Made by a program: the position numbers and the translations under genes
Source: Boletus sp. NGJ
Lineage: Eukaryota > Basidiomycota > Agaricomycetes > Boletales > Boletaceae
Direction: 5' to 3'
Assembly: GCA_019096195.1 (NCBI GenBank)
Contig: JAGTXK010000189.1
Coordinates: 62,001-126,000, forward strand
Length of the DNA: 64,000 nucleotides
Notes under the pieces: model-generated
What the model was told of the DNA's origin: nothing
The model's database searches: none
What the model saw: the letters and a program-made list of their open reading frames with translations, nothing else
Shown: positions 1 to 64,000 of the stretch, piece by piece
Numbering within the stretch: position 1 is the first letter of the stretch
Layout: every line of letters starts with the position of its first letter

Positions 1-868
1 CAGGCAGCGGAGGTAGGATGGACGGGTCAGTTGACTGTGAGACAAACTATAAATACAGCGGTCATCGGTGGCATGATCACTTCCTGTGGATGACAGAGAT
101 TGGACAACGAACTTGAAGCACCGGCGGCAGCCTCCAATGCCAAGCTATAAGTTGATAACCGACAATGGTAGGTCAGTTAGGTAAACATGTGTCAGTGATT
201 TAAGTAATACTCACAGGACCACCGATCAAAATTGCATAGGGTTCGCAGGCAGCTAGACTTTTCCGGCCAAAAGTCACGAGAAGAAAGAGTGACGGTAAGT
301 GCTCTGACTTCATGCATGTACAGTATCGCAGGCGTAGCATCCGGGGGTTTTCAAACTAACATAGTACTAGTAACTCACCATACCGACCCATTTGGGACGA
401 TGGAAAGAAGCATTCTCGTGAGAGCTAGCATCAGGGAACACCTCTCTTCATCGCCCATCTGGTCTCTAGGAAATACCCAGCGCGCCTGGGTGAACGATCG
501 GACATTCTCAACACCACATCGGTGTACCCGAGTCACGGTGGTCTCCTACTGCGCAAGCAGTAAATGTCTCCGACTCCGAAAGGGCGTGGCAGCTTACATT
601 CGTCTTTTCATAACCCACCTGGCGATAACTCGCCCACGTGGTTATCTCTACCAGCGATCTGTACTTTCAGTCAGGTTTTGACTGTCAGTATATACTGTAC
701 CATCATATTCAATGAATATTTGCCTCATCGCCAGACAACAATTTCCTGTGGAGGTTTGGTGGAACATCGCTTCAACTTTCGATGCTGACTAAACACTACC
801 ATATTACTAAGTTAATAACTCCACGTCAGAGGACCCGTCCAAACTTACCAACTCTCCCTCATTTTATA
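1..868. other. Intergenic, no gene recognised
   Basis: No reading frame here resembles a known family on either strand; the open frames are short and lack conserved motifs or convincing splice chains. A TATA-like tataaatac lies near 48-57. The right-hand end must hold the promoter of the protein disulfide isomerase gene that begins at 869. Confidence 0.5.
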
Positions 869-2532
869 ATGAGGTTTTCGCTTTCACTACTCTTCGCCGG
901 CTTGTTGGCAGGTGTTTCTGCCTCGAACGTACTCGAGCTCGAACCCAACAACTTCGACTCCGTGATTGGAACAGGCAAGCCCGGTCTTGTGGAGTTGTGA
1001 GTTTATATAGTCGTTCGATGGGGAATTAGTCCTCTAACTACCTTTACCTTTAGCTTTGCGCCGTGGTGGTGAGTCTGAGCGTGCTCTCTCCATGGTTCAA
1101 ATTTACCGTCGTGTGACTTTACAGCGGTCACTGCAAAGTATGCAACATCTTTCTTGTCACCCCATCGTTATTTAAACGATGTAATCCTCATTTCAGAATC
1201 TTGCGCCAATTTACGAACAGCTCGCGGATGCCTTTTCGCACGCAAAAGATAAAGTCGTTGTTGCCAAGGTGGACGCCGACGGCGAAGGTCGACCCCTTGG
1301 CCAAAAGTATGGTGTCACCGGGTTCCCCAGTGAGTGATTTGCGTAGGGTATCATTGAATCGTCTGCCTCATTACTCCGTCTAGCTCTCAAGTGGTTTGAT
1401 GCCCAAGGTAACGTCGAAAACTATGAGGGTGCGCGGGACCTGGAAACGCTCGTCTCATTGTAAGCGAATACACCCTCGCAAGTCGGAGACGATTGGTTAT
1501 TTATGAGTCTGCAGTGTTGCAACAAAGTCTGGTGTCAAGTCAAGCATCAAGCCCCCGCCACCGCCTGCAACTTTGATCTTGGATGCTCACACGTTTGATG
1601 ACGTCGCACTGGTAGGACTTATTAATGCTATTGACTTGCTTCCGTGTTCAAAATTGGCTAGGATGAAACGAAAGATGTTCTCATCACATTCACTGCCCCC
1701 TGGTGCGGACACTGCAAGAGCCTAAAGCCGATCTATGAGGAGGGTAGGTTGATGCTTACTTCAAGCGCCCGCTTTGCCTCATCGTATTTTCTTTAGTTGC
1801 CAAGGATTTCAATTCCGAAAGCAACGTATGTTTTGTATTAATTCTGTATCTCGTGTCAGTCTGACACCGCCACGCAGTGCATTGTAGCTAACATTGACGC
1901 CGATGCTGCCCTGAACAAAGAAATCGCTGGTCGTTACGGCGTTGCATCATATCCAACCATCAAGTTTTTCCCTCGTGGTGGCAAGGACGTCGAGAATTAC
2001 GAAGGAGGACGCTCCGAGGAGGCGTTTGTCACTTTCCTTAACGAGCGCTGCGGCACTCACCGAGCTGTTGGCGGTGACCTCAACGATGAGGTAAGCGGGT
2101 CCCCTTTCCATCCATTTGGAAGCTGATATCTTGTAGGCCGGGCGTTTGGCGGAGCTTGATGCGGTCGCTCAGAAGTTCCTTGCAGCTGCAGGAAATGCTC
2201 GCCATGCGATCCATAAGGAGGCCAAGGCGCTGTCAGACTCTCTCGGTGTTGCGTCCAACCACTATCTGCGTGTGATGGAAAAAATTGTCACCCATAGCGA
2301 GGCATACATTGAAAAAGAGTCCCAACGGTGAGCCGGCATTCCGGTGTCTTCCATATGTGTTCCGTGGGCGTTCTGACATGTCGTATGTTCCGCTAGTCTC
2401 GCATCGATCTTAAGCAAGCGCAGTCTCGCACCGACGAAACTGGATGAAATCAAGATCAAAGCCAACATCCTCAATGCATTCGTTCTTGAGAAGTCTGAGA
2501 CTGTTGTCGGCCGAGAAACAGATGAACTGTGA
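869..2532 (+). CDS. Protein disulfide isomerase, two thioredoxin domains plus ERp29-type C-terminal domain (fungal Erp38/TigA type)
   Basis: This enzyme forms and rearranges disulfide bonds of secretory proteins in the ER lumen. The ATG at 869 opens a signal peptide ([18 protein letters not shown]). Two thioredoxin domains follow, with active sites APWCGHCKN (split over exons at 1054-1068 and 1125-1137) and APWCGHCKS (about 1700-1720), each followed by a conserved GFPT or SYPT cis-proline motif. The helical C-terminal part (about 2130-2530) matches the ERp29c domain of fungal Erp38 proteins. The protein ends TDEL, a KDEL-like ER retrieval signal. There are about ten small exons with introns of 55-60 nt; exons 2 and 3 are only 15 and 13 nt. 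The reading frame is intact after splicing, and the family call is secure. Confidence 0.93.
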
Positions 2533-2920
2533 TGTGCTTAATCGCGCGTCCAGCGTAGATATCGACAGCGTCTGTTGTTAATTTGTTTCAGATCCTACTA
2601 ATAATATGATCTTGCACGCCCACGGACATCACACACGCATGATGGCACGAGGCAGATTGCTTGGACACGATGCAGGTACGCGACAAAGGTGGTATACAAT
2701 TTCAGTCGGAACTTGGCCTCATGTATCGATTGCTTCGGGTTCAAAGCGTGGGTGTCTTGATGATCAAGGGGAATATTGGGTTGTTAAAGGGCCCCAGCCC
2801 GTCAGGAGGGGGAAACGAATTCTAACCACGGTAGCAACCATCTTGGACGTTGACCACGAAGCGGACATATAGCGTGGCCAGCAAACAGCGACCAAATTCT
2901 GATCCACACACTTTCCGGCC
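2533..2920. other. Intergenic between PDI and TDP2-like gene
   Basis: About 390 bp with no supported gene. It should hold the PDI 3' end and the promoter of the single-exon gene starting at 2921. I see no repeat in it. Confidence 0.5.
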
Positions 2921-3964
2921 ATGTTCGACACTGATATCGATGAACCATTTATTCCCTCCCCGCCTTCTGAGCTCGCAGGTTCCTCTTCCGACACACAACA
3001 GACAATCCAACTCCCCATCAGAGGCAGGACGAACATGCTGGATATTCCTCGACCGCTGCGCGCGGTGCGCTACTCGATGCACAAAAAACGTTGGGCACAG
3101 ACGTCCAACTGTGCCGGGGGCATCAAAGAACCCCTTCCCTCGTCTTTACGTCTTCTGACGTGGAACGTCGATTTTGCGTCGAAAAGCCCCAAAAGGCGGC
3201 TTGTCGCGGCGCTCGACTACATCAGACAGGAGGTGTTCAGATGCAAGGCCCCTAGTGAACACCCCGACCCATGCTGCATTCTACTGCAGGAGGTGTCGGC
3301 TGTTGCGTTCACGCTTATCCTCACCAACGAGTGGATACAACGAAGCTTCCTCGTCGTACCGTCGTCGACAGAGAAATGGCCCCATGATGCAAAGTATGGG
3401 AACGTCACACTGGTCTCGCGCACGGTCCCTGTGTGCGGGGCCTTTACCATCGACTTTAGCAACTCGGGAATGGCCCGCAACGGGCTGTTCGTAGACGTCA
3501 AGCTAGCGGTGCCAGCGCCGCGGCACGCACCACGTTTATCAGACGGAATCGTGCAGCTGCGAATCGCCAACACGCACTTGGAGTCACTTCCGAGTGGGGC
3601 ACGCGCACGGCCGGGACAACTCCGCATTATCGCGGAATCGTTACAAGAGTATGATCTGCACGGAGGAGTCGTTGGTGGCGACATGAATGCGATCGGGGCG
3701 TCGGACGTGAGGATCGCGGAGGAGGTAGGGCTGACGGATGCGTGGCAGGGATCGGACGAAGACGAGGATGGGTTTACGTGGGGGTATCAGCCTCCGAGCC
3801 AGTATCCCGCTGCGAGACTGGACAAGGTCCTGTGGGTTGCACGGGGAGGGATGGAGGTCGACGAACCGGTGCGAGTGGGTGTTGGAGCCAAGGATAGGTC
3901 GGGGGAGTGGATCAGTGACCACTTTGGGCTGGTGACCAACGTGCATGTCGTGCGACAAGACTGA
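2921..3964 (+). CDS. Endonuclease/exonuclease/phosphatase family protein, TDP2-like
   Basis: A single-exon gene of 347 residues, unusual in this intron-rich window. It carries the ordered metal-dependent EEP motifs: LTWNVDF (about residue 84), LLQEVS (about 122), a THLES strand (about 218), GDMNAIG (about 253), and SDHFGLV near the C-terminus (about 333). The TWN, LQE, THLES, GDxN and SDH set and the FTWG...RLDKVLW stretch resemble tyrosyl-DNA phosphodiesterase 2, which removes 5'-tyrosyl adducts left by topoisomerase II. Other EEP enzymes share the fold, so the substrate is inferred. The first 65 residues are variable and look disordered. The ATG at 2921 is the first in a good position. Confidence 0.85.
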   Translation: MFDTDIDEPFIPSPPSELAGSSSDTQQTIQLPIRGRTNMLDIPRPLRAVRYSMHKKRWAQTSNCAGGIKEPLPSSLRLLTWNVDFASKSPKRRLVAALDYIRQEVFRCKAPSEHPDPCCILLQEVSAVAFTLILTNEWIQRSFLVVPSSTEKWPHDAKYGNVTLVSRTVPVCGAFTIDFSNSGMARNGLFVDVKLAVPAPRHAPRLSDGIVQLRIANTHLESLPSGARARPGQLRIIAESLQEYDLHGGVVGGDMNAIGASDVRIAEEVGLTDAWQGSDEDEDGFTWGYQPPSQYPAARLDKVLWVARGGMEVDEPVRVGVGAKDRSGEWISDHFGLVTNVHVVRQD

Positions 3965-4341
3965 TGGAGGCTGCAAGAGGTGAATTCCGGGGTCACGTAG
4001 AGTGCTCGAGTTGTGTGTTTTCTCGTGTCGGGTGCTATCGCGTATTCTTACGACAACGCTGCTATGTACTCTTCTTCGCAACCGTATTCTACGTTGTCTG
4101 GCAGGGATATTTGCAGTTGACCAAGCCGTGATTATAGCAAGTGTTTTGGGAGTGACGAGCGAAACACGAGATCATGATATTGTTGCGGTCAGCCATCTGC
4201 CGTGGTTTTGGATGATGTAAACAGGTTGTAAACAAATTTGGGCGGAGACATAAAATGCGGCGTTCCCATCTCAACATTTCCGCACGTTGCTTCGTCCTCC
4301 ACCTCCGCAGGCCGTCTCCCCTCCCCCAAGACTAGCTCGTC
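3965..4341. other. Intergenic with promoter of the GPI-protein gene
   Basis: No gene is supported here. A TATA-like ataaaatg lies around 4250, and a CT-rich leader (about 4280-4330) runs up to the ATG at 4342, as in many highly expressed fungal genes. Confidence 0.4.
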
Positions 4342-5334
4342 ATGAAGACCGTCTTTGCTTTCATCGCTCTCTTCGTCGCTGGCGCTTTCGCCCAGCTCAC
4401 AATCAACACTCCGTCAGTACTCAGCCTTGAATGTACCCTGATCACCCATCCTCATCGTGTTTCGTGGCAGTTCCAACGTCGTCGAGTGTGAACCTACCCA
4501 GATTACCTGGAGTGGAGGAACTCGTGAGTAATCCTTCGCGTCACTAGGTCTCTCAGGCACTGATTTGTTTTGTTCTAGCACCCTACACAGTGGTATGTGT
4601 GACAGCACGTTTCATATGAGTTGCTGAAAATTTATGCGTTTCTATCTACTCATAGAGGTAAACGTTTGTCCAGTACAGTGCTTCAGCTCGTCACTTATTT
4701 GAATGTGGAACAGCGTTATGCCTGGTGCCTCACCCAACGGTCCTGCCATCGAGAGCTTCAATGCAACCAGCGCTACATCCATGACCTGGATATGTAACCA
4801 AGCGTCTGGCATGTCTTTTCTCTCGATTTGTCTGTGAATGCAAAAATCAACCCTCACATAGGTACATCCCTTGGCCTAAACCTCCGTGACAGCACCGGTG
4901 CGATTGCACAAAGCGCATCCCTTCACCGTCGGCGCTGGAAGTATGACTCCTCCATCCTCTACTGGTCCCGTTTGTTGACGTGATTTCTAGCGACGTCTAG
5001 TTGCTTGAACTCAACCTCCGGTATGTAAGAAATGTTGTCCTGTATCGCAGGTGTTGATGTTGCATCCAGTTGTTGCTGGCTCTACCGGAGCAGTAGCATC
5101 CACTGGGGCTGCGCCCACGGCTGGTACCACCACTACTAAGGCTTCGTAAGTCTATCACAAGTATCATAGTGACGTCAATTGATGGTGTGCAGTACTGGCA
5201 CTACTACAACAGCGTCTGGCTCAGCCGCGACCGCTTCCTCAGCCAGTTCGGGCACGAGCGGTGCGTCTGCCAACGTTGCAGAATTTGGCGTCGCTGGTGT
5301 TGTCGGTGCCGCCGTTGCCGCTCTCTTCCTCTAA
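4342..5334 (+). pseudogene. GPI-anchored Ser/Thr-rich cell-surface protein (KNH-like N-terminal domain), with a 1-base frameshift
   Basis: The start encodes a signal peptide (MKTVFAFIALFVAGAFA) followed by LTINTP, VVECEPTQITWSGGTPPYTV and SVMPGAS motifs typical of the fungal KNH/Kre9-like surface domain. A Ser/Thr/Ala-rich stalk and a hydrophobic tail (VVGAAVAALFL) complete the layout of a GPI-anchored wall protein. At least eight exons are needed, including a 2-nt exon (AG at 4656-4657) and a GC-AG intron (4809-4861). Near 4918-4921 (tccc) one extra base shifts the frame between ...AQSAS and FTVGAG; read as given, translation stops soon after. All other splice signals remain intact, so this may be a young disabling mutation or a base-calling error. 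It is labelled pseudogene only because of this shift. Confidence 0.7.
4656..4657 (+). other. Candidate 2-nt micro-exon of the GPI-anchored protein gene
   Basis: Between a donor at 4593 (gtatgt) and an acceptor ending at 4713 (aacag), no single intron keeps the reading frame. Splicing out 4593-4655 (63 nt) and 4658-4713 (56 nt) leaves only AG, which completes a Ser codon and restores the expected PYTV-S-VMPG sequence. Both introns have normal size and consensus ends. Confidence 0.6.
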
Positions 5335-6149
5335 TACCCCACAGGGGACTCCCCGAAAAAGGCTGATACCTATACTTGCTTGATTTCTAAATCAGACCCT
5401 CTTATTAGCTTTTCGTTTTACTTAGCCCGTTAGTGGTTCATCATACGTTACGCGAACTGCTGTCATGGAGGCTAGTGGAGGTGTTGATTCTTTGGAATGC
5501 ATTCTACGTCAGATTTACTTAAAGCCGAACTGGTTGAACCCTTTGACCCTTTATTTTGTTCTGTGATGACTTTTTTTTTTTTTTCCTCTTCGGATTCTCT
5601 AGGAGACGTCCAGTGTTCTTGTCATCCGGCGACGTTTTCTTGCGATTCGAAAGCCATTCATTTTATCGCTAATTGTTGGGGGACATGATGGCAGTTGATC
5701 GAATTTGGATCGGTACTTTTCTGTCGAAATCAGGCCAACATTGTGAACATGTAATTTGTCAATTTTGGTGTGACATGCTTGAGTGCACAAATTTTAGTGT
5801 CTATGCATGGTATGGAGTCTTCCAAGGCCCCTGCTCCGTTCGCATTTTCTCATCTCTCATGCACAGGGCTCTTAAGTTAATACCACCGTGACTATTCACG
5901 TCTTCGTATTATAGGTGTGCATTGCCTGTCGATCATCCACCCGTAGTACAGCGTTAACCGTCCCAAAGTCGGCTCCGGCCTTGCCTTCAGTTCAAATGCT
6001 GCACTACACCTCGAGTCGTCGCTAAAGGTATCAAATAACGAGTCTCTTCTTATCGCGGAAGAGCATAATGAGTGTATTGGCGGTATAATCTGTAAGCAAG
6101 TCTGATAAAAATGGGAACTGACACAGACCCTGCCCAGCGGCCTGGATGT
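5335..6149. other. Intergenic, AT-richer, no gene recognised
   Basis: Contains a T-run around 5571-5584 and short open frames without family resemblance. It follows the GPI-protein gene and may include its 3' end. Confidence 0.4.
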
Positions 6150-7103
6150 GCACTGTCTCGTAGTATACAATTCAACCGGTGGATCTCAGTGGTCATGGAG
6201 TATTGTAGGCGGTGGTCTTTGCCTTTTACATCATGTTTGTTTGGTTGCTCGTTCAAACAGGCTGGCTTCTGAAGTTCTGATCGCAAGGGGTCCAGTGAGT
6301 CTACACGTCACCACAATATTCGGCGGATGAATTAATGTTCTAACACTCTTCCTACAGGAATCATGCGAATGGTGGGGATGAGCGTGATCCCCCTCGTATT
6401 ATTTGAAGTGGCCTAGCTTGGGAAAGATGCTTCTAGGACATATTACCACTTTGATGGGAAACAGACGGAAAATACTTACCGTCATCGGCATTGCTATATT
6501 CTCTCAGTGGAGGTATGTACACCACGTTGCTTGCCTCGACTCTGCATGAACGCGATCCTAGTGGAAATAGATCACACAATCCTTGTGCTAGACAATGCCC
6601 CCACCAAAGGCAAGCGGATTGCGACACACCTCCTTGCTTATTCTGACTGTGCTACGTGCAGCGACCGTGCCACTCACTTTTGTGTACACGCCATTACCGG
6701 TTTCGTATACCAAATTCTGCCTTTCGAAAGTCGTGCCCGAGGACTTACTTTGCTAGGTGTGGCGTCGAATCCTATGCAGACCTCCACCGTCAGTGCGACA
6801 GTGGCATTCATTCAATTTGTCCATCCTTGGGCGCTCAAGGGGATCGGGTGGAAATTCGTAAGAATGCAACCTGGCCTAGAGGTTTTTGAAACGTCGTCCA
6901 AGTCGAAGGTTGTTTCTTTTTTTTTCGATGGAGGTCGCACCTTGAAAAATACGACCACCTTGTTCGACGGCAAACAAGCGCCTCGAGATATGGCGGAAAC
7001 GGTGGAGAGGCTGCAACGACGTCGATCGGACGACAGCAATCGCACACGCACTTCATATTCCCTGTGCGCCCCAGAAAATGATCCATGGGAAGAAATCGTT
7101 TGA
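6150..7103 (+). pseudogene. Decayed MFS sugar transporter (C-terminal half)
   Basis: Pieces of a fungal hexose/lactose-permease-type transporter appear in order on the plus strand but in different frames. They include NHANGGDERDP (about 6360), GNRRKILTVIGIAIFSQW (about 6450-6505) joined by a plausible intron to SGN, LVLDNA (about 6580), and ILPFESRARGLTLLGVASN (about 6710-6770). FIQFVHPWALKGIGWKF (about 6810-6860) and a tail with LFDGKQAPRD (about 6960) follow. The first half of the transporter is not recognisable. Frame changes between conserved blocks and divergent membrane segments mark it as broken. It converges on the alpha-amylase gene. Confidence 0.7.
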
Positions 7104-7230
7104 ACTCCACCAAAGACTTGGCGCACGCCTGCATGATCTCGAACGTGTCTCAATCTGCAGTCCGAAGAATCCGCCGTCGTATCCATGATCCATTCACGTC
7201 CTTGTGTAGTTGTATGCGGGGCATGCATTT

Positions 7231-9819
7231 TTACCGCCTACTTACAACTACATCCTTGATCCATACCTCGACTGCATTACACAAGCAGTAAAAATCTCCC
7301 CACCCTTTGCTATCCACCACAACGCGACGAGAAGCATCAAAGACGCCGCGAAACACGGCGCTTCTGCCACCCTATAATGCACGAACAAAAGTTAGACTCT
7401 GGACGCAGTCGCACGATTTAAACGGGACAGACCGAGCCCACATTCATACGGACTCTCGGCGAGGTCGTCCCTTTCACGGTCCTGTCGGGGCCGATCCCAT
7501 GAATAAGCACCATCACCGGAGGAATGCAGGCGGAACGCACCCATGACCGGACGATTCGTTGCTCAGTACCACGGCACATCCTGGATATTCAGAATCGCCC
7601 ATCCGAACAAAGCCGATGCAGTTCCGGTGATGAAAGTAGTCTTTTGACGGACCGTACGCAAACATTTTCCGGACTGTGAGCAGCTGTCTGATTTTTTCAG
7701 AGGTCGCTTCATCGAAACACTCTTGATTGGGGTACAGATCTCCGTAAAAGACACAACTGGAAGAGAAAAAAAAGAAGTCCACGTGAGGTAGATGGAATAT
7801 GCGACATTTCGACAAGGGTACCGCTTACGGAAATCCATCGCCACGTAACAAGATGAGGGCGTATGCCTGGACCTTGAAGTTCATACCCACCTAAGAAATG
7901 TCAATTAGACAACCGGGAGCGTTCTGCAAGGTTGAAGAACGAACCCAACTCTCCAAGGTTTGTCCGATTTGCTTAATGACCCCGTTAGTAGACGTATGAG
8001 ACGATACAAACATGTCCTGCTCACAGTGCTATCTCGGTCAATTGGCATCGGTGCAATCATGGAAGTCAGGAGATCCACTGCTTACTCGTGATTGTCCACA
8101 AACGTAACTGCATCCCTTGGTCTAATCGCGAGAAGGGATTTGTCGAAGATCTCCCGGAGGTCATAGGATGAGCCTGACATGCTGGCTTGGTGAAAGGTCA
8201 TGTGAAGCGGTACATCAAAGAAAGCTGCCTGTGGTCGCACTTTAGCCTCACCGGCCAGGTAAACTCGACAAGGGCTGCACCTGTCCTTGAAAATGTCGGA
8301 TGTAAGGCAGCATCGTCTGCACGCTATATTTTACTATCATGCCATCGGATCGTAAGCAGAAGGAAATAATGCCAACTTTGCAGTCCAATATTCGGCTACG
8401 ACAAACAGCCTCTCCCTGTTTGGCCCACTACGAGCCTTTTGAATCTAGAGTAAACCGGACCTGTGAGGGTGCGGAACCATCAGGTTTGTATTCGACTCAC
8501 AAACTCGAGGAGGAATCTTCGATCTATGTGCTTGATGGCGTCCAACCTAAATCCACTTCCGCCTGTTTCCTAGTATGCGCCATGAGAATAACGGGAGAAG
8601 ATTGTCGATTGCAACTACACACATCGAGTATCCACGAACCCCATGCATATAAGTCATCACGCACCGCAGGATGCCGGTGATCAATCTGGATGTTATTTAG
8701 AGAAACCATCGTTAGACGGCCACTCGTGAGGTCTCGTTCACACATACGAACATCGTTTCCGAGAAGATAATCATAATTCCCTAGCTCACTATCGACCCGG
8801 CTCGACCAACCTTTATGCCTCTTGCTCGTTATGCGATAGATTGCACGGGTCTGAGTTAGATGATCCCAATCAAGTCCTGCGATGGCTGAAGGGAGTAGAA
8901 ACAGGACTCTCGTGGTGAAACTAACCTGAGAAATGCTCATAGGTCCACTTTATTTGGCTATACTGCCACGCGAATGTGATTCATCATTGTTTCGAGTCAA
9001 TGCATTTACCATGTTCACCTTTCCTTGTCGTCCAGGGAAGTCGAAGGCTGTCCAACCCTACCAGAGCTAGAGTACAACGCTCACAGGGGAGAGCATCCAC
9101 GTACTCTAATTTCACGCTCCTGTTCCAGTGCACGATTCCGGTCCGTGGGATCCACGCGCACGGCTGAGAACGTTTCTAACCTGTCAGCACCAAGTTTATG
9201 CTGGTGTACAGAGAGATAAGAGTCGGCTCAACAAAAAAGCGTGGTGGAATCACATTGAGTACGGCATCTATGATGACGCCAATATCGTTTTGATGTGCTG
9301 CAGAGCAAGCTTTGAGGAGCTCTTCCCGAGTACCCCACCTAGTTGAAACAGTCCCTTTCTGGTCAAACTCTCCTATGTCCCACTAGGGGTGAAGGGAATC
9401 AAACAGATGGAGGACGCAATTATACGTGGAAGCTAAAACATACCAGATCATAAGCATCATATCCTTGCCCTTGCTGTCACACCGTCAGGAACAGGCATGT
9501 CCAGAGCAACGAAACCATGACCTTGCCATGCATCGCTTTGTTTGGCGGGGGTAGCCAGACTTGTGTGAACCCGAGATCCGCGAGGCGAGGCAGCTCATTT
9601 TCGAGGTGCTTCCACCAACTCATGTCAGGACGTTGGGCGTCCCATGTGAAGAATTGGATCTGGTTGCCTATTACACGCTGAATCGAATGAGCCTCAAAGC
9701 GCCAGACTGACCATCACTGGATTTTTGGAATTGGGTGGGCCCAATCGCATTCGAGGCAACGCAGGACTGACGGAGCAAAACCGTAGGCGGTCAATCCACG
9801 ATACATTGGTTGTGCTCAT
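7231..9819 (-). CDS. Intracellular alpha-amylase, glycoside hydrolase family 13 (GH13_5-like)
   Basis: The protein hydrolyses alpha-1,4-glucan links. It starts at 9819 (MSTTNVSW) with no signal peptide, so it is probably cytoplasmic, acting on glycogen or maltodextrins. Spliced motifs run in family order: IQFFTWDA, WWKHLENELPRLADLGFTQ, VWLPPPNKA, GQGYDAYDL, WDIGEFDQKGTV, DAVLNHKLGADR and GLDWD. Then come GNYDYLLG, DHRHPAV, GFRLDAIKH (catalytic Asp, about 8535), VVAEYW (catalytic Glu, about 8390), FVDNHDTQIGQTLESW, CVFYGDLY, CIGFVRMGD and VVLSN. About fourteen introns of 50-60 nt are needed. One exon (8025-8028) is only 4 nt and supplies DT of the VDNHDTQ motif. The frame is open throughout after splicing. 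Its neighbour is a dead sugar-transporter gene. Confidence 0.88.
8025..8028 (-). other. Candidate 4-nt micro-exon of the alpha-amylase gene
   Basis: On the minus strand, intron 8029-8085 (57 nt, gtaagc to gatag) and intron 7972-8024 (53 nt, gtgagc to attaag) leave the tetranucleotide CACT. Together with the preceding GA it encodes Asp-Thr, exactly completing VDNHDTQ, the most conserved GH13 active-site region. No other splice choice keeps both the frame and the motif. Confidence 0.7.
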
Positions 9820-10188
9820 GTTCGTCCGTGTCTCAAGCTACGAGTCCCTCTGAATAGGACTGTCCTGAAATTTGAAACTCCGCTTGGTTACTTGAGGGTA
9901 TTTGGCTGGTTTGCTCTCTTTTCTCAACCGTTTACCTGGCCGTCTCACACGCCTTTGTTGTTGGGTATGCGTTCCGCATATCGATAACACACGGGAACCG
10001 TGACACTACTCAGGTCGGCCTAGAGGAGAAAGGCCACTATAATCGCTCTGATCGCGAATATCCACGTCGAGAAGAGTTTCATGACTTGGCAACACGTCCA
10101 CATGTACCATACCGCATCGTCACAAGGACCACATCGTCTTAAATATTTCAACTATGTAATATACCTCCACCTTGGATGTCTGTAATAT
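9820..10188. other. Intergenic, amylase promoter side
   Basis: About 370 bp between the amylase start and the stop of the coiled-coil gene. No gene is supported. It must hold the amylase promoter, read leftwards. Confidence 0.4.
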
Positions 10189-12435
10189 CTACCCTTTACT
10201 CGCTCTTCCCAATCGCCGCGGAATAACATCTGTCTCCTTCATTGGTGAAAGTTGTGTCGGTATACCCAATCCTTCCCCAGTCTAGTATGGTGCTGATGTC
10301 AGTAGTCATTCCACGGTGAGTGAGAGCAGAAATACCTGTCCCAGTGAATTCCAGTCAAATGTTGCGGGTTGAGAACCACCAAAGAGATTTATCTTCCGCT
10401 TTTTCTTCTTTGGTGCTACATCCGCCTCCGCCGCCGCGATGCCCTCGGAATCTTCCTTGGGCTGCGATGATTTGGCCTTGGCTTTTTTAGGGGGTTCTGG
10501 GGAAGTACGTTTCCTAGAATTCGCCTTCGCCTTAGACTTCGAATGTGCTTCCTCGGCGTCGTCGCTTGGGGACGTTTTCTTCGGCTTGACTACCTTGGTC
10601 TTTGTCGGTTCCCTCGTTTCTTTTTCTTTTTCTGTATCCTTTGTTTTCCCCTTCTTGTGCTTTCGTACTTCTCCGATTTCGATATCGCTTCCGTTGCCAT
10701 CAGCGTGTGCTTCCTTTTGCTTGCCTTTTGGTTTTGTACTTCGCTCTGGCACAGCCGACGGAACGGAAGGAGTGAATGCGAGGATCTCGATATCGCTATC
10801 CTGAAGTTCAGGAATAGGATCGGGCCGTTTCACAGGGCGTGGCTTTGGCCGCGGTTTAGCAGGAGCGTCTGCAGGTCTACTGGAAGAGGGTTTAGATTCG
10901 GAGGCCGGTTTACTGGACTTGTCTTTGACTTTGACTGGCTGGGTGGATGTAGAAGGCGAAGGAAGTGCTGTCCCCAGTTCCTCGTCTGACTGTGTTGGTT
11001 CGGGTGGAGGTGGTGCTTTCTTGCTCGATGACTGATGGATATCGAGTGTATATAAGCGGTGGAATAGAGCAGATACAGAAACTTGCCTTGGGCTTGGGGG
11101 CAGCGGATAGCTGCGCCTGAAATTCAAGGATTGTCTTCTCCAAGGTAGCGATCTGTCCCTGTGCATCAGTCAACTGAGTCTCTGCTGTCTCTCGGGCTGT
11201 TGTTTGCTCTCGAGCTTCCACCTGTGAGATAATTACTCTGACAAACACCGTGGGCTTTAAACACAAACACTTACCTTCCATTCTTCAAGAACTGTCTTGA
11301 GCTTGTCGACTCGGTCCTTCTGCTTCTGAAGATTTGCTTCGAGTGTGTCAGTTTCCCCAGCACGCGTCTCTAACTCGCTGATACGTCTCTTCGTCTCCCT
11401 GAGTTCTTGCTCAAGTTCAACCTTCTTCTTCCTCGCTTCCTCAGCGTTAGCGTCCTCTCCCTTCTTCAAGCTTTGCCAGTTGGCGAGTTGCGTGCGAAGT
11501 TGGGTAGTTTCGTCCTGAGCGAGCTCAAGAGACCGCTTGAAGGAGGTAACTTGGGCCTCCAGGGCATCTCGCTCTGTGGTGAGACGAGCGAGCTTGGAGG
11601 TCGTCGCGGTGGACGTTGCGGTAGCGTCTGCATGAGACTCCCGAAGGCGCCGGAGATCGTCCTAGGCATGTGATAGTGGCGCGTGACAAAACCTGGAAAG
11701 ATACAGTAGTGATGAGCGTACCTCGGCTTGTTCACGTTGTCTGTGCATAGCCCGCATCTCCGCCGTCTTCGATCTTACGTCTTCAGCGAGGGATGCAGAC
11801 CGCGCCTTTAGCTCTTGTGCGGACTTCTCGTAGTGAGCTTTCATTTCCATTGCTTCATCTCGAAGCTCCTCGACTTGCTCAATCTGTGCCTCAAGGTCTG
11901 CCTCCCGTGCTTGGAACATTGTAATCTTGTGGTCCCTTTGTAACCTTTTGAGATGCTCCTTTCTCACCGCCTCCTGCATGTTGAGTACAGCAACACGCTC
12001 GTCATGCAAAGCACAAGCGACACGATACTGCTGTATCCGATGGCACGCCTGCATCGTGTCGCATCCCTCAGCCCAAGTCTTCCTCTCGTCCATCCACTTC
12101 TGATGTTCACCCATCCATGTCTTGCGGTCCCCATCCCAGGACTTGCGCTCAGCGTTGAGCGCAATAATATCAGCGGCAGACTTGGAGAGATCCTCATTGA
12201 GCGTTTTGATTGTCTGCTCGAGGGAACGGTTCTTCTGGACGAGGTCGTTGATGTGCGCGAGCTGCGACGAGACCATGGCTTCGTGGGGAGTGGCGGTCGA
12301 GCCGGTGGCGGTTGAGGAGGTAAGTATCGACGTCGTTGCTGTTGCGACGGCAGTGGAACGCAGCGGCGTCGGGGCGCGTCTTGCAGGAACCCCCGAGGGA
12401 GGTTTGATTGGTTTGACTGGTGAACGCGCAATCAT
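10189..12435 (-). CDS. Coiled-coil protein with basic, disordered C-terminus; function unknown
   Basis: The start is taken at the ATG at 12435 (MIARSPVKPIKPPSG). A long coiled coil (about 12300-11260) follows, rich in Glu, Lys, Arg and Gln. A low-complexity tail (about 11000-10380) contains many Lys/Pro/Ser and basic clusters such as PKKKKRKI that look like nuclear localisation signals. Two stretches, DSDIEIL and GSDIEIG, resemble SUMO-interaction motifs. The tail ends with a conserved-looking block (INLFGG, FDWNSLGQ) spliced to GLGIPTQLSPMKE and a stop at 10189. I do not recognise the family; a nuclear scaffold or kinetochore role would be a guess. It is related in sequence to the gene at 14923. 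Confidence 0.75.
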
Positions 12436-12796
12436 CTTGCGAAAAGACAAAGAGCCACGGGAGACGAGAAAGAAGAAAGGTGTACAATATCACCTGGAAT
12501 GCGTCAGTATCTCGTCTGCAGGGTAAACGCGCCTCTGTGATGGTCGACCAGGTAATCTCATCCACCTCGTCGAGGCTGCAGCACAAAGAGGTGATTATGT
12601 AATGCGAGCATATCTCGTTTATTGGGACCAACAAAGTACAACATGTCCGTTCCCGAGAGCTGCCTGGATTATTCGATGAACGATCTCCGTTTCTTGAACG
12701 TGGTTGAGACAAAAGTGAATCATGGTCTGTTACATTCATAGGCCCTTGTGTGGAGCCAGTTTAATTACTTGTGCACCTCACTTCACCTTCGTCTGC
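12436..12796. other. Intergenic between coiled-coil gene start and aldo-keto reductase stop
   Basis: About 360 bp, no gene supported. It holds the promoter of the leftward coiled-coil gene and the 3' flank of the reductase gene, which is also leftward. Confidence 0.4.
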
Positions 12797-14463
12797 CTAT
12801 GTATGCCCCAGGACGGACATTGGTTTGTATGCCTCCTCCAGATATTGAATTTCTTCTGCCGACAATTTCACGTCGACGCCCGCTTCAATCAGTCATCAGA
12901 TCGTGGAACTTGTCGTTCTAGCAAGTGGAAAACATACCAATGATGTCATGGAGGTTAGCCAGACTAGTAGTACCAACAATGGGAGCGCTAACGGCTACAA
13001 TACTCCAGGTGAACAGGTTGAACGAGACATGCAAAAATTGGGACTGACCATCCTTGGAGAGGATCCATGAGATCGCAACTTGCGCCATGCTCACACCCTT
13101 CTTTGTTGCTACTTCTTCCACTCTGGGTGTTCGAGTGAGTACAATCATCTACGGGATTGGTCAGAGGCATACCGGTTGATGATCCTTTCGTACGACGAGG
13201 CAGTTTCGTAGTTTCCAATGAACCTGGGATGGATCAGAAGCACGACCTCTCAACTTGACGGACATGACATTACCAGTCGTTTTGGGCTCGATTAGTTTGT
13301 TGGCCCAGTGGTCTCGTAAGTGCACCACGAGCGAGTGGAGACCAAGGGATTGAGCCAACACCAAACATCTCGAGTGTAGGGAACATTTCCCGCTCTTCCT
13401 CACGGTACAGAAGACTGTAGTGGTTCTGCATCGAGATGAAGGGCGTAAGCTTGTTCGAGATCGCGTAGTCTGTTTTACGGCTTATGAGCGACCCTTTTGA
13501 ATCTATATTCGTCACCTAATCCTCACTTTGCATGGCCTGGACTATGAATCCAAGTGTGAATGCAGACACGCATTACGTGACGAATAGCTTACACTGGTAT
13601 GCCCAGCAAGAACTCATTCCGATGTAGCGGACGTAACCCGCCTTGACGACATCATGAAGGGCTTGCATCTGGATTGATTTAGATCGTGAGGGTTGCAAGT
13701 CTATGCGGCGCACTCACCGTCTCTTCGATTGGCGTCTCCTTGTCAAATCTGTGGCCTGCAGGGTTGTCAATGAGTACCGATTTCTGCACCTGCTAGATAC
13801 TCACATTGAAGGAGGTCAATATAATCAAGCTGAAGTCGTTCTAGACTCTTCTTCACACTCGCGAAAATATGTTTGCGACTCAATCCATGTTGGTTCACGT
13901 AACCGTTCTGATCAGGATCTTTCCGACCAGTAATTTGATTGATGTTATACTCGCGGCCAACGACATTATAAACCTGTAGCGACTCAAGTTAATATCCTAC
14001 TAATTGACCCAAATGCAACCCACCTTTGTCATCACAACAATTTCATCACGAGGCAGGTTGAGTCTTTTGATCGCCCTTCCGAGAATGAATTCCGAGTAGC
14101 CATTCGAGTATGTCTAGATCGGTTCAGATAAATGGAGCAGGATCGACAGACAAACTCACATCAGCGGTATCAAACGTCTGGATTCCAGCTTCGTATCTGT
14201 GAAACTCCAGGGTCGAAATCGCGATGACTAAGTATATCAATTATGATACTTACGCTGCCTTTATATGTTCAACAGCTTCCTCCTCGCCCAAGACCCACTC
14301 CTGCCACCCCTTATCACCATACTGCATGGTCCCGAGGATGATCTTTGAGACCTTCAAGCCGGAATTGCCAAGCCTGACTGACATTCCCCGGATGTTAACG
14401 TATCCCCAAGCTACATACCAATTCGGTCAGCTCACCATACGGAAGTTTCTTAGCGGACGACAT
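12797..14463 (-). CDS. Aldo-keto reductase (AKR9 / aryl-alcohol dehydrogenase-like)
   Basis: A cytosolic NADPH-dependent carbonyl reductase of the (beta/alpha)8 type. Translation starts at 14463 (MSSAKKLPY), spliced to [21 protein letters not shown]. Later exons give a GIQTFDTAD block, [19 protein letters not shown] with the active-site His, and [20 protein letters not shown]. They continue with [33 protein letters not shown], and the cofactor segment [17 protein letters not shown]. The protein ends KPMSVLGHT. About nine introns are present and the motifs are complete, so it appears functional. The substrate cannot be told from sequence; relatives reduce aryl aldehydes. It lies between two related coiled-coil genes. 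Confidence 0.9.
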
Positions 14464-14922
14464 CGCTGGTTCGTGCTGATGGTAAGTGATACAATCCAGG
14501 CCGTAGTTCGAGATGTATCATGCATACCTAGTTGGGTGTGTTCAAGAACTGTCTCACCGCTCAATAGCAGCTTGAGTCTTACCAGCCTAAACTGGCACCT
14601 GACGTGGGCATCAGGCGGATCGGACTCCCGTGGATCCAATTAAAGGTCATCATTGAAGCTATTGAAGACTTGTAGAGAGAGCTAAATAATTTACGCCGTG
14701 CCGGCTGCGTCACTTGTGCGGTGATAACTTTGGACAAAGTTGGATGTTGCAAAGGCTAAGCGAGTGGTGGTAGTGGTTCCTAGTAACCTCGTGTGAAATG
14801 AAATGAATTGGAGGTCCAACGTGCTGACTATCGATAACTTTAACACTACATCCAGAGAGGAGGGGACTCGCTGGAGGTAAACCTCAAAGATTCTGACCGT
14901 TTTAGGGCCCATCATTCTCTTC
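14464..14922. other. Divergent promoter region between reductase and second coiled-coil gene
   Basis: The two flanking genes are transcribed away from each other, so these 459 bp should hold both promoters. No open frame of interest is present. Confidence 0.45.
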
Positions 14923-16946
14923 ATGGCACCACCGACTAGGCTGAGACCCCATCTCAACGACCTCTTGCAGAAGAATCTTGAACTCGAGCACGTTGTCGCT
15001 GACCTGCGGCACCAACTCACACAGTCGTCCGCGAAATGGGCTGATGAGCGAAAGACATTGGCGGTCGGATGTGATGCCCTCATGGCATCCTTTGCCAAAT
15101 TTCGTGCACGACTAGACGTTCATCCTTCGAATTGGGGTGACTTGGAAGGAGTTGAGGTCGAACAGAACCTTGATGCAGGAAGGCAAAGCGAGGAAATTGG
15201 GGGTGTTGATAATGGGATGCTTGAAACGGAGGGAGATCATGGATCGTCGGTGGCAGATGATTTTCGCGAGAGATGCCATGCTCTTACTGCTGAACTTCAG
15301 GTAAAGGAGGAGGAGTTAGAGGAGTGCCGGAGGAAACATGAAGCAGCTGAGGTGCAGTCTGGGATTTTTCGTATCAACCGTCTGATGTACCTCACACTGA
15401 ACGAATCTTTCAGGAGGAACTACAACGTGCTCAACGATCGTTGAAGGCGCAGAGCGAGCAACTTCGAACAGCCGCCTTGGCGGATACCCATAACAGACCT
15501 TCCTCGGAGCGTACACTTGACTGTAACACGACACAAGCTAATCCTTCAAAGACTGAGCTTGAGGACGCTCTCGAAAAACTTGACCTCGCCAATCAGGAGG
15601 TCAGTCGGCTTAAACAGCTGCTGCAGCAATGGCAGAAATACGGAAACGATTGGAAACGGGACGCTCAGTCAGCGCGGGTCCGCGCATCTGAACTAGAACT
15701 ACGGGAGACGTCGCTCAGCGCACAGGTTAAGACAGCCGAAGAGAGTAGGGCTCTCCTGGACATAGAAAGAAAAGAGACCCAAAGGCTGACCAGTGCACTT
15801 GCGGACCAGACGGTTTGTTCTCCATATTTTCTACAGCATGTCGCGGTCCCGATAACCTTCTCTGCTAGGCAGCAGTGGAGCACCAGCGTACTCTTTGTCA
15901 AGAGTCTGTGAAACGAGTTCAAGACCTTGAGGCCACGGTCGCACTCCTCCCTCAATTATCTCCCGAGCAGCTTGCTTCCTTTGGCTCTGGGCAAAACCGA
16001 GCCGCTCTGGGACCATCGAACTCGACACAGTCTCCGACGGTAATAGCTATCCACCCATAGCCTAAAGGACTCTGTCTCACATGCCTGTAGCCACACGCAG
16101 ATACGAACACCAACAAACGTAGCGATATGATCGTGTTGAAAATCCCATTTCGTGTAAGTGTTAATTTGGCATCTGATTGCTTGGTATCCCGACTCATAGA
16201 GGCAAAGAAGGCCATCAGGAGGCCATCGGGGGAAAATAACCGTGCCCAGGATGGGCAACAACACGTAAGTGGACAACATCCCTACACAATTTTTGTCAGT
16301 TGCCCACACGGGAAGCTAGGTATTTTCTTCTTCTCCACAGCAATCTCCTGCCGGCCCATCCGTCCCTGCGAGTCCTGTGCCACAGACGAGCAATACCCCT
16401 CTGAGTTTCAATTCAACAGACTTCGAACTCTGCATCCATACGTGCAACCCGTTTCCGTGTCGAAATGAGTCTCAGTCCTTTCTGTGGCTACGCAAGCAGG
16501 CTTCTCTACCGCGCCACGCACTTTCGGCAAAGAAGCACTTTCGTTGTACACCTGAGTGTCTAGGTCATCGACTTTTAACTATGACAGTGGCAGAGGCCCT
16601 GAAGGAACCTCGCAGTGCCAAGTGCCGCCCACCGACAGAGGCAGAGCTGGCTTTGGCGGCAGAGGAGGTCAACGGGACACCTAATGAAGCCACAGACGAG
16701 CAAGGCACCGGGGTCGAGGGAATCAGTGGCGCTGAAGGCTCAGGGGAGCCCGAGGAACCCGAAAATCCTGAGGGGTCAGCATCGGAGGATGAAATTGTCC
16801 AGGAAAAGGAGGAGGAACAATCACCGCGGAAGATATCTGATCTTTTGATTCTGGGAAAGCGCCGGCGGTCACGCATAACAGATGTCGAGGAGACCCAGCG
16901 CGCTAGAAAGCTAAGACCACGTATTTCCATAACCACAAAACCATAA
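14923..16946 (+). CDS. Coiled-coil protein with acidic and basic C-terminal tail; paralogue of the gene at 10189-12435
   Basis: The ATG at 14923 opens MAPPTRLRPHLNDLLQKN, followed by a long coiled coil. Introns lie near 15351-15413 and after 15810, with further small exons to about 16340. The last part is acidic (repeated Glu, Pro and Gly around 16700-16830) and closes with a basic run (GKRRRSR, RARKLRPR) that could be a nuclear signal. The block HLNDLLQKNLELEH...DERKTLAVGCDALMA aligns with HINDLVQKNRSLEQ...DERKTWAEGCDTMQA in the gene at 10189-12435, so the two are paralogues. No enzymatic domain is visible and the function is unknown. Exon borders in the middle (15800-16340) are the least certain. 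Confidence 0.7.
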
Positions 16947-17109
16947 TGGTGGTGCTGGTGGTTCTAGGGCGGGCACAATGAATGAGAAGATTGTATTTGA
17001 AGTAGTGCTCTGCATAATTGTGTAATCTCGAATGCTTTAATCCCGAAGGGTAGGCTGAATACGACCGTTGTATATGCAAAAACTGTGTACATGGGCCCTG
17101 TTGGTGCAC

Positions 17110-17871
17110 TTATGGGCCGTGAAGTGTGATGAATCCCTCGTCCGGTCCAATTCTCCCGGTGCGTCTCCGAATGTCTGGAGACATACTACCCATTCCACCA
17201 GCTGTGCGAGGGTCACCATAGAAATGGCCCGGAGAAATTGGATTGAATGTTGGTTGATGCTGTGGGTGACGGGGAGATCCATAGACGTAGTTGGGTGGAA
17301 CTGCAGAAGCAGAAGGATTTCGAGCGATGCGAGGGGACTCGTGGCGGAAGTCCGGAGGCTGCATTGAACCCGGGCGTACGGTAGTTTGGATGTGGTCCTC
17401 CTCTTGAGGTCGTTGCTGTTTCAGCACCTCGAGAAGCGGGGTAGGGTCGTAGTAGAGAGCTGACCCAAAGTCAACTTGGAATCTATCAAGCGTCAGATAC
17501 TCGTGTATGGCGGAACCACAGTGGTTCTACTAACTGCTGGCTCCCCATGTCCCATTGTGGCCCCCTCTGTGCACGCGCACTGGCTAACAGTGAATTCCAT
17601 TCTGAGGCGGCTTCCTACAATCGAAATTCACACTTATTAGTATCATGCATTATCTTGTTAGGGATGAACTGACTATTGATTGTGCCAGAGCGCCTGCTGG
17701 GGGATCGTTGTTGTGTTGGTAGCGTACGCGGGGCCGTTGCTTCGCAGACTTGCCCGCGAATTCTTTTCGGACAAGATTTTCGACCGACAGACTGAATTTG
17801 AGACCTATACGCTGGGCACCATGTCGTGGGACCTTGACCACCAGAGTTTTAGCTGGTTTTCCCCGAGCCAT
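17110..17871 (-). CDS. Unknown small basic protein, basidiomycete-type
   Basis: The start is at 17871 (MARGKPAKTLVVKVPRHG). Exons give a basic N-terminal region (RKEFAGKSAKQRPRVRYQHN), then ASEWNSLLASARAQRG, then VDFGSALYYDPTPLLEVLKQQ. A Pro/Ser/Gly-rich tail with repeated SPxxxxGDPR-like units and a stop at 17110 follow. Three or four short introns are implied. I recognise no domain. The basic start and disordered tail would fit a nucleic-acid or chromatin-associated protein, but that is only a guess. Confidence 0.6.
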
Positions 17872-18186
17872 CGAACGTAAATTAAATGTTTTGTCGTCGT
17901 GCTGCGATGATGGGTGAACGCGAGGCTTTTTTCCACCTGGGCTCCATATGGCAACCTCCTCGACTCGACCCGAACTTCAACAGCTTTCCCCTGCTGAATT
18001 CAATCTAGGATCGGATTGTGAACAAACGGGTCGACAAACTCGCAGCCAGCGCAAGTTATCTGGGTTACACCAAAGACAACGACAATAAGCGGTCAACTCG
18101 CCGGCGGATACTGTGCGCACCGTGTGACGTGTGGTTCCAGTCTCAGACCAAGAGTGGGCTCATTGGCACTGACCTCCATCACGATC
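17872..18186. other. Divergent promoter region
   Basis: About 315 bp between two genes read in opposite directions. No gene is supported. Confidence 0.4.
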
Positions 18187-18794
18187 ATGGCCAACCCACG
18201 TCTGCGCGCACTCTCCAGACATACTCTCCGCCAGCTCAAGTTCATCATCCCTGGCGCCGCCGTCACATGTCTCCTCAACACTCATCGCATCCTCTTCGGC
18301 TTGCTATCCAAACCCAACGCTAGCCCAGGTGACTGGTCAAGGTAGATTACCTGCTCATACTTACCTGCTCCGGTTGACCGCGATTAGAACACTCGCACTC
18401 CTTGCATCATGTCTTGGTGGGCTTGTAGTCTTCCTGTTCCTCTATATTTTGCTCGTGCACTGGTTCCGAGGGGTTGAGCCCGATGTGAGTTTTCACAGTT
18501 ACCAGCCGTGTTCTCTCCTCAGACCCTTTCAAAGTACCGTTCATGGAGGCAGTCTGGCGTCCTTTCACGCGTACTTCCGACTCTGACTGCCGCCATCGTC
18601 GCTGGCTGGTCACTGCTTTCCATCACGCTCGGAAAATGGTCAAGTCTAGGATACTTGAAGGGCACCATCGGAGGTAATATCTACTGTGCTCTACTTTAAA
18701 ACATACACCGATTCCGAATTCAGCCTCTGGATTATATGCCCTCGTCTTTGGTTTGATGGGCTTGCTACCCGCCCCAATGATCCGTCGGTCATGA
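18187..18794 (+). CDS. Small multi-pass membrane protein, unknown function
   Basis: The ATG at 18187 begins MANPRLRALSRHTLRQLKF. Four exons joined by introns of about 40-55 nt give a protein of roughly 150 residues. It has three likely membrane helices: around IIPGAAVTCLLN, ALLASCLGGLVVFLFLYILL (18395-18455), and a C-terminal hydrophobic segment ending SGLYALVFGLMGLLPAPM (18722-18780). The stop is at 18792-18794. I do not recognise the family; an organelle or ER membrane location is likely from composition alone. Confidence 0.6.
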
Positions 18795-19420
18795 TCACAA
18801 TTTGTCTCGGACGTTGAACGGACCACTGTTATTTACGTGCTCACTCACGCTTCTCAAACGTCGACTCGGAATGCCAGCACAAGATTCTTCATGTTTTACC
18901 TGTATCTATTGCGTCTGTACGGCTGTTTTCTTGGTATTGTTCTGCGGTGTGAGACCAAGTTTAGCAATATTCTTTAGTAGTACCAACTTGAACCTACTAT
19001 CTTTCCCTGTGCTTTGGTATTAGTAGCTGGCATGTACCGAACACTTGTAAAAAACGAAAAAGGCCCTCTAGACACACCAACACCAATCACTCCGCCTGCG
19101 GCCGAACTCTATTTTCTCACTCTACGCCTTATCAGTCTACTTGTTGGAGTAAACAAATATAGGATTTCTCGCTCTCATTGAGGGATGTGCGTGTGGGTAG
19201 AGTACTTCAGATCAAGTCTTGGATGCACTCGCACAGGTTCCTTTGGCAATGCTCTTCACAAAATTGACGTTGGTAACTCACATCATGTTATCCAGATCAT
19301 TCACTCGCATAATTCTCCGTGAGACTGTTTCAAAGGCAGTTGTTGTTGTTCAAGTGACCTATCTCTCCTTCGACTCCGGTATGTGAGCGCTGAGGCCTGA
19401 GGGACGTACGTAGCTACATC
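18795..19420. other. Intergenic, no gene recognised
   Basis: No conserved motif was found. The right end borders, and may include, the lost first part of the decayed oxidoreductase gene. Confidence 0.4.
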
Positions 19421-20470
19421 ACTCCTGCTCAGATCTGCGAGGTAACAATGCGCGCCGGCGGGATAGGTATCGTGGAAGTATTTTCGCCAAAGGTGATACT
19501 GTGCCCGTTCGGGGCGATACTATATGAAAGACGCAGCACTCCAGGAAATAACGTGACTTCTCCGTAAATCTTGTGTCACTGGACCTTTTATTGAACGCCC
19601 TCGGCACACTTGGTACGATCTATCGTTAATAACGTGTTATGGTTGACTTGATTTATCAATGTCAGGCAATGACTGCCTACTTCGTGAGTGATGCAGCGAG
19701 TGTCGTTCATCTAGTTGGTGATCTGAAAGCTGGCGAGACTCTTTTGGTCTCTGTGATCTCTGATGGCAGGCGCTGCTGGATCCCTCGTCGGTCAACTTGG
19801 AAAACGTGCTGGCGCAAAGGTCGTGGCGCTTGCCGGGAGTGACGACAAATGTGCCTGGCGTGAGAACGAACTAGGCGTTGAAGTGACTTTGTGCTATAAG
19901 CGTGGCATGTTCCAAGAGGACTTTAAGAACGCTGTCAAGGTCTTCTTTGACAATGTCGGTGGACAGATTTTGGATGTGGCGTTGGATCGCTTGAACAGGA
20001 ATGCGAGGATAGTGTTGTGCGGTAGATACAGTTTTCTATGCGTAAGATCGGGATTTGCTGACTGTGTTACTATATCTGCTTGCAGTGCGTTGATCATGTT
20101 GACCTCACCCGGAAGGTGCACTTACTCGTCGTGTAGATTCACCAAAGCCTCGTGGGCTTGAAAAAATTGTTTGGCCTTGTCTTACAGCGAGAGGTTCTAT
20201 TGTCTGCGTTCCTTCGTTGTCCACAGCTCAATCTGTGCCACTCGCCGCCTTGCATAGTTTAGACCGCGTTTCGCAGTATCCTAAAGCAATTTCTGAGCTA
20301 ACTGTTGGCTGACGGTACGCTCAGACCAAAGCTCCATGTCGTCGATGGCTGAAAAATGCACCAAAGGCAAATATTACTGGTGTTGTTTTCCGGAGGTAAC
20401 ACATTCAATTTCTATACCCGAGATCCTTGAATCTACAATGCAGTTTGAACAGAGTTGCCCAAGTCTCAAT
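19421..20470 (+). pseudogene. Decayed zinc-independent MDR oxidoreductase (quinone/leukotriene-B4 dehydrogenase-like)
   Basis: Ordered fragments of an NADP-dependent medium-chain reductase are visible: MRAGGIGIVE (about 19448), RGSIFAKGDTV in another frame, ALGTLG joined by an intron to MTAYF (about 19670), and GDLKAGETLLVS (about 19720). The cofactor block AGAAGSLVGQLGKRAGAKV (about 19763-19820), VFFDNVGGQILDVALDRL (about 19940-20000) and, much eroded, WLADGTLRPKLHVVDG and VLFSGGN (about 20300-20400) follow. Frame changes occur before the cofactor block and near 20350, and the N-terminal catalytic domain is not intact. It is a host gene in decay. Confidence 0.75.
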
Positions 20471-20742
20471 AAATAGCAAATTAAACTGCCAAAGTTGTTT
20501 GGTTGTTCGGTTTTCGAAGTTTCCTGCCTAGGGTAATTCTAACCGATGACACGACGGGGATTCGACGACCTGGGATCGCTCCATGTCCCGAAACAAGCAA
20601 GAAACGTACTGTAAATAGTAGACGACGAAATCCATGCGATCCACGCTGAGGTCGTTCGCAAGTTGTACCCAGTTACCCTTTCCAATGAGAAGCAACATTT
20701 CCCTACGCGAGTTGTCCAATTTCCATCCGCTCACATCGACGA

Positions 20743-22297
20743 CTACACATTCCCATTTCGGGCGTTATCTGCCATCGTATTGACGAAGGGCTCCTTGTCG
20801 AGTGATCGATTGTGTGGTCTAATCGCCGAGAGATAGCCTGACGGGACAAGATCGTTGTCCTCGTGGTAAATCCTATGTGCGTCGAGGAATGCAACGTGCT
20901 GTGGGGTTAGGACTATCGAACCGACACGGATTCACGTCAACTTCTTGCTTGCACCTCTAGGTGAGAACCCCAAGTACGTACCCCGAGAACAAGAGCTAAG
21001 GAAAGTATCATAAACGAAGAATGCGAGGAGGGTGGCTGGGATGTTCGTGATTGCAGCTATCGCAGCGTATGGGCCACCTGCAGCTTGACGACCCCAGATT
21101 GTCATTGCCATCAAACGTCCGCCGACGTCACGAGCTGTGTTTGCGGCAACTGGAAGCAGTGGGCATATGATCAATAAGTGGGGTTCAATCGTGGAGAAGG
21201 CACGCACTTGAAGTTGGAGAAAATCCCCAAATGGCAACGCCACTGTGGTATGGGTCAGACGAACAGTTGATAAACAGATGACAAAGGGTTCGTACTATGT
21301 GAATCCAATGACCCATGGTGCCGCTGCTGGTGGTATCATGTGGTTAGTTGGATCGAGGCATGCGCTTATGGAAAGGCCAAGAACGAGGTCCTTTGCATAC
21401 TATATCAGACTAACTGCCGGGAGAAGAGCATGAAATACTCACAGTCATAAACTCGTTAAGGAGGACCCGGTTTAAATTAGTCCCAGGCGATACATAGAGC
21501 CCGAATATTCCTCCCGGGCCAGCAGGAGTGAACATCGTTGTGTTATAGAGGCCCTTTTCGACGAGGACGCCTTCCGCGACCTTGAGAAGGGTGAGTACTT
21601 TTCTCCCCGAGTCTGAAGCCGATCGAAAAAGAACATACCACGATCAGGTCATTCCACTGCACATATATAATAAGGCACGCCAAATAAGCGCCAAATATCT
21701 GTGCTAGTATGTACCTATATTCGATGTTAGCATTACCTGATGCACTGCGCTAAGTGCGGAAGACCATGCGATAAGAACGTACATGGCAGCTTTTCGCATG
21801 GAAAAACCTCTGAATAAGACGAATGAAACGGTTACACTGGGACTGAAGTGACCACCAGAAGCCGCCGCACAGATCGTGATTGCAAGCACGATTCCGATGG
21901 AATAAGCAACGCCGATGGTAAATAGAGCTAGACGTCAAGGTCAGGATCCAACATTACGCATCATCGAGATATAGACTGACAGCCGATTGGTTGAGATGTG
22001 AGATTTCCGACAATGAATGCAGCTGTGGATCCGACACCTGTGGGATAATGGATTTTCAGGGACTACACACTCCTCGGGACGAAGCTCAGCCAACCCGCGT
22101 AAACGTATAAAAACACACCAAGCTGTACGCAGCCAAACTGTCAGTTGTATCTGAGAGGGCATATCATAGGAATATAATACCATCTCGGCAACCATTTGAG
22201 TAAACATATGGATTCTGGCATGTTTGACCCTCTCCCAAGAAGTCATGTATCGTGGTCGGGGGGCAATATCGCGGAGGCGAACTGTTGGATAGGACAT
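20743..22297 (-). CDS. Aquaporin / aquaglyceroporin (MIP family), left copy
   Basis: A membrane channel for water or small solutes. It starts at 22297 (MSYPTVRLRDIAPRPRYMTSWERVKHA) and splices to LGVFLYVYAGVGSTAAFIVGNLTSQ, then LFTIGVAYSIGIVLAITICAAASGGHF, then an AQIFGAYLACLIIYVQW helix. The later part has a GVLVEKGLY...MFTPAGPGGIFGLYV loop, SACLDPTNHM, PPAAAPWVIGFT and ARDVGGRLMAMTIWG. It ends VLTPQHVAF...NARNGNV with a stop at 20743. Introns are 40-60 nt and the spliced frame seems open. The two pore boxes are unusual: SPS (21836-21844) in place of the first NPA and NTAR (21130-21141) in place of NPAR. Its partner is the inverted copy at 24372. Confidence 0.85.
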
Positions 22298-24371
22298 GGC
22301 AGTAGAGGGGATGAGGGACGAGGGAAGAATGTTGAGGTTCTACCGAACCCTTTAAAGTCTCTAACCCAGCAGAGTATGTCATCGAACATGACATAAAATT
22401 TATCCTGCTTGCATATACCGAAACGCGGTGCGAATCGCAACGCTCGTGACGTGGCAAATCCAAGGCCTGTTCCTGTTCTCAGCACTGGAATCACGAACCG
22501 CCGTTTTGATAACAGGGGACCCTATCAAGATCTGCCCGATCGACGAAATCCGGGGGCAAGTGTGCCTTTTTGTGTAGCTCCTTTAACGTGATTCGGATCC
22601 CAAAAGGCAGATTTGTTAATTATTGACTGCAGTGGCACGCGTGTGCATTAAGGGGTTAAGATGATTGACGTTGGATCTTGTGCTCCGCAGCATCGATAAC
22701 ATTTGGTGTAACGGGTCGGATATACGCAACGGAATCCGCTAATACCCTGTGGACGAAGGTCCCGCAGCTCGCCACAAACCGGTCCTGGCCGGAGCCGTCA
22801 GCTGCGAGGAAGCTCCTTGGATAGGCCACACACCGGTCTGGTGCTCTCCAGAGCACGCGGAACAAGTTGCTGCCAAACAGCCTAGGCGCTTGTTCAGTTG
22901 GAGGGTATTTGATTACTCCAACTTGAACCGATGGGACCTGACACGCGTTGAAACAAATGATTCGGGCGCGCGGCTTCCAACGCGGTGACCGTGCGTAGTT
23001 TATGCCACCCTAAATCCAATACAACGATCAATACCGGTTTCAGACTGTTATCCGGGTGTGTTCGAGGGAAGAGCTGGGATGCGGGGATAGCGCGTTGGCC
23101 GTACCTTCGTCAATTACCTTGTTAAATGTTTCCAGCCAGACATTACTTTGGGCGATACCGCTCTTTCTCGCGCTTGCATCAAACTCCGAAAGGCTCTTCA
23201 TGCCTATGCTAAACTCATACTGGGTGCGTGGGCATGATGAGCAGAGATACTGATGACACTAGAATAGCAACTCGCTGCGGATTCACGGGCCTAGTCGACA
23301 TTTCATATGAGGGGTTCTTGGACGAGACAGTTGCCACTGTTAATACAAGGCCCGCCAGGTTAACGAGTGTGGTCACGAGTGATGTTAAGTTCGTCGTGAA
23401 AACGTCGCAAGCAGCGTATTGTTAGTTATTTACAATATGAGTGGCTACCGGAGTCTGAACGGAACAGGTTCGTTATGTTCTTTCGTTCTTTCCACGGGGT
23501 GCACCCCTCATACACGCCTAGGAGAACGAGCAGTTTTGCTCGCTGAAAGTAACACCCGGCTGGAAACAAGGCAATTGACAAAGGCACGGCCGACACGCTG
23601 TCCTCGCGTTACAGTTCTGCCCAAACACCAATATAGGTTTGTCTATAGCCAGTAACCGTAGTCAAACACGCGGGACTCAGCGGCAGCACAAATAGCACAC
23701 AGTCACCCCGCAAGTCGCGGGTTCATCATTTGTTCAATGCAATCAGATTCCGATGAATCGGGGTATTCCAAGTACCCTCGACAGGCACCTACGCTGCTCA
23801 GTGACATATTCCAGTGAAATCGTGTGCTGGAGTGTATCAAACTGGTGTGTGGTCTATATGGAAGCTTCCTCGCAGGTAATGGTTTCCGCCAGAACGATGA
23901 CCGGGTTTGTGGCGAGCTGCGAGACCTTTGTCCAAGATATCACCAAATTCCGTTGCATATATCCAACTTGTTGTATTCTTCCAAAGTTTATCATTGGGGT
24001 ACTACACACCACGGGTGGCCTGGTGACCAGTTGGTCTGGTCACCAGGCCAGACCACGGGGTCCGTGCTTCCATGCATAATCTCAGGCCATTCTACCCCGA
24101 TTCTTAAAGGAGTGACGCCGAACCACGCTTTGCCCCTCGGAGTTCCTCAACTAGGTAAATGTGCATCGGGTGACTCTATTGACGGAGTGGCGTAGCCATA
24201 ATCCGGCAGTGAATAGAACAGGAATAGGAAGAGGCTTTTGATTCGCCACATTGCAAGCATTATGATTCGATGTTTACGACCGGGATCAAGTCCATGTCAC
24301 GTACGATGACATATTTTTAAAGGCTTGGTTTGGTGGAACCTCGACGTTCTTCCCTCATCCTCTTCGTTGCC
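22298..24371. other. Divergent intergenic region between the aquaporin copies
   Basis: Holds both promoters and the centre of the inverted duplication. Proximal parts of the two promoters match each other in inverted orientation (22300-22400 with 24370-24290, 22741-22860 with 23940-23821). The central 23000-23690 stretch is not shared. No other gene is supported. A 15-bp perfect hairpin lies at 24016-24050. Confidence 0.6.
24016..24050. repeat. Perfect 15-bp inverted repeat with 5-base loop
   Basis: The left half is tggcctggtgaccag (24016-24030), the loop is ttggt, and the right half ctggtcaccaggcca (24036-24050) is its exact reverse complement. It sits about 320 bp upstream of the right aquaporin start, in a part of that promoter with no clear equivalent in the left copy. 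Confidence 0.85.
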
Positions 24372-25934
24372 ATGTCCTACCCAACAGTTCGCCTCCGCGA
24401 TGTTGTCCCCCGACCACGATACATGACATCCTGGGAGAGGGTCAAGCACACAAAAATATATTTGTCTGCCGAAATGGTTGCCGAGACGGTATTGTATTTC
24501 TATGATGATATGCCCACTCAGGCGCAACTGACGACCTCACTGCGTACAGCTTGGTGTGTTTTTTTACGTTTACGCTGGTTGGCCGAGCTTCTTCACCCAA
24601 ACGAGTGTGTCATCCCTAAAAGTTCGTTATGCCACAGGTGTCGGATCCACAGCTGCTTTCGTTGTCGGAAATCTTACGTCTCAACCACTGGGCTGTCAGT
24701 CTACGTCTCGATAGTGTATGATGTTGGTCCTGACCTTGATATCTAGCTCTATTCACCGTGGGCACTGCTTATTCCATCGGAGTCATGCTTGCAATCGCGG
24801 TCTGTGCGACGACCTCTGGTGGTCACTTCAATCCTGGTGTCACTATATCATTTGTAACATTCAGAGGGTTTCCTATGCGAAAAGCCGCCGCGTACGTTCT
24901 TCTCGTATGGTCTCATGCGCTTGACGCAGCGCCTCAGGTAATTCTAAATTGAATGTAGGTACATATTAGCACAGATACTTGGTGCCTATTTGGCGTGCCT
25001 TTTCGTATATGTGCAGTGGAGAGACCAGATTGTGGTATGTTTTTTTCTGGATCGACTTCAGAGAGAAGAAGACTCAGCGTGCTTAAGGTCGCGGAAGGTC
25101 TGCTCGTTGAGAAAGGCCTCTATGACACATTGATGTTCACTCCTGATGGTCCGGGAGGCATATTTGCGCTCTATGTATTGCCCGGGACAAACTTACACCG
25201 AGTCCTCCTTAATGAGTTTATGGTTGTGAGCATTTTATATTCTTTCCCCAGCAGTCACTCTGACATCGTACGTAAAGGACTTTGTTATTGGCCTTTCCAT
25301 AAGCGCATCCATTGATCCAACCAACCACATGGTACCACCAGCAGCGGCACCATGGGTCATTGGATTCACATAGTACGAACATTTTGTAATCTGTCTATCA
25401 TCTGTTTGTCTGACCCATACCCCAAGTGGTATGGCCATTTGGGGATTTTCTACAACTTCACGTACGCGTCTTCTCCACGATTGAACCTCACTTGTTGATC
25501 ATCCATTGCTTCTAGTCGCTGCAAACGCGGCTCGTGACGTCGGCGCGCGTATGATGACAATGACAATCTGGGGTCGTCAAGCTGCAGGTGGCCCATACGC
25601 TGCGATAGCCGCACTCACGAGCATCCCGGCCACAGTCTTTGCATTCTTCTTTTATGATACTTTCCTCAGCTCTAGCTCTCGAAGTATGTACATTGAGTTC
25701 TCACCTGGTGGTGCGAGCAAGAAGCTGATGTGGGTCTGCGTCGGTCCAACAGTCCTAACCCCATCGCACATTGCGTCCCTCAGTGCTCATAGGATATACT
25801 ACGAGGACAGCGGTCTTGTCCCGTCAGGCTATCTCTCTGCGCTTCAGTCATACCAGAATACGACCCCTTCGAGATCATTCGACGGAAAGGCTGTTGACAA
25901 TACTTTGATGGAGGTCGTTGCCAAAAACGTCTAG
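24372..25934 (+). CDS. Aquaporin / aquaglyceroporin (MIP family), right copy
   Basis: Inverted paralogue of the gene at 20743-22297. It begins MSYPTVRLRDVVPRPRYMTSWERVKHT at 24372 and keeps the same intron positions. Spliced segments are LGVFFYVYAGVGSTAAFVVGNLTSQ, LFTVGTAYSIGVMLAIAVCATTSGGHF, AQILGAYLACLFVYVQW, MFTPDGPGGIFALYV, SASIDPTNHMVPPAAAPWVIG and ARDVGARMMTMTIWGRQ. A longer tail ends DNTLMEVVAKNV at 25934. The first pore box is NPG (24830-24838) and the second is NAAR (25524-25535), different from the left copy. All blocks are present, so it is probably functional, although some exon borders (25200-25500) are uncertain. Confidence 0.83.
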
Positions 25935-26839
25935 TGGTCAATCTCAAAGATGGTAGTAGATGGAAAGCTGATAACTCGCGATACGAAAGTGTCACTTCCA
26001 TCGGAAAGGGTAGCTGGTGTAACATACGAACCACCTTAGTCTGAACCACATGGATGTCGTGGTCGACTATGTACAGTACATTTCTTTCTCGTTCCAGGGC
26101 GTGTAACAAAAACCCAGTTGTCAGAATTCTGTTGTATAGTATACTTGCCCTGCTAGCGGACTCAGAAGATCAAGTTGAATGTGAGGCTCAAAGTGTTTTG
26201 TGGTGCATCAACAGTGGCTAGAGCCTAGAATCCTATAAGGATCTAAAGATGATAAGAGAATGCAGTCAAACTTAAACTCCCAACCAATTGTCAACATCTC
26301 AAGGGTTAAGTCATACAAGGAATGGTTACCAGGACAACCAGTTATTAAACCACTGTAGTAGATGTCACTGATCATGGTTTTAAAGGACAAATAGTCAATT
26401 TTATTACAGATTCCTAGCTGAAGGGATAACAATCAGAATTCCTTGTCCATTGGAGATGAACACCGGGCATGGGAACCTGAGAGCAACTTATCTCATGCAA
26501 AGGATGATACTCATGACTTCTATTAATTTTTTGTCGCAGCCCACCGTTGTCTGTGACTTGGTAGAAACATCTCATTGTACATGATATGGCCTTGGTCCTG
26601 GACACATTTACCAACTTATGTGAATCACATTGACACTGCTTATAACACGGCAAATTTGAAGCCTGTTCAATGATGTTCTCTTCACTCCGAGATGACATTA
26701 GTCTTTTAACAAAGAAAGTCAACGATTGAAGAATTCCAGGGATACCAAGATGAGGTGAAAATTGTGGTCCTGTGCGAGTGTGTGCATGAAGGGGTCCAGT
26801 TCATTGACATGCTATGATCCATGGAAGCACTGAGTCCTG

Positions 26840-26905
26840 TGGTCCGCGCTATCTGTGGACAAAGGTCTCGCAGCTCACCACATATCCAGTGTGGTGTTTG
26901 AGGGG
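26840..26905 (-). repeat. Third copy of the aquaporin-upstream segment
   Basis: The stretch tgtggacaaaggtctcgcag followed by ctcaccaca matches the left arm around 22748-22778 in the same orientation, and the right arm around 23910-23940 in inverted orientation. It lies outside the two arms and suggests a small dispersed repeat or an older duplication step. Confidence 0.6.
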
Positions 26906-27439
26906 ATGCGAAGTCAGCCATGCCTTCGATGCCTCGTCAAAGCTTTCTAGCCGGGCGGTACTTTTACAACTGGCAGTTAAAGGGAGGAATACGAGGTGTT
27001 TCGTCGTGAAGGCGTGCCACTGCCAATGAATGTAGAGGCAATGGAAGCCACGACACGCGCTGGGACCCCTGTGACCACATTCAAACTCCGGGGTGGTACG
27101 GTGTCGTCCTGGACAAGGACGAGGACGAGCGGCGGGGGGGATGGACTGGAATGGGGGACGTACTTACTGGTCACGGATCTGCGGAGATGTTGCTCGGGAT
27201 CGTCGTGGACGTTTGGGCCGCACTGAGGGCGAGGGGAGTGGTCTTTGGGGTCCTTGGATGAAAGCAGTGTCAAGTTCCCGCGGGTTGGCTTGGAGTTGTA
27301 TTGGGCTTCGAGGCCTTCGTAGTGAGCGACTCTTCGACTTGACTCTCCAGTCAACCGCCCGCACGAAACATAAAATTGTTTCCCTTCATCTTCTCCTCGC
27401 CAGCTTGCAAGGGCTTGTTTTTTTTTTCTTTCCCTTACA

Positions 27440-27585
27440 GGCAAAATCCGCGAGTCTACCTTGATTCTTCTCCAAGCGGTCTTTAGTCGCGTCGTACTTA
27501 CTATCTCTCGTCATTTCTGCTGTCTTTTGCTCTTTTCCCTCCTATCTTCTCTCCTTGATTTTTCTTTACTTCCTATTTCTTCACA
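27440..27585 (+). promoter_or_regulatory. Pyrimidine-rich leader of the Pbp1/ataxin-2 gene
   Basis: Long runs of T and C (such as ctgtcttttgctcttttccc and ctttacttcctatttcttc) directly precede the ATG at 27586. Such CT-rich leaders often mark transcription start regions of well expressed fungal genes. Composition is the only evidence. Confidence 0.4.
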
Positions 27586-30500
27586 ATGGCAACCACTTCC
27601 CGTTCAAAGCAACCCAGGAAGGGTATGGCAGACCCCACTACCCGGTATGTCTACACCACATCGTTGCCACATATGTCCTGGTTCATCATCCTTACTCCTT
27701 CCCTTTCCCCCGATGTAGTCGTCCAGCATGGTCAGCCGCAAGAGCTTCCCCCACGTTTTCTCCAGCGAACACCCCATCTCGTCTTCCCAATGGTCCTTCC
27801 GCTCCTCCTCAGGGGAGTTTCCCCCCACTACCCGCTCACGCCAATGGCACTCGTTCTCAGGATGCGCCTCAAGATCGCTTCCTCCAGTCTCTAGCTGGTC
27901 TGACTGTGCGTCTTACATATCCGATTACCTCCCGTGTCTACATCTTCCGTCCCATACTAGGGTACAACTGTCACCTTGTCGACAAAAACTGGTCAGCGTT
28001 ACGAGGGCGTCATTTCGTCCACTACTCCTGACGGCGACATGGCTGGTGTGACTCTGAAGGACGTCAAGGAGATCTCGAAACCGGGCACTCCTCTTAAAGA
28101 TACTCTCTTCATCCCCTCCACCAACATCGAGGGTTGGTCGTCCGGGCCAGCTGATGCTAAAGTGTCCAATGGTGACAGTAAGTCCTCAAACGCAAATCCA
28201 CCCGACGCTATTGCGTCGACATTGAATCGCTTTGCGTCTTTCCTCTACTCCTTGTTCTAACTTGATTTCGGTACTGATGTGGCAATTTTCCGTGATAGCA
28301 TTTCGGACGGATACTGATATCAGCAAGGGAAAGATTTCACGAGAGCGCGAGTTGCAGGCGTGGCAATCCTCAGATTCACCGGCGTCATCTGGTGCACCTG
28401 CTCCCCACCACGACGGGGCCGGAGATGAAATTACATTCGGGCCTGGGGCAGTCAATAACACCTTGTGGGACCAATTTGCCGCCAACGAACAGATGTTTGG
28501 TGTCACGACATCGTTCGATGAGGAGGTTTACACGACCAAACTTGATAGGTCTGCGATAGACTTCAAAGAGAGGGAACGAAAGGCAGTGCGCATTGCTAGT
28601 GAGATCTTGGGGGTATGTCCTCTAGCACGACGGTGCTCTGCTGAATATTAAAGGACATGCTCATAAATTCGACAGAGTACCACCAACAATCCACATACAG
28701 CAGAGGAGAGAAATCTGAACCTCGATGACAGTGGCGTAAACGAAGAAGACAAGTGAACCTTTCTATTTTCGCCTTACTTGCACGTCCTTACGGCGCAGCA
28801 TAGATATGGCGCGGTGGTTCGTGGTTCAAATGCATATATTCCCCCCGGTGCACGCAAACATCAACTGCAGCAGCAGCAACAGCCTGGTTCTGCTGGAGCT
28901 TCAGCCATCAACAGTCCACCGTCGAAAACCGACATTCAAGTTTCTGTCAATGGCCCTAACGGAACAGCGGGTCCTCCAAAAGAGGTGCCTCCAACTGCCA
29001 AATCGACCTCTCCAGCACCGTCGACGTCGTCAGTGAACAAGGTATGTAGTTATATGTACTCCTAGAGGATCGAGCATCGGATCAGCTTCTTATTGATCAT
29101 CATGGTTTTCATCGGTGTCTTTATAGCCGCCAGCGGATCCTCTCCCAGCGTTCCGTGACTTTGTGACCAACGAGAGGCAACGCTTGACCCAGAAGAAGCA
29201 GGCACTAGTCAAAAGTGAGATGGACAAGCGCAAGGCTGAGCTACTCAAGTTCTCCCAGACATTCAAGGTCAGTGACCCATCCACATATTCTCTAATACCT
29301 ATAATTCACACGACATGCGCAGCTTAACAAACCCATTCCTGACGATTTGGTACCAATCCTGGCGAAGGACGAAGAAAAGCAGCGGCTGATTCGTGAAAAA
29401 GCCACTCAGGATGCAACCTCGGCTTCAGCTCGTACGATTGGTGCCGTAGGAACACTCAACCCATCTCCAAGTGCTTCGCGTGTACCACAAATACCTGCCT
29501 CTACCAAGGTTGCACCTGATGCGGCGCGGAAACCTATTTCGGTTGCTACTGCCTCAGCAAAGCTACCTGCCCCGACTTCATCAGCGTCCACATCCAAAGT
29601 AGCTGCCAAAGCATCGGAGCCTGGCAAGACAAACGGCAAACCAACGATCAACATGTACATTCAACCCATACCCCCTTACAAAGGGAGTAAGACGAAGTCA
29701 CCTAGCCCACAAACAAACGGAAGCTCCTCAACTACTACAGTGCCGACCTCGCCGACCTCGACAAACCGGCTAAATGCAAACGCGTCATCCTTCCGGCCAA
29801 ATCCAAAAGCAAGTGCCTTTACTCCTGTAATATCGAACGCACTGTTTATCCCTCACATCGTAATACTGACGTTGAGGTGTCTTGTTTGCTCTATGTAGGG
29901 TCCTACTTCACCTATTCCCAGCACTGCCTCTGCCTCTGCCTCGGCATCACCACATGTCAAGCCAGCTGAAACGGTGAGGTTGATAACCCGATGATAGCGT
30001 ATCGCTCAATGTGGCTGTAGACCCCTCCTACCCCCAATCCCTTTTTTGGTACAAAGGTCGTCAAGAAGGCTATGGTCCATGTCAAGGATGATTTCAATCC
30101 TTTCAAACACAACAAGGTTGCTGAAGCTAGCAATATCAGTATGAGATATTTCATACCTCTCTCTACACTATGGCTTACTTGTTTCAGCTGCGATGTGGCC
30201 GTATAATGGCAAAAGATATACAAACATGTTCCCTCCCCTGCCTCAGCAACCACAGCAACCTACTCACATGGCGCCACCCGGTCCGCCACCCGTCACCCAT
30301 CACCCATATGAAGAGGGCGAACAACGTTTTATTTACGTTCCTTACTACCACGGACAGGTAAGAGATTGTGATCTTTGACCCATTACGGAAACCGACCTCT
30401 GGTCACAGCCTATCATGCCAGGCATGGCCCCTCCGCCACCCGGTGCCTTCGTGTCGGCGCCTTTCATGCAGCCAATGCCTTATCCCCCTGCCATACCACC

Positions 30501-30952
30501 AAACGCACAGCGTGAGTTGTTGTCGATCTACTGTTGAGCGATAACCAACCTATCGGCCAGCTATGTACGCCGCGTCGCCAATGCCACAAATGCCACGTGC
30601 GTCTTGCGTTATGTCGAACGTTACGAACTTATCGTTGACTGTTTTCTTACTCTAGCACCACAATACATGCCACCACCCCCTGGCACGTACCCACCTCCGC
30701 CAAATGGCGCAGGTCCCCGTCCTTCCATGCCGCCGACCCCTACCCCCATGCACGCACACCCATACTACCACCAGAGCCCACAATGTTTGTCTTGATTTCA
30801 ACTCAATTAGCTCTGGTGACTGAAGCCGCTTTGTAGTACAACACGCCGTTCCGTACCCGATGATGATGCCACCGGGAGGCCTCAACGGGCCTCCCCACGC
30901 GTACGAGACAGGTCCAGCCCCGCCACCGATGGGCGGTGTGGGTCACACATAA
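27586..30952 (+). CDS. PBP1: Ataxin-2 / Pbp1 homologue (Lsm-like + LsmAD domains, PAM2 motif)
   Basis: A cytoplasmic RNA-binding protein that joins poly(A)-binding protein and stress granules. After MATTSRSKQPRKG and a Pro/Ser-rich exon comes the Lsm-like part (GTTVTLSTKTGQRYEGVISS, about 27962-28025, and GVTLKDVKEI). The LsmAD domain follows (MFGVTTSFDEEVYTTKLDRS, about 28494-28552, then FKERERKAVRIASEILG). A coiled segment (KKQALVKSEMDKRKAELLKF, about 29190-29250) precedes a Ser/Thr/Pro-rich stretch. LNANASSFRP (about 29770-29799) fits the PAM2 consensus for binding the poly(A)-binding protein MLLE domain, and NPKASAFTP follows at once as a second, partial match. The tail is Pro/Met-rich. 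The stop is at 30950-30952. About ten introns are present and the call is strong. Confidence 0.9.
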
Positions 30953-32001
30953 CATGGCCCTGCTGCATCATTCTTTCACTTTTTTCCCCCTCATCGTGCT
31001 ATTTGTTGTTGTGAGGTCAAGAGCGATCGAGCCAGTCTTTGTTGTACGTGACATGTCCAAGGTCGAGGAAGGCACATCCAGGGCCTTTTAGTACTGTAAC
31101 TACGATACTCTGCTGGCATAAACTGCTTTGGATACAGGATTGTGAGCTCGTGAATTCACAGAACAAGTTGAGTGTGCAGATCATCAGTCATTCAATCACA
31201 ACGATCACGAAAACGTCGGCCAGCCTGTCATGGTCTGTGCGCATATCGCGAAACGTATATATACCCTCGCTGGACAAGGAGAATGCTTACCACTCTGGCC
31301 TTTTGGCTTAGATCAAGTGTAGTATCTGTTCTTAATAGTTTAACCACTATTATGGGGGCACCGCCCTCATTCTTTGATTATCAAAATTTTGCCGCCCTTG
31401 TTCTCCGTGAGCTCGGCTTGCACCTCTGGGGACGTGATGACCCTGCCACTGCACTGCCGGCTCGTGTCGTCGGGGGGTCTCCCTCGCTTTTGTTTTTTCT
31501 TTGCTGTCTCCCTCCCAAGTGTCAATCGGCACTTTGCTCGGGATCAACAAACAGAACTCAATGTGTATACAAACTTGTGATGTGGCTGTCTACACACTTC
31601 CATTGCTATGTACTTACAGTAAGCTTCTGTCAGTTTGGAAGAGCATTTCATTTCGATCGATAGCCTACAGTACTGTAGTACGTATGAATAGTGTTGTTTG
31701 GTTTCACAGCTTGAAGGAGCTGGTGTACGCCTAGCATCTGCTGTAAAGCAGTGTAATACATGAAACCCACCATGAAACCACCGATAACGTTGGTATCAAT
31801 TACAGGTATCTCCGACGCCACAGTTCGGGGAAATTTTTCTTACAGGCGTTGCACTGGTTTCAACTTTCGTTATCGTTTGCCGACCCATACAACCGCTCAA
31901 ATTTGCAAAGAAAGGAAAATGAGTCCGAAAAGTAGCTCCTTCAAGTTCCATCATATAAAGTTCAGCCCCTTGTTCGTTTCTTGATCTTCACCTTCCCATC
32001 T
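30953..32001. other. Intergenic, no gene recognised
   Basis: About 1 kb without motif-bearing frames. It includes the Pbp1 3' flank and the promoter of the dehydrogenase gene starting at 32002. Confidence 0.45.
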
Positions 32002-33320
32002 ATGGCGGTATTTACACTGCGTCAGTATTTTCGCGAGCAACGGCGTACCCTCCCTCAACCGAGAGTGGTCGATGGCGTCAGCTCAAAGACATTCATGGTG
32101 ACTGGGTCAAACGTTGGGCTGGGTTTTGAAGCTTCGGTACATCTCGCAAAGATGAGACCCAAGTTACTCCTTGCCACAAGTAGGAACTTGGCCAAGTGCG
32201 AACAGACACGACAATGTAAGTATTTGCAACCATGCCGAGCTCCGCCAGACTGACGTGGTGAAAATGACACGTTAAGCCATCCTTGGGCGAGCAGCTGCAA
32301 GCGGCGTACCGAGTACAGAAGTGTATGCTTGGCCACTCGAGTTGGGGAGCTTCCAGAACGTGCGCTCCTTTGTTGACAAGTTCGCAACGGATGGAAATGG
32401 AACGCTGAATGGACTCGTCGCAAACGCTGGTGTGCTTCCCGGCGATTACGCTCAGACGCAAGACGGCTGGGAAGTAGCGTACTTACAATTCCTTCCTACT
32501 CCCATTCAGATGATCTTACTGATTTCATCACACCAGGCTACAAGTGAATTATCTTTCCACTGCACTGCTGAGCATCCTGCTCTTGCCATACTTGATAAAT
32601 TCTTCCTCTCCAGATTCGCCATCACGTTTGGTTATCGTATCGAGTTTTGCACATTATCACACTCCCAAGTTAAAGGCAACAGAGTCGTGGAGCAATATCC
32701 TTGAAACCATCAACCACCAGAATTTTGGCAATGGGTCTGTGATTCTTCCGCTATATGTGAAATTATGCTCAAGATTAGTCATCACTTTAGTGTGGTTCGT
32801 TATGAAGTTTCGAAGTGTGAGTACTGCACTACGTATGCACTTGTTTAAGTTGACTGTCAGAGCTTCTCAGTACTGGAGATCATATTCATTCGGGAACTCG
32901 CGTCGCGTCTTCCTGATACCACACCTGTCGTTGCCTGTACGGTCAACCCAGGTTATTGCGTGTCAAAGATTACTCGGAACGTTGCGGAAAAATGGATTAT
33001 GGCAATGTTTAGAACGTTGTTCTTTGTGCGATCGGCAGAGGAGGGTAGCAGAACACTTGTTCATGCCGCCGTTTCCAGTGATCGTTCAATGCATGGTCGG
33101 TACCTGTCCAGTTGTCAGGTTACTGAAGAAAGCGACTTTCTATTCACTCCTGAAGGGAAGGCTTTTTCCGCCAGGCTCTGGGTATGAACTGTTATCCTTG
33201 GTGTGCTGTTGGATTCTTATCTCACTGAACCGGCAGGATGAAACTATCACACTTTTGTCTGGTATTGACAGCCGAGTCTCCGAAATCGTTGAAAATTTTT
33301 TGCGTGTTGACTCCTTGTGA
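32002..33320 (+). CDS. Short-chain dehydrogenase/reductase (retinol-dehydrogenase / WWOX-like)
   Basis: An NAD(P)H-dependent oxidoreductase. The ATG at 32002 opens MAVFTLRQYFREQRRTLPQP. The cofactor motif TGSNVGLGFEA lies at about 32100-32132, followed by LNGLVANAGVLPG (NAG motif, about 32406), VNYLSTALLSILLLPYL and RLVIVSSFAHYH (catalytic Ser region). RYEVSK supplies the Tyr-x3-Lys pair (about 32799-32816) and VNPGYC follows. Splicing four or five introns of 50-60 nt keeps one frame to the stop at 33318-33320. The large-family substrate cannot be told. It looks complete. Confidence 0.85.
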
Positions 33321-33950
33321 AAGCTGGGTAGGACCCTACCGGGTCACTATGATCGAACAGAAATATTGTGGTGCACACATTCGGATCGCCTCATATGAAT
33401 TTACCTACTCTAGAGTGAGAGGGACATTAGAAAGTGATCTCGTACAATGGGAGAGGAGAGACCTTCCTCGGTTATGATATTAGATTTTGGGAGTATGTAG
33501 TATGTGTACCCATTACTTTTATTTGAGATTCACTTGATTGAGTCATCACGTATCGCAACTGTTAGCCTATTAACAGGGTAATCAATTGATATATAGCACG
33601 AACGTAGCATTTAAAATCCACTGGAAAACACAAAAGAGTTGAAAATAAGTGTGGGATATGCAGTGGAAATGATACAATGCGAGCAATGCAACGTTCAAAC
33701 GACTCTGCATCAAGCAGTCACATTAACCCCTGGCTTTGTTTCTCATTTCTCGTCATAATGTTTCAGTCCTCTCCGGTCATATGTGACCCTACTGGGCCAC
33801 AGTTTTCACTGGGAGTACCCCTCGTAAGTCTGAAGATCTGCCCAGATGCCAGCATAGAACAGTTCCTGCACGTGACCGAACGCGTCGCGTGGGTTGTAAA
33901 GAAAACGCCAACTTGCCAGAAACGCCAACCGTGACTAACAACATTTGGCA
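33321..33950. other. Intergenic upstream of MadBub gene
   Basis: AT-richer at its left end. A possible extra 5' exon of the MadBub gene may lie at about 33750-33940: a KEN tripeptide is readable at 33900 but in a frame that does not join the next exon without a break. No other gene is supported. Confidence 0.4.
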
Positions 33951-36900
33951 ATGCCCGCCCTGCGGCCGTCTCAACTTGAACATCAACGCGCTGAATATCG
34001 CGCGAGCATCAAAGAAGCTCTTGAAGAAGACGAGGATCCCCTCGCCGCTTACGATGATTTCATCAAATGGACATCGCGTACCTTCCCCGAGAATGATCCT
34101 GGCTCAGGACTCATACAGCTACTCGAGGAGGTTACTAGGAAATTCAAGGACGATGCGCGATATAGTGGTGATCTGAGATATCTGAAGCTTTGGTGCAGCT
34201 ATGCGAAAATGGTCGAGAAACCCGGTCTCGTATACGCCTATTTGGTGAAGAGGGAGATCGGATGTGTATATGGATTGTTGTGGGAGGAATACGCTCTGGC
34301 GCTTGAAAAGGAGGGGCGGTACGCTGCGAAACTTGGTCAGTCGTTGCAGAAAACTAACTATCCGACTCAGACGTACAGACGCCGACAAGGTATTTCGAAC
34401 TGGCATAGCTCGCAGTGCACGGCCCATCGAACGACTCAAGAAAAGGTACCGGGATTTCCAGTCCCGCCCTTCCTCAAAACACCAGTCGGCTTCTTTTCGG
34501 TCCAGTGGAAATTCTGAAGTAGACGCCCTCCGGCGGAGTCCATTCAAGAATCACGATCCAGCACCCTCGACGTCTTCCTCGACTTCGAAATCGTCATCTG
34601 CTGTTCCCTCAAGCTCTACGAATAACCCTAGCACTGCTCACGGTCGCTATGCACCCATGCTTGCTCCTCCGGCGCCAGGGAGACGGCCGGAGAAGCTTCG
34701 TTTCAACCTCTCCCTGCTGTTCACACCTTCTGGCGTTGAATATTCAACACAGGAAGTGCGTGCCCGCTCAATGGGTCTTTTAGGCAAGAAGTGGGGTCCG
34801 CCACCTGCTTCGGAGCTGCGTGATTCCTCGTCTGGCGCTGTGATGGTGAACTTCAACGACGATGGCTCAAAAAGCACGCAGAATATGGGCGCAACTGCCG
34901 CGGGAGGCAAGCGAAAGAGTGTCAATATTAATGAACCCACCGTCACAATTAACACGAAGGAAGCCTTGGCAGACGTCTTTGGCATGTATAACTCTCCGGA
35001 CAAAACAGTCAAACGTACCATGCCAGGTAGTAAGCATGCTCCTGTGCGGAAAATCGAGCCCATGGGTGGACGTAGAATTGTCCCCGAATCCAAGTCGGAA
35101 GGTCCTCGCACCCTGCCACAGAGCGAAAATGCAAAACCTCCGGGTCCAGGCAAGTCATTCAAATGGATAACTTCGGGGCAGGTTTAAAGGGGTGCTTTTG
35201 GTAGCTTTCAAGCCCTTTGTCGACGAAAACGTACCACGCAAGGAGAATCCTGCTCCCCCACTCAAGGTAAACTCTCCTGCATTTCCGTTTAGGTTATCAC
35301 GACCTCACGCATATTGCACCATTCTCAGTTCAAACCATTTGTCGATGAACCTAAACAGGCTTCCGTTGCGCCTACCCATGAGGCAGGCCGCCGGGCGCTC
35401 TCCCTCAAAGATTCAAGCGTTGTTTCAGGCAAAGATGTCTCTGCGAACCCTTCCACTACTAAACCATCGCCTCTCAACGGGTCGAAATCGTCTGTGCTCA
35501 AACCTATCTCGGAAGAGCCACAAGGTTTGCCCGTCTTCTCAAAGCCCTTTACACCTGTTTCCCAGAAGGAGCCTCTTGTTCGGCCTTCACAGACTAAAAT
35601 TAACTCTGACGCAAAAACTGGAAATCAAGGACAGGCACAGCCACCATCTCAACCCTTCGTTCCGTTTGTTGACTCGAAAACACCTTTCAAAGTATTTTCC
35701 CGTCCGCCGGGTCAGGGTGAAAATGCAGTTTTAGGTTCTGGCGGTGGAAGCGTGTTCACACCGAAGCCTCCATCCGCTACGGGCCTCGGTGGTGGTACTA
35801 GCACTGGCACATTCAAACCCTTCATCGATAATGCGCAGCCGGTCGAGACGCCAGCTTCAACGAAGAAATCAAATGTGCTGCAACAGCGTGTGATGCCGAT
35901 TCCACCGATAATCGAAGAGGCCTCCACGGACGAGTCGAGCGAGGCTGACCTACGCGAGGCCGCTGGAGATCCCGATGCAGAAGATGGACACGTCATTAGC
36001 AGCGGCAGCCGCAGTGGCTTTTCCGAGAGCGAAGATGGGTACGCTGATGAAGGTGGTGAAGCAGAAGCCGAAATGGAGGCCGCGGTCGTATCGTCGAGCG
36101 ACAGCCAGTTCGATGATGACGATGATTACCATCAATCCGCACAGGGAGAACAAGTGTACGGAGATGAAGACGCATTCCGGGAGGAGGATTTTGCTGACGA
36201 AGACGAGGAGAACTATCGGCCACCGCTTGGTGGGAGATTTGGTCGAATCAACGTCATGACTCCGATTACTGAACGAACGTTGGAATTTAGTACGAGAGGG
36301 TTCCCAACGCCAACCAGCACCACGCAAGCTGGAGAAGGTCTGAGCGACGAAAGAGAGTGGAGAGAACGGGGAGGACAGGAAAGTGGTCGCTATGCTCTCG
36401 AAGTGGCGGAGAAGCTAGCTCAGGAGGTTCGCGAACAGGAGGAAGACAACGACCATCACAACATACGCGACGGTGTTAGAACGGGCGACAATGAGGCCAT
36501 CGAGGAATGCACGGGGAGATTCAGCCTTGCGGATTCTATGGCTGTCGTGTCTGCATTCAGACCACCTAATCCTTGTGTTCCCTCCGATCCCCAGATTGTT
36601 TCAACCCTCCTTTCGCTTCTCCCTGCAGATGGGGACTTCCATGACCTTAGAGCCCAAGATGGAGGGATGTTGGATGGACTGCAGCGATTTGCGGCGCGGG
36701 TGGCAAGAAAGAGCGGGAAGAGCAGGAAGAGCGGATCGACGGACGATGACGAGATGTTGGTCGATCTTGAGGGGAGGTCACTTAGGGTGTCGGGCAAACT
36801 TGGAGAAGGTGGTTTCGGCGCCGTGTTCTCCGCACGAGAACTCACCAAATCTGGTGGAGAAGATGACGAGGAGGACGTCGATGTTGATGAGGATGAAGAC

Positions 36901-37812
36901 GACGACGACAACTCCATGGTAGCGCTAAAGGTCGTGAAGCCCCGAAATCTTTGGGAATTCCATATCCTTCGACGTATTCATAGGACACTCCCTGCTTCTC
37001 TGACACGCTCGATAATCACACCCCACGCTCTCTACGCTTTCCGCGACGAGTCGCATCTTCTGCTGGAACTCTGTCCGCACGGTTCGCTTTTGGATGCAGT
37101 GAACCGTGCTGGGCTGGCAGGTATTTCGCAGCAAGGGGCTTGCCTGGATGAACTTTTGGTCTTCTTTTTCACTATCGAGCTTTTGCGTTTTCTGGAGGGT
37201 TTGCACGCTGTGGGCTTTATTCACGGAGACCTTAAAATCGATAACTGTCTGCTCCGCTTCGAGGAACTGCCAGGGTCACTGTCTGGTATTTACCAGCCCA
37301 GCGGAGAAGGGGGCTGGGAATACCGGGGCATCAAAGTCATCGACTTTGGACGGACCATCGATGCATCGCTTTTCCCTGCACGCCACGGTCAAGAATTCAT
37401 CGCTGACTGGCCTGCGGACGATCGGGATTGCTTCGAGATCCGCGAGGGACGACCCTGGACATATCAGACGGATTATTTTGGCCTTGCAGGTATCGTATAC
37501 TGCATGTTATTCGGGAAGTATATCGAGGCATCGTCGGTGACGCATGCGCCCGACTCTACGGATTTGGAGCCGATTTACAAGATCGCTACGCCGTTAAAAC
37601 GGTACTGGCAGACGGACATACTGACGAGGTTGTTTGACATCCTACTCAATCCTTGCAGAGTTCGGGAAGACGGGAGCCTGCCGATCTGCGAGGAGCTGGG
37701 AGGTGTCCGGGTTGAGATGGAAAGGTGGTTGCAGAGCAACTGTAATCGGAGCAGTAATACGCTCAAAGGCCTGCTCAAGAAGGTTGAGCTGTCCGCGTAC
37801 ACACACTGCTAG
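33951..37812 (+). CDS. BUB1: MadBub: fused Mad3/BubR1-Bub1 spindle-checkpoint kinase
   Basis: A spindle-assembly checkpoint protein acting at kinetochores. From the ATG at 33951 the N-terminal TPR-type Mad3/Bub1 region is clear (DPLAAYDDFIKW, RYLKLWCSYAKMVEKP, then FRTGIARSARPIERLKKRY across an intron at 34319-34370). EVRARSMGLLGKKW (about 34757) fits the Bub3-binding GLEBS region. A KEN box (35240-35248) lies among FKPFVDE-like ABBA-type motifs. The C-terminal kinase has GEGGFGAV (about 36805), ALKVVK, HGDLKIDN (catalytic Asp, about 37225) and DFGRTID, all diagnostic of Bub1. It stops at 37812. One intron is GC-AG (35150-35204). The protein is roughly 1,200 residues. The true start may lie further 5', because Mad3-type proteins usually begin with another KEN box. 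Confidence 0.9.
35207..35829 (+). other. ABBA-like / KEN motif array inside MadBub
   Basis: FKPFVDE occurs at 35207-35227 and 35329-35349 on either side of the KEN box at 35240-35248. Variants FVPFVD (35656), FKVFSR (35686) and FKPFID (35812) follow. The known ABBA motif is Phe-x-hydrophobic-aromatic-x-acidic and binds Cdc20; here the third position is mostly Pro. Confidence 0.7.
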
Positions 37813-37902
37813 TCGTACTTACAGGTGGCGTAGCAAACACATGCAAATCCAAGTGACGTACTTGGATGAGATAGCGAGCACTTGCTCGGCACACCACAAA
37901 CT

Positions 37903-40900
37903 ATGCAAAACTATCGTCCCCAACCCCACATTGCCATTCCACACGACGCCCATCGACCACCACCAAACGTCGAGGCTTATTCTTCATATCCCTTCGAGGT
38001 CGATTCCGCGTCGAGCAGGCTTCCAGATCCATGGAACGTCGCGACGCCAACGCCAGGGGAGCCGACAAACCGGTTTTACGTCCTACCCCATACACGCGCT
38101 CGTACTCGCAGTGCCCTAGAACCCGTACCACCCAATCTCGGCCTTCAAGTCCCCGATCCACAACTACACAGATCCGTGTCCCAGAGGCAGACAGCTCATG
38201 AGTATTACCACAGATCAAGTAGGTCCGATAGCGGACATCCGTATGGAGAGGAATACAGCAGCGGGAGCGGTGTAACCTCGCCCTTCTCCTCTTCGGTCAA
38301 CCTTCCCGCAGATGAGGTGGGCATTACGTTCGTATTGATACAACGGGCTTCTCAATTTTGGTTGTAGATGGACTTCAAGCTCGGCTTGTTGACTCGAGAG
38401 TTGTCGCATATGACGTGTGTGGCTTGGCCTGGCCTTGCTGGTAGTGACTGAAACTCCTTTAGCCTTCACTCAGAAGAAGGTCTACGACAGTTCCAGAATG
38501 GTGAACTCGCAGAGAACGATGAAGAGTGGCATCGTCTCGTTCCCCTTGAAGCGCGTGAAGCACTCGGAAAACGCGAAGTAGAGCGGCAATCTGTGCTCTT
38601 CGAGATATTCAAGTCGGAACGAGATTATGTTGCCGACCTCAAGCTCATAAAAGAGGTACTGTAGCAAACTATCTTTCATTTCCTCGAACTCAAGCACGAC
38701 ACAGGTCTTCGTCGAACCTCTTGCTTCGGCTTCGCCACCAATAATAAGCGACACGAACAGACAACAGAACTTCATGTCCACCGTTTTTTGGAATCTGGAT
38801 CAGATTTGTATATGTCACGAGCGTATGCTAGTAGCCTTGTTCGAAAGGCAGCAGGAGCAGCACCCTCTCGTTCAAAGTGTCGCTGATATCATCCTCGAAT
38901 GTGGGCCCTCTCCCTTCGCAAGTCTTGACATCTCGCTCAACCTTCATCAGCTGCCTTTGAATTCCAGGCAGACTATGAATCCTACATTAAGCATTACCCC
39001 CTTGCAGAGCAACGGCATCGCACCGAACTTAAATACAACAAGCGCTACCAAGAATTCATGCAGCGATGTTCACAAGACCCACGAGTCAAAAAGCGAGACT
39101 TGATTACATTCCTCTCACGACCCGTGACACGCCTTCCACGCCTTAACCTCATGCTTCAACATCTCCAGAAACTGGCCGATGCCAATCACCCAGACGCTGA
39201 AGACCTCCCTGTAATTTTATCTATCCTGAATGATTTCTTGAAGAGTACCCAACCCGGAATCGAGGCTGCGGAAAATAAAGTAAAGTTCTGGGATCTATGT
39301 GAAAGCTTGGTATTCAACAAAGGAGAACTTATTGTAATGTATTTTCTTCCCTCGCCATTCATCCGTGCTGAGATCCTATTTCAGGAACTAGATTACTATA
39401 GCGATACCCGCTCACTTATTTATGCCGGATCATTGGCTCGTAGGTCCAAATCCGAAATGGATTGGAACCCTTGGTATGATCTCTATGTAGCGTTACTGGA
39501 CAACTTTTGTAGGTACTTCCCTAGGCAAAATGGTTCTTTTTTGCTAATAGCATTGCAGTTCTGATAACAAAGGAAGAGAAACGGGGGGGTGTAACGAAGC
39601 GTCTGGTTGTGTCTCGGGTACGTCAAATTTGTGGTCTCAAGAAGCCCATGTATAGATGTCACGTCCAGCCTATTCCATTAGAATACCTCAGGCTCGGTAA
39701 CTTCGATGACCCTCCCGACACTAGGAAAGAGCGCGTCGATGAAGGTGGTATTTTGGACAGTTTACGAGGAGCTTATCGCTCGATCTATCCGTTCACAGTC
39801 TATCATGCTGTTGAGAAATTTACTCGGCGATACACGCTATACGCTCCATCCGAATCCATCAGAAAGAAGTGGTATGATGCTCTGGTGGATGCAAAAGGAG
39901 TCGATGATGTCAGACGTGAGGCGAATCAGGTAACATAACAACTCTCAACGCGAATACTTTTTTGCTCAGATCCCATTGATAGTGGTTCATGTCTCAAGTC
40001 GTAGAGGACGGTGCCTTTCGGGTTCCGGGGAACAGAATGGCCCGACATGCGACCTTGAAGAGGCCGCCATCCGGTCGAGTGATCCAGGCAGCGTCTTTTG
40101 GTATGCGCGAATCGATTTGAGCGATTACGATCTCCTGACGGTCCTCAGTTGCTAGCGGCGGGAAAGCCTTCATGGCAGTGTGCTGCTCAACAGGCATCTT
40201 CGTGGGTCGCAGAGGTGAAAGTAAACAGCTTCAGATGCCCCTCTAAGGTTACGATCTGCTCACAACGATCGTTAGATTATCGGAAAATACTGTCTTACGA
40301 GGATGTCAAGAGCATCATTGTGCTTCAGGACTTCAACAAGATAATCTTTCACCATGACACTTATCTCCTATGCTATTCGCTTGAAGTACTCGCACGAGTT
40401 TTTCAGTACCAGTCGCCACCAAGCAGCCTCGACGCGTCTCTTGAAACGGTTGCGGGTCAAGCCGGCAACGTTCTTTGCTGCCAGGCTGGACAGATGGGGG
40501 ACAGGACAATTGGTAACACGCGCTTATTCTCACATCGTATCTGTCTGAAGAATATCGTTTCCAGTTGTTTATGCCATCAAGAACTTTATACAAGTTACTG
40601 TACATGTGGTGGAGGCTTGTCACCCTTCTGAATTCCGCATGGCGTCGCCACGAGCTACGCAGACAGGCTTTCTTTCTTTCCGACCTTATGGTGAAGTATG
40701 GGGTGTTTGCTTTATTGGAGTATGAAACATTGACGGACCTCCTAATCTTAAGCCCTTATACGTTCCAAAGGACGTATTCGCTGTTATGCCTTTGGCAAAG
40801 ACAATCGCGATTTGTACCGAACGAGGTATCGTCATCGCGAACCCAAGCAGGTACGAAGTACGGTGTTTGCACTGCGATAGCTTACTTACTATATTACTTC

Positions 40901-41475
40901 AGTTCCTCTACGTCTGTCATTGCTGTTGTCCCGGACTTTGGTAGCGCTTCCCATAATTCTGAGCTCAAAGCTCGGTGTGAAACTGCCAAAGCTCTTGGAC
41001 TTGTCAGACACGATGCCGCAGAACTCATGGTCATCTACGACAGTGAGTGACATCACTGTTGCGATTTTTGCTGAACCCAACTCAAACTCGTTTTCCAGCA
41101 ATGGGTTGCTATATCACCAAATACGGTCAGCCCACGCGTGACTCCGCGTTCATCCGCTGGGAGATCAAAGCCACTTCTTTCGTACACCGGCCCCCCAACA
41201 TTCTCCTCTTCTCATCGGAATTCATCGAAATCAGAGATACGCAAACGGGTTTGCTCAAACAAGTGATCGAGGCCGTCGATATACGTCTCCTTATCCAAGC
41301 ACCACTCTCGCTCGGACCTTTGTTTGTCGGGATGCGGGGCCGCAAGGACGATGAAGACGGGCTGAGTCATCGAATCGTCGAACTTGTAGAAACTGCGGAA
41401 ATCACGTCGAAAACCCCCATCGCAGGACCGTTTAAAGCCGCAGAAGGTATGTGGGATGAATGGGATAGCATGTAA
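37903..41475 (+). CDS. Rho guanine-nucleotide exchange factor with DH, PH and CNH domains (Rom1/Rom2 type)
   Basis: An activator of Rho1, which controls wall synthesis and actin polarity. The start at 37903 (MQNYRPQPHIAIPHDAH) is followed by a disordered Pro/Ser-rich region to about 38320. The DH domain begins at SVLFEIFKSERDYVADLKLI (about 38600) and includes FMQRCSQDPRVKKRDLITFL and SRPVTRLPRLNLMLQHLQKL (about 39055-39180). The PH-like part holds LFVALLDNF-type and YTLYAPSESIRKKWYDALV (about 39835) segments. The CNH domain runs from about 40000 to 41330 (SYEDVKSIIVLQDFNKIIFH, FVHRPPNILLFSSEFIEIRD). The tail ends AAEGMWDEWDSM. Some ten introns are present. No DEP domain is evident. It starts only 90 bp after the MadBub stop. 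Confidence 0.87.
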
Positions 41476-41679
41476 TACTGCCTAGGCGTAACGGGTTACC
41501 TTAGATGTACCAAGTAATTTGTGCTTCATAAAGCTACCTATGTATTTCTGTGAGCTTATAATCATAAATTAAAAGCCACTTTTAGGGACCTGTATGTACA
41601 GCGTGTATACTACAAGGGAGGTTACTTTGATTGAACGCTATGCATGTTTCAACCAGCTGCCACCACACTTGTTTCACCT

Positions 41680-42365
41680 TTAGCCCGATATTACGGTGGT
41701 ATCAGCACCTGGCACAGCAGGTGCCATATCCCGCATCTGTACAGAGAATGGCGTCAAGGTCATTGCAACATACTGTCTCGCAAGATGGACGGCAATTATG
41801 AGTGGTGGTAAGGCGCATGCCAAAAGGACGGCGGCTGCAATCGCGGGGGACTGCACGACAATCACGAGCTTGAAGACGGCCATACAGAATATACCGAGAA
41901 GGGGGACGGCATGAAGAAGTATAGAAAGAGTTAAGGGGTAAAATTAGATCACGGGAGATATGAGGCAAGGAAGGGGAAAGACAGGCTGGAAGGAGAAAAA
42001 GCTTACTTGAAGAAAACTGGCGTTGAGAGTGACACGAAGGTTGATGGTATAAACGAGCAGCGCCAGCGTCGTCGCTCCGAGCGCATTGAATGCTGAAATC
42101 GCATGAACGCTGTGGCCGCCAGAGTTGTTAGCGATGCTGCCGATACGATCGAGAATCAACTAACGTGAGGAATGTCATGAGCTGTTCGATCGAGATGCAT
42201 TTTAGTTCTGGGCGAGACCGACAAACGCGAGATACATACCAACTGGAATGAAAATTTCCGCAAATCCTCCAGCTCTCTTGTGAGCTCGACGAACTTGAAG
42301 TGGGGGGGATCATTTCCTGAGTTGATTCGGAGTGCGCGGACCAGCTCGCGAAAGGGGAACGGCAT
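41680..42365 (-). CDS. Small membrane protein, unknown function
   Basis: The start at 42365 gives MPFPFRELVRALRINSG, a soluble segment with ELTRELEDLRKFSF. An intron then leads to SVHAISAFNALGATTLALLVYTINLR (a helix, about 42040-42120). After a second intron a hydrophobic hairpin follows: FKLVIVVQSPAIAAAVLLACALPPLIIAVHL (two parts, about 41780-41870). A short tail stops at 41680. About 150 residues with three likely helices. The family is not recognised. Confidence 0.6.
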
Positions 42366-43497
42366 TGGGAAAGTGAACGGTGTTTACGACCGGGTCTCTC
42401 TCAACGACGCACGAATATATAGTGAGGAGGCATTAATCTAGTTAGGGGATCCTTGAGCGGGGCTGAGAATCCAAGATAGCAAGCTGGCACACAAAGGGGC
42501 GTATATGCCATCCCCTAGGACATTCGGGTAAGTGACTAGACTCACTGGATTTTGGGTCAGAGAAAAGTCGCCAGTCTAGACCTTCAAAGGAGTTGTTCAG
42601 TGCGAACATCACTCGTCCCGAAAAGTGATAGTCTCGACCACAGTCAAAATGACCGACACCTTGCGGGCAAGATCGAGGACAGGGGTGAACTCGTGATTAG
42701 TGGATAACCGGCATCATCATCATCACCATGGAGAACATGCGGAGGTCTGGACAACGCCACAACAGGATGACTACCTGCTGTGCGTTGCAAAGATAGTGTC
42801 TGTTGAACTGGATTCATTCAAGTTAACGGCAATGGCCTCGAACATTTGTCAGGCGCTAGTACCCACAGGAACCACAGCAACCGATAGCGTCTAGACCGCC
42901 TGTAGACCAATGAAACCAGAAGAACGCGCAAGAAGAATCGGCGACGGCTGCGGTCTTCACTGGACTCTCGCTGTTTCAAGAATTCAAGGACAGAAATTTA
43001 AATGTATCATAACTGTCCACCCCTTGACCAGATATAGCACAGCGACTGGGCTTGCAGTTTGGTTTGATGGAAAGCGCAAGGCAATGGTTAACTCAGAGAC
43101 AGCGATTTCACTCACCAGATAGTACTACCTCTGGTAAAGACTTTAGCTTTACTAGTGATCCGTCATAGTAGCTAGAATCATGTGACCGATCTTGTTTGGT
43201 GTCTTTATTTGGCCTGCCATAACGAGTCAAAAAGTCGTGTCCGTCTTCCGCTACTATACATTGTACGTCGGAGCCGGCAGTGACACTCATGTCCCCAACA
43301 GCCCTATCGGTGAGCTCGATATTCCTACTGATTTGTCGTTTCTGAAAGTTTATTGGTCTTTGCCGTCTTTTCTACCCGTCAGCCCGCTAATTTTTTGGCG
43401 TAATCAATATCCTCGGCGATAATCTCTGGGCTTCGTGCTGGCCTATCTAGTGTATCAATCACTCCTCGACGCGACCTCTCGGCTCCTATTTCATCAG
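42366..43497. other. Intergenic, no gene recognised
   Basis: About 1.1 kb holding the divergent promoters of the genes at 42365 (leftward) and 43498 (rightward). A short CAT-trinucleotide run (about 42712-42729) is a microsatellite. I see no conserved coding motif. Confidence 0.45.
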
Positions 43498-45837
43498 ATG
43501 AACCAGTCCTCTCTTCACATAGATGACGACCAGGACTCCCTCTTTGGCTCGCCCCCTCCATCTCCAGCCAGAGGTAGGTCACCATCTCAGGAGACCTTCA
43601 TCGCAGGTGAAGGGATAGGCCCCATAATCGCCGTCCCGAGTACGGGAGCGGGCAGAAAAAATGTGGGGACCATTGCACTTCCTGGTTCCCATATGTCATG
43701 TGCTGAACTACCAGCCGATCTCTCAGCTTCGAGCTTGTCACTTCCTCGTCCTACCTCAAGCCATGACTCGCTAAGCATTACGCCACCCAGCATCGCTGGG
43801 ACGCCCACCTCACTTCACACACCAGTAGTGGCGTCTAGGTCATCCACCCGCTCAGTCCCCTCCAGGGCATCTTCTGCAGCTAGCAATATCCATTCTACAT
43901 CCACCTCCACCAGGAAGCGAAGAACCCTGAAAGCAAAGTCTGTGACGCCAGCACCACCAGCACCACCCATCACCTTACCTGGACCAAATGAACCCACTCC
44001 ACCAAATCTCCTTCGCTCGCAGTCCTCATTACTCGGTCTTGCGGGTCTGGTAGGTTGTGTTAAGCCTGCACAATTATACACCCATAATCCCCAGCACGTT
44101 CCCGTCCAACAATCCCGTTCGCACTCACCCATCTGTGGTTCGACGCCAGCCCATCCGATTGTACTTGATGATGACCAGGACACTCCACACATCGGAAAAC
44201 ACCATTGCGATCAACTCCAGACGCCACAGCATGTGGATCAACTCAATCCAGAGATAATGCGCTCGAATATCCTGAACTCCCTCACGAAAGAAAAGAATGT
44301 TTTCCCTGTGCTCGAGTCCTTGATCAAGCTCCTTGGCGGTGAACCACACCTTTCCTCTGCCAGTCCTCCACCTCAACCATTCGCGCGGCCTTACGGTCAT
44401 GGCGTTCTTAATACGCAACCACCTCTCCCTGTTGCTTCCCTCTCTGCTCCAGGTAGTTCAACAGCTCCCGCCATTCCACCACAAAAGCGTCGAAAGCTCA
44501 AACATGTGCCTGCTGGAGCAGTTGATTGGGATGTCCCTTTCCCGTTCGCAGCTGGTGAGGGCCCCGAGGCGTATCACGATACTTGGGCGCGAGACAGGGC
44601 GAAACAACTCGTAACCCAATTGCTAGAACTTGTACAAAATGCCACTAAAAGGGCTGCTATCAAAACTGCGAAGAGTAGAATAAAAGCTTCCGAAGGACGG
44701 ACTAGGGCCCAAAGTTCTCAGTCGTCCAGAAGTGCGTCTGTGGAGACACAGATTGGGCAGAGCAACTCGATGCAAGCAGCCATCCGCGAATCCTCATACA
44801 CCAGCCCGAGCCCCGAAGCTCCGGCTACTGGGACGCCAATGGACAGCCTAGGTGATTTTGCAGCCTCGTTGCAAACACCCAGCACACCGCTTCCTAGTTC
44901 CAAGGATAGAATGCCTATGGAATTAGAAGGCGCGGTCGGGGCAGGTTCGATGCCCTGTGATTACTCAGCATTTGAAGAATGGTTGTCCCAACTCCAGCAG
45001 TTCGTACCACTTGAAACCAATACGCCTACTCCAGAGTCGGATTGGGGTACTCCCCCAGCGGTGCCCTTGGACTCTTCAGCCTGTAACCCCGCGCCGAACA
45101 TACCTGTTCCAATGCAGCGCGATGCTTTGACAGCCCCTCATGCGATACGAGACGAAGCAATCGATCCCGCCTTGTTGGCCATATCTCAGCGGGCTGGGTC
45201 ATCACGTCGATCGGAGTCCCCGACGTCACCAGCATCTGCGCTCACGTCGGGCGACATCGCGCAAATGCTGGACATCTCTCCAACGCCTCCTGTTCTTTCA
45301 CACTCTCCCCGCACGTCTTTGAGCTCCCTCACAGAGCCACTTACACCGTGTTCTGAAGCCTTTGCTGATATACCAACAAGTATGATAGCCAATCAAGACC
45401 TCGTTCATGGTAGGCATCTGCATTTCCATTTCTTAACCACACGAGCTTGCACTCACAAACTATTGCTTTTAGACCCTCCTACCCCTCAACCTGTCGAAAA
45501 GGATCCTCACTCACGACCTGCAAATCAAGTTCAAGTTCCGACGTTGTCCTCTTCTCCGACAGAGCCCTCTGAGCCCACTCGCATCACCGCAGTACAGAAA
45601 GGAAAGGGACGGGCTGATTTTAGCGTCCCTTCTCCAGCGCCGCCCACATCGAATCGGTCTGCTCCCAATGTGGTTTCTACCGCCAAAGGCGCACTCGACA
45701 AGCAGGGGATCCTTGAGCGTGCACGAGAGCGTCGGAGACAGCTTGTTGCAGAGATCGAACGAGCAAAAGTGGAGATATGGGAAATGAGTATCGAGAACGC
45801 GGTGTTGGTACACTTCATGAGGGACGGGTCATTATGA
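43498..45837 (+). CDS. Large Ser/Pro-rich disordered protein, probably nuclear, unknown function
   Basis: The ATG at 43498 gives MNQSSLHIDDDQDSLFGSPP. Most of the protein is Ser/Pro/Thr-rich and looks disordered. A more ordered block runs from about 44250 to 44690: LNSLTKEKNVFPVLESLIKL, QKRRKLKHVPAGAVDWDVPF (a basic nuclear-signal-like start), then ARDRAKQLVTQLLELVQNAT. The C-terminus is a short coiled coil (ERARERRRQLVAEIERAKVE). Two introns (about 44050-44096 and 45409-45473) are likely, although the frame is open through both. I recognise no family. A transcription-regulator role would fit the layout but is only inference. Confidence 0.65.
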   Translation: MNQSSLHIDDDQDSLFGSPPPSPARGRSPSQETFIAGEGIGPIIAVPSTGAGRKNVGTIALPGSHMSCAELPADLSASSLSLPRPTSSHDSLSITPPSIAGTPTSLHTPVVASRSSTRSVPSRASSAASNIHSTSTSTRKRRTLKAKSVTPAPPAPPITLPGPNEPTPPNLLRSQSSLLGLAGLVGCVKPAQLYTHNPQHVPVQQSRSHSPICGSTPAHPIVLDDDQDTPHIGKHHCDQLQTPQHVDQLNPEIMRSNILNSLTKEKNVFPVLESLIKLLGGEPHLSSASPPPQPFARPYGHGVLNTQPPLPVASLSAPGSSTAPAIPPQKRRKLKHVPAGAVDWDVPFPFAAGEGPEAYHDTWARDRAKQLVTQLLELVQNATKRAAIKTAKSRIKASEGRTRAQSSQSSRSASVETQIGQSNSMQAAIRESSYTSPSPEAPATGTPMDSLGDFAASLQTPSTPLPSSKDRMPMELEGAVGAGSMPCDYSAFEEWLSQLQQFVPLETNTPTPESDWGTPPAVPLDSSACNPAPNIPVPMQRDALTAPHAIRDEAIDPALLAISQRAGSSRRSESPTSPASALTSGDIAQMLDISPTPPVLSHSPRTSLSSLTEPLTPCSEAFADIPTSMIANQDLVHGRHLHFHFLTTRACTHKLLLLDPPTPQPVEKDPHSRPANQVQVPTLSSSPTEPSEPTRITAVQKGKGRADFSVPSPAPPTSNRSAPNVVSTAKGALDKQGILERARERRRQLVAEIERAKVEIWEMSIENAVLVHFMRDGSL

Positions 45838-46016
45838 GCTCGAATCCATGTACAATGTTGTAGGCTGAGCGCTGCATCAGGCCAGCTTATTCCCATGGAA
45901 TGAACTTTTGAAGCAAACATTGAAGTACATAACCCGTCCCATTGATTTGAGGAAGATTCGACGACCGTACTCATTTACTTTACATAGAGGTAGTACATAC
46001 ACCCATCACAGTTGTA

Positions 46017-48439
46017 CTAACATAACATCGCCGACTTGAACCTTCGCTTCGACGGTTTGCACGGCTTTCCCTTCTTCCCTTGCTTTCTGACCATCCTCGC
46101 CCACTCATCCCACTGCTTCGTGTGCGTAGCCCATGCACCTATTTCAAGTACCTCGAGTCTGTCATGTTCGTTCAAGAAATCCTGAATCTCCGCGGCCATT
46201 TCCTTCGCCTTTCCCCTAGCACGCCAGGCCCGATGCGTAAAACTCTCCGCCACCTCCCGAGCCATCCCTTTGGAGAATTGCGCACTGGTGGTGATCACTT
46301 CCGAGGTGTCATAGAGCCACTTCGTGCCTCTGTCCTTAATCTCCCTTGCTCGTTCCCGAGCGCGCTCGTGGCGCGCATGAAATGTCTCCTTGAGCGTCTC
46401 AAATGACTCCACGTTCTTCTCCAAGTGCATCAATGACTGCTCGATGAACGTCGTCGCCCGCGTGAGGATTATCTGAGTCTGCCGCGATATGGCTTGGACG
46501 AGCGCATCAAGGGCATCAAAAATGTCCTGCATGTCCTGATTCATGGACGCAAGGACAACAGAGGCATATTCTTTGACAATGCTGGGAACGGAAGTATGTA
46601 CCAGGGCAGAAACCGCGTGTCCGGTAGTGGGCGGAGCGCGATGATAAGAGATAGTGGCACTCGTGTCTGGTATCACAGAAAGCGCCTTCGGTCGGTCGTC
46701 TGGGGGAAGGACTGAGCGAGGAGGCTGCAACATGAGGTCTTGAGAGAACTTGGGAGGTTCCGACAACGTCGGCGGCATCACGCGGCGGAAATTAGTGGGG
46801 TTGGCACGCGACAGCGTCATTGATGTCGATTCCGCGCTAAAGATTGTCATTGAAGATTCTCTGAACGATGATGGCATGGCAACGAGCGAGCTGTCTAATG
46901 CTGTAGAAGAGGGAAGACGTTCCCGATAGGGCGCGGGGCGAAGCATTTGCCAAAAAGAGGCGGAGGTCAAGTTAGAATTGAGAGTAACAAGGGTAGGGGA
47001 AGTGAAGTGTTGGAGGGAAATCGGAACAGCGGCCCGAACAATTACTCCAAGGACTAGAGAAAGAATAGCGATACTGCGGATTCCAATGAGTCAGCCACAG
47101 AGAACTAAGTAGCAGGGAACCCTACATCGTCAGAGCATGTGTGCTGGCCATTATTCCCTTGGACATATTATTGTCCTCGGACCACAAGCGAGAAAACGCC
47201 CGGTAAGCGCGTGCTGAGTCTATCATGTCAATGGAATCCTTGTCGACAACGGGGGAGTCCTCTGGCGCAGTTATCCGGAGAATTTGATGATTAGGAATGT
47301 TGAGCGTGTCCCGAGTACTCGGAAGAGAGCCTGTTTCAACATTGCTGATATCGGGAAGCTCGCTAGAATATGACGGTGAAACTCGAACTGGTAGATGCAG
47401 CACGTGTTCGGGGAGACGCAGTGGACGACATGGCATGAAGACAACCGCGAGAGGACGAACACTTGAGAAGTCTATCAAAGCCAACTGTGCATAGTTGCCG
47501 TCAGTTCACTGTTGAAAAGTATTCAAGACCTACATCATCAGCTGTGTCATACGATTGGAGAGTCCTGTCGAGGATAGTAATAACACGGGGGAACGCACGG
47601 TCATGCTCGAAGGAACCAGAAACGGTCAGCCGGCGTACAGACCCTTGTAAATTGTCGAGGTCAGGTGTAATGGTGAGGCCGGCACCATGTGCGACTTTCT
47701 GCAAGAGCCTATCGACTATGGACCACTTGATAATAGTGGAGAACCCATAAAGGAAAACTTTGAGTTCGGGCCCAGATGGAGAAGGAACTGTGATTGCTGG
47801 TGGCTGGCTTGAGCTCATCTGTGAAGCGAATGAGAGCATCTCTTCGTCATCGACTGGACGCGCGTCTGAAGGACCATCCGAATCGGTGGGAGAGGAGAGG
47901 GTGTCAGAGTTGCGTTGAATCTCTTCGTAAGATGTGCTAAGGAGCTCTTTACACGAACTAGTGATGGGATCCGGAAAGGATAAGCGAAGATCACGGGACG
48001 AATTATGAATGGTAGAAGCATGGAGAGAACTGGTGCGCGACGAGCTGAGGGTGCTGATCATACTTTGATCGAGACCCTCCTTGACGCGCAGCTCCTCAGG
48101 AGAGGTCTCCTGAGTAGGATCCAAGTTAAATGTAGCAGGATGTTGGGGAAGGGAGGGCACGTGGGGACTTGGCGCAAGGACGTCATTGGGCATGCCCTCG
48201 TCGGCGCTGTCGTCAATGAGGCCTTCCCAAGCATCGACGTCTCCATCGCGAGAGCTGCCATAGCTCAAAGAGGACCGTCTTGACCTAGAGCGAAAGCGAT
48301 CCTCATGATCTGTCTCTCTCGAAGAATAGATGGAATCGTTGTCATCCGAGTCCCTGTCTGTGCTGGCGATGTCGAGCCAGTCTGAGTCGGAGTGACTGTC
48401 GAGCTCTGAAAGAGCAGAATTGTCAGTGGGAATGGACAT
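46017..48439 (-). CDS. Single-pass membrane protein with acidic N-terminus and helical C-terminus, unknown function
   Basis: The start at 48439 gives MSIPTDNSALSELDSHSDSD. The first exon (to about 47530) is acidic and Ser-rich, then has a more ordered part (ELKVFLYGFSTIIKWSIVDR). Two introns lead to IDFSSVRPLAVVFMPCRPLRL (about 47400-47480), then to a hydrophobic segment (SIAILSLVLGVIVRAAV, about 47030-47080) that is probably the membrane helix. The last part (about 46970-46020) is helical with charged repeats (RHERARERAREIKDRGTKW) and a basic C-terminus (KGKPCKPSKRRFKS). The stop is at 46017. It looks like a conserved basidiomycete protein but I cannot name it. Confidence 0.65.
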
Positions 48440-48499
48440 TGCTGATGGGGCTGGTGGACGTTGTCATGAGAGGGGTCCCAGGACCTGCAGCTTCATTAT

Positions 48500-50006
48500 G
48501 TAGTAGCCACTGCCTTTGGCTCTGTTTGACAGGCTGCTGGTCCACAGCCATCGCCAAACTACCGTTTCAAGTACGTTTTCCTCCTCGTACAACATACTTG
48601 CACGCGTCCAGATCTACGACGACTTGGGCATTGCCATGGCACAAGCACTGACCAATCTGCCCCAAGACTCCTCATCCTCCTACCCCTGCACTTGGTCATC
48701 CAGGACGTGCTTGCTTTAATGCAGGTGATTCGAGAGCTCTTTGATACCCCGTTCCCTGACACGCTGAGCACATGATGGGCACGCAGACATGTCGTGTCAT
48801 GTATGCCCTTGGGTCGTTGGACTACCTGTGGCACAGGCTCCTCTCCAATTGAGACATCCCTTTAGACATCCCCTTGAATGGCTCCCCTGCTTCTCATATT
48901 CAAGGTAACTGTTGTCAGTCGGGTCCGATTTTTGCATGCTCACCATCACCATGATTTGGAGCAAATCGCGGTTGGCATTGCCTTTGCGTGCGGCACTGCT
49001 GAGTAAGTGTCTGTCATTCATCATAAAATTAGTGGTTGACGTTCCCAGATCCATTCGCGTATACAATGTTTTTCTACAGGGCGACTCTTCAACTCGCCAT
49101 TCTTTGGTATTTAAAGCTGCGCCGAATGAACTCTACCCCATGGGTCGAATAGCAGGGATGAAGATAAATGGCGACATCATGATTGCGGTTTTCGCCCCTC
49201 CTGCCTCCATTTTCGGGATATGAAGGTCAGATTGTATGCGTAAACCTCGTTCAAGAGCCACTGTCGTTTTTGAGGGTCCATATTGGGTAAGCTAGAAATT
49301 CACCCCCCAAAGAATGTTTCACTCATGAATGTGATAGCCACTTGCATGCAATCATCTTAAAAATTTCCGCCGATATTTTGCTCTTGCAACATCACCCTGT
49401 ACGTCACAAAACACCGCCACTTCGTATCTTTTTATGAGTTGCCGTCCGTCATCCTTGACCCCTCGGTCTGTCTCTCCCCACCTACGCCATGCTGGCCGCA
49501 ATCAAAAGCTCGCTTATAGCCGGTACTTTGTGGAGTTCAGACGACCCACTGATCTTCGAGTTATCCGATGACGTACCCACCAATACCACGGAGGGCTGTT
49601 CTTTCGCCATGGTCGGACATCCTATCCGCACCCAGCGCATGGATATCAATGAGCTGGGAATCGATACTCTTCGCGTCTCATTTAATGGGAGCAACGTTGA
49701 ATGTATCCACACCCACGTACCGTGCGTTCCATCTCGTCCGCTGGGGAAGTTCGAGTGTCCTCGTCGGGCAAGCGAGCGGTCTGGCTCAACACGGATCCCG
49801 ATACACATGAATGTACTCTCATGAAATTTGCTCTCGGAGGTAGAAATGGAACAGAGTCAGGATCACGTATCTCTGTATTGATGCCATCGTTTTCTGGCCT
49901 GCCCTTTAATCTTTATGACTTTCATTCTTTTGTGTTTAACGACATTTTGTGCAGGATGGCTGTCGGTCTACCATCTGGAGAGTTGTACATTTTGCATCTG
50001 ATATAA
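48500..50006 (+). pseudogene. F-box/beta-propeller-like gene, poorly preserved
   Basis: Several segments resemble the C-terminal propeller of agaricomycete F-box proteins. They are MGRIAGMKINGDIMIAVF (about 49140-49193), GQIVCVNLVQEPLSFL (about 49225), a stretch around YRAFHLVRWGSS (about 49716-49750), GKRAVWLNTDPDTHE (about 49764-49805), and a final MAVGLPSGELYILHL with a stop at 50006. I could not build one continuous spliced frame, and the F-box itself is not clear. It may be a decayed gene or one with exons I failed to join. Confidence 0.4.
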
Positions 50007-50250
50007 GTTTGCGGGAGTGATCATCGTCCATCGCTCCTCATTTGGAGCTTCGCTGAAGCGGCGCGTGTCTTGCACCAGCGGCGGTTCCCGGGACCCTGGC
50101 ATTGACGCTGCGCTCAATCAAAGACTAAAACCGGTTGCACTTTGGTGGCGTTTACTCACCGGCGACTTCTACAGTGACCACTTCATGCCATGTACGTCAA
50201 TCAATTAGCGTTCTGTGGACAGTGACACTGGGTACGGCCCAAACGCCGTA

Positions 50251-50395
50251 TGCCATGAAACGTCTCCAACTTGAAGCACAGCTTCATCCAGTATCCATGT
50301 GCTGACCCGGCAATATTTTTCTGGTAACCTTTTGGAGCTGCCCAGATATATAACCCACCCGCGTCCCGTCCCCGGACCAGTGCTTCAGCTTTTAA
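50251..50395 (+). repeat. Direct repeat, copy 1
   Basis: A 145-bp unit beginning tgccatgaaacgtctc and ending cagtgcttcagcttttaa, repeated downstream at 50486-50638 with small differences. Shared cores include cttttggagctgcccagata and atccagtatccatgtgctg. It lies upstream of the eqolisin-like gene. Confidence 0.88.
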
Positions 50396-50485
50396 GCCTC
50401 TCCACTGAATGGTTCAGATATGATTTATTATTATATAGATGCCGACACGCAGGAACTTGCAACTTGAAACTCAACAGTGGCACCA

Positions 50486-50638
50486 TGCCATGAAACGTCT
50501 CTTGGAAAGCACGGCTACATCCAGTATCCATGTGCTGGCCCGGCGATGTTTGCAGTATTTTTCTGGTAGCCTTTTGGAGCTGCCCAGATAGTAACCCACC
50601 CGCATAGCCCGTCCCCAGACCAGTGCTTCAGCTTTTAA
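50486..50638 (+). repeat. Direct repeat, copy 2
   Basis: A 153-bp second copy of the unit at 50251-50395. It keeps the same ends and order of motifs and differs by a few substitutions and short insertions (for example around gatgtttgcag). The copies are 90 bp apart. No terminal inverted repeats are seen, so this looks like a segmental tandem duplication. Confidence 0.88.
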
Positions 50639-50882
50639 TTTTGCATAACGACCAGTAAGTCGATCTAAAACGAAGATGCAAGCACATGGTGGACATCGCA
50701 AACACGTTCTATCCGTGACAGGTGGACAGGTCAAGGAAGACCATCCAGTGATCCCAAGGGAGAACATACCTATCGGTGTCATTCCATGAGAACATCAGGA
50801 GGTGTGCCGAGCGTATAAAGGTTGCAGGATGCTCTCTCTCCGTCTTTCCGTATCGACGATTCGCAGCTCCATCGTCCACATC

Positions 50883-51853
50883 ATGATCTCCAAGTTCGTT
50901 CTTAACAACCTTTTGCTCGCCTCTGCAGCTCTGGCTGCTCCTTCCTCTCAGCAGGGAGATCACCAGTCACAGCCCGTCAACAGTTTTGCGTCGTCTGCTC
51001 GCACTTATCCCAACATACTTGATCTGAACCCAACCTGGGCTGGTGTTGTCGTGTCTCAGGGTAACGTTCGTATCATCCCCATGGTCCACGACCGTGTTTG
51101 ATCTTAATTTTTTTTGGGGGGCCGACAGAGAACTTTCAACACTGTCACTGGTACCTTCACCGCCCCCACCCGAAAGGGTGGCGGCGGCGGTAACACTGGT
51201 TTCTCTGTTTAGGTTGCTATCGACGGTTACACCTACCGGAACGGACTCATGGCTGGTATCGAGGCCAACTTCATTGATGGGCTGGCCTCATACAACGGTG
51301 AGAGACCTCGGATTTCCAGTCCGAATTGATTTCATCATGCGTGCTTCGAACAGCTTGGTACGAATTGCAGCCCGGATACATTCGGATCCCTGGATACGCT
51401 TCGTTCAATGTCTCTGGCATCACCGTCAATACCGGTGACGTTTTCATGGTCACGATCACCGCGGCCTTTAACACGGAGGGTGGCCCGGGTGGGGATGTAT
51501 ACACAGTGCAAATTGAGAATCAGAACACTGTCCACCTTGTCGCTCCGGAACTTTTTGTCCCCCCTTCTGACTCGGAGTTCGCCCTTTGCGGACGGGATGC
51601 CCGGTGGGGCGTCGGATTGTTTCATGGGCCGGAGGGTGGTCCTCCCCTCGCGAACTTTGGCACCGTGATCTTCACTAACGCTATCGCCACTGGCGTCCTT
51701 CCCAATGACTCCACTGTCAATGGCAACGACTACAACCCGCTTAATGCTACTATGTTCGCTGACATTGCGCAGCTTCGGAATGGGGACCTGACCGTTTCCA
51801 CGTACGTGAACACCGCCAGAGATAGCGTCCTCGTCCAGTACCTCTCAGGTTAG
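50883..51853 (+). pseudogene. Eqolisin-like (peptidase family G1) protein, catalytically degenerate and interrupted
   Basis: Family G1 peptidases are secreted acid proteases. The ATG at 50883 opens a signal peptide (MISKFVLNNLLLASAALA). NPTWAGVVVSQ is spliced to NFNTVTGTFTAPT, then AIDGYTY, AWYELQPGYIRIPGYASFNV, and a long final exon ending VLVQYLSG. A TAG at 51210-51212 stands where the family has the Trp of SVWVAIDG. The catalytic Gln position (family LQTG) reads MAG (about 51249), and the catalytic Glu (family AEWIVED) reads ARWGVGL (about 51599). Both active-site residues are lost, so it could not be a protease even without the stop. The final exon is otherwise open, so decay may be recent. 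Confidence 0.75.
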
Positions 51854-52621
51854 TAGACAGGTGGCGACGGGCTGGTGGTCACAATATAGGCCCTAGTCAC
51901 TGTGGTACTACCATAATTAGCCACTTTTTGAAACTTGTCTTATCTTAGACTCGTCCACACCACAAATTTTATGGTGACAACACATGTACTATATATACAA
52001 AGGCCTTTCCGAACTTCAATGGTGTCAATCCCTGGGCTTTTCATTGAGTTAGAAAAACGACGTGACAAGAGGCAAAGTCACGGTGGTGACCATGTTGCCG
52101 AGAGTTGCCGCATCGGAGTGTGAATCGGCAGAACAAAGCCGGTACCTCCCTCAACGTGTTAGCGGGCGTGAAGCACAAAGTCAGACCCCCGGGCGACTCC
52201 TGGATGGGGCGGTGGGCCAAGCCAGTGACCCGCTCAAAGCCCGATGAGCAGCGTAGTTTTGAAGAACGCGTTGCAAGCTGCTGTTTCAGGAGTCGCTGTG
52301 ACACAGCGTTACTTTTGCGTGACATTCTGTGACTGGCTAAGTGTAATTAGGAAAGGACAACAGCAATTGGCCCCTGTCTTGTTCTGATTGGCACGTGAGC
52401 TGGAACTGAATACAAAGGTACCAATCTGCATCGACCCGTACGATTTCGACAACACGACTCAATCTTGTTTCCTTCGGTTTTGGGAAGCCATCGAACATCC
52501 GATAGCTCCAAAATCCCCGTAACTTTTTGTGTGTCTTCGCCCCCTCAATCCGATTGTCGTGTTCGTGATCGATCTGGGACGTGTCTCCTCCGACCGCAGA
52601 CATCCACGGAAGGCCTCTGTA
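51854..52621. other. Intergenic, no gene recognised
   Basis: About 770 bp between the eqolisin-like gene and the exportin gene. Short frames here show no family motif. It contains the exportin promoter. Confidence 0.45.
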
Positions 52622-55600
52622 ATGGAGCAGGAAATCGAACGCTTTGTGCAGGCAATACTCATTGCCGTCGATCCGTCACAGGTCGTACTACATCAGCAAG
52701 CTCTCGAGTATCTCTCTAGTATCCAGCAAAATGTGCACGAAACGTGGCGTCTAGCTTTGACGGTATTCGTGGAGATGGACCCCCAAGGACACGGCCATAA
52801 GTATCCTCCTCAAGCGAGATTTTCGTCCTTGCGCATGTTAGACGAGTTTTTCGACAACCGGTAAGCATGCACTCTGTGCGTTGCGTGCAGCAGGTGGGAC
52901 CAATTATCCTAACGCACAACACAGGTTTGAACCGCTGGACGTGGAGACATTCCGAACAGTGCAGCAGTCCATTATATCTTATATACAATCCGAATATGTT
53001 TATGGTCCTGCAGAATCTACGGCATCGTGTGCGTCATTCCTTGCCCTCCATTCCTCCTCTAAATTCGCCATTTCTCTCAGTCTTGCGCAACAAATTCTCG
53101 CATACACTTACATTGTTTTTTCTCTGTACCTACGTGGCGCAATGGCCCGCGTTCTTTACCGACCTGTTCTCTCTACTCCGTGTGGCCGAATCGAGCTCCC
53201 AGCCAAAATTCAACCACCACGTGTCTTTACTTCTGTTCCACCTCATCCTTGAGATATCTGGAGAGGTTGCAGATCAAACCATCAAGTCTGCACGGACGTT
53301 TAACCCCGTTCGCCATACACGGGATGCCCGTGTGAGAGATGCAGTGCGAGAACGTGATGCTTCCTTAATTAATGAGGCCGTTCTAACCATCATCGCTGAC
53401 GGGGCTGAGCGCATGGCGCTCCTACGCAAATCAGATGATGTGGAGTCGAAAACACTAGGCGATTTGGTCGAAGTAGTTGATTGGGGTGTGCGGACGTTTG
53501 GATCTTACGTCGGTACGTGATAAAAGGCCGTATTCGGGGGAAATCTGAGTATTCATTGTCTGGATAGGTTGGATCGACATCAACTTGACTGTGACCCCTA
53601 CCTCAGTTCCCTTGCTCTTCTCTCTTCTCTCTGACCCATCACTGCCTATCCGACTGGCGACATCCGCTGCCTTGCTCCGGATTGTCTCCAAAGGCTTGAA
53701 GGAGCCGGAGGACAAGTTGCAGTTAATAAAAGTGCTCTCTCTAGGGCAGGTTATCGATGCACTGGAAGCGACAACACGCGAACAACAAATCCAACGGGGT
53801 TTGGACGAGGACGAGGGAGAAGAGTCATATCGTGAAGCCCTCGGGAAGCTCTTGAATGTGTTGGGTTTAGAAATCATGAAATTGATTGATGTAGGCGCTT
53901 CTATTCCATTTGAACTCAGTAGTGTCTCATGCGATCCCTCAGGACTGTACAAAGCCTGAAGTAGTAACCGAGGCTAAGCGGTTGCACAACCAAGTTCTGC
54001 CTGTCATGCTGAGGTTTATGGCCGACGATTATGATGATACATGCTCAACTGTGTTTGCCCTACTGCAGACCCTACTCGCTAATGTATGTCACTCTTGATA
54101 ATCAACTGATCTGTAACTGACTTGCATACAGTACAAGAGGATTAGAAAGGTGTCTTCAGACCCACTGGATGATGCCACTAGGTCCTTCCTAAGCTCACTA
54201 CTGGACGTCATTCTGCGAAAGATGAGATGGGATAACGATGAGGACCCTGCTGATCTGGATGAAGATGATGTTGTGGCTTTTGATGGCCTTCGAAAGGTAT
54301 TAGGCTTGTGCTTTCTTTTCGCAGTCACTGCTAATTTACAGAAAAGGATCTGAGAACATTCATGGATTCTATCTTGATCATAGAACCTGATCTTGTCATA
54401 ACAGCCGTTCGAACACTAGTGCTTGCAACGCTCTCAGCATATAGTAGTGGAGTCCAAGTGGAATGGAACGACGCGGAACTGGCTGTATATCTCGTGTATA
54501 TCTTCGGAGAAATCAACAAGAGTGTGTAACATAAAATTTCTCCCGTCGGCATGCTCACGCTTCCTTAGGTGGTGGTAAAGGTCGCGCAGCGTTCTGCTTA
54601 GCACCTGCGATGCCTAAAGAGAAAAAAAGGGATGTCGACTATTCCGAATATCCCCTAACCCCCCATGGCGAGATTTTGTTGGCACTTGTGCAGTCCGGGA
54701 TCTCGGCATATCCACATCGTGCAGTTGTCATGCAATTTTTCGAGACCGTAGCTAGATACGGCGACTTCTTCAAAATACGGAAAGACTGCATTATGCCTAC
54801 GATGGAAGCCTTGGTTAGTAATCGGTGAGTGATACGATATCTATTTTGAGCCCATTACTCAGCTCTTGCAAAGGGGACTTCACAGTACAGACGAATCCGC
54901 TCGGTCACGGATGTTCTACCTTTTTCATAAATTCATTAGAGAAGGCAGGAACGACATCTTGCCCGAGCTCGCAATTAGCCTGCTTGAAAACATTAGGGAT
55001 CTTTTGGTCATTCAGATCGAAGTACAGAAGATCGAAAGCCCAGAAGATGATCCACTCACGGAAGCCATCAAGAATCCTGGAATATTTGATTCGCAGCTGT
55101 ATATTTTCGAAACCGTCGGCATTCTTCTTTCCTTGCTGTCCAGGGTAGCAGCAGAGCAACAGGCTAGTTTGCTTCTGTCAGTTGTCACCCCTTTTCTGGA
55201 GGACTTGTCGACCAATGTTTCGGTGGCCAAGAGGGACAAGGACGTCGTACCCATTCTGCGTATTCATCATACCATCATGGCGCTTGGTAACATTGCGAAG
55301 GGTTTCCCGGATTACCCATCCCCTGTCCCGGAAGGGTACACCTTTGCTCCCTTGGAAGTATTCCGACAAGCTGCACAGGGCATTCTTCTCTCGCTGGAGG
55401 CTATGAACACTGTCAAGTGCGTGCGAGACGCGGTAAACTCATTCCTAAGTCTTCTAAGCCACTTTTGACCGACACTTTTTATAGACCCGACACGCGTTTG
55501 CTCGAATCATAGCAACCACTGGGTCCAATGCAACGCACTTTATCCCTCCATTGATGACCAACCTTCTTGTACATTTTGAGCCGTCGGAACTTGTTGACTT

Positions 55601-56469
55601 CATGAATTTCATCGGGCTGTTGATCCACAAGCTCCAAGTGAGTATACATTCCCATGCGTACGTATCCGACTTCTCAAAATTTCATGACGCAGAAGGACAT
55701 GTTTGATGTTCTGGACGAGCTTCTGGGACCGCTCAATGCTCACATTGCCCAGCTCCTCTCCCAGCCAGCTGCTGGTACTGATGACACTCTGGCCCATATT
55801 GATACGAAGCGATCATACCTAACGCTCCTTACCAGCATAATATCGTCTGATCTTCATGACGTGTTCATTTCCGAGCGTAAGACTATACCTTTGCTGTCAC
55901 GTGCCGATGTGCCTAACTCGTTTGAACAGGGAATAGAAGTTCATTGGAGTCCCTCCTTGGAAATGTCTGTCAATTCGCGCAGGACATCTCTGACCCGAGT
56001 AGCCAAAAGTCTGCGTTCTCTTTCTTCGGGCGCTGCGTACAAGTTTGGTGTAACCCACAACCATCATCGACTGGTGGGAACGCACCCAGACCAGAAATTT
56101 TGCCTGGATTCGAGCGCTTCGTTTATGAACGCTTGGTTCCTGCGGCCTTTGCCGTTTTGTCCTCACCTCACTTTAATCCCAAAGATGGACAAATGCTCAT
56201 GGTAAGCCAAGCAAACTCGCTCAGGGCCCGGATTCTGACCACGCTCATCAAAGGTGCTACTGGAGATAGCTAATTTCCTGCAGGTGGTGCGCAAAACCAG
56301 GGGCACGGAAGCCCATGACTTCTTTGTAGGCGTGTTTTTGCCATCCCAGAATTGGCCGCCAGACATGGCATTGGAGTTCACCGCAAAGTTACGGGATTTG
56401 GACAACAAAGCTTTCCGAAAATACTTTTCTGAGTTCGTGAAAGCGTCTCGTTCTCAGGGTGTTTCGTAG
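52622..56469 (+). CDS. LOS1: Exportin-T (tRNA nuclear export receptor, Los1/XPOT)
   Basis: A Ran-GTP-dependent importin-beta-type receptor that carries tRNA out of the nucleus. It begins MEQEIERFVQAILIAVDPSQ at 52622 and continues LHQQALEYLSSIQ and ETWRLALTVFVE. A short exon follows (FEPLDVETFRTVQQSII, about 52925), then SFLRNKFSHTLTLFFLCTYV, QWPAFFTDLFSLLR and GWIDINLTVTPTSVPLLFSL, all typical of the N-terminal HEAT repeats. Later exons keep the HEAT pattern (DYSEYPLTPHGEILLALVQS, LLSLLSRVAAEQQASLLLSV) to a stop at 56469 (KASRSQGVS). Roughly 1,050 residues, as expected. Numerous short introns. The call is strong. Confidence 0.9.
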
Positions 56470-56636
56470 CATATATTAGGTATTTTGTTCCTAATGAGAT
56501 GTGTGGCTGCCTGAGCGATCTGAGAAGGTTGGGGTTTATTTGGCAAAGGCTTTGGAATATAACAAGGGTAAACAAATGATCCTGATACACGCTACAAGGT
56601 ACCCTGATGGAATAAAATATCGTCAATCACTGAGGG

Positions 56637-59600
56637 ATGGCATCAAGTGAGTTCATTACCTTGGAGATCTGTTCGCTTCCTGACAGGGTTACATGGAGCT
56701 CGCCGCGCAACTAAGCCTAAAATCGTGGGTAACTACATCCTCCTCAACGCACCGCACCCTGACCATCCTGCCTACACAGAAAGCACCTCGGAAGGTACGC
56801 CCCCGCTTTGGACCATCGCTGAGCGTTCAAAATTGAGAAGCCGTAGCACGAGGCAGAAGTTTCTCCAGAGGAAACGTGGAATCGTCTGTCGAAGAATATA
56901 CGCGAGATCCATAACCACAATGCATCCAAGCTCTCCTTCGAAGAGAACTACCGGTATGCGTACAACATGGTTCTCTATAAGAGTGGTTCCATGTTGTACA
57001 AGGGCGTTTGTCAGCTTGTGACAGAAAACGTCGAAAGGCTCGCCGAGGAAGAGATCATACCCGCTTTTCCAAGCCGCAGCGACAGCGAACCAATGCAACA
57101 AGGCCAAGAAGCCGAGTTATTGTTGCGTGCGCTGAGACGAGTTTGGGATGACCACACCGGAAACATGTCAAAATTACGGGACCTTCTCAAGTACATGGTA
57201 CCTTTGTTCCTTGTGTCCAACGTATGTGTTACTCACGCATATCAGGATCGCGTATATACAAAATCGAACGATGTGCCCGAAATATGGGACGCAGGCTTGG
57301 ATCTTTTTTTGAAATACATCGTTCGCCCTCCGATACAGGATCACGTCGTTTCCGCCGTCCTGACTCTGATTCAGATTGAGCGAGATGGCTACGTGATCAG
57401 TCGTTCGGCTGTGAAGGAGTGCGTAGACGTGCTCCTCCAGCTCGCAGTAGATCAGGACGGGAAGACGGTTTACAAAAGGGACCTCGAACCAGCAATTCTT
57501 TCCGCCAGCGAAGTGTTTTACAAATCGGAAGCTCAGCGTCTAGTGTCCACTTGTGATGCTCCAGAGTATCTACGGAGAGTCAGTCTCATGCTTGCAGGGC
57601 TATCGTCACCTTACTGATGTCGTGTAGGCGGAGGGTCGGTTCGTGTCCGAAACATCGAGGACACATCACTACCTCTATTCCCAGACGGGCCCCCCGTTAC
57701 TCAGGACTCTTGAACAGTACCTCTTGACCCAGAATCTGTCTACTGTCATTAGCATGCCCAACTCGGGTCTCGACTCAATGATCGACCTGGATAAAGTAGA
57801 AGACCTCAATCGCCTCTATCGACTCTTTACAATGGTTCCCACTGGCCTTCTAACACTGAGGCGCTCACTCAAAGACTCCATCCTACGCAGGGGCAGGGAC
57901 ATCAACCAGTCTTCTATCACCACCGATATTGCAGAAGACGTTGACGTAGATATCGATGAGGCCGACGCACCAGTGACCGTGTCAAAAGGAAAGGGAAAGG
58001 GGAGACCCCGTGCTCAGGGCCCACCTCAAACTTTAGCATTGGCGTTGAAATGGGTACAAGACGTCCTAGACCTCAAGGACAGGTTTGAGCGATTGTGGAA
58101 ACAAGCATTTGCAAGCAATCGAGAAGTTGAGAGCGCTCTGAACGAGGTATTTACGCGCGACGTATTTACTCCTTATGCTAATATAACTGTACAGGCTTTC
58201 GAAGACCTCGTCAATCTTAACGGGAAGGCTCCCGAGTTTATTTCTCTGTTTATCGACGAAAATCTCAAGAAAGGCCTCAAAGGTGTAGGTTGACATCGAA
58301 CTTTTGCGATCTGTTGCTACTCACTCCTGTTGTCTAGAAAACAGACATCGAGGTTGACTTGATCCTGGAAAAGACGATCACGGTTTTCAGATACCTCACC
58401 GAGAAGGACGCGTTCGAGCGTTACTATAAGAATCACCTTGCCAAGCGTCTGCTTTTTGGTAGATCTGTTTCCGATGATGCGGAGCGTGGCATGTTAGCGA
58501 AGCTCAAAGTCGAGTGTGGTTACCAATTCACGCAAAAGCTGGAGGGGATGTTCCATGACATGAAACTTTCTTCCGAGATCATGCAAGGCTATCGACAACA
58601 CCTCCAAAACATATCGGTAAGCCAAAGGGGTTTCCAAGTTGGAAGAAAAGCTCAGTCCTTCTCCAGCCTCCCGAGTTGGAAATATCGGTGACAGTCATGA
58701 CCTCAACATTTTGGCCCATGTCGCACACTGCATCCACCTGTGTCCTTCCGGAGATCCTGACCAGATCTTGCAAGTCCTTCGAGCACTACTACCTTTCTCG
58801 TCACTCAGGTCGACGGTTAACATGGCAACCATCCCTCGGAAACGCTGATGTCCGTGTGCAGTTCAAAGCCCGGAAGCATGATTTAAATGTGTCAACATTC
58901 GCCCTGATCATCCTTCTCCTTTTTGAGGACGTGGAAGATGATGGCTTCTTAACGTACGGGGTATGTGGGGTAGCCGCATCATCGTGGAGGATCTGCACTT
59001 AGGTCTTCTCGGCTACAGGAAATCAAGTCTACGACATTGATACCAGAGCACGAACTGCAACGCCATCTACAATCCCTTGCCTGTGCCAAGTACAAAATCT
59101 TGAAGAAGCATCCGCCAGGCCGAGATATCAATCCTGAAGACTCTTTCTCCTTCAACAGCGGTTTCAGTTGTCCGATGCAAAGAATCAAAATTGGCACCGT
59201 GTCCGCTAAAGTTGAAAGTACGGAGGAACGGAAGGAAACCCGGGATAGGATTGATGAGGAGCGGCAATACCAAACGGAGGTACGAAGTATTCTGTGCTGG
59301 TCTGCGGTGTATTGTCTGACTGCAATCCGGTTCTAGGCCTGCATCGTTAGAGTGATGAAGGACCGAAAGCAGATGGCCCACAATGATCTTATCAATGAAG
59401 TCACCCGGCAGCTGGCGATGCGGTTCCAACCTAACCCACAAGATATCAAAAAGCGAGTTGAGACATTGATAGACGTGGGTTCTAGTGATCCAGTGGTATA
59501 TCACCATTGACTTGTGGTACAGCGAGAGTACTTGGAGCGCTGCGACGATCGCAAATCATATAAATATCTGGTGCGTCGCTGGTCCTGCTCTCTGGTGTAC

Positions 59601-59637
59601 GATACGGCTTACCCTTCTGTCCCATGCCAAGGCATGA
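56637..59637 (+). CDS. CUL3: Cullin-3 homologue (scaffold of BTB-type ubiquitin ligases)
   Basis: The cullin scaffold joins a BTB substrate adaptor to an Rbx1-E2 module. Short 5' exons ([20 protein letters not shown]) lead to [20 protein letters not shown] and [20 protein letters not shown] (about 56940), the N-terminal cullin repeat resembling Cul3. The cullin homology domain is seen in [20 protein letters not shown] (about 58390) and [20 protein letters not shown]. The Nedd8 segment [20 protein letters not shown] (about 59345) contains the modified Lys. The last exon is only six bases (59632-59637, GCATGA), making the expected YKYLA end. The loop around 57930-58030 (acidic, then [11 protein letters not shown]) looks like an insertion. 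Confidence 0.9.
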
Positions 59638-60486
59638 ATGATCCCAGACCACCTACTCTTTTGTTTCCACTTGCTAGCCTAGTGTTAATGGAAGTTATCA
59701 TGTACTCATTGCTCTGTTCACTTTGCCACGAACGACATGGATTAGGAAACATTTATAATTGACTACATATCACAGCTTGACATGAAATGTAGGCTCAGAA
59801 GACAGTCGCTAGGAAAACAAATCGTCCACCGCGACATCCTCCGAGACTTGATGGCCTGGGGTAATTAATTTGGGCTAACGAAACGGGAATATCCCGTTTT
59901 CCGGTAACAACTGGTGCTGGTAAGGAGACTCGACTTCTCAGTCTCGGTTCACCGTCCGAACTGACTCAAGTGGTACACCTTCTGTCCAACAGCTTGCCAC
60001 CTGGACTGTCGTGGAATGTCAGCGAGACCCTAGCAACGACAGAACGATACGTACTCTTCACTGACCCTCGACGGGCCAGCTCCGTGGCTGTCTCATCGAT
60101 CGCTCATCAGATGTGGGATTTTGCGCGACATCGAGGACGAAAACTCGACATCAATGATGGTCATCAGTCAGGCTTATCAGGAACCGTCACCACGACGTTC
60201 CACTTCCATCGCACTACACCAGCGTACTGGCGGGCGAGTCAGACAACGGCCAAGTGGCTTAATGCTCCGAGTCAGCCATCGAAACGTCGTCGGTGGAAAA
60301 CAGAACGTACCACTCCGCAGCCACGCCGAAGGGGTTTCCCAAGAGAAAGGCAGACGCCTGCGTGTCAGGTATATATACTGACTCTTCTCACCTTAGGGCT
60401 GGTCTCTCCCACGGCCTAACATGGCAATCACAAGAACAGAAAATATAGTCGGATATCTAATAGACTTTGTCTAATTAGTCTACGTT
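59638..60486. other. Intergenic between convergent genes, no gene recognised
   Basis: An open frame of about 150 codons around 59970-60419 has no motif and no good start, so I do not call it. A 7-bp inverted repeat aacggga-ata-tcccgtt lies at about 59880-59897 and could act in 3' end formation. Confidence 0.4.
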
Positions 60487-62146
60487 TTACAACTCATCTC
60501 TCTTGTGATCTCCAGACCCGTAGAAAACATCCCTGAGTTCTGTTATTGGGAGGAATGAGTTCACAGATTCTTCCCGAAGACAGTATTGGACCTTACTTCG
60601 ACGCATATCAGAGCCGAGTTCCACAGGGAGAACAACATTGTATTCTATATACAAGTTGCCATGCCCATACTGTTCAAACAGGGGCATCCCCTCCTCCTCG
60701 AACATCTGCACATAGCCTAAAATTGTGTAAGCAATGTGCAAAATATGTCGCTTAGTGTACTCACCGGGTTGTGTAACACCTGTACGGTCAATTTCCACCA
60801 CGTGCCCGTCAAGGTGCGTGATATTGCGCGTGAAACCTAGTAGGGCCTGTAAGAAAGGGAAGGTATTAGTACACTCTAACCAGAGGGACTTGACACATAC
60901 CTCATCAATGCCAATCGTTTCTCGCCAGTAGAGCGTACTCTCCTTCCTCCGCCAACCACCCTCCTCTTTCTTACTGCGTACGCGCAAAATAACATCGCCG
61001 GGCTCCCAATCAGGACTCTCGTCTCCCTCGCCATCGAATAGTACATCATGTCCCTCCGGCATACCGGGTTCGATGTCCAATGTATAGTGTTGTGTGTGCT
61101 CGATGACTTTGTCGCCGTTGCAATGTGGGCATTTCTTCACAATCACAGTCCCGCGTCCACCGCACTCGTTGCACGTGGTTTGGGTTTGCGCGAACATGCC
61201 AGGGAATATCTGCTGCTTGGACATCTTGACACCGGATCCTCCACATCCGCGACAGGTGTGAATGTCGCCATCAGACGCGGCGCCGGAACCTCTGCAATGG
61301 TCACAGAGGACATGTTTTCTCAATGAAAACTGATGTGAAGACGTCAACACTCATAACGAGCGAGCGAACGGGAAAACGCACGTCGATATTAGCTCCCTTG
61401 TACCTGGGGAAGGGTAAGCCATCCATTGTGAAACAATCACGGATGGAAACACATACATATCGCTAAGAGAGACCTCGAATTCCATCATCACTGTCGGCCC
61501 TCGACGTGTTTGCTGCTGGTGTGCGACTGTGGTGCATGAAATGGATCTGTTATACATGACTGGTTAGAGAACTCACAACCACCACCGAAGAAGCTGGAGA
61601 AAACGTCGAAAGGGTTGGCATGCTGTTGTTGCCCGCCTTCATGTGCACGCAGACCTTCCTGTGTATCGTTGACAGTCGGTCAGCATTGGTCAGAGGAAGC
61701 CAAGAGTGATTCCACCTCGCCATGCCGGTCATAGATTTGTCGTTTCTGTGAGTAAAGAATGGGGGTCATATCACTTAATGCATGTTTTTGACTTACAGTT
61801 GAGTCCGAAAGCACTTCATACGCTGTAACCACCGTCAGTCCTGCCTGTATACATATGACGGCGAATTGTTGCTACCGTGTGCTATTTCGACAAACTTTTC
61901 TTCTGCTCCTGGATCCTTGTTCTTGTCTGGGTGGTATTTACGGCTAAGGCGCTTGTAGGCTTTTCTTATGTCTTGCTCTGAAGCATGGTTGGACACTGGA
62001 AGTGATACATGAGTCAAAAAGACGGGTTGAGCTGCTCGGTGGGCGTCTTGGACTGACGCTCTAGTGCTTTATATAGATCTGCTGCGCTGACAAGGACAGA
62101 AAGGGCTATCAAGAGGAGCAGGACCAGCACGGACGATGTTGGCATC
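60487..62146 (-). CDS. ER-lumenal DnaJ co-chaperone (Scj1/ERdj3 type)
   Basis: An Hsp40 partner of BiP in the ER. The start at 62146 gives a signal peptide ([21 protein letters not shown]) followed by ADLYKAL. The J domain has [20 protein letters not shown] with the HPD triad (about 61940). A Gly/Phe-type linker ([11 protein letters not shown]) and [20 protein letters not shown] follow. The zinc-finger region keeps four CxxC pairs ([34 protein letters not shown], about 61300-61110). The C-terminal substrate domain ends GDHKRDEL, an RDEL retrieval signal. Introns are short and the frame is intact after splicing. It shares a divergent promoter with the gene at 62306. Confidence 0.92.
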
Positions 62147-62305
62147 GCTGCTGAGGAAATGAGAGTTAGCTGACCTTAACTGAGATCATTGCAGACACGT
62201 ATATCGCGTTGGCACGTGACCAGAACTCAGACTTACCGTACTGAACGTTCAACTAGAATTGGACAGTGGACATTACTTGTTGCGCTCAACGACATCCAGC
62301 GGGCG
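62147..62305. promoter_or_regulatory. Bidirectional promoter with CACGTG box
   Basis: Only 159 bp separate the start of the ER DnaJ gene (leftward) from the start of the probable mitochondrial gene (rightward). A CACGTG E-box occurs at 62213-62218 and a related gacacgta at about 62194. Which factor binds cannot be told from sequence. Confidence 0.5.
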
Positions 62306-63984
62306 ATGTTGACTCGACCGCATCTCTCCCGGAGGGCCTTCACTGCGACTCAGCGTAGACACTACTCAGAGACTCCTTCAGCACTCGCAAATTATCACTC
62401 CAAAGTTAGAGGTCATCCTTTCCCAGTGTATAGCGGTGACATGGCTTTAACCGTTGTCTTTGCAGCAATTCCCTTTGCTTTCTCCCCGGAAGATGCCATC
62501 TCTCACATCGGTGTTGCTGCTTCGGTGGCCGGCTATGTTGGCAGATCGCGCAAGGGGCAACCTAATGTGCCATTCACCACACTCATTGCCTCTATTCTCG
62601 CCAAATATTTCCCTATGAATGGTTTCCAGCCACTCCAACCAACACGTATCCAGCCATTATACTTTCCGACTTGGTTCGTTCGTGCTGAGCTCGATGTCAT
62701 GGCCTGGCTTTCTTCAGAGTCTGACACGGAAGGATCTCAGGTTTGTCACATCAACACGTCTGCACCTCTGATCTTACTCCTTAACAGAGTGAAACTGCCA
62801 CGGTGCAATTTGAGGATTTGTAGGTGCATCTGGACAGGTTCCCTCTCGGTGCTAACCACCGTTCAATAGGTACCTACCAGGTATGCTCATGCCCACGCTT
62901 CTCCTGGATTTTCGCATTCCAAAGTATTTAATGTAGGATTTAGCTTGGATTTCGGCCGTATCCTGGTCCGCGATCCACCAGCACACATCGAGCTCGCTAA
63001 ACCATTCTCTCCCGATTTAGCACATCAGTGGGGACTCGATGTGATGTGTCTCCCATACAACGTCCTACCATTCGATATCCTTGACAGAACACGCAGTCTC
63101 TCCTACACGGATGCTGTCATCAGTGAAAACATGCGTTTTAATCCACAATCGGTTAAGATGAGCCTGGTACGCGACCGTGGCCACAGATTAACTTTGCATT
63201 CTGAGATTTCGACAGGCTGCCGCCTATCCTGTTCTTTTGCCAGTTTATCTCGTACAATATATCTCACGAGAGCCTTGGCCGCCCGTGACTATAATATTAG
63301 CGGCCCACAGTGAACCCGTGAGTACTTTGTCGCAGATGTCATGCGAGTTGCATTTAAGATCGCTTCTGCTCTAGGGAGTCCATTATATTCATATACCTCA
63401 TCCAGATACTGAGGACAGTGTCCGACTCCCATTCGAAGAACTCGTGGCTAGTCAGGACGACTACATAGAGGTTGGGAGCGCAACGGAGGACGCCGAGATC
63501 CGTGCCACCGTGGTTAACCCAATGGGTGACAATCTTCTTTCCGATGAGCTATCCTCGTGGTTGAACGATAAACTTCAAAAACGAAACGCACTCGTTTCTA
63601 TGGTGGCTAGACACCCGATCAACATGGAGGATCCCAGAATTCGCGAGTGGACGCCGGACGAGGTGGACCCTGTCCACAAGTGGTTGCATATGGGCAGGGC
63701 TCATTCCTTTTTCAAGTCAATCCTCAAGGTGAAAAGTTCGCTCTGGATATAAATCTCGCATGCGCTAAGTGATGACCTAGAACATGAACCTGGATAAAAA
63801 CCAGATTACCCCACTGAAGCCAGGGGCCCACGGAGAGACGAAATTTATGGTCGATCTGTTCGAGGCATTCCTCAAGGCTGACCCGGAGAAAGCACAAAAG
63901 TGGCAAGAGACCCGTGCAGCATCAACTCCCGAATGGTGGAGAAAGTGGGAGGAAAGTCAAAAGCCACGACGGTCTTTTCGGTAA
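62306..63984 (+). CDS. Probable mitochondrial protein, unknown function
   Basis: The ATG at 62306 gives MLTRPHLSRRAFTATQRRHYS, rich in Arg, Ser and Thr and free of acid residues, like a mitochondrial targeting peptide. Spliced segments then read VYSGDMALTVVFAAIPFAFS, FYLPGYAHAHA-like and SLDFGRILVRDPPAHIELAK. NPQSVKMSL is joined to AAAYPVLLPVYLVQYISREP (possible membrane stretch, about 63218-63270). VHYIHIPHPD, a charged region, and a final exon with TPEWWRKWEESQKPRRSFR ending at 63984 complete it. About five introns. I do not recognise the family; it looks like a conserved basidiomycete protein. Confidence 0.7.
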
Positions 63985-64000
63985 CCGCACGATATCTTCG

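Follow-up and report, generated by a model that had tools for sequence, protein, structure and literature searches.

How did two aquaporin genes of Boletus sp. NGJ come to lie head to head as inverted copies of each other, and have both been retained as genes? We analyzed the 64-kb stretch of DNA that carries them (hereafter the window), which is part of a 261.6-kb contig (C58) in an assembly of 32.8 Mb and 141 contigs. An earlier note made from the sequence had described a diverged palindrome at this place, in which exons, intron positions, upstream regions and 3′ flanks match as inverted copies. Alignment of all these parts confirmed that description, and the locus is mostly an ordinary inverted gene duplication, whose arms show a hint of having exchanged sequence at a later time. 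The features discussed below are collected in Table 1.

Table 1. Features of the inverted duplication, in positions of the window.
Feature	Position	Strand	Basis or content
Left arm	20536..23172	-	Single reverse diagonal with 23523-26145
Right arm	23523..26145	+	Single reverse diagonal with left arm
Central spacer, ~350 bp	23173..23522	.	Arm-to-arm similarity not detected
Gene A, aquaglyceroporin-type MIP, 10 exons, 342 aa, NPA boxes SPS + NTA	20743..22297	-	Gene model, PF00230, PDB match
Gene A, exons	22297-22181, 22122-22095, 22037-21981, 21927-21783, 21714-21639, 21580-21443, 21390-21296, 21242-21208, 21149-20982, 20912-20743	-	
Gene B, aquaglyceroporin-type MIP, 10 exons, 346 aa, NPA boxes NPG + NAA	24372..25934	+	Gene model, PF00230, PDB match
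Gene B, exons	24372-24488, 24550-24577, 24638-24694, 24747-24891, 24959-25034, 25088-25225, 25278-25372, 25427-25461, 25516-25683, 25753-25934	+	
Low-divergence tract, candidate gene conversion (arm A, end of intron 6 to mid exon 9)	21061..21394	.	Silent divergence and permutation
Partner of the tract in arm B	25274-25604	.	Global alignment
5′ region beside start codon of gene A	22298..22396	-	79% to B copy; 16 transitions, 1 transversion
Upstream block of gene A, 73%	22739..22907	-	Holds 27-bp element 22750-22776
Matching upstream block of gene B	23773..23943	+	Holds element 23908-23934
Third copy of upstream element, arm-A orientation, beyond 3′ end of arm B	26850..26890	+	Blastn and pattern search

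Extent of the inverted duplication

Global alignment recovered the reversed similarity as a single diagonal, the check that had been proposed for the palindrome, with 20536-23172 pairing with 26145-23523 in arms of about 2.6 kb. The dominant inverted match (blastn of 18001-29000 against the window) joins 20592-22405 to 26093-24283 over 1850 columns at 79.1% (E 0.0), and two inner blocks detected by blastn are collinear with it, namely 22715-22857/23967-23821 (76%, E 1.7e-20) and 23066-23155/23622-23540 (72%, E 1.8e-7). Among the 13 inverted repeats listed by a repeat finder for the 64-kb window, 10 (I1-I8, I11, and I12) lie on the palindrome diagonal; I9 reflects a third occurrence of the upstream element (see below), and the short pairs I10 and I13 lie in other parts of the window. 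DNA searches of the assembly with each arm found this locus only and no other close copy of either arm.

The reverse diagonal crosses introns and flanks and reaches beyond coding similarity. Identity between the two genes is 82.9% in exons (851/1026 ungapped columns) and 79.0% in introns (407/515). Approximately 1.1 kb of upstream DNA is also similar between the arms in a patchy manner, the blocks ranging from 48 to 79% (79% beside the start codon, then 61, 48, 73, 65, and 59% going inward), and the 200 bp of 3′ flank reach 68 and 64%. Chance or coding-only similarity is ruled out because introns, upstream blocks and the 3′ flank align too; similarity confined to coding exons was the outcome that the earlier note had itself set against its reading. 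Its non-matching center was also recovered, with a size of about 350 bp instead of 700 bp, as the arms reach 23.17 and 23.52 kb. The innermost 175 bp of arm A share 35% identity with their partner, a level close to the 39% of the region beyond the arms. In the assembly, the palindrome is real and somewhat more extensive than previously described.

Inverted repeats can mislead assemblers, and this one was examined in the assembled sequence. Nevertheless, an assembly artefact or a misjoin of dikaryon alleles is extremely unlikely. About one-fifth of the positions differ between the arms, which is more than expected of a single-locus artefact, and the contig continues for approximately 82 kb on the left side and 173 kb on the right side. 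An allelic misjoin is disfavored because the outer flanks are unrelated (19000-20535 versus 26146-27600, best E 0.27), whereas alleles should share their flanks.

Several other elements were annotated in the window. Beside the left arm, 19763-20161 (+) matches part of a dehydrogenase of the zinc-binding kind (ADH_zinc_N, 39.8 bits), either an intron-bearing gene or a remnant, and an Ataxin-2-like gene is located to the right of the palindrome at 27976-28651 (+), with SM-ATX at 25.5 bits (below the cut-off of 29.8) and LsmAD at 51.5 bits (above its cut-off). A U2 spliceosomal RNA gene at 31287-31479 (+) is the sole Rfam match (106.6 bits). The tandem-repeat scan identified one array (30725-30765), and a direct repeat of about 120 bp is present at 50274-50638 in two copies that lie 233-243 bp apart and are 89-97% alike in blocks. 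The tRNA scan returned no genes, and the tRNA, tandem-repeat and Rfam scans found nothing inside the arms.

Gene models, channel type and constraint

We have written complete 10-exon predicted models for both genes, in keeping with the earlier description of two full-length, translatable genes reading apart. All nine introns of each gene (52-69 bases) are of the GT-AG type and occupy the same positions in A and B, and the frames are complete. Such short spliceosomal introns, the U2 RNA and the size of the genome are in keeping with a fungus. Exons 1-9 are of equal lengths in the two genes (859 bp), and exon 10 differs in frame, with 170 bp in A and 182 bp in B. The splice sites of these predictions were picked by eye from reading frame, consensus and family conservation. 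The proteins are 75.4% identical at aligned positions, and the two gaps in their alignment (5 and 1 residues) both fall in the tail encoded by exon 10.

Both proteins match the Pfam MIP family (PF00230) above its curated cut-off of 25 bits, with 99.6 bits for A and 101.8 bits for B. The best PDB match of each is aquaporin-3 (E 2.1e-19 for A and 2.5e-19 for B), with other glycerol channels ranking next. Against NCBIfam, each protein had four matches, none of which reached its cut-off. Each protein carries two NPA-like boxes as read from the gene models. Ser replaces Asn in the first box of A, and the second box has no proline in either protein (NTA in A, NAA in B) and is followed by RDVGGR in A and RDVGAR in B, that is, by RDxGxR without proline. 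Filter residues were counted by hand on aquaporin-3 alignments at what we take to be the filter positions of aquaporin-3 and GlpF. This placed Y at TM2 and R at LE2 in both proteins and I (A) or L (B) at LE1. The TM5 position falls in an alignment gap, which leaves two candidate residues in each protein (V or A in A, M or A in B).

In its treatment of fungal delta aquaglyceroporins, PMC4236510 (Verma et al., 2014) gives their filter as F/Y/M at TM2, V/I/A at TM5, I/L/V at LE1 and R at LE2, and its section 10 describes Ser or His at the first-box Asn in some members. Shared with the delta cluster as characterized there are the second box without proline, RDxGxR, the Ser that replaces the first-box Asn of A, and three of the four filter residues (Tyr at TM2, Ile/Leu at LE1, and Arg at LE2); TM5 cannot be safely placed, and the likeness is one of motifs. 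Judged from their predicted sequences, A and B fit most of the published marks of this group, which accounts for their odd NPA boxes, and the most likely reading is that they form membrane channels of the fungal delta aquaglyceroporin type, with six putative helices, through which small uncharged solutes would pass.

Other MIP genes in the assembly are located on C13 (two) and C81 (one), giving a count of at least five, a lower bound set by the family search. This is near the average of 4.4 MIP genes per fungal genome (range 1-20) stated in PMC12300952. The C13 genes form a pair in direct order (matches at C13 27501-28392 and 31979-32508, within C13:24000-33990) with second boxes of the NPARDLGPR type, and their tblastn pieces share 24-48% identity with the pair in the window.

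The two coding sequences have diverged at dS 0.372 and dN 0.142 (NG86), with a dN/dS of 0.381 (bootstrap 0.283-0.519), or 0.339 over the first 290 aligned codons, which leaves out the tail. By codons, dS is 0.28 (1-100), 0.49 (101-200), 0.23 (201-285), and 0.67 (rest), and conservation is poor over the final 56 aligned codons (dS 0.67, dN 0.33). Seven indel events were counted in the introns (515 aligned bases) versus none in the 859 bases of exons 1-9, where about 12 would be expected at the intron rate. When substitutions were placed at random at 12%, the frame of A stayed stop-free in 6% of 2000 trials and that of B in 4% of another 2000. A dN/dS of 0.38 alone would allow weak constraint on one copy, but the ratio, the lack of coding indels and the random-substitution run together argue that both copies have been kept. 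The maintained paralogue pair proposed in the earlier note is thus supported as far as sequence constraint goes, with indels confined to introns outside exon 10.

Could only one of the genes be functional, the other being a young pseudogene or a non-conducting channel? The Ser in the first NPA box of A and the moderate dN/dS would suit this explanation. We consider it quite improbable, as A has no stop, frameshift or lost GT-AG, and a Ser or His at that very position is reported in the section of PMC4236510 cited above for some delta aquaglyceroporins. Moreover, a neutral copy should by now have acquired about 6 coding indels, if the 7 events in 515 intron bp are split evenly between the two lineages and scaled to the 859 bp of exons 1-9.

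Upstream DNA and the low-divergence tract

Genes A and B each have their own diverged copy of the upstream DNA; a duplicated regulatory region shared by the pair, as conjectured in the earlier note, goes beyond this finding. A third copy of an element from the 73% block (Table 1) matches the B upstream block at 88% over 41 bp and the A upstream block at 90% over 30 bases (26853-26882). A 27-bp pattern built from the three copies, searched with up to 3 mismatches, occurs at three sites in the whole assembly, all of them here, and its reversed control occurs at none. Weak collinear pieces at 26780-26808 (E 0.006, versus arm A) and 26814-26844 (E 0.07, versus arm B) hint at a relic longer than 41 bp in the region 26780-26890. 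The third copy may represent the remains of a further copy of the upstream region, which suggests a more complex history. No sign of another gene beyond the right arm came from a tblastn search of the arm-masked window with both proteins: nothing was listed in the right flank at E values of 5 or less, and the best match in the rest of the window has E 0.027.

A mobile element was considered as the source of the upstream blocks and rejected. The 211-bp block matches only itself and its partner, and 26700-27000 matches only itself; no dispersed repeat was found because these sequences and the 27-bp pattern are confined to this locus, in searches that are weak for short pieces (very common words are skipped, and the run with 26700-27000 missed the known 41-bp matches).

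The upstream blocks also bear on whether the inverted structure itself has been selected, for example, as a cruciform controlling both genes, as PMC1803023 proposes in its discussion of nematode inverted gene pairs. The inverted order has persisted through sequence divergence and the paralogues flank the center, which speaks for such a role. Selection for pairing, however, should keep the inner arms similar, and here the center and much of the upstream DNA can no longer pair (35% in the center, 48-73% in upstream blocks past the start-codon block), so we regard this explanation as very unlikely.

Divergence between the arms is uneven at silent sites. In total, 149 of 675 silent sites differ (241 coding and 434 intron sites compared), and a scan over lengths of 20-295 sites picked out one tract with 14/145 differences (9.7%) versus 135/530 (25.5%) outside it. 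The limits of the tract were set by the scan itself, which the permutation allows for: a tract as extreme arose in 0 of 500 unstratified permutations and in 42 of 5000 stratified by site class (p about 0.008). All three classes contribute, with 0/16 two-fold sites differing inside versus 14/70 outside, 3/39 versus 31/116 four-fold sites, and 11/90 versus 90/344 intron sites. No further low tract (p 0.49) or high tract (p 0.44) was detected in the remainder with 1000 permutations each. Runs of identical silent sites reach 22 sites at most, a length in line with the permutations (p 0.44), and the scan of tract divergence is the one test that stands out. Exact-match runs between the arms include 52 bp (21056-21107) and 48 bp (21288-21335).

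Gene conversion from arm to arm is probably the simplest reading of this tract from the silent-site pattern, and local constraint or a low mutation rate could produce a similar one. The shift from less than 1 in 500 to about 0.008 after stratification counts against conversion and weakens the case. Still, the tract suggests that the arms have exchanged sequence at least once besides drifting, a point that the earlier note did not foresee. Repeat-induced point mutation was also tried as a cause of the divergence. C/T differences occur at 49/276 sites before G (17.8%), 31/266 before A, 23/276 before C, and 28/244 before T; since this excess before G is only mild in an unpolarized comparison, there is no strong signature of that process.

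Origin of the pair and comparison with known systems

We propose that an ancestral aquaglyceroporin gene, together with about 1.1 kb of upstream and 0.2 kb of downstream DNA, was copied once in inverted orientation beside itself, which would have produced two divergently read genes around a short center. Silent-site divergence between the arms would then have reached about 25% beyond the tract, with both coding sequences and all splice sites preserved by selection, and an internal stretch of about 330 bp was probably homogenized later by arm-to-arm gene conversion. The ancestral upstream region would persist beside each gene as a separate copy. Selectivity may have been divided between the two channels through their differing NPA boxes. 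We assign a probability of roughly 0.8 to this explanation as a whole, that is, inverted duplication followed by drift under selection and conversion of one tract, leaving two delta-type channels.

A direct tandem duplication with later inversion of one unit would leave an end sequence identical in look, and the same genome does contain the direct-order MIP pair on C13. We consider this route unlikely, as it needs two events with inversion breakpoints near the ends of the duplicated unit, and the similarity reaches inward to about 175 bp from the center on each side. It is similarly doubtful that the locus is an aging palindrome whose arms still exchange sequence, in which conversion would renew the loop E pore region (exons 7-9) as the rest drifts, A, with its first-box Ser, would have taken on a different solute, and 26850-26890 would be the trace of an earlier third copy or of a duplication of the palindrome at this locus.

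The persistence of the structure proposed here, an inverted duplication with diverged arms, is unremarkable given a 350-bp spacer and about 20% divergence, because the work on double-stranded DNA covered in PMC10164571 and PMC1803023 describes both spacer length and arm divergence as reducing inverted-repeat instability. The earlier suggestion that spacer or drift stabilized the palindrome agrees with that literature but sits less well with another result in PMC10164571, according to which repeats diverged by up to 25% with 30-kb spacers still rearrange in long single-stranded DNA; since comparable divergence is tolerated there, the locus need not be fully safe. Survival of the palindrome needs no special mechanism, yet it is not explained by the present data.

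Although knowledge of palindromes or aquaporins is unchanged by this locus, it offers a clean inverted gene duplication: both genes seem to survive, and the arms have largely escaped homogenization. Two questions could be approached with it, namely at what degree of arm divergence conversion in a palindrome ceases and whether duplicated delta aquaglyceroporins share out their work through atypical NPA boxes. We found no report of an inverted fungal aquaporin pair in the open-access literature searched; in PMC8546338, the term "divergently transcribed" is applied to mating-type genes. Inverted paralogue pairs as such are already known from the account in PMC1803023, and the low-divergence tract is what is new here.

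The closest counterparts are the Caenorhabditis inverted repeats with divergent or convergent paralogue pairs presented in PMC1803023, which, like the present locus, hold divergent paralogues in an inverted duplication that includes intergenic DNA. At the F44E5.4 locus, as described in that article, the spacer is 126 bp versus about 350 bp here, both being short, but the worm arms are 99.7% identical, whereas identity between the Boletus arms is about 80% in the genes, and no more than one homogenized tract was detected. Palindromes of sex chromosomes, in willow (PMC7023750) and on the human Y as cited in PMC1803023, also bear genes and undergo arm-to-arm gene conversion, as proposed for the tract described above. 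Nothing noted at the Boletus locus points to a sex or mating-type region, and in contrast to the arms studied here, those of the sex-chromosome palindromes are kept highly alike.
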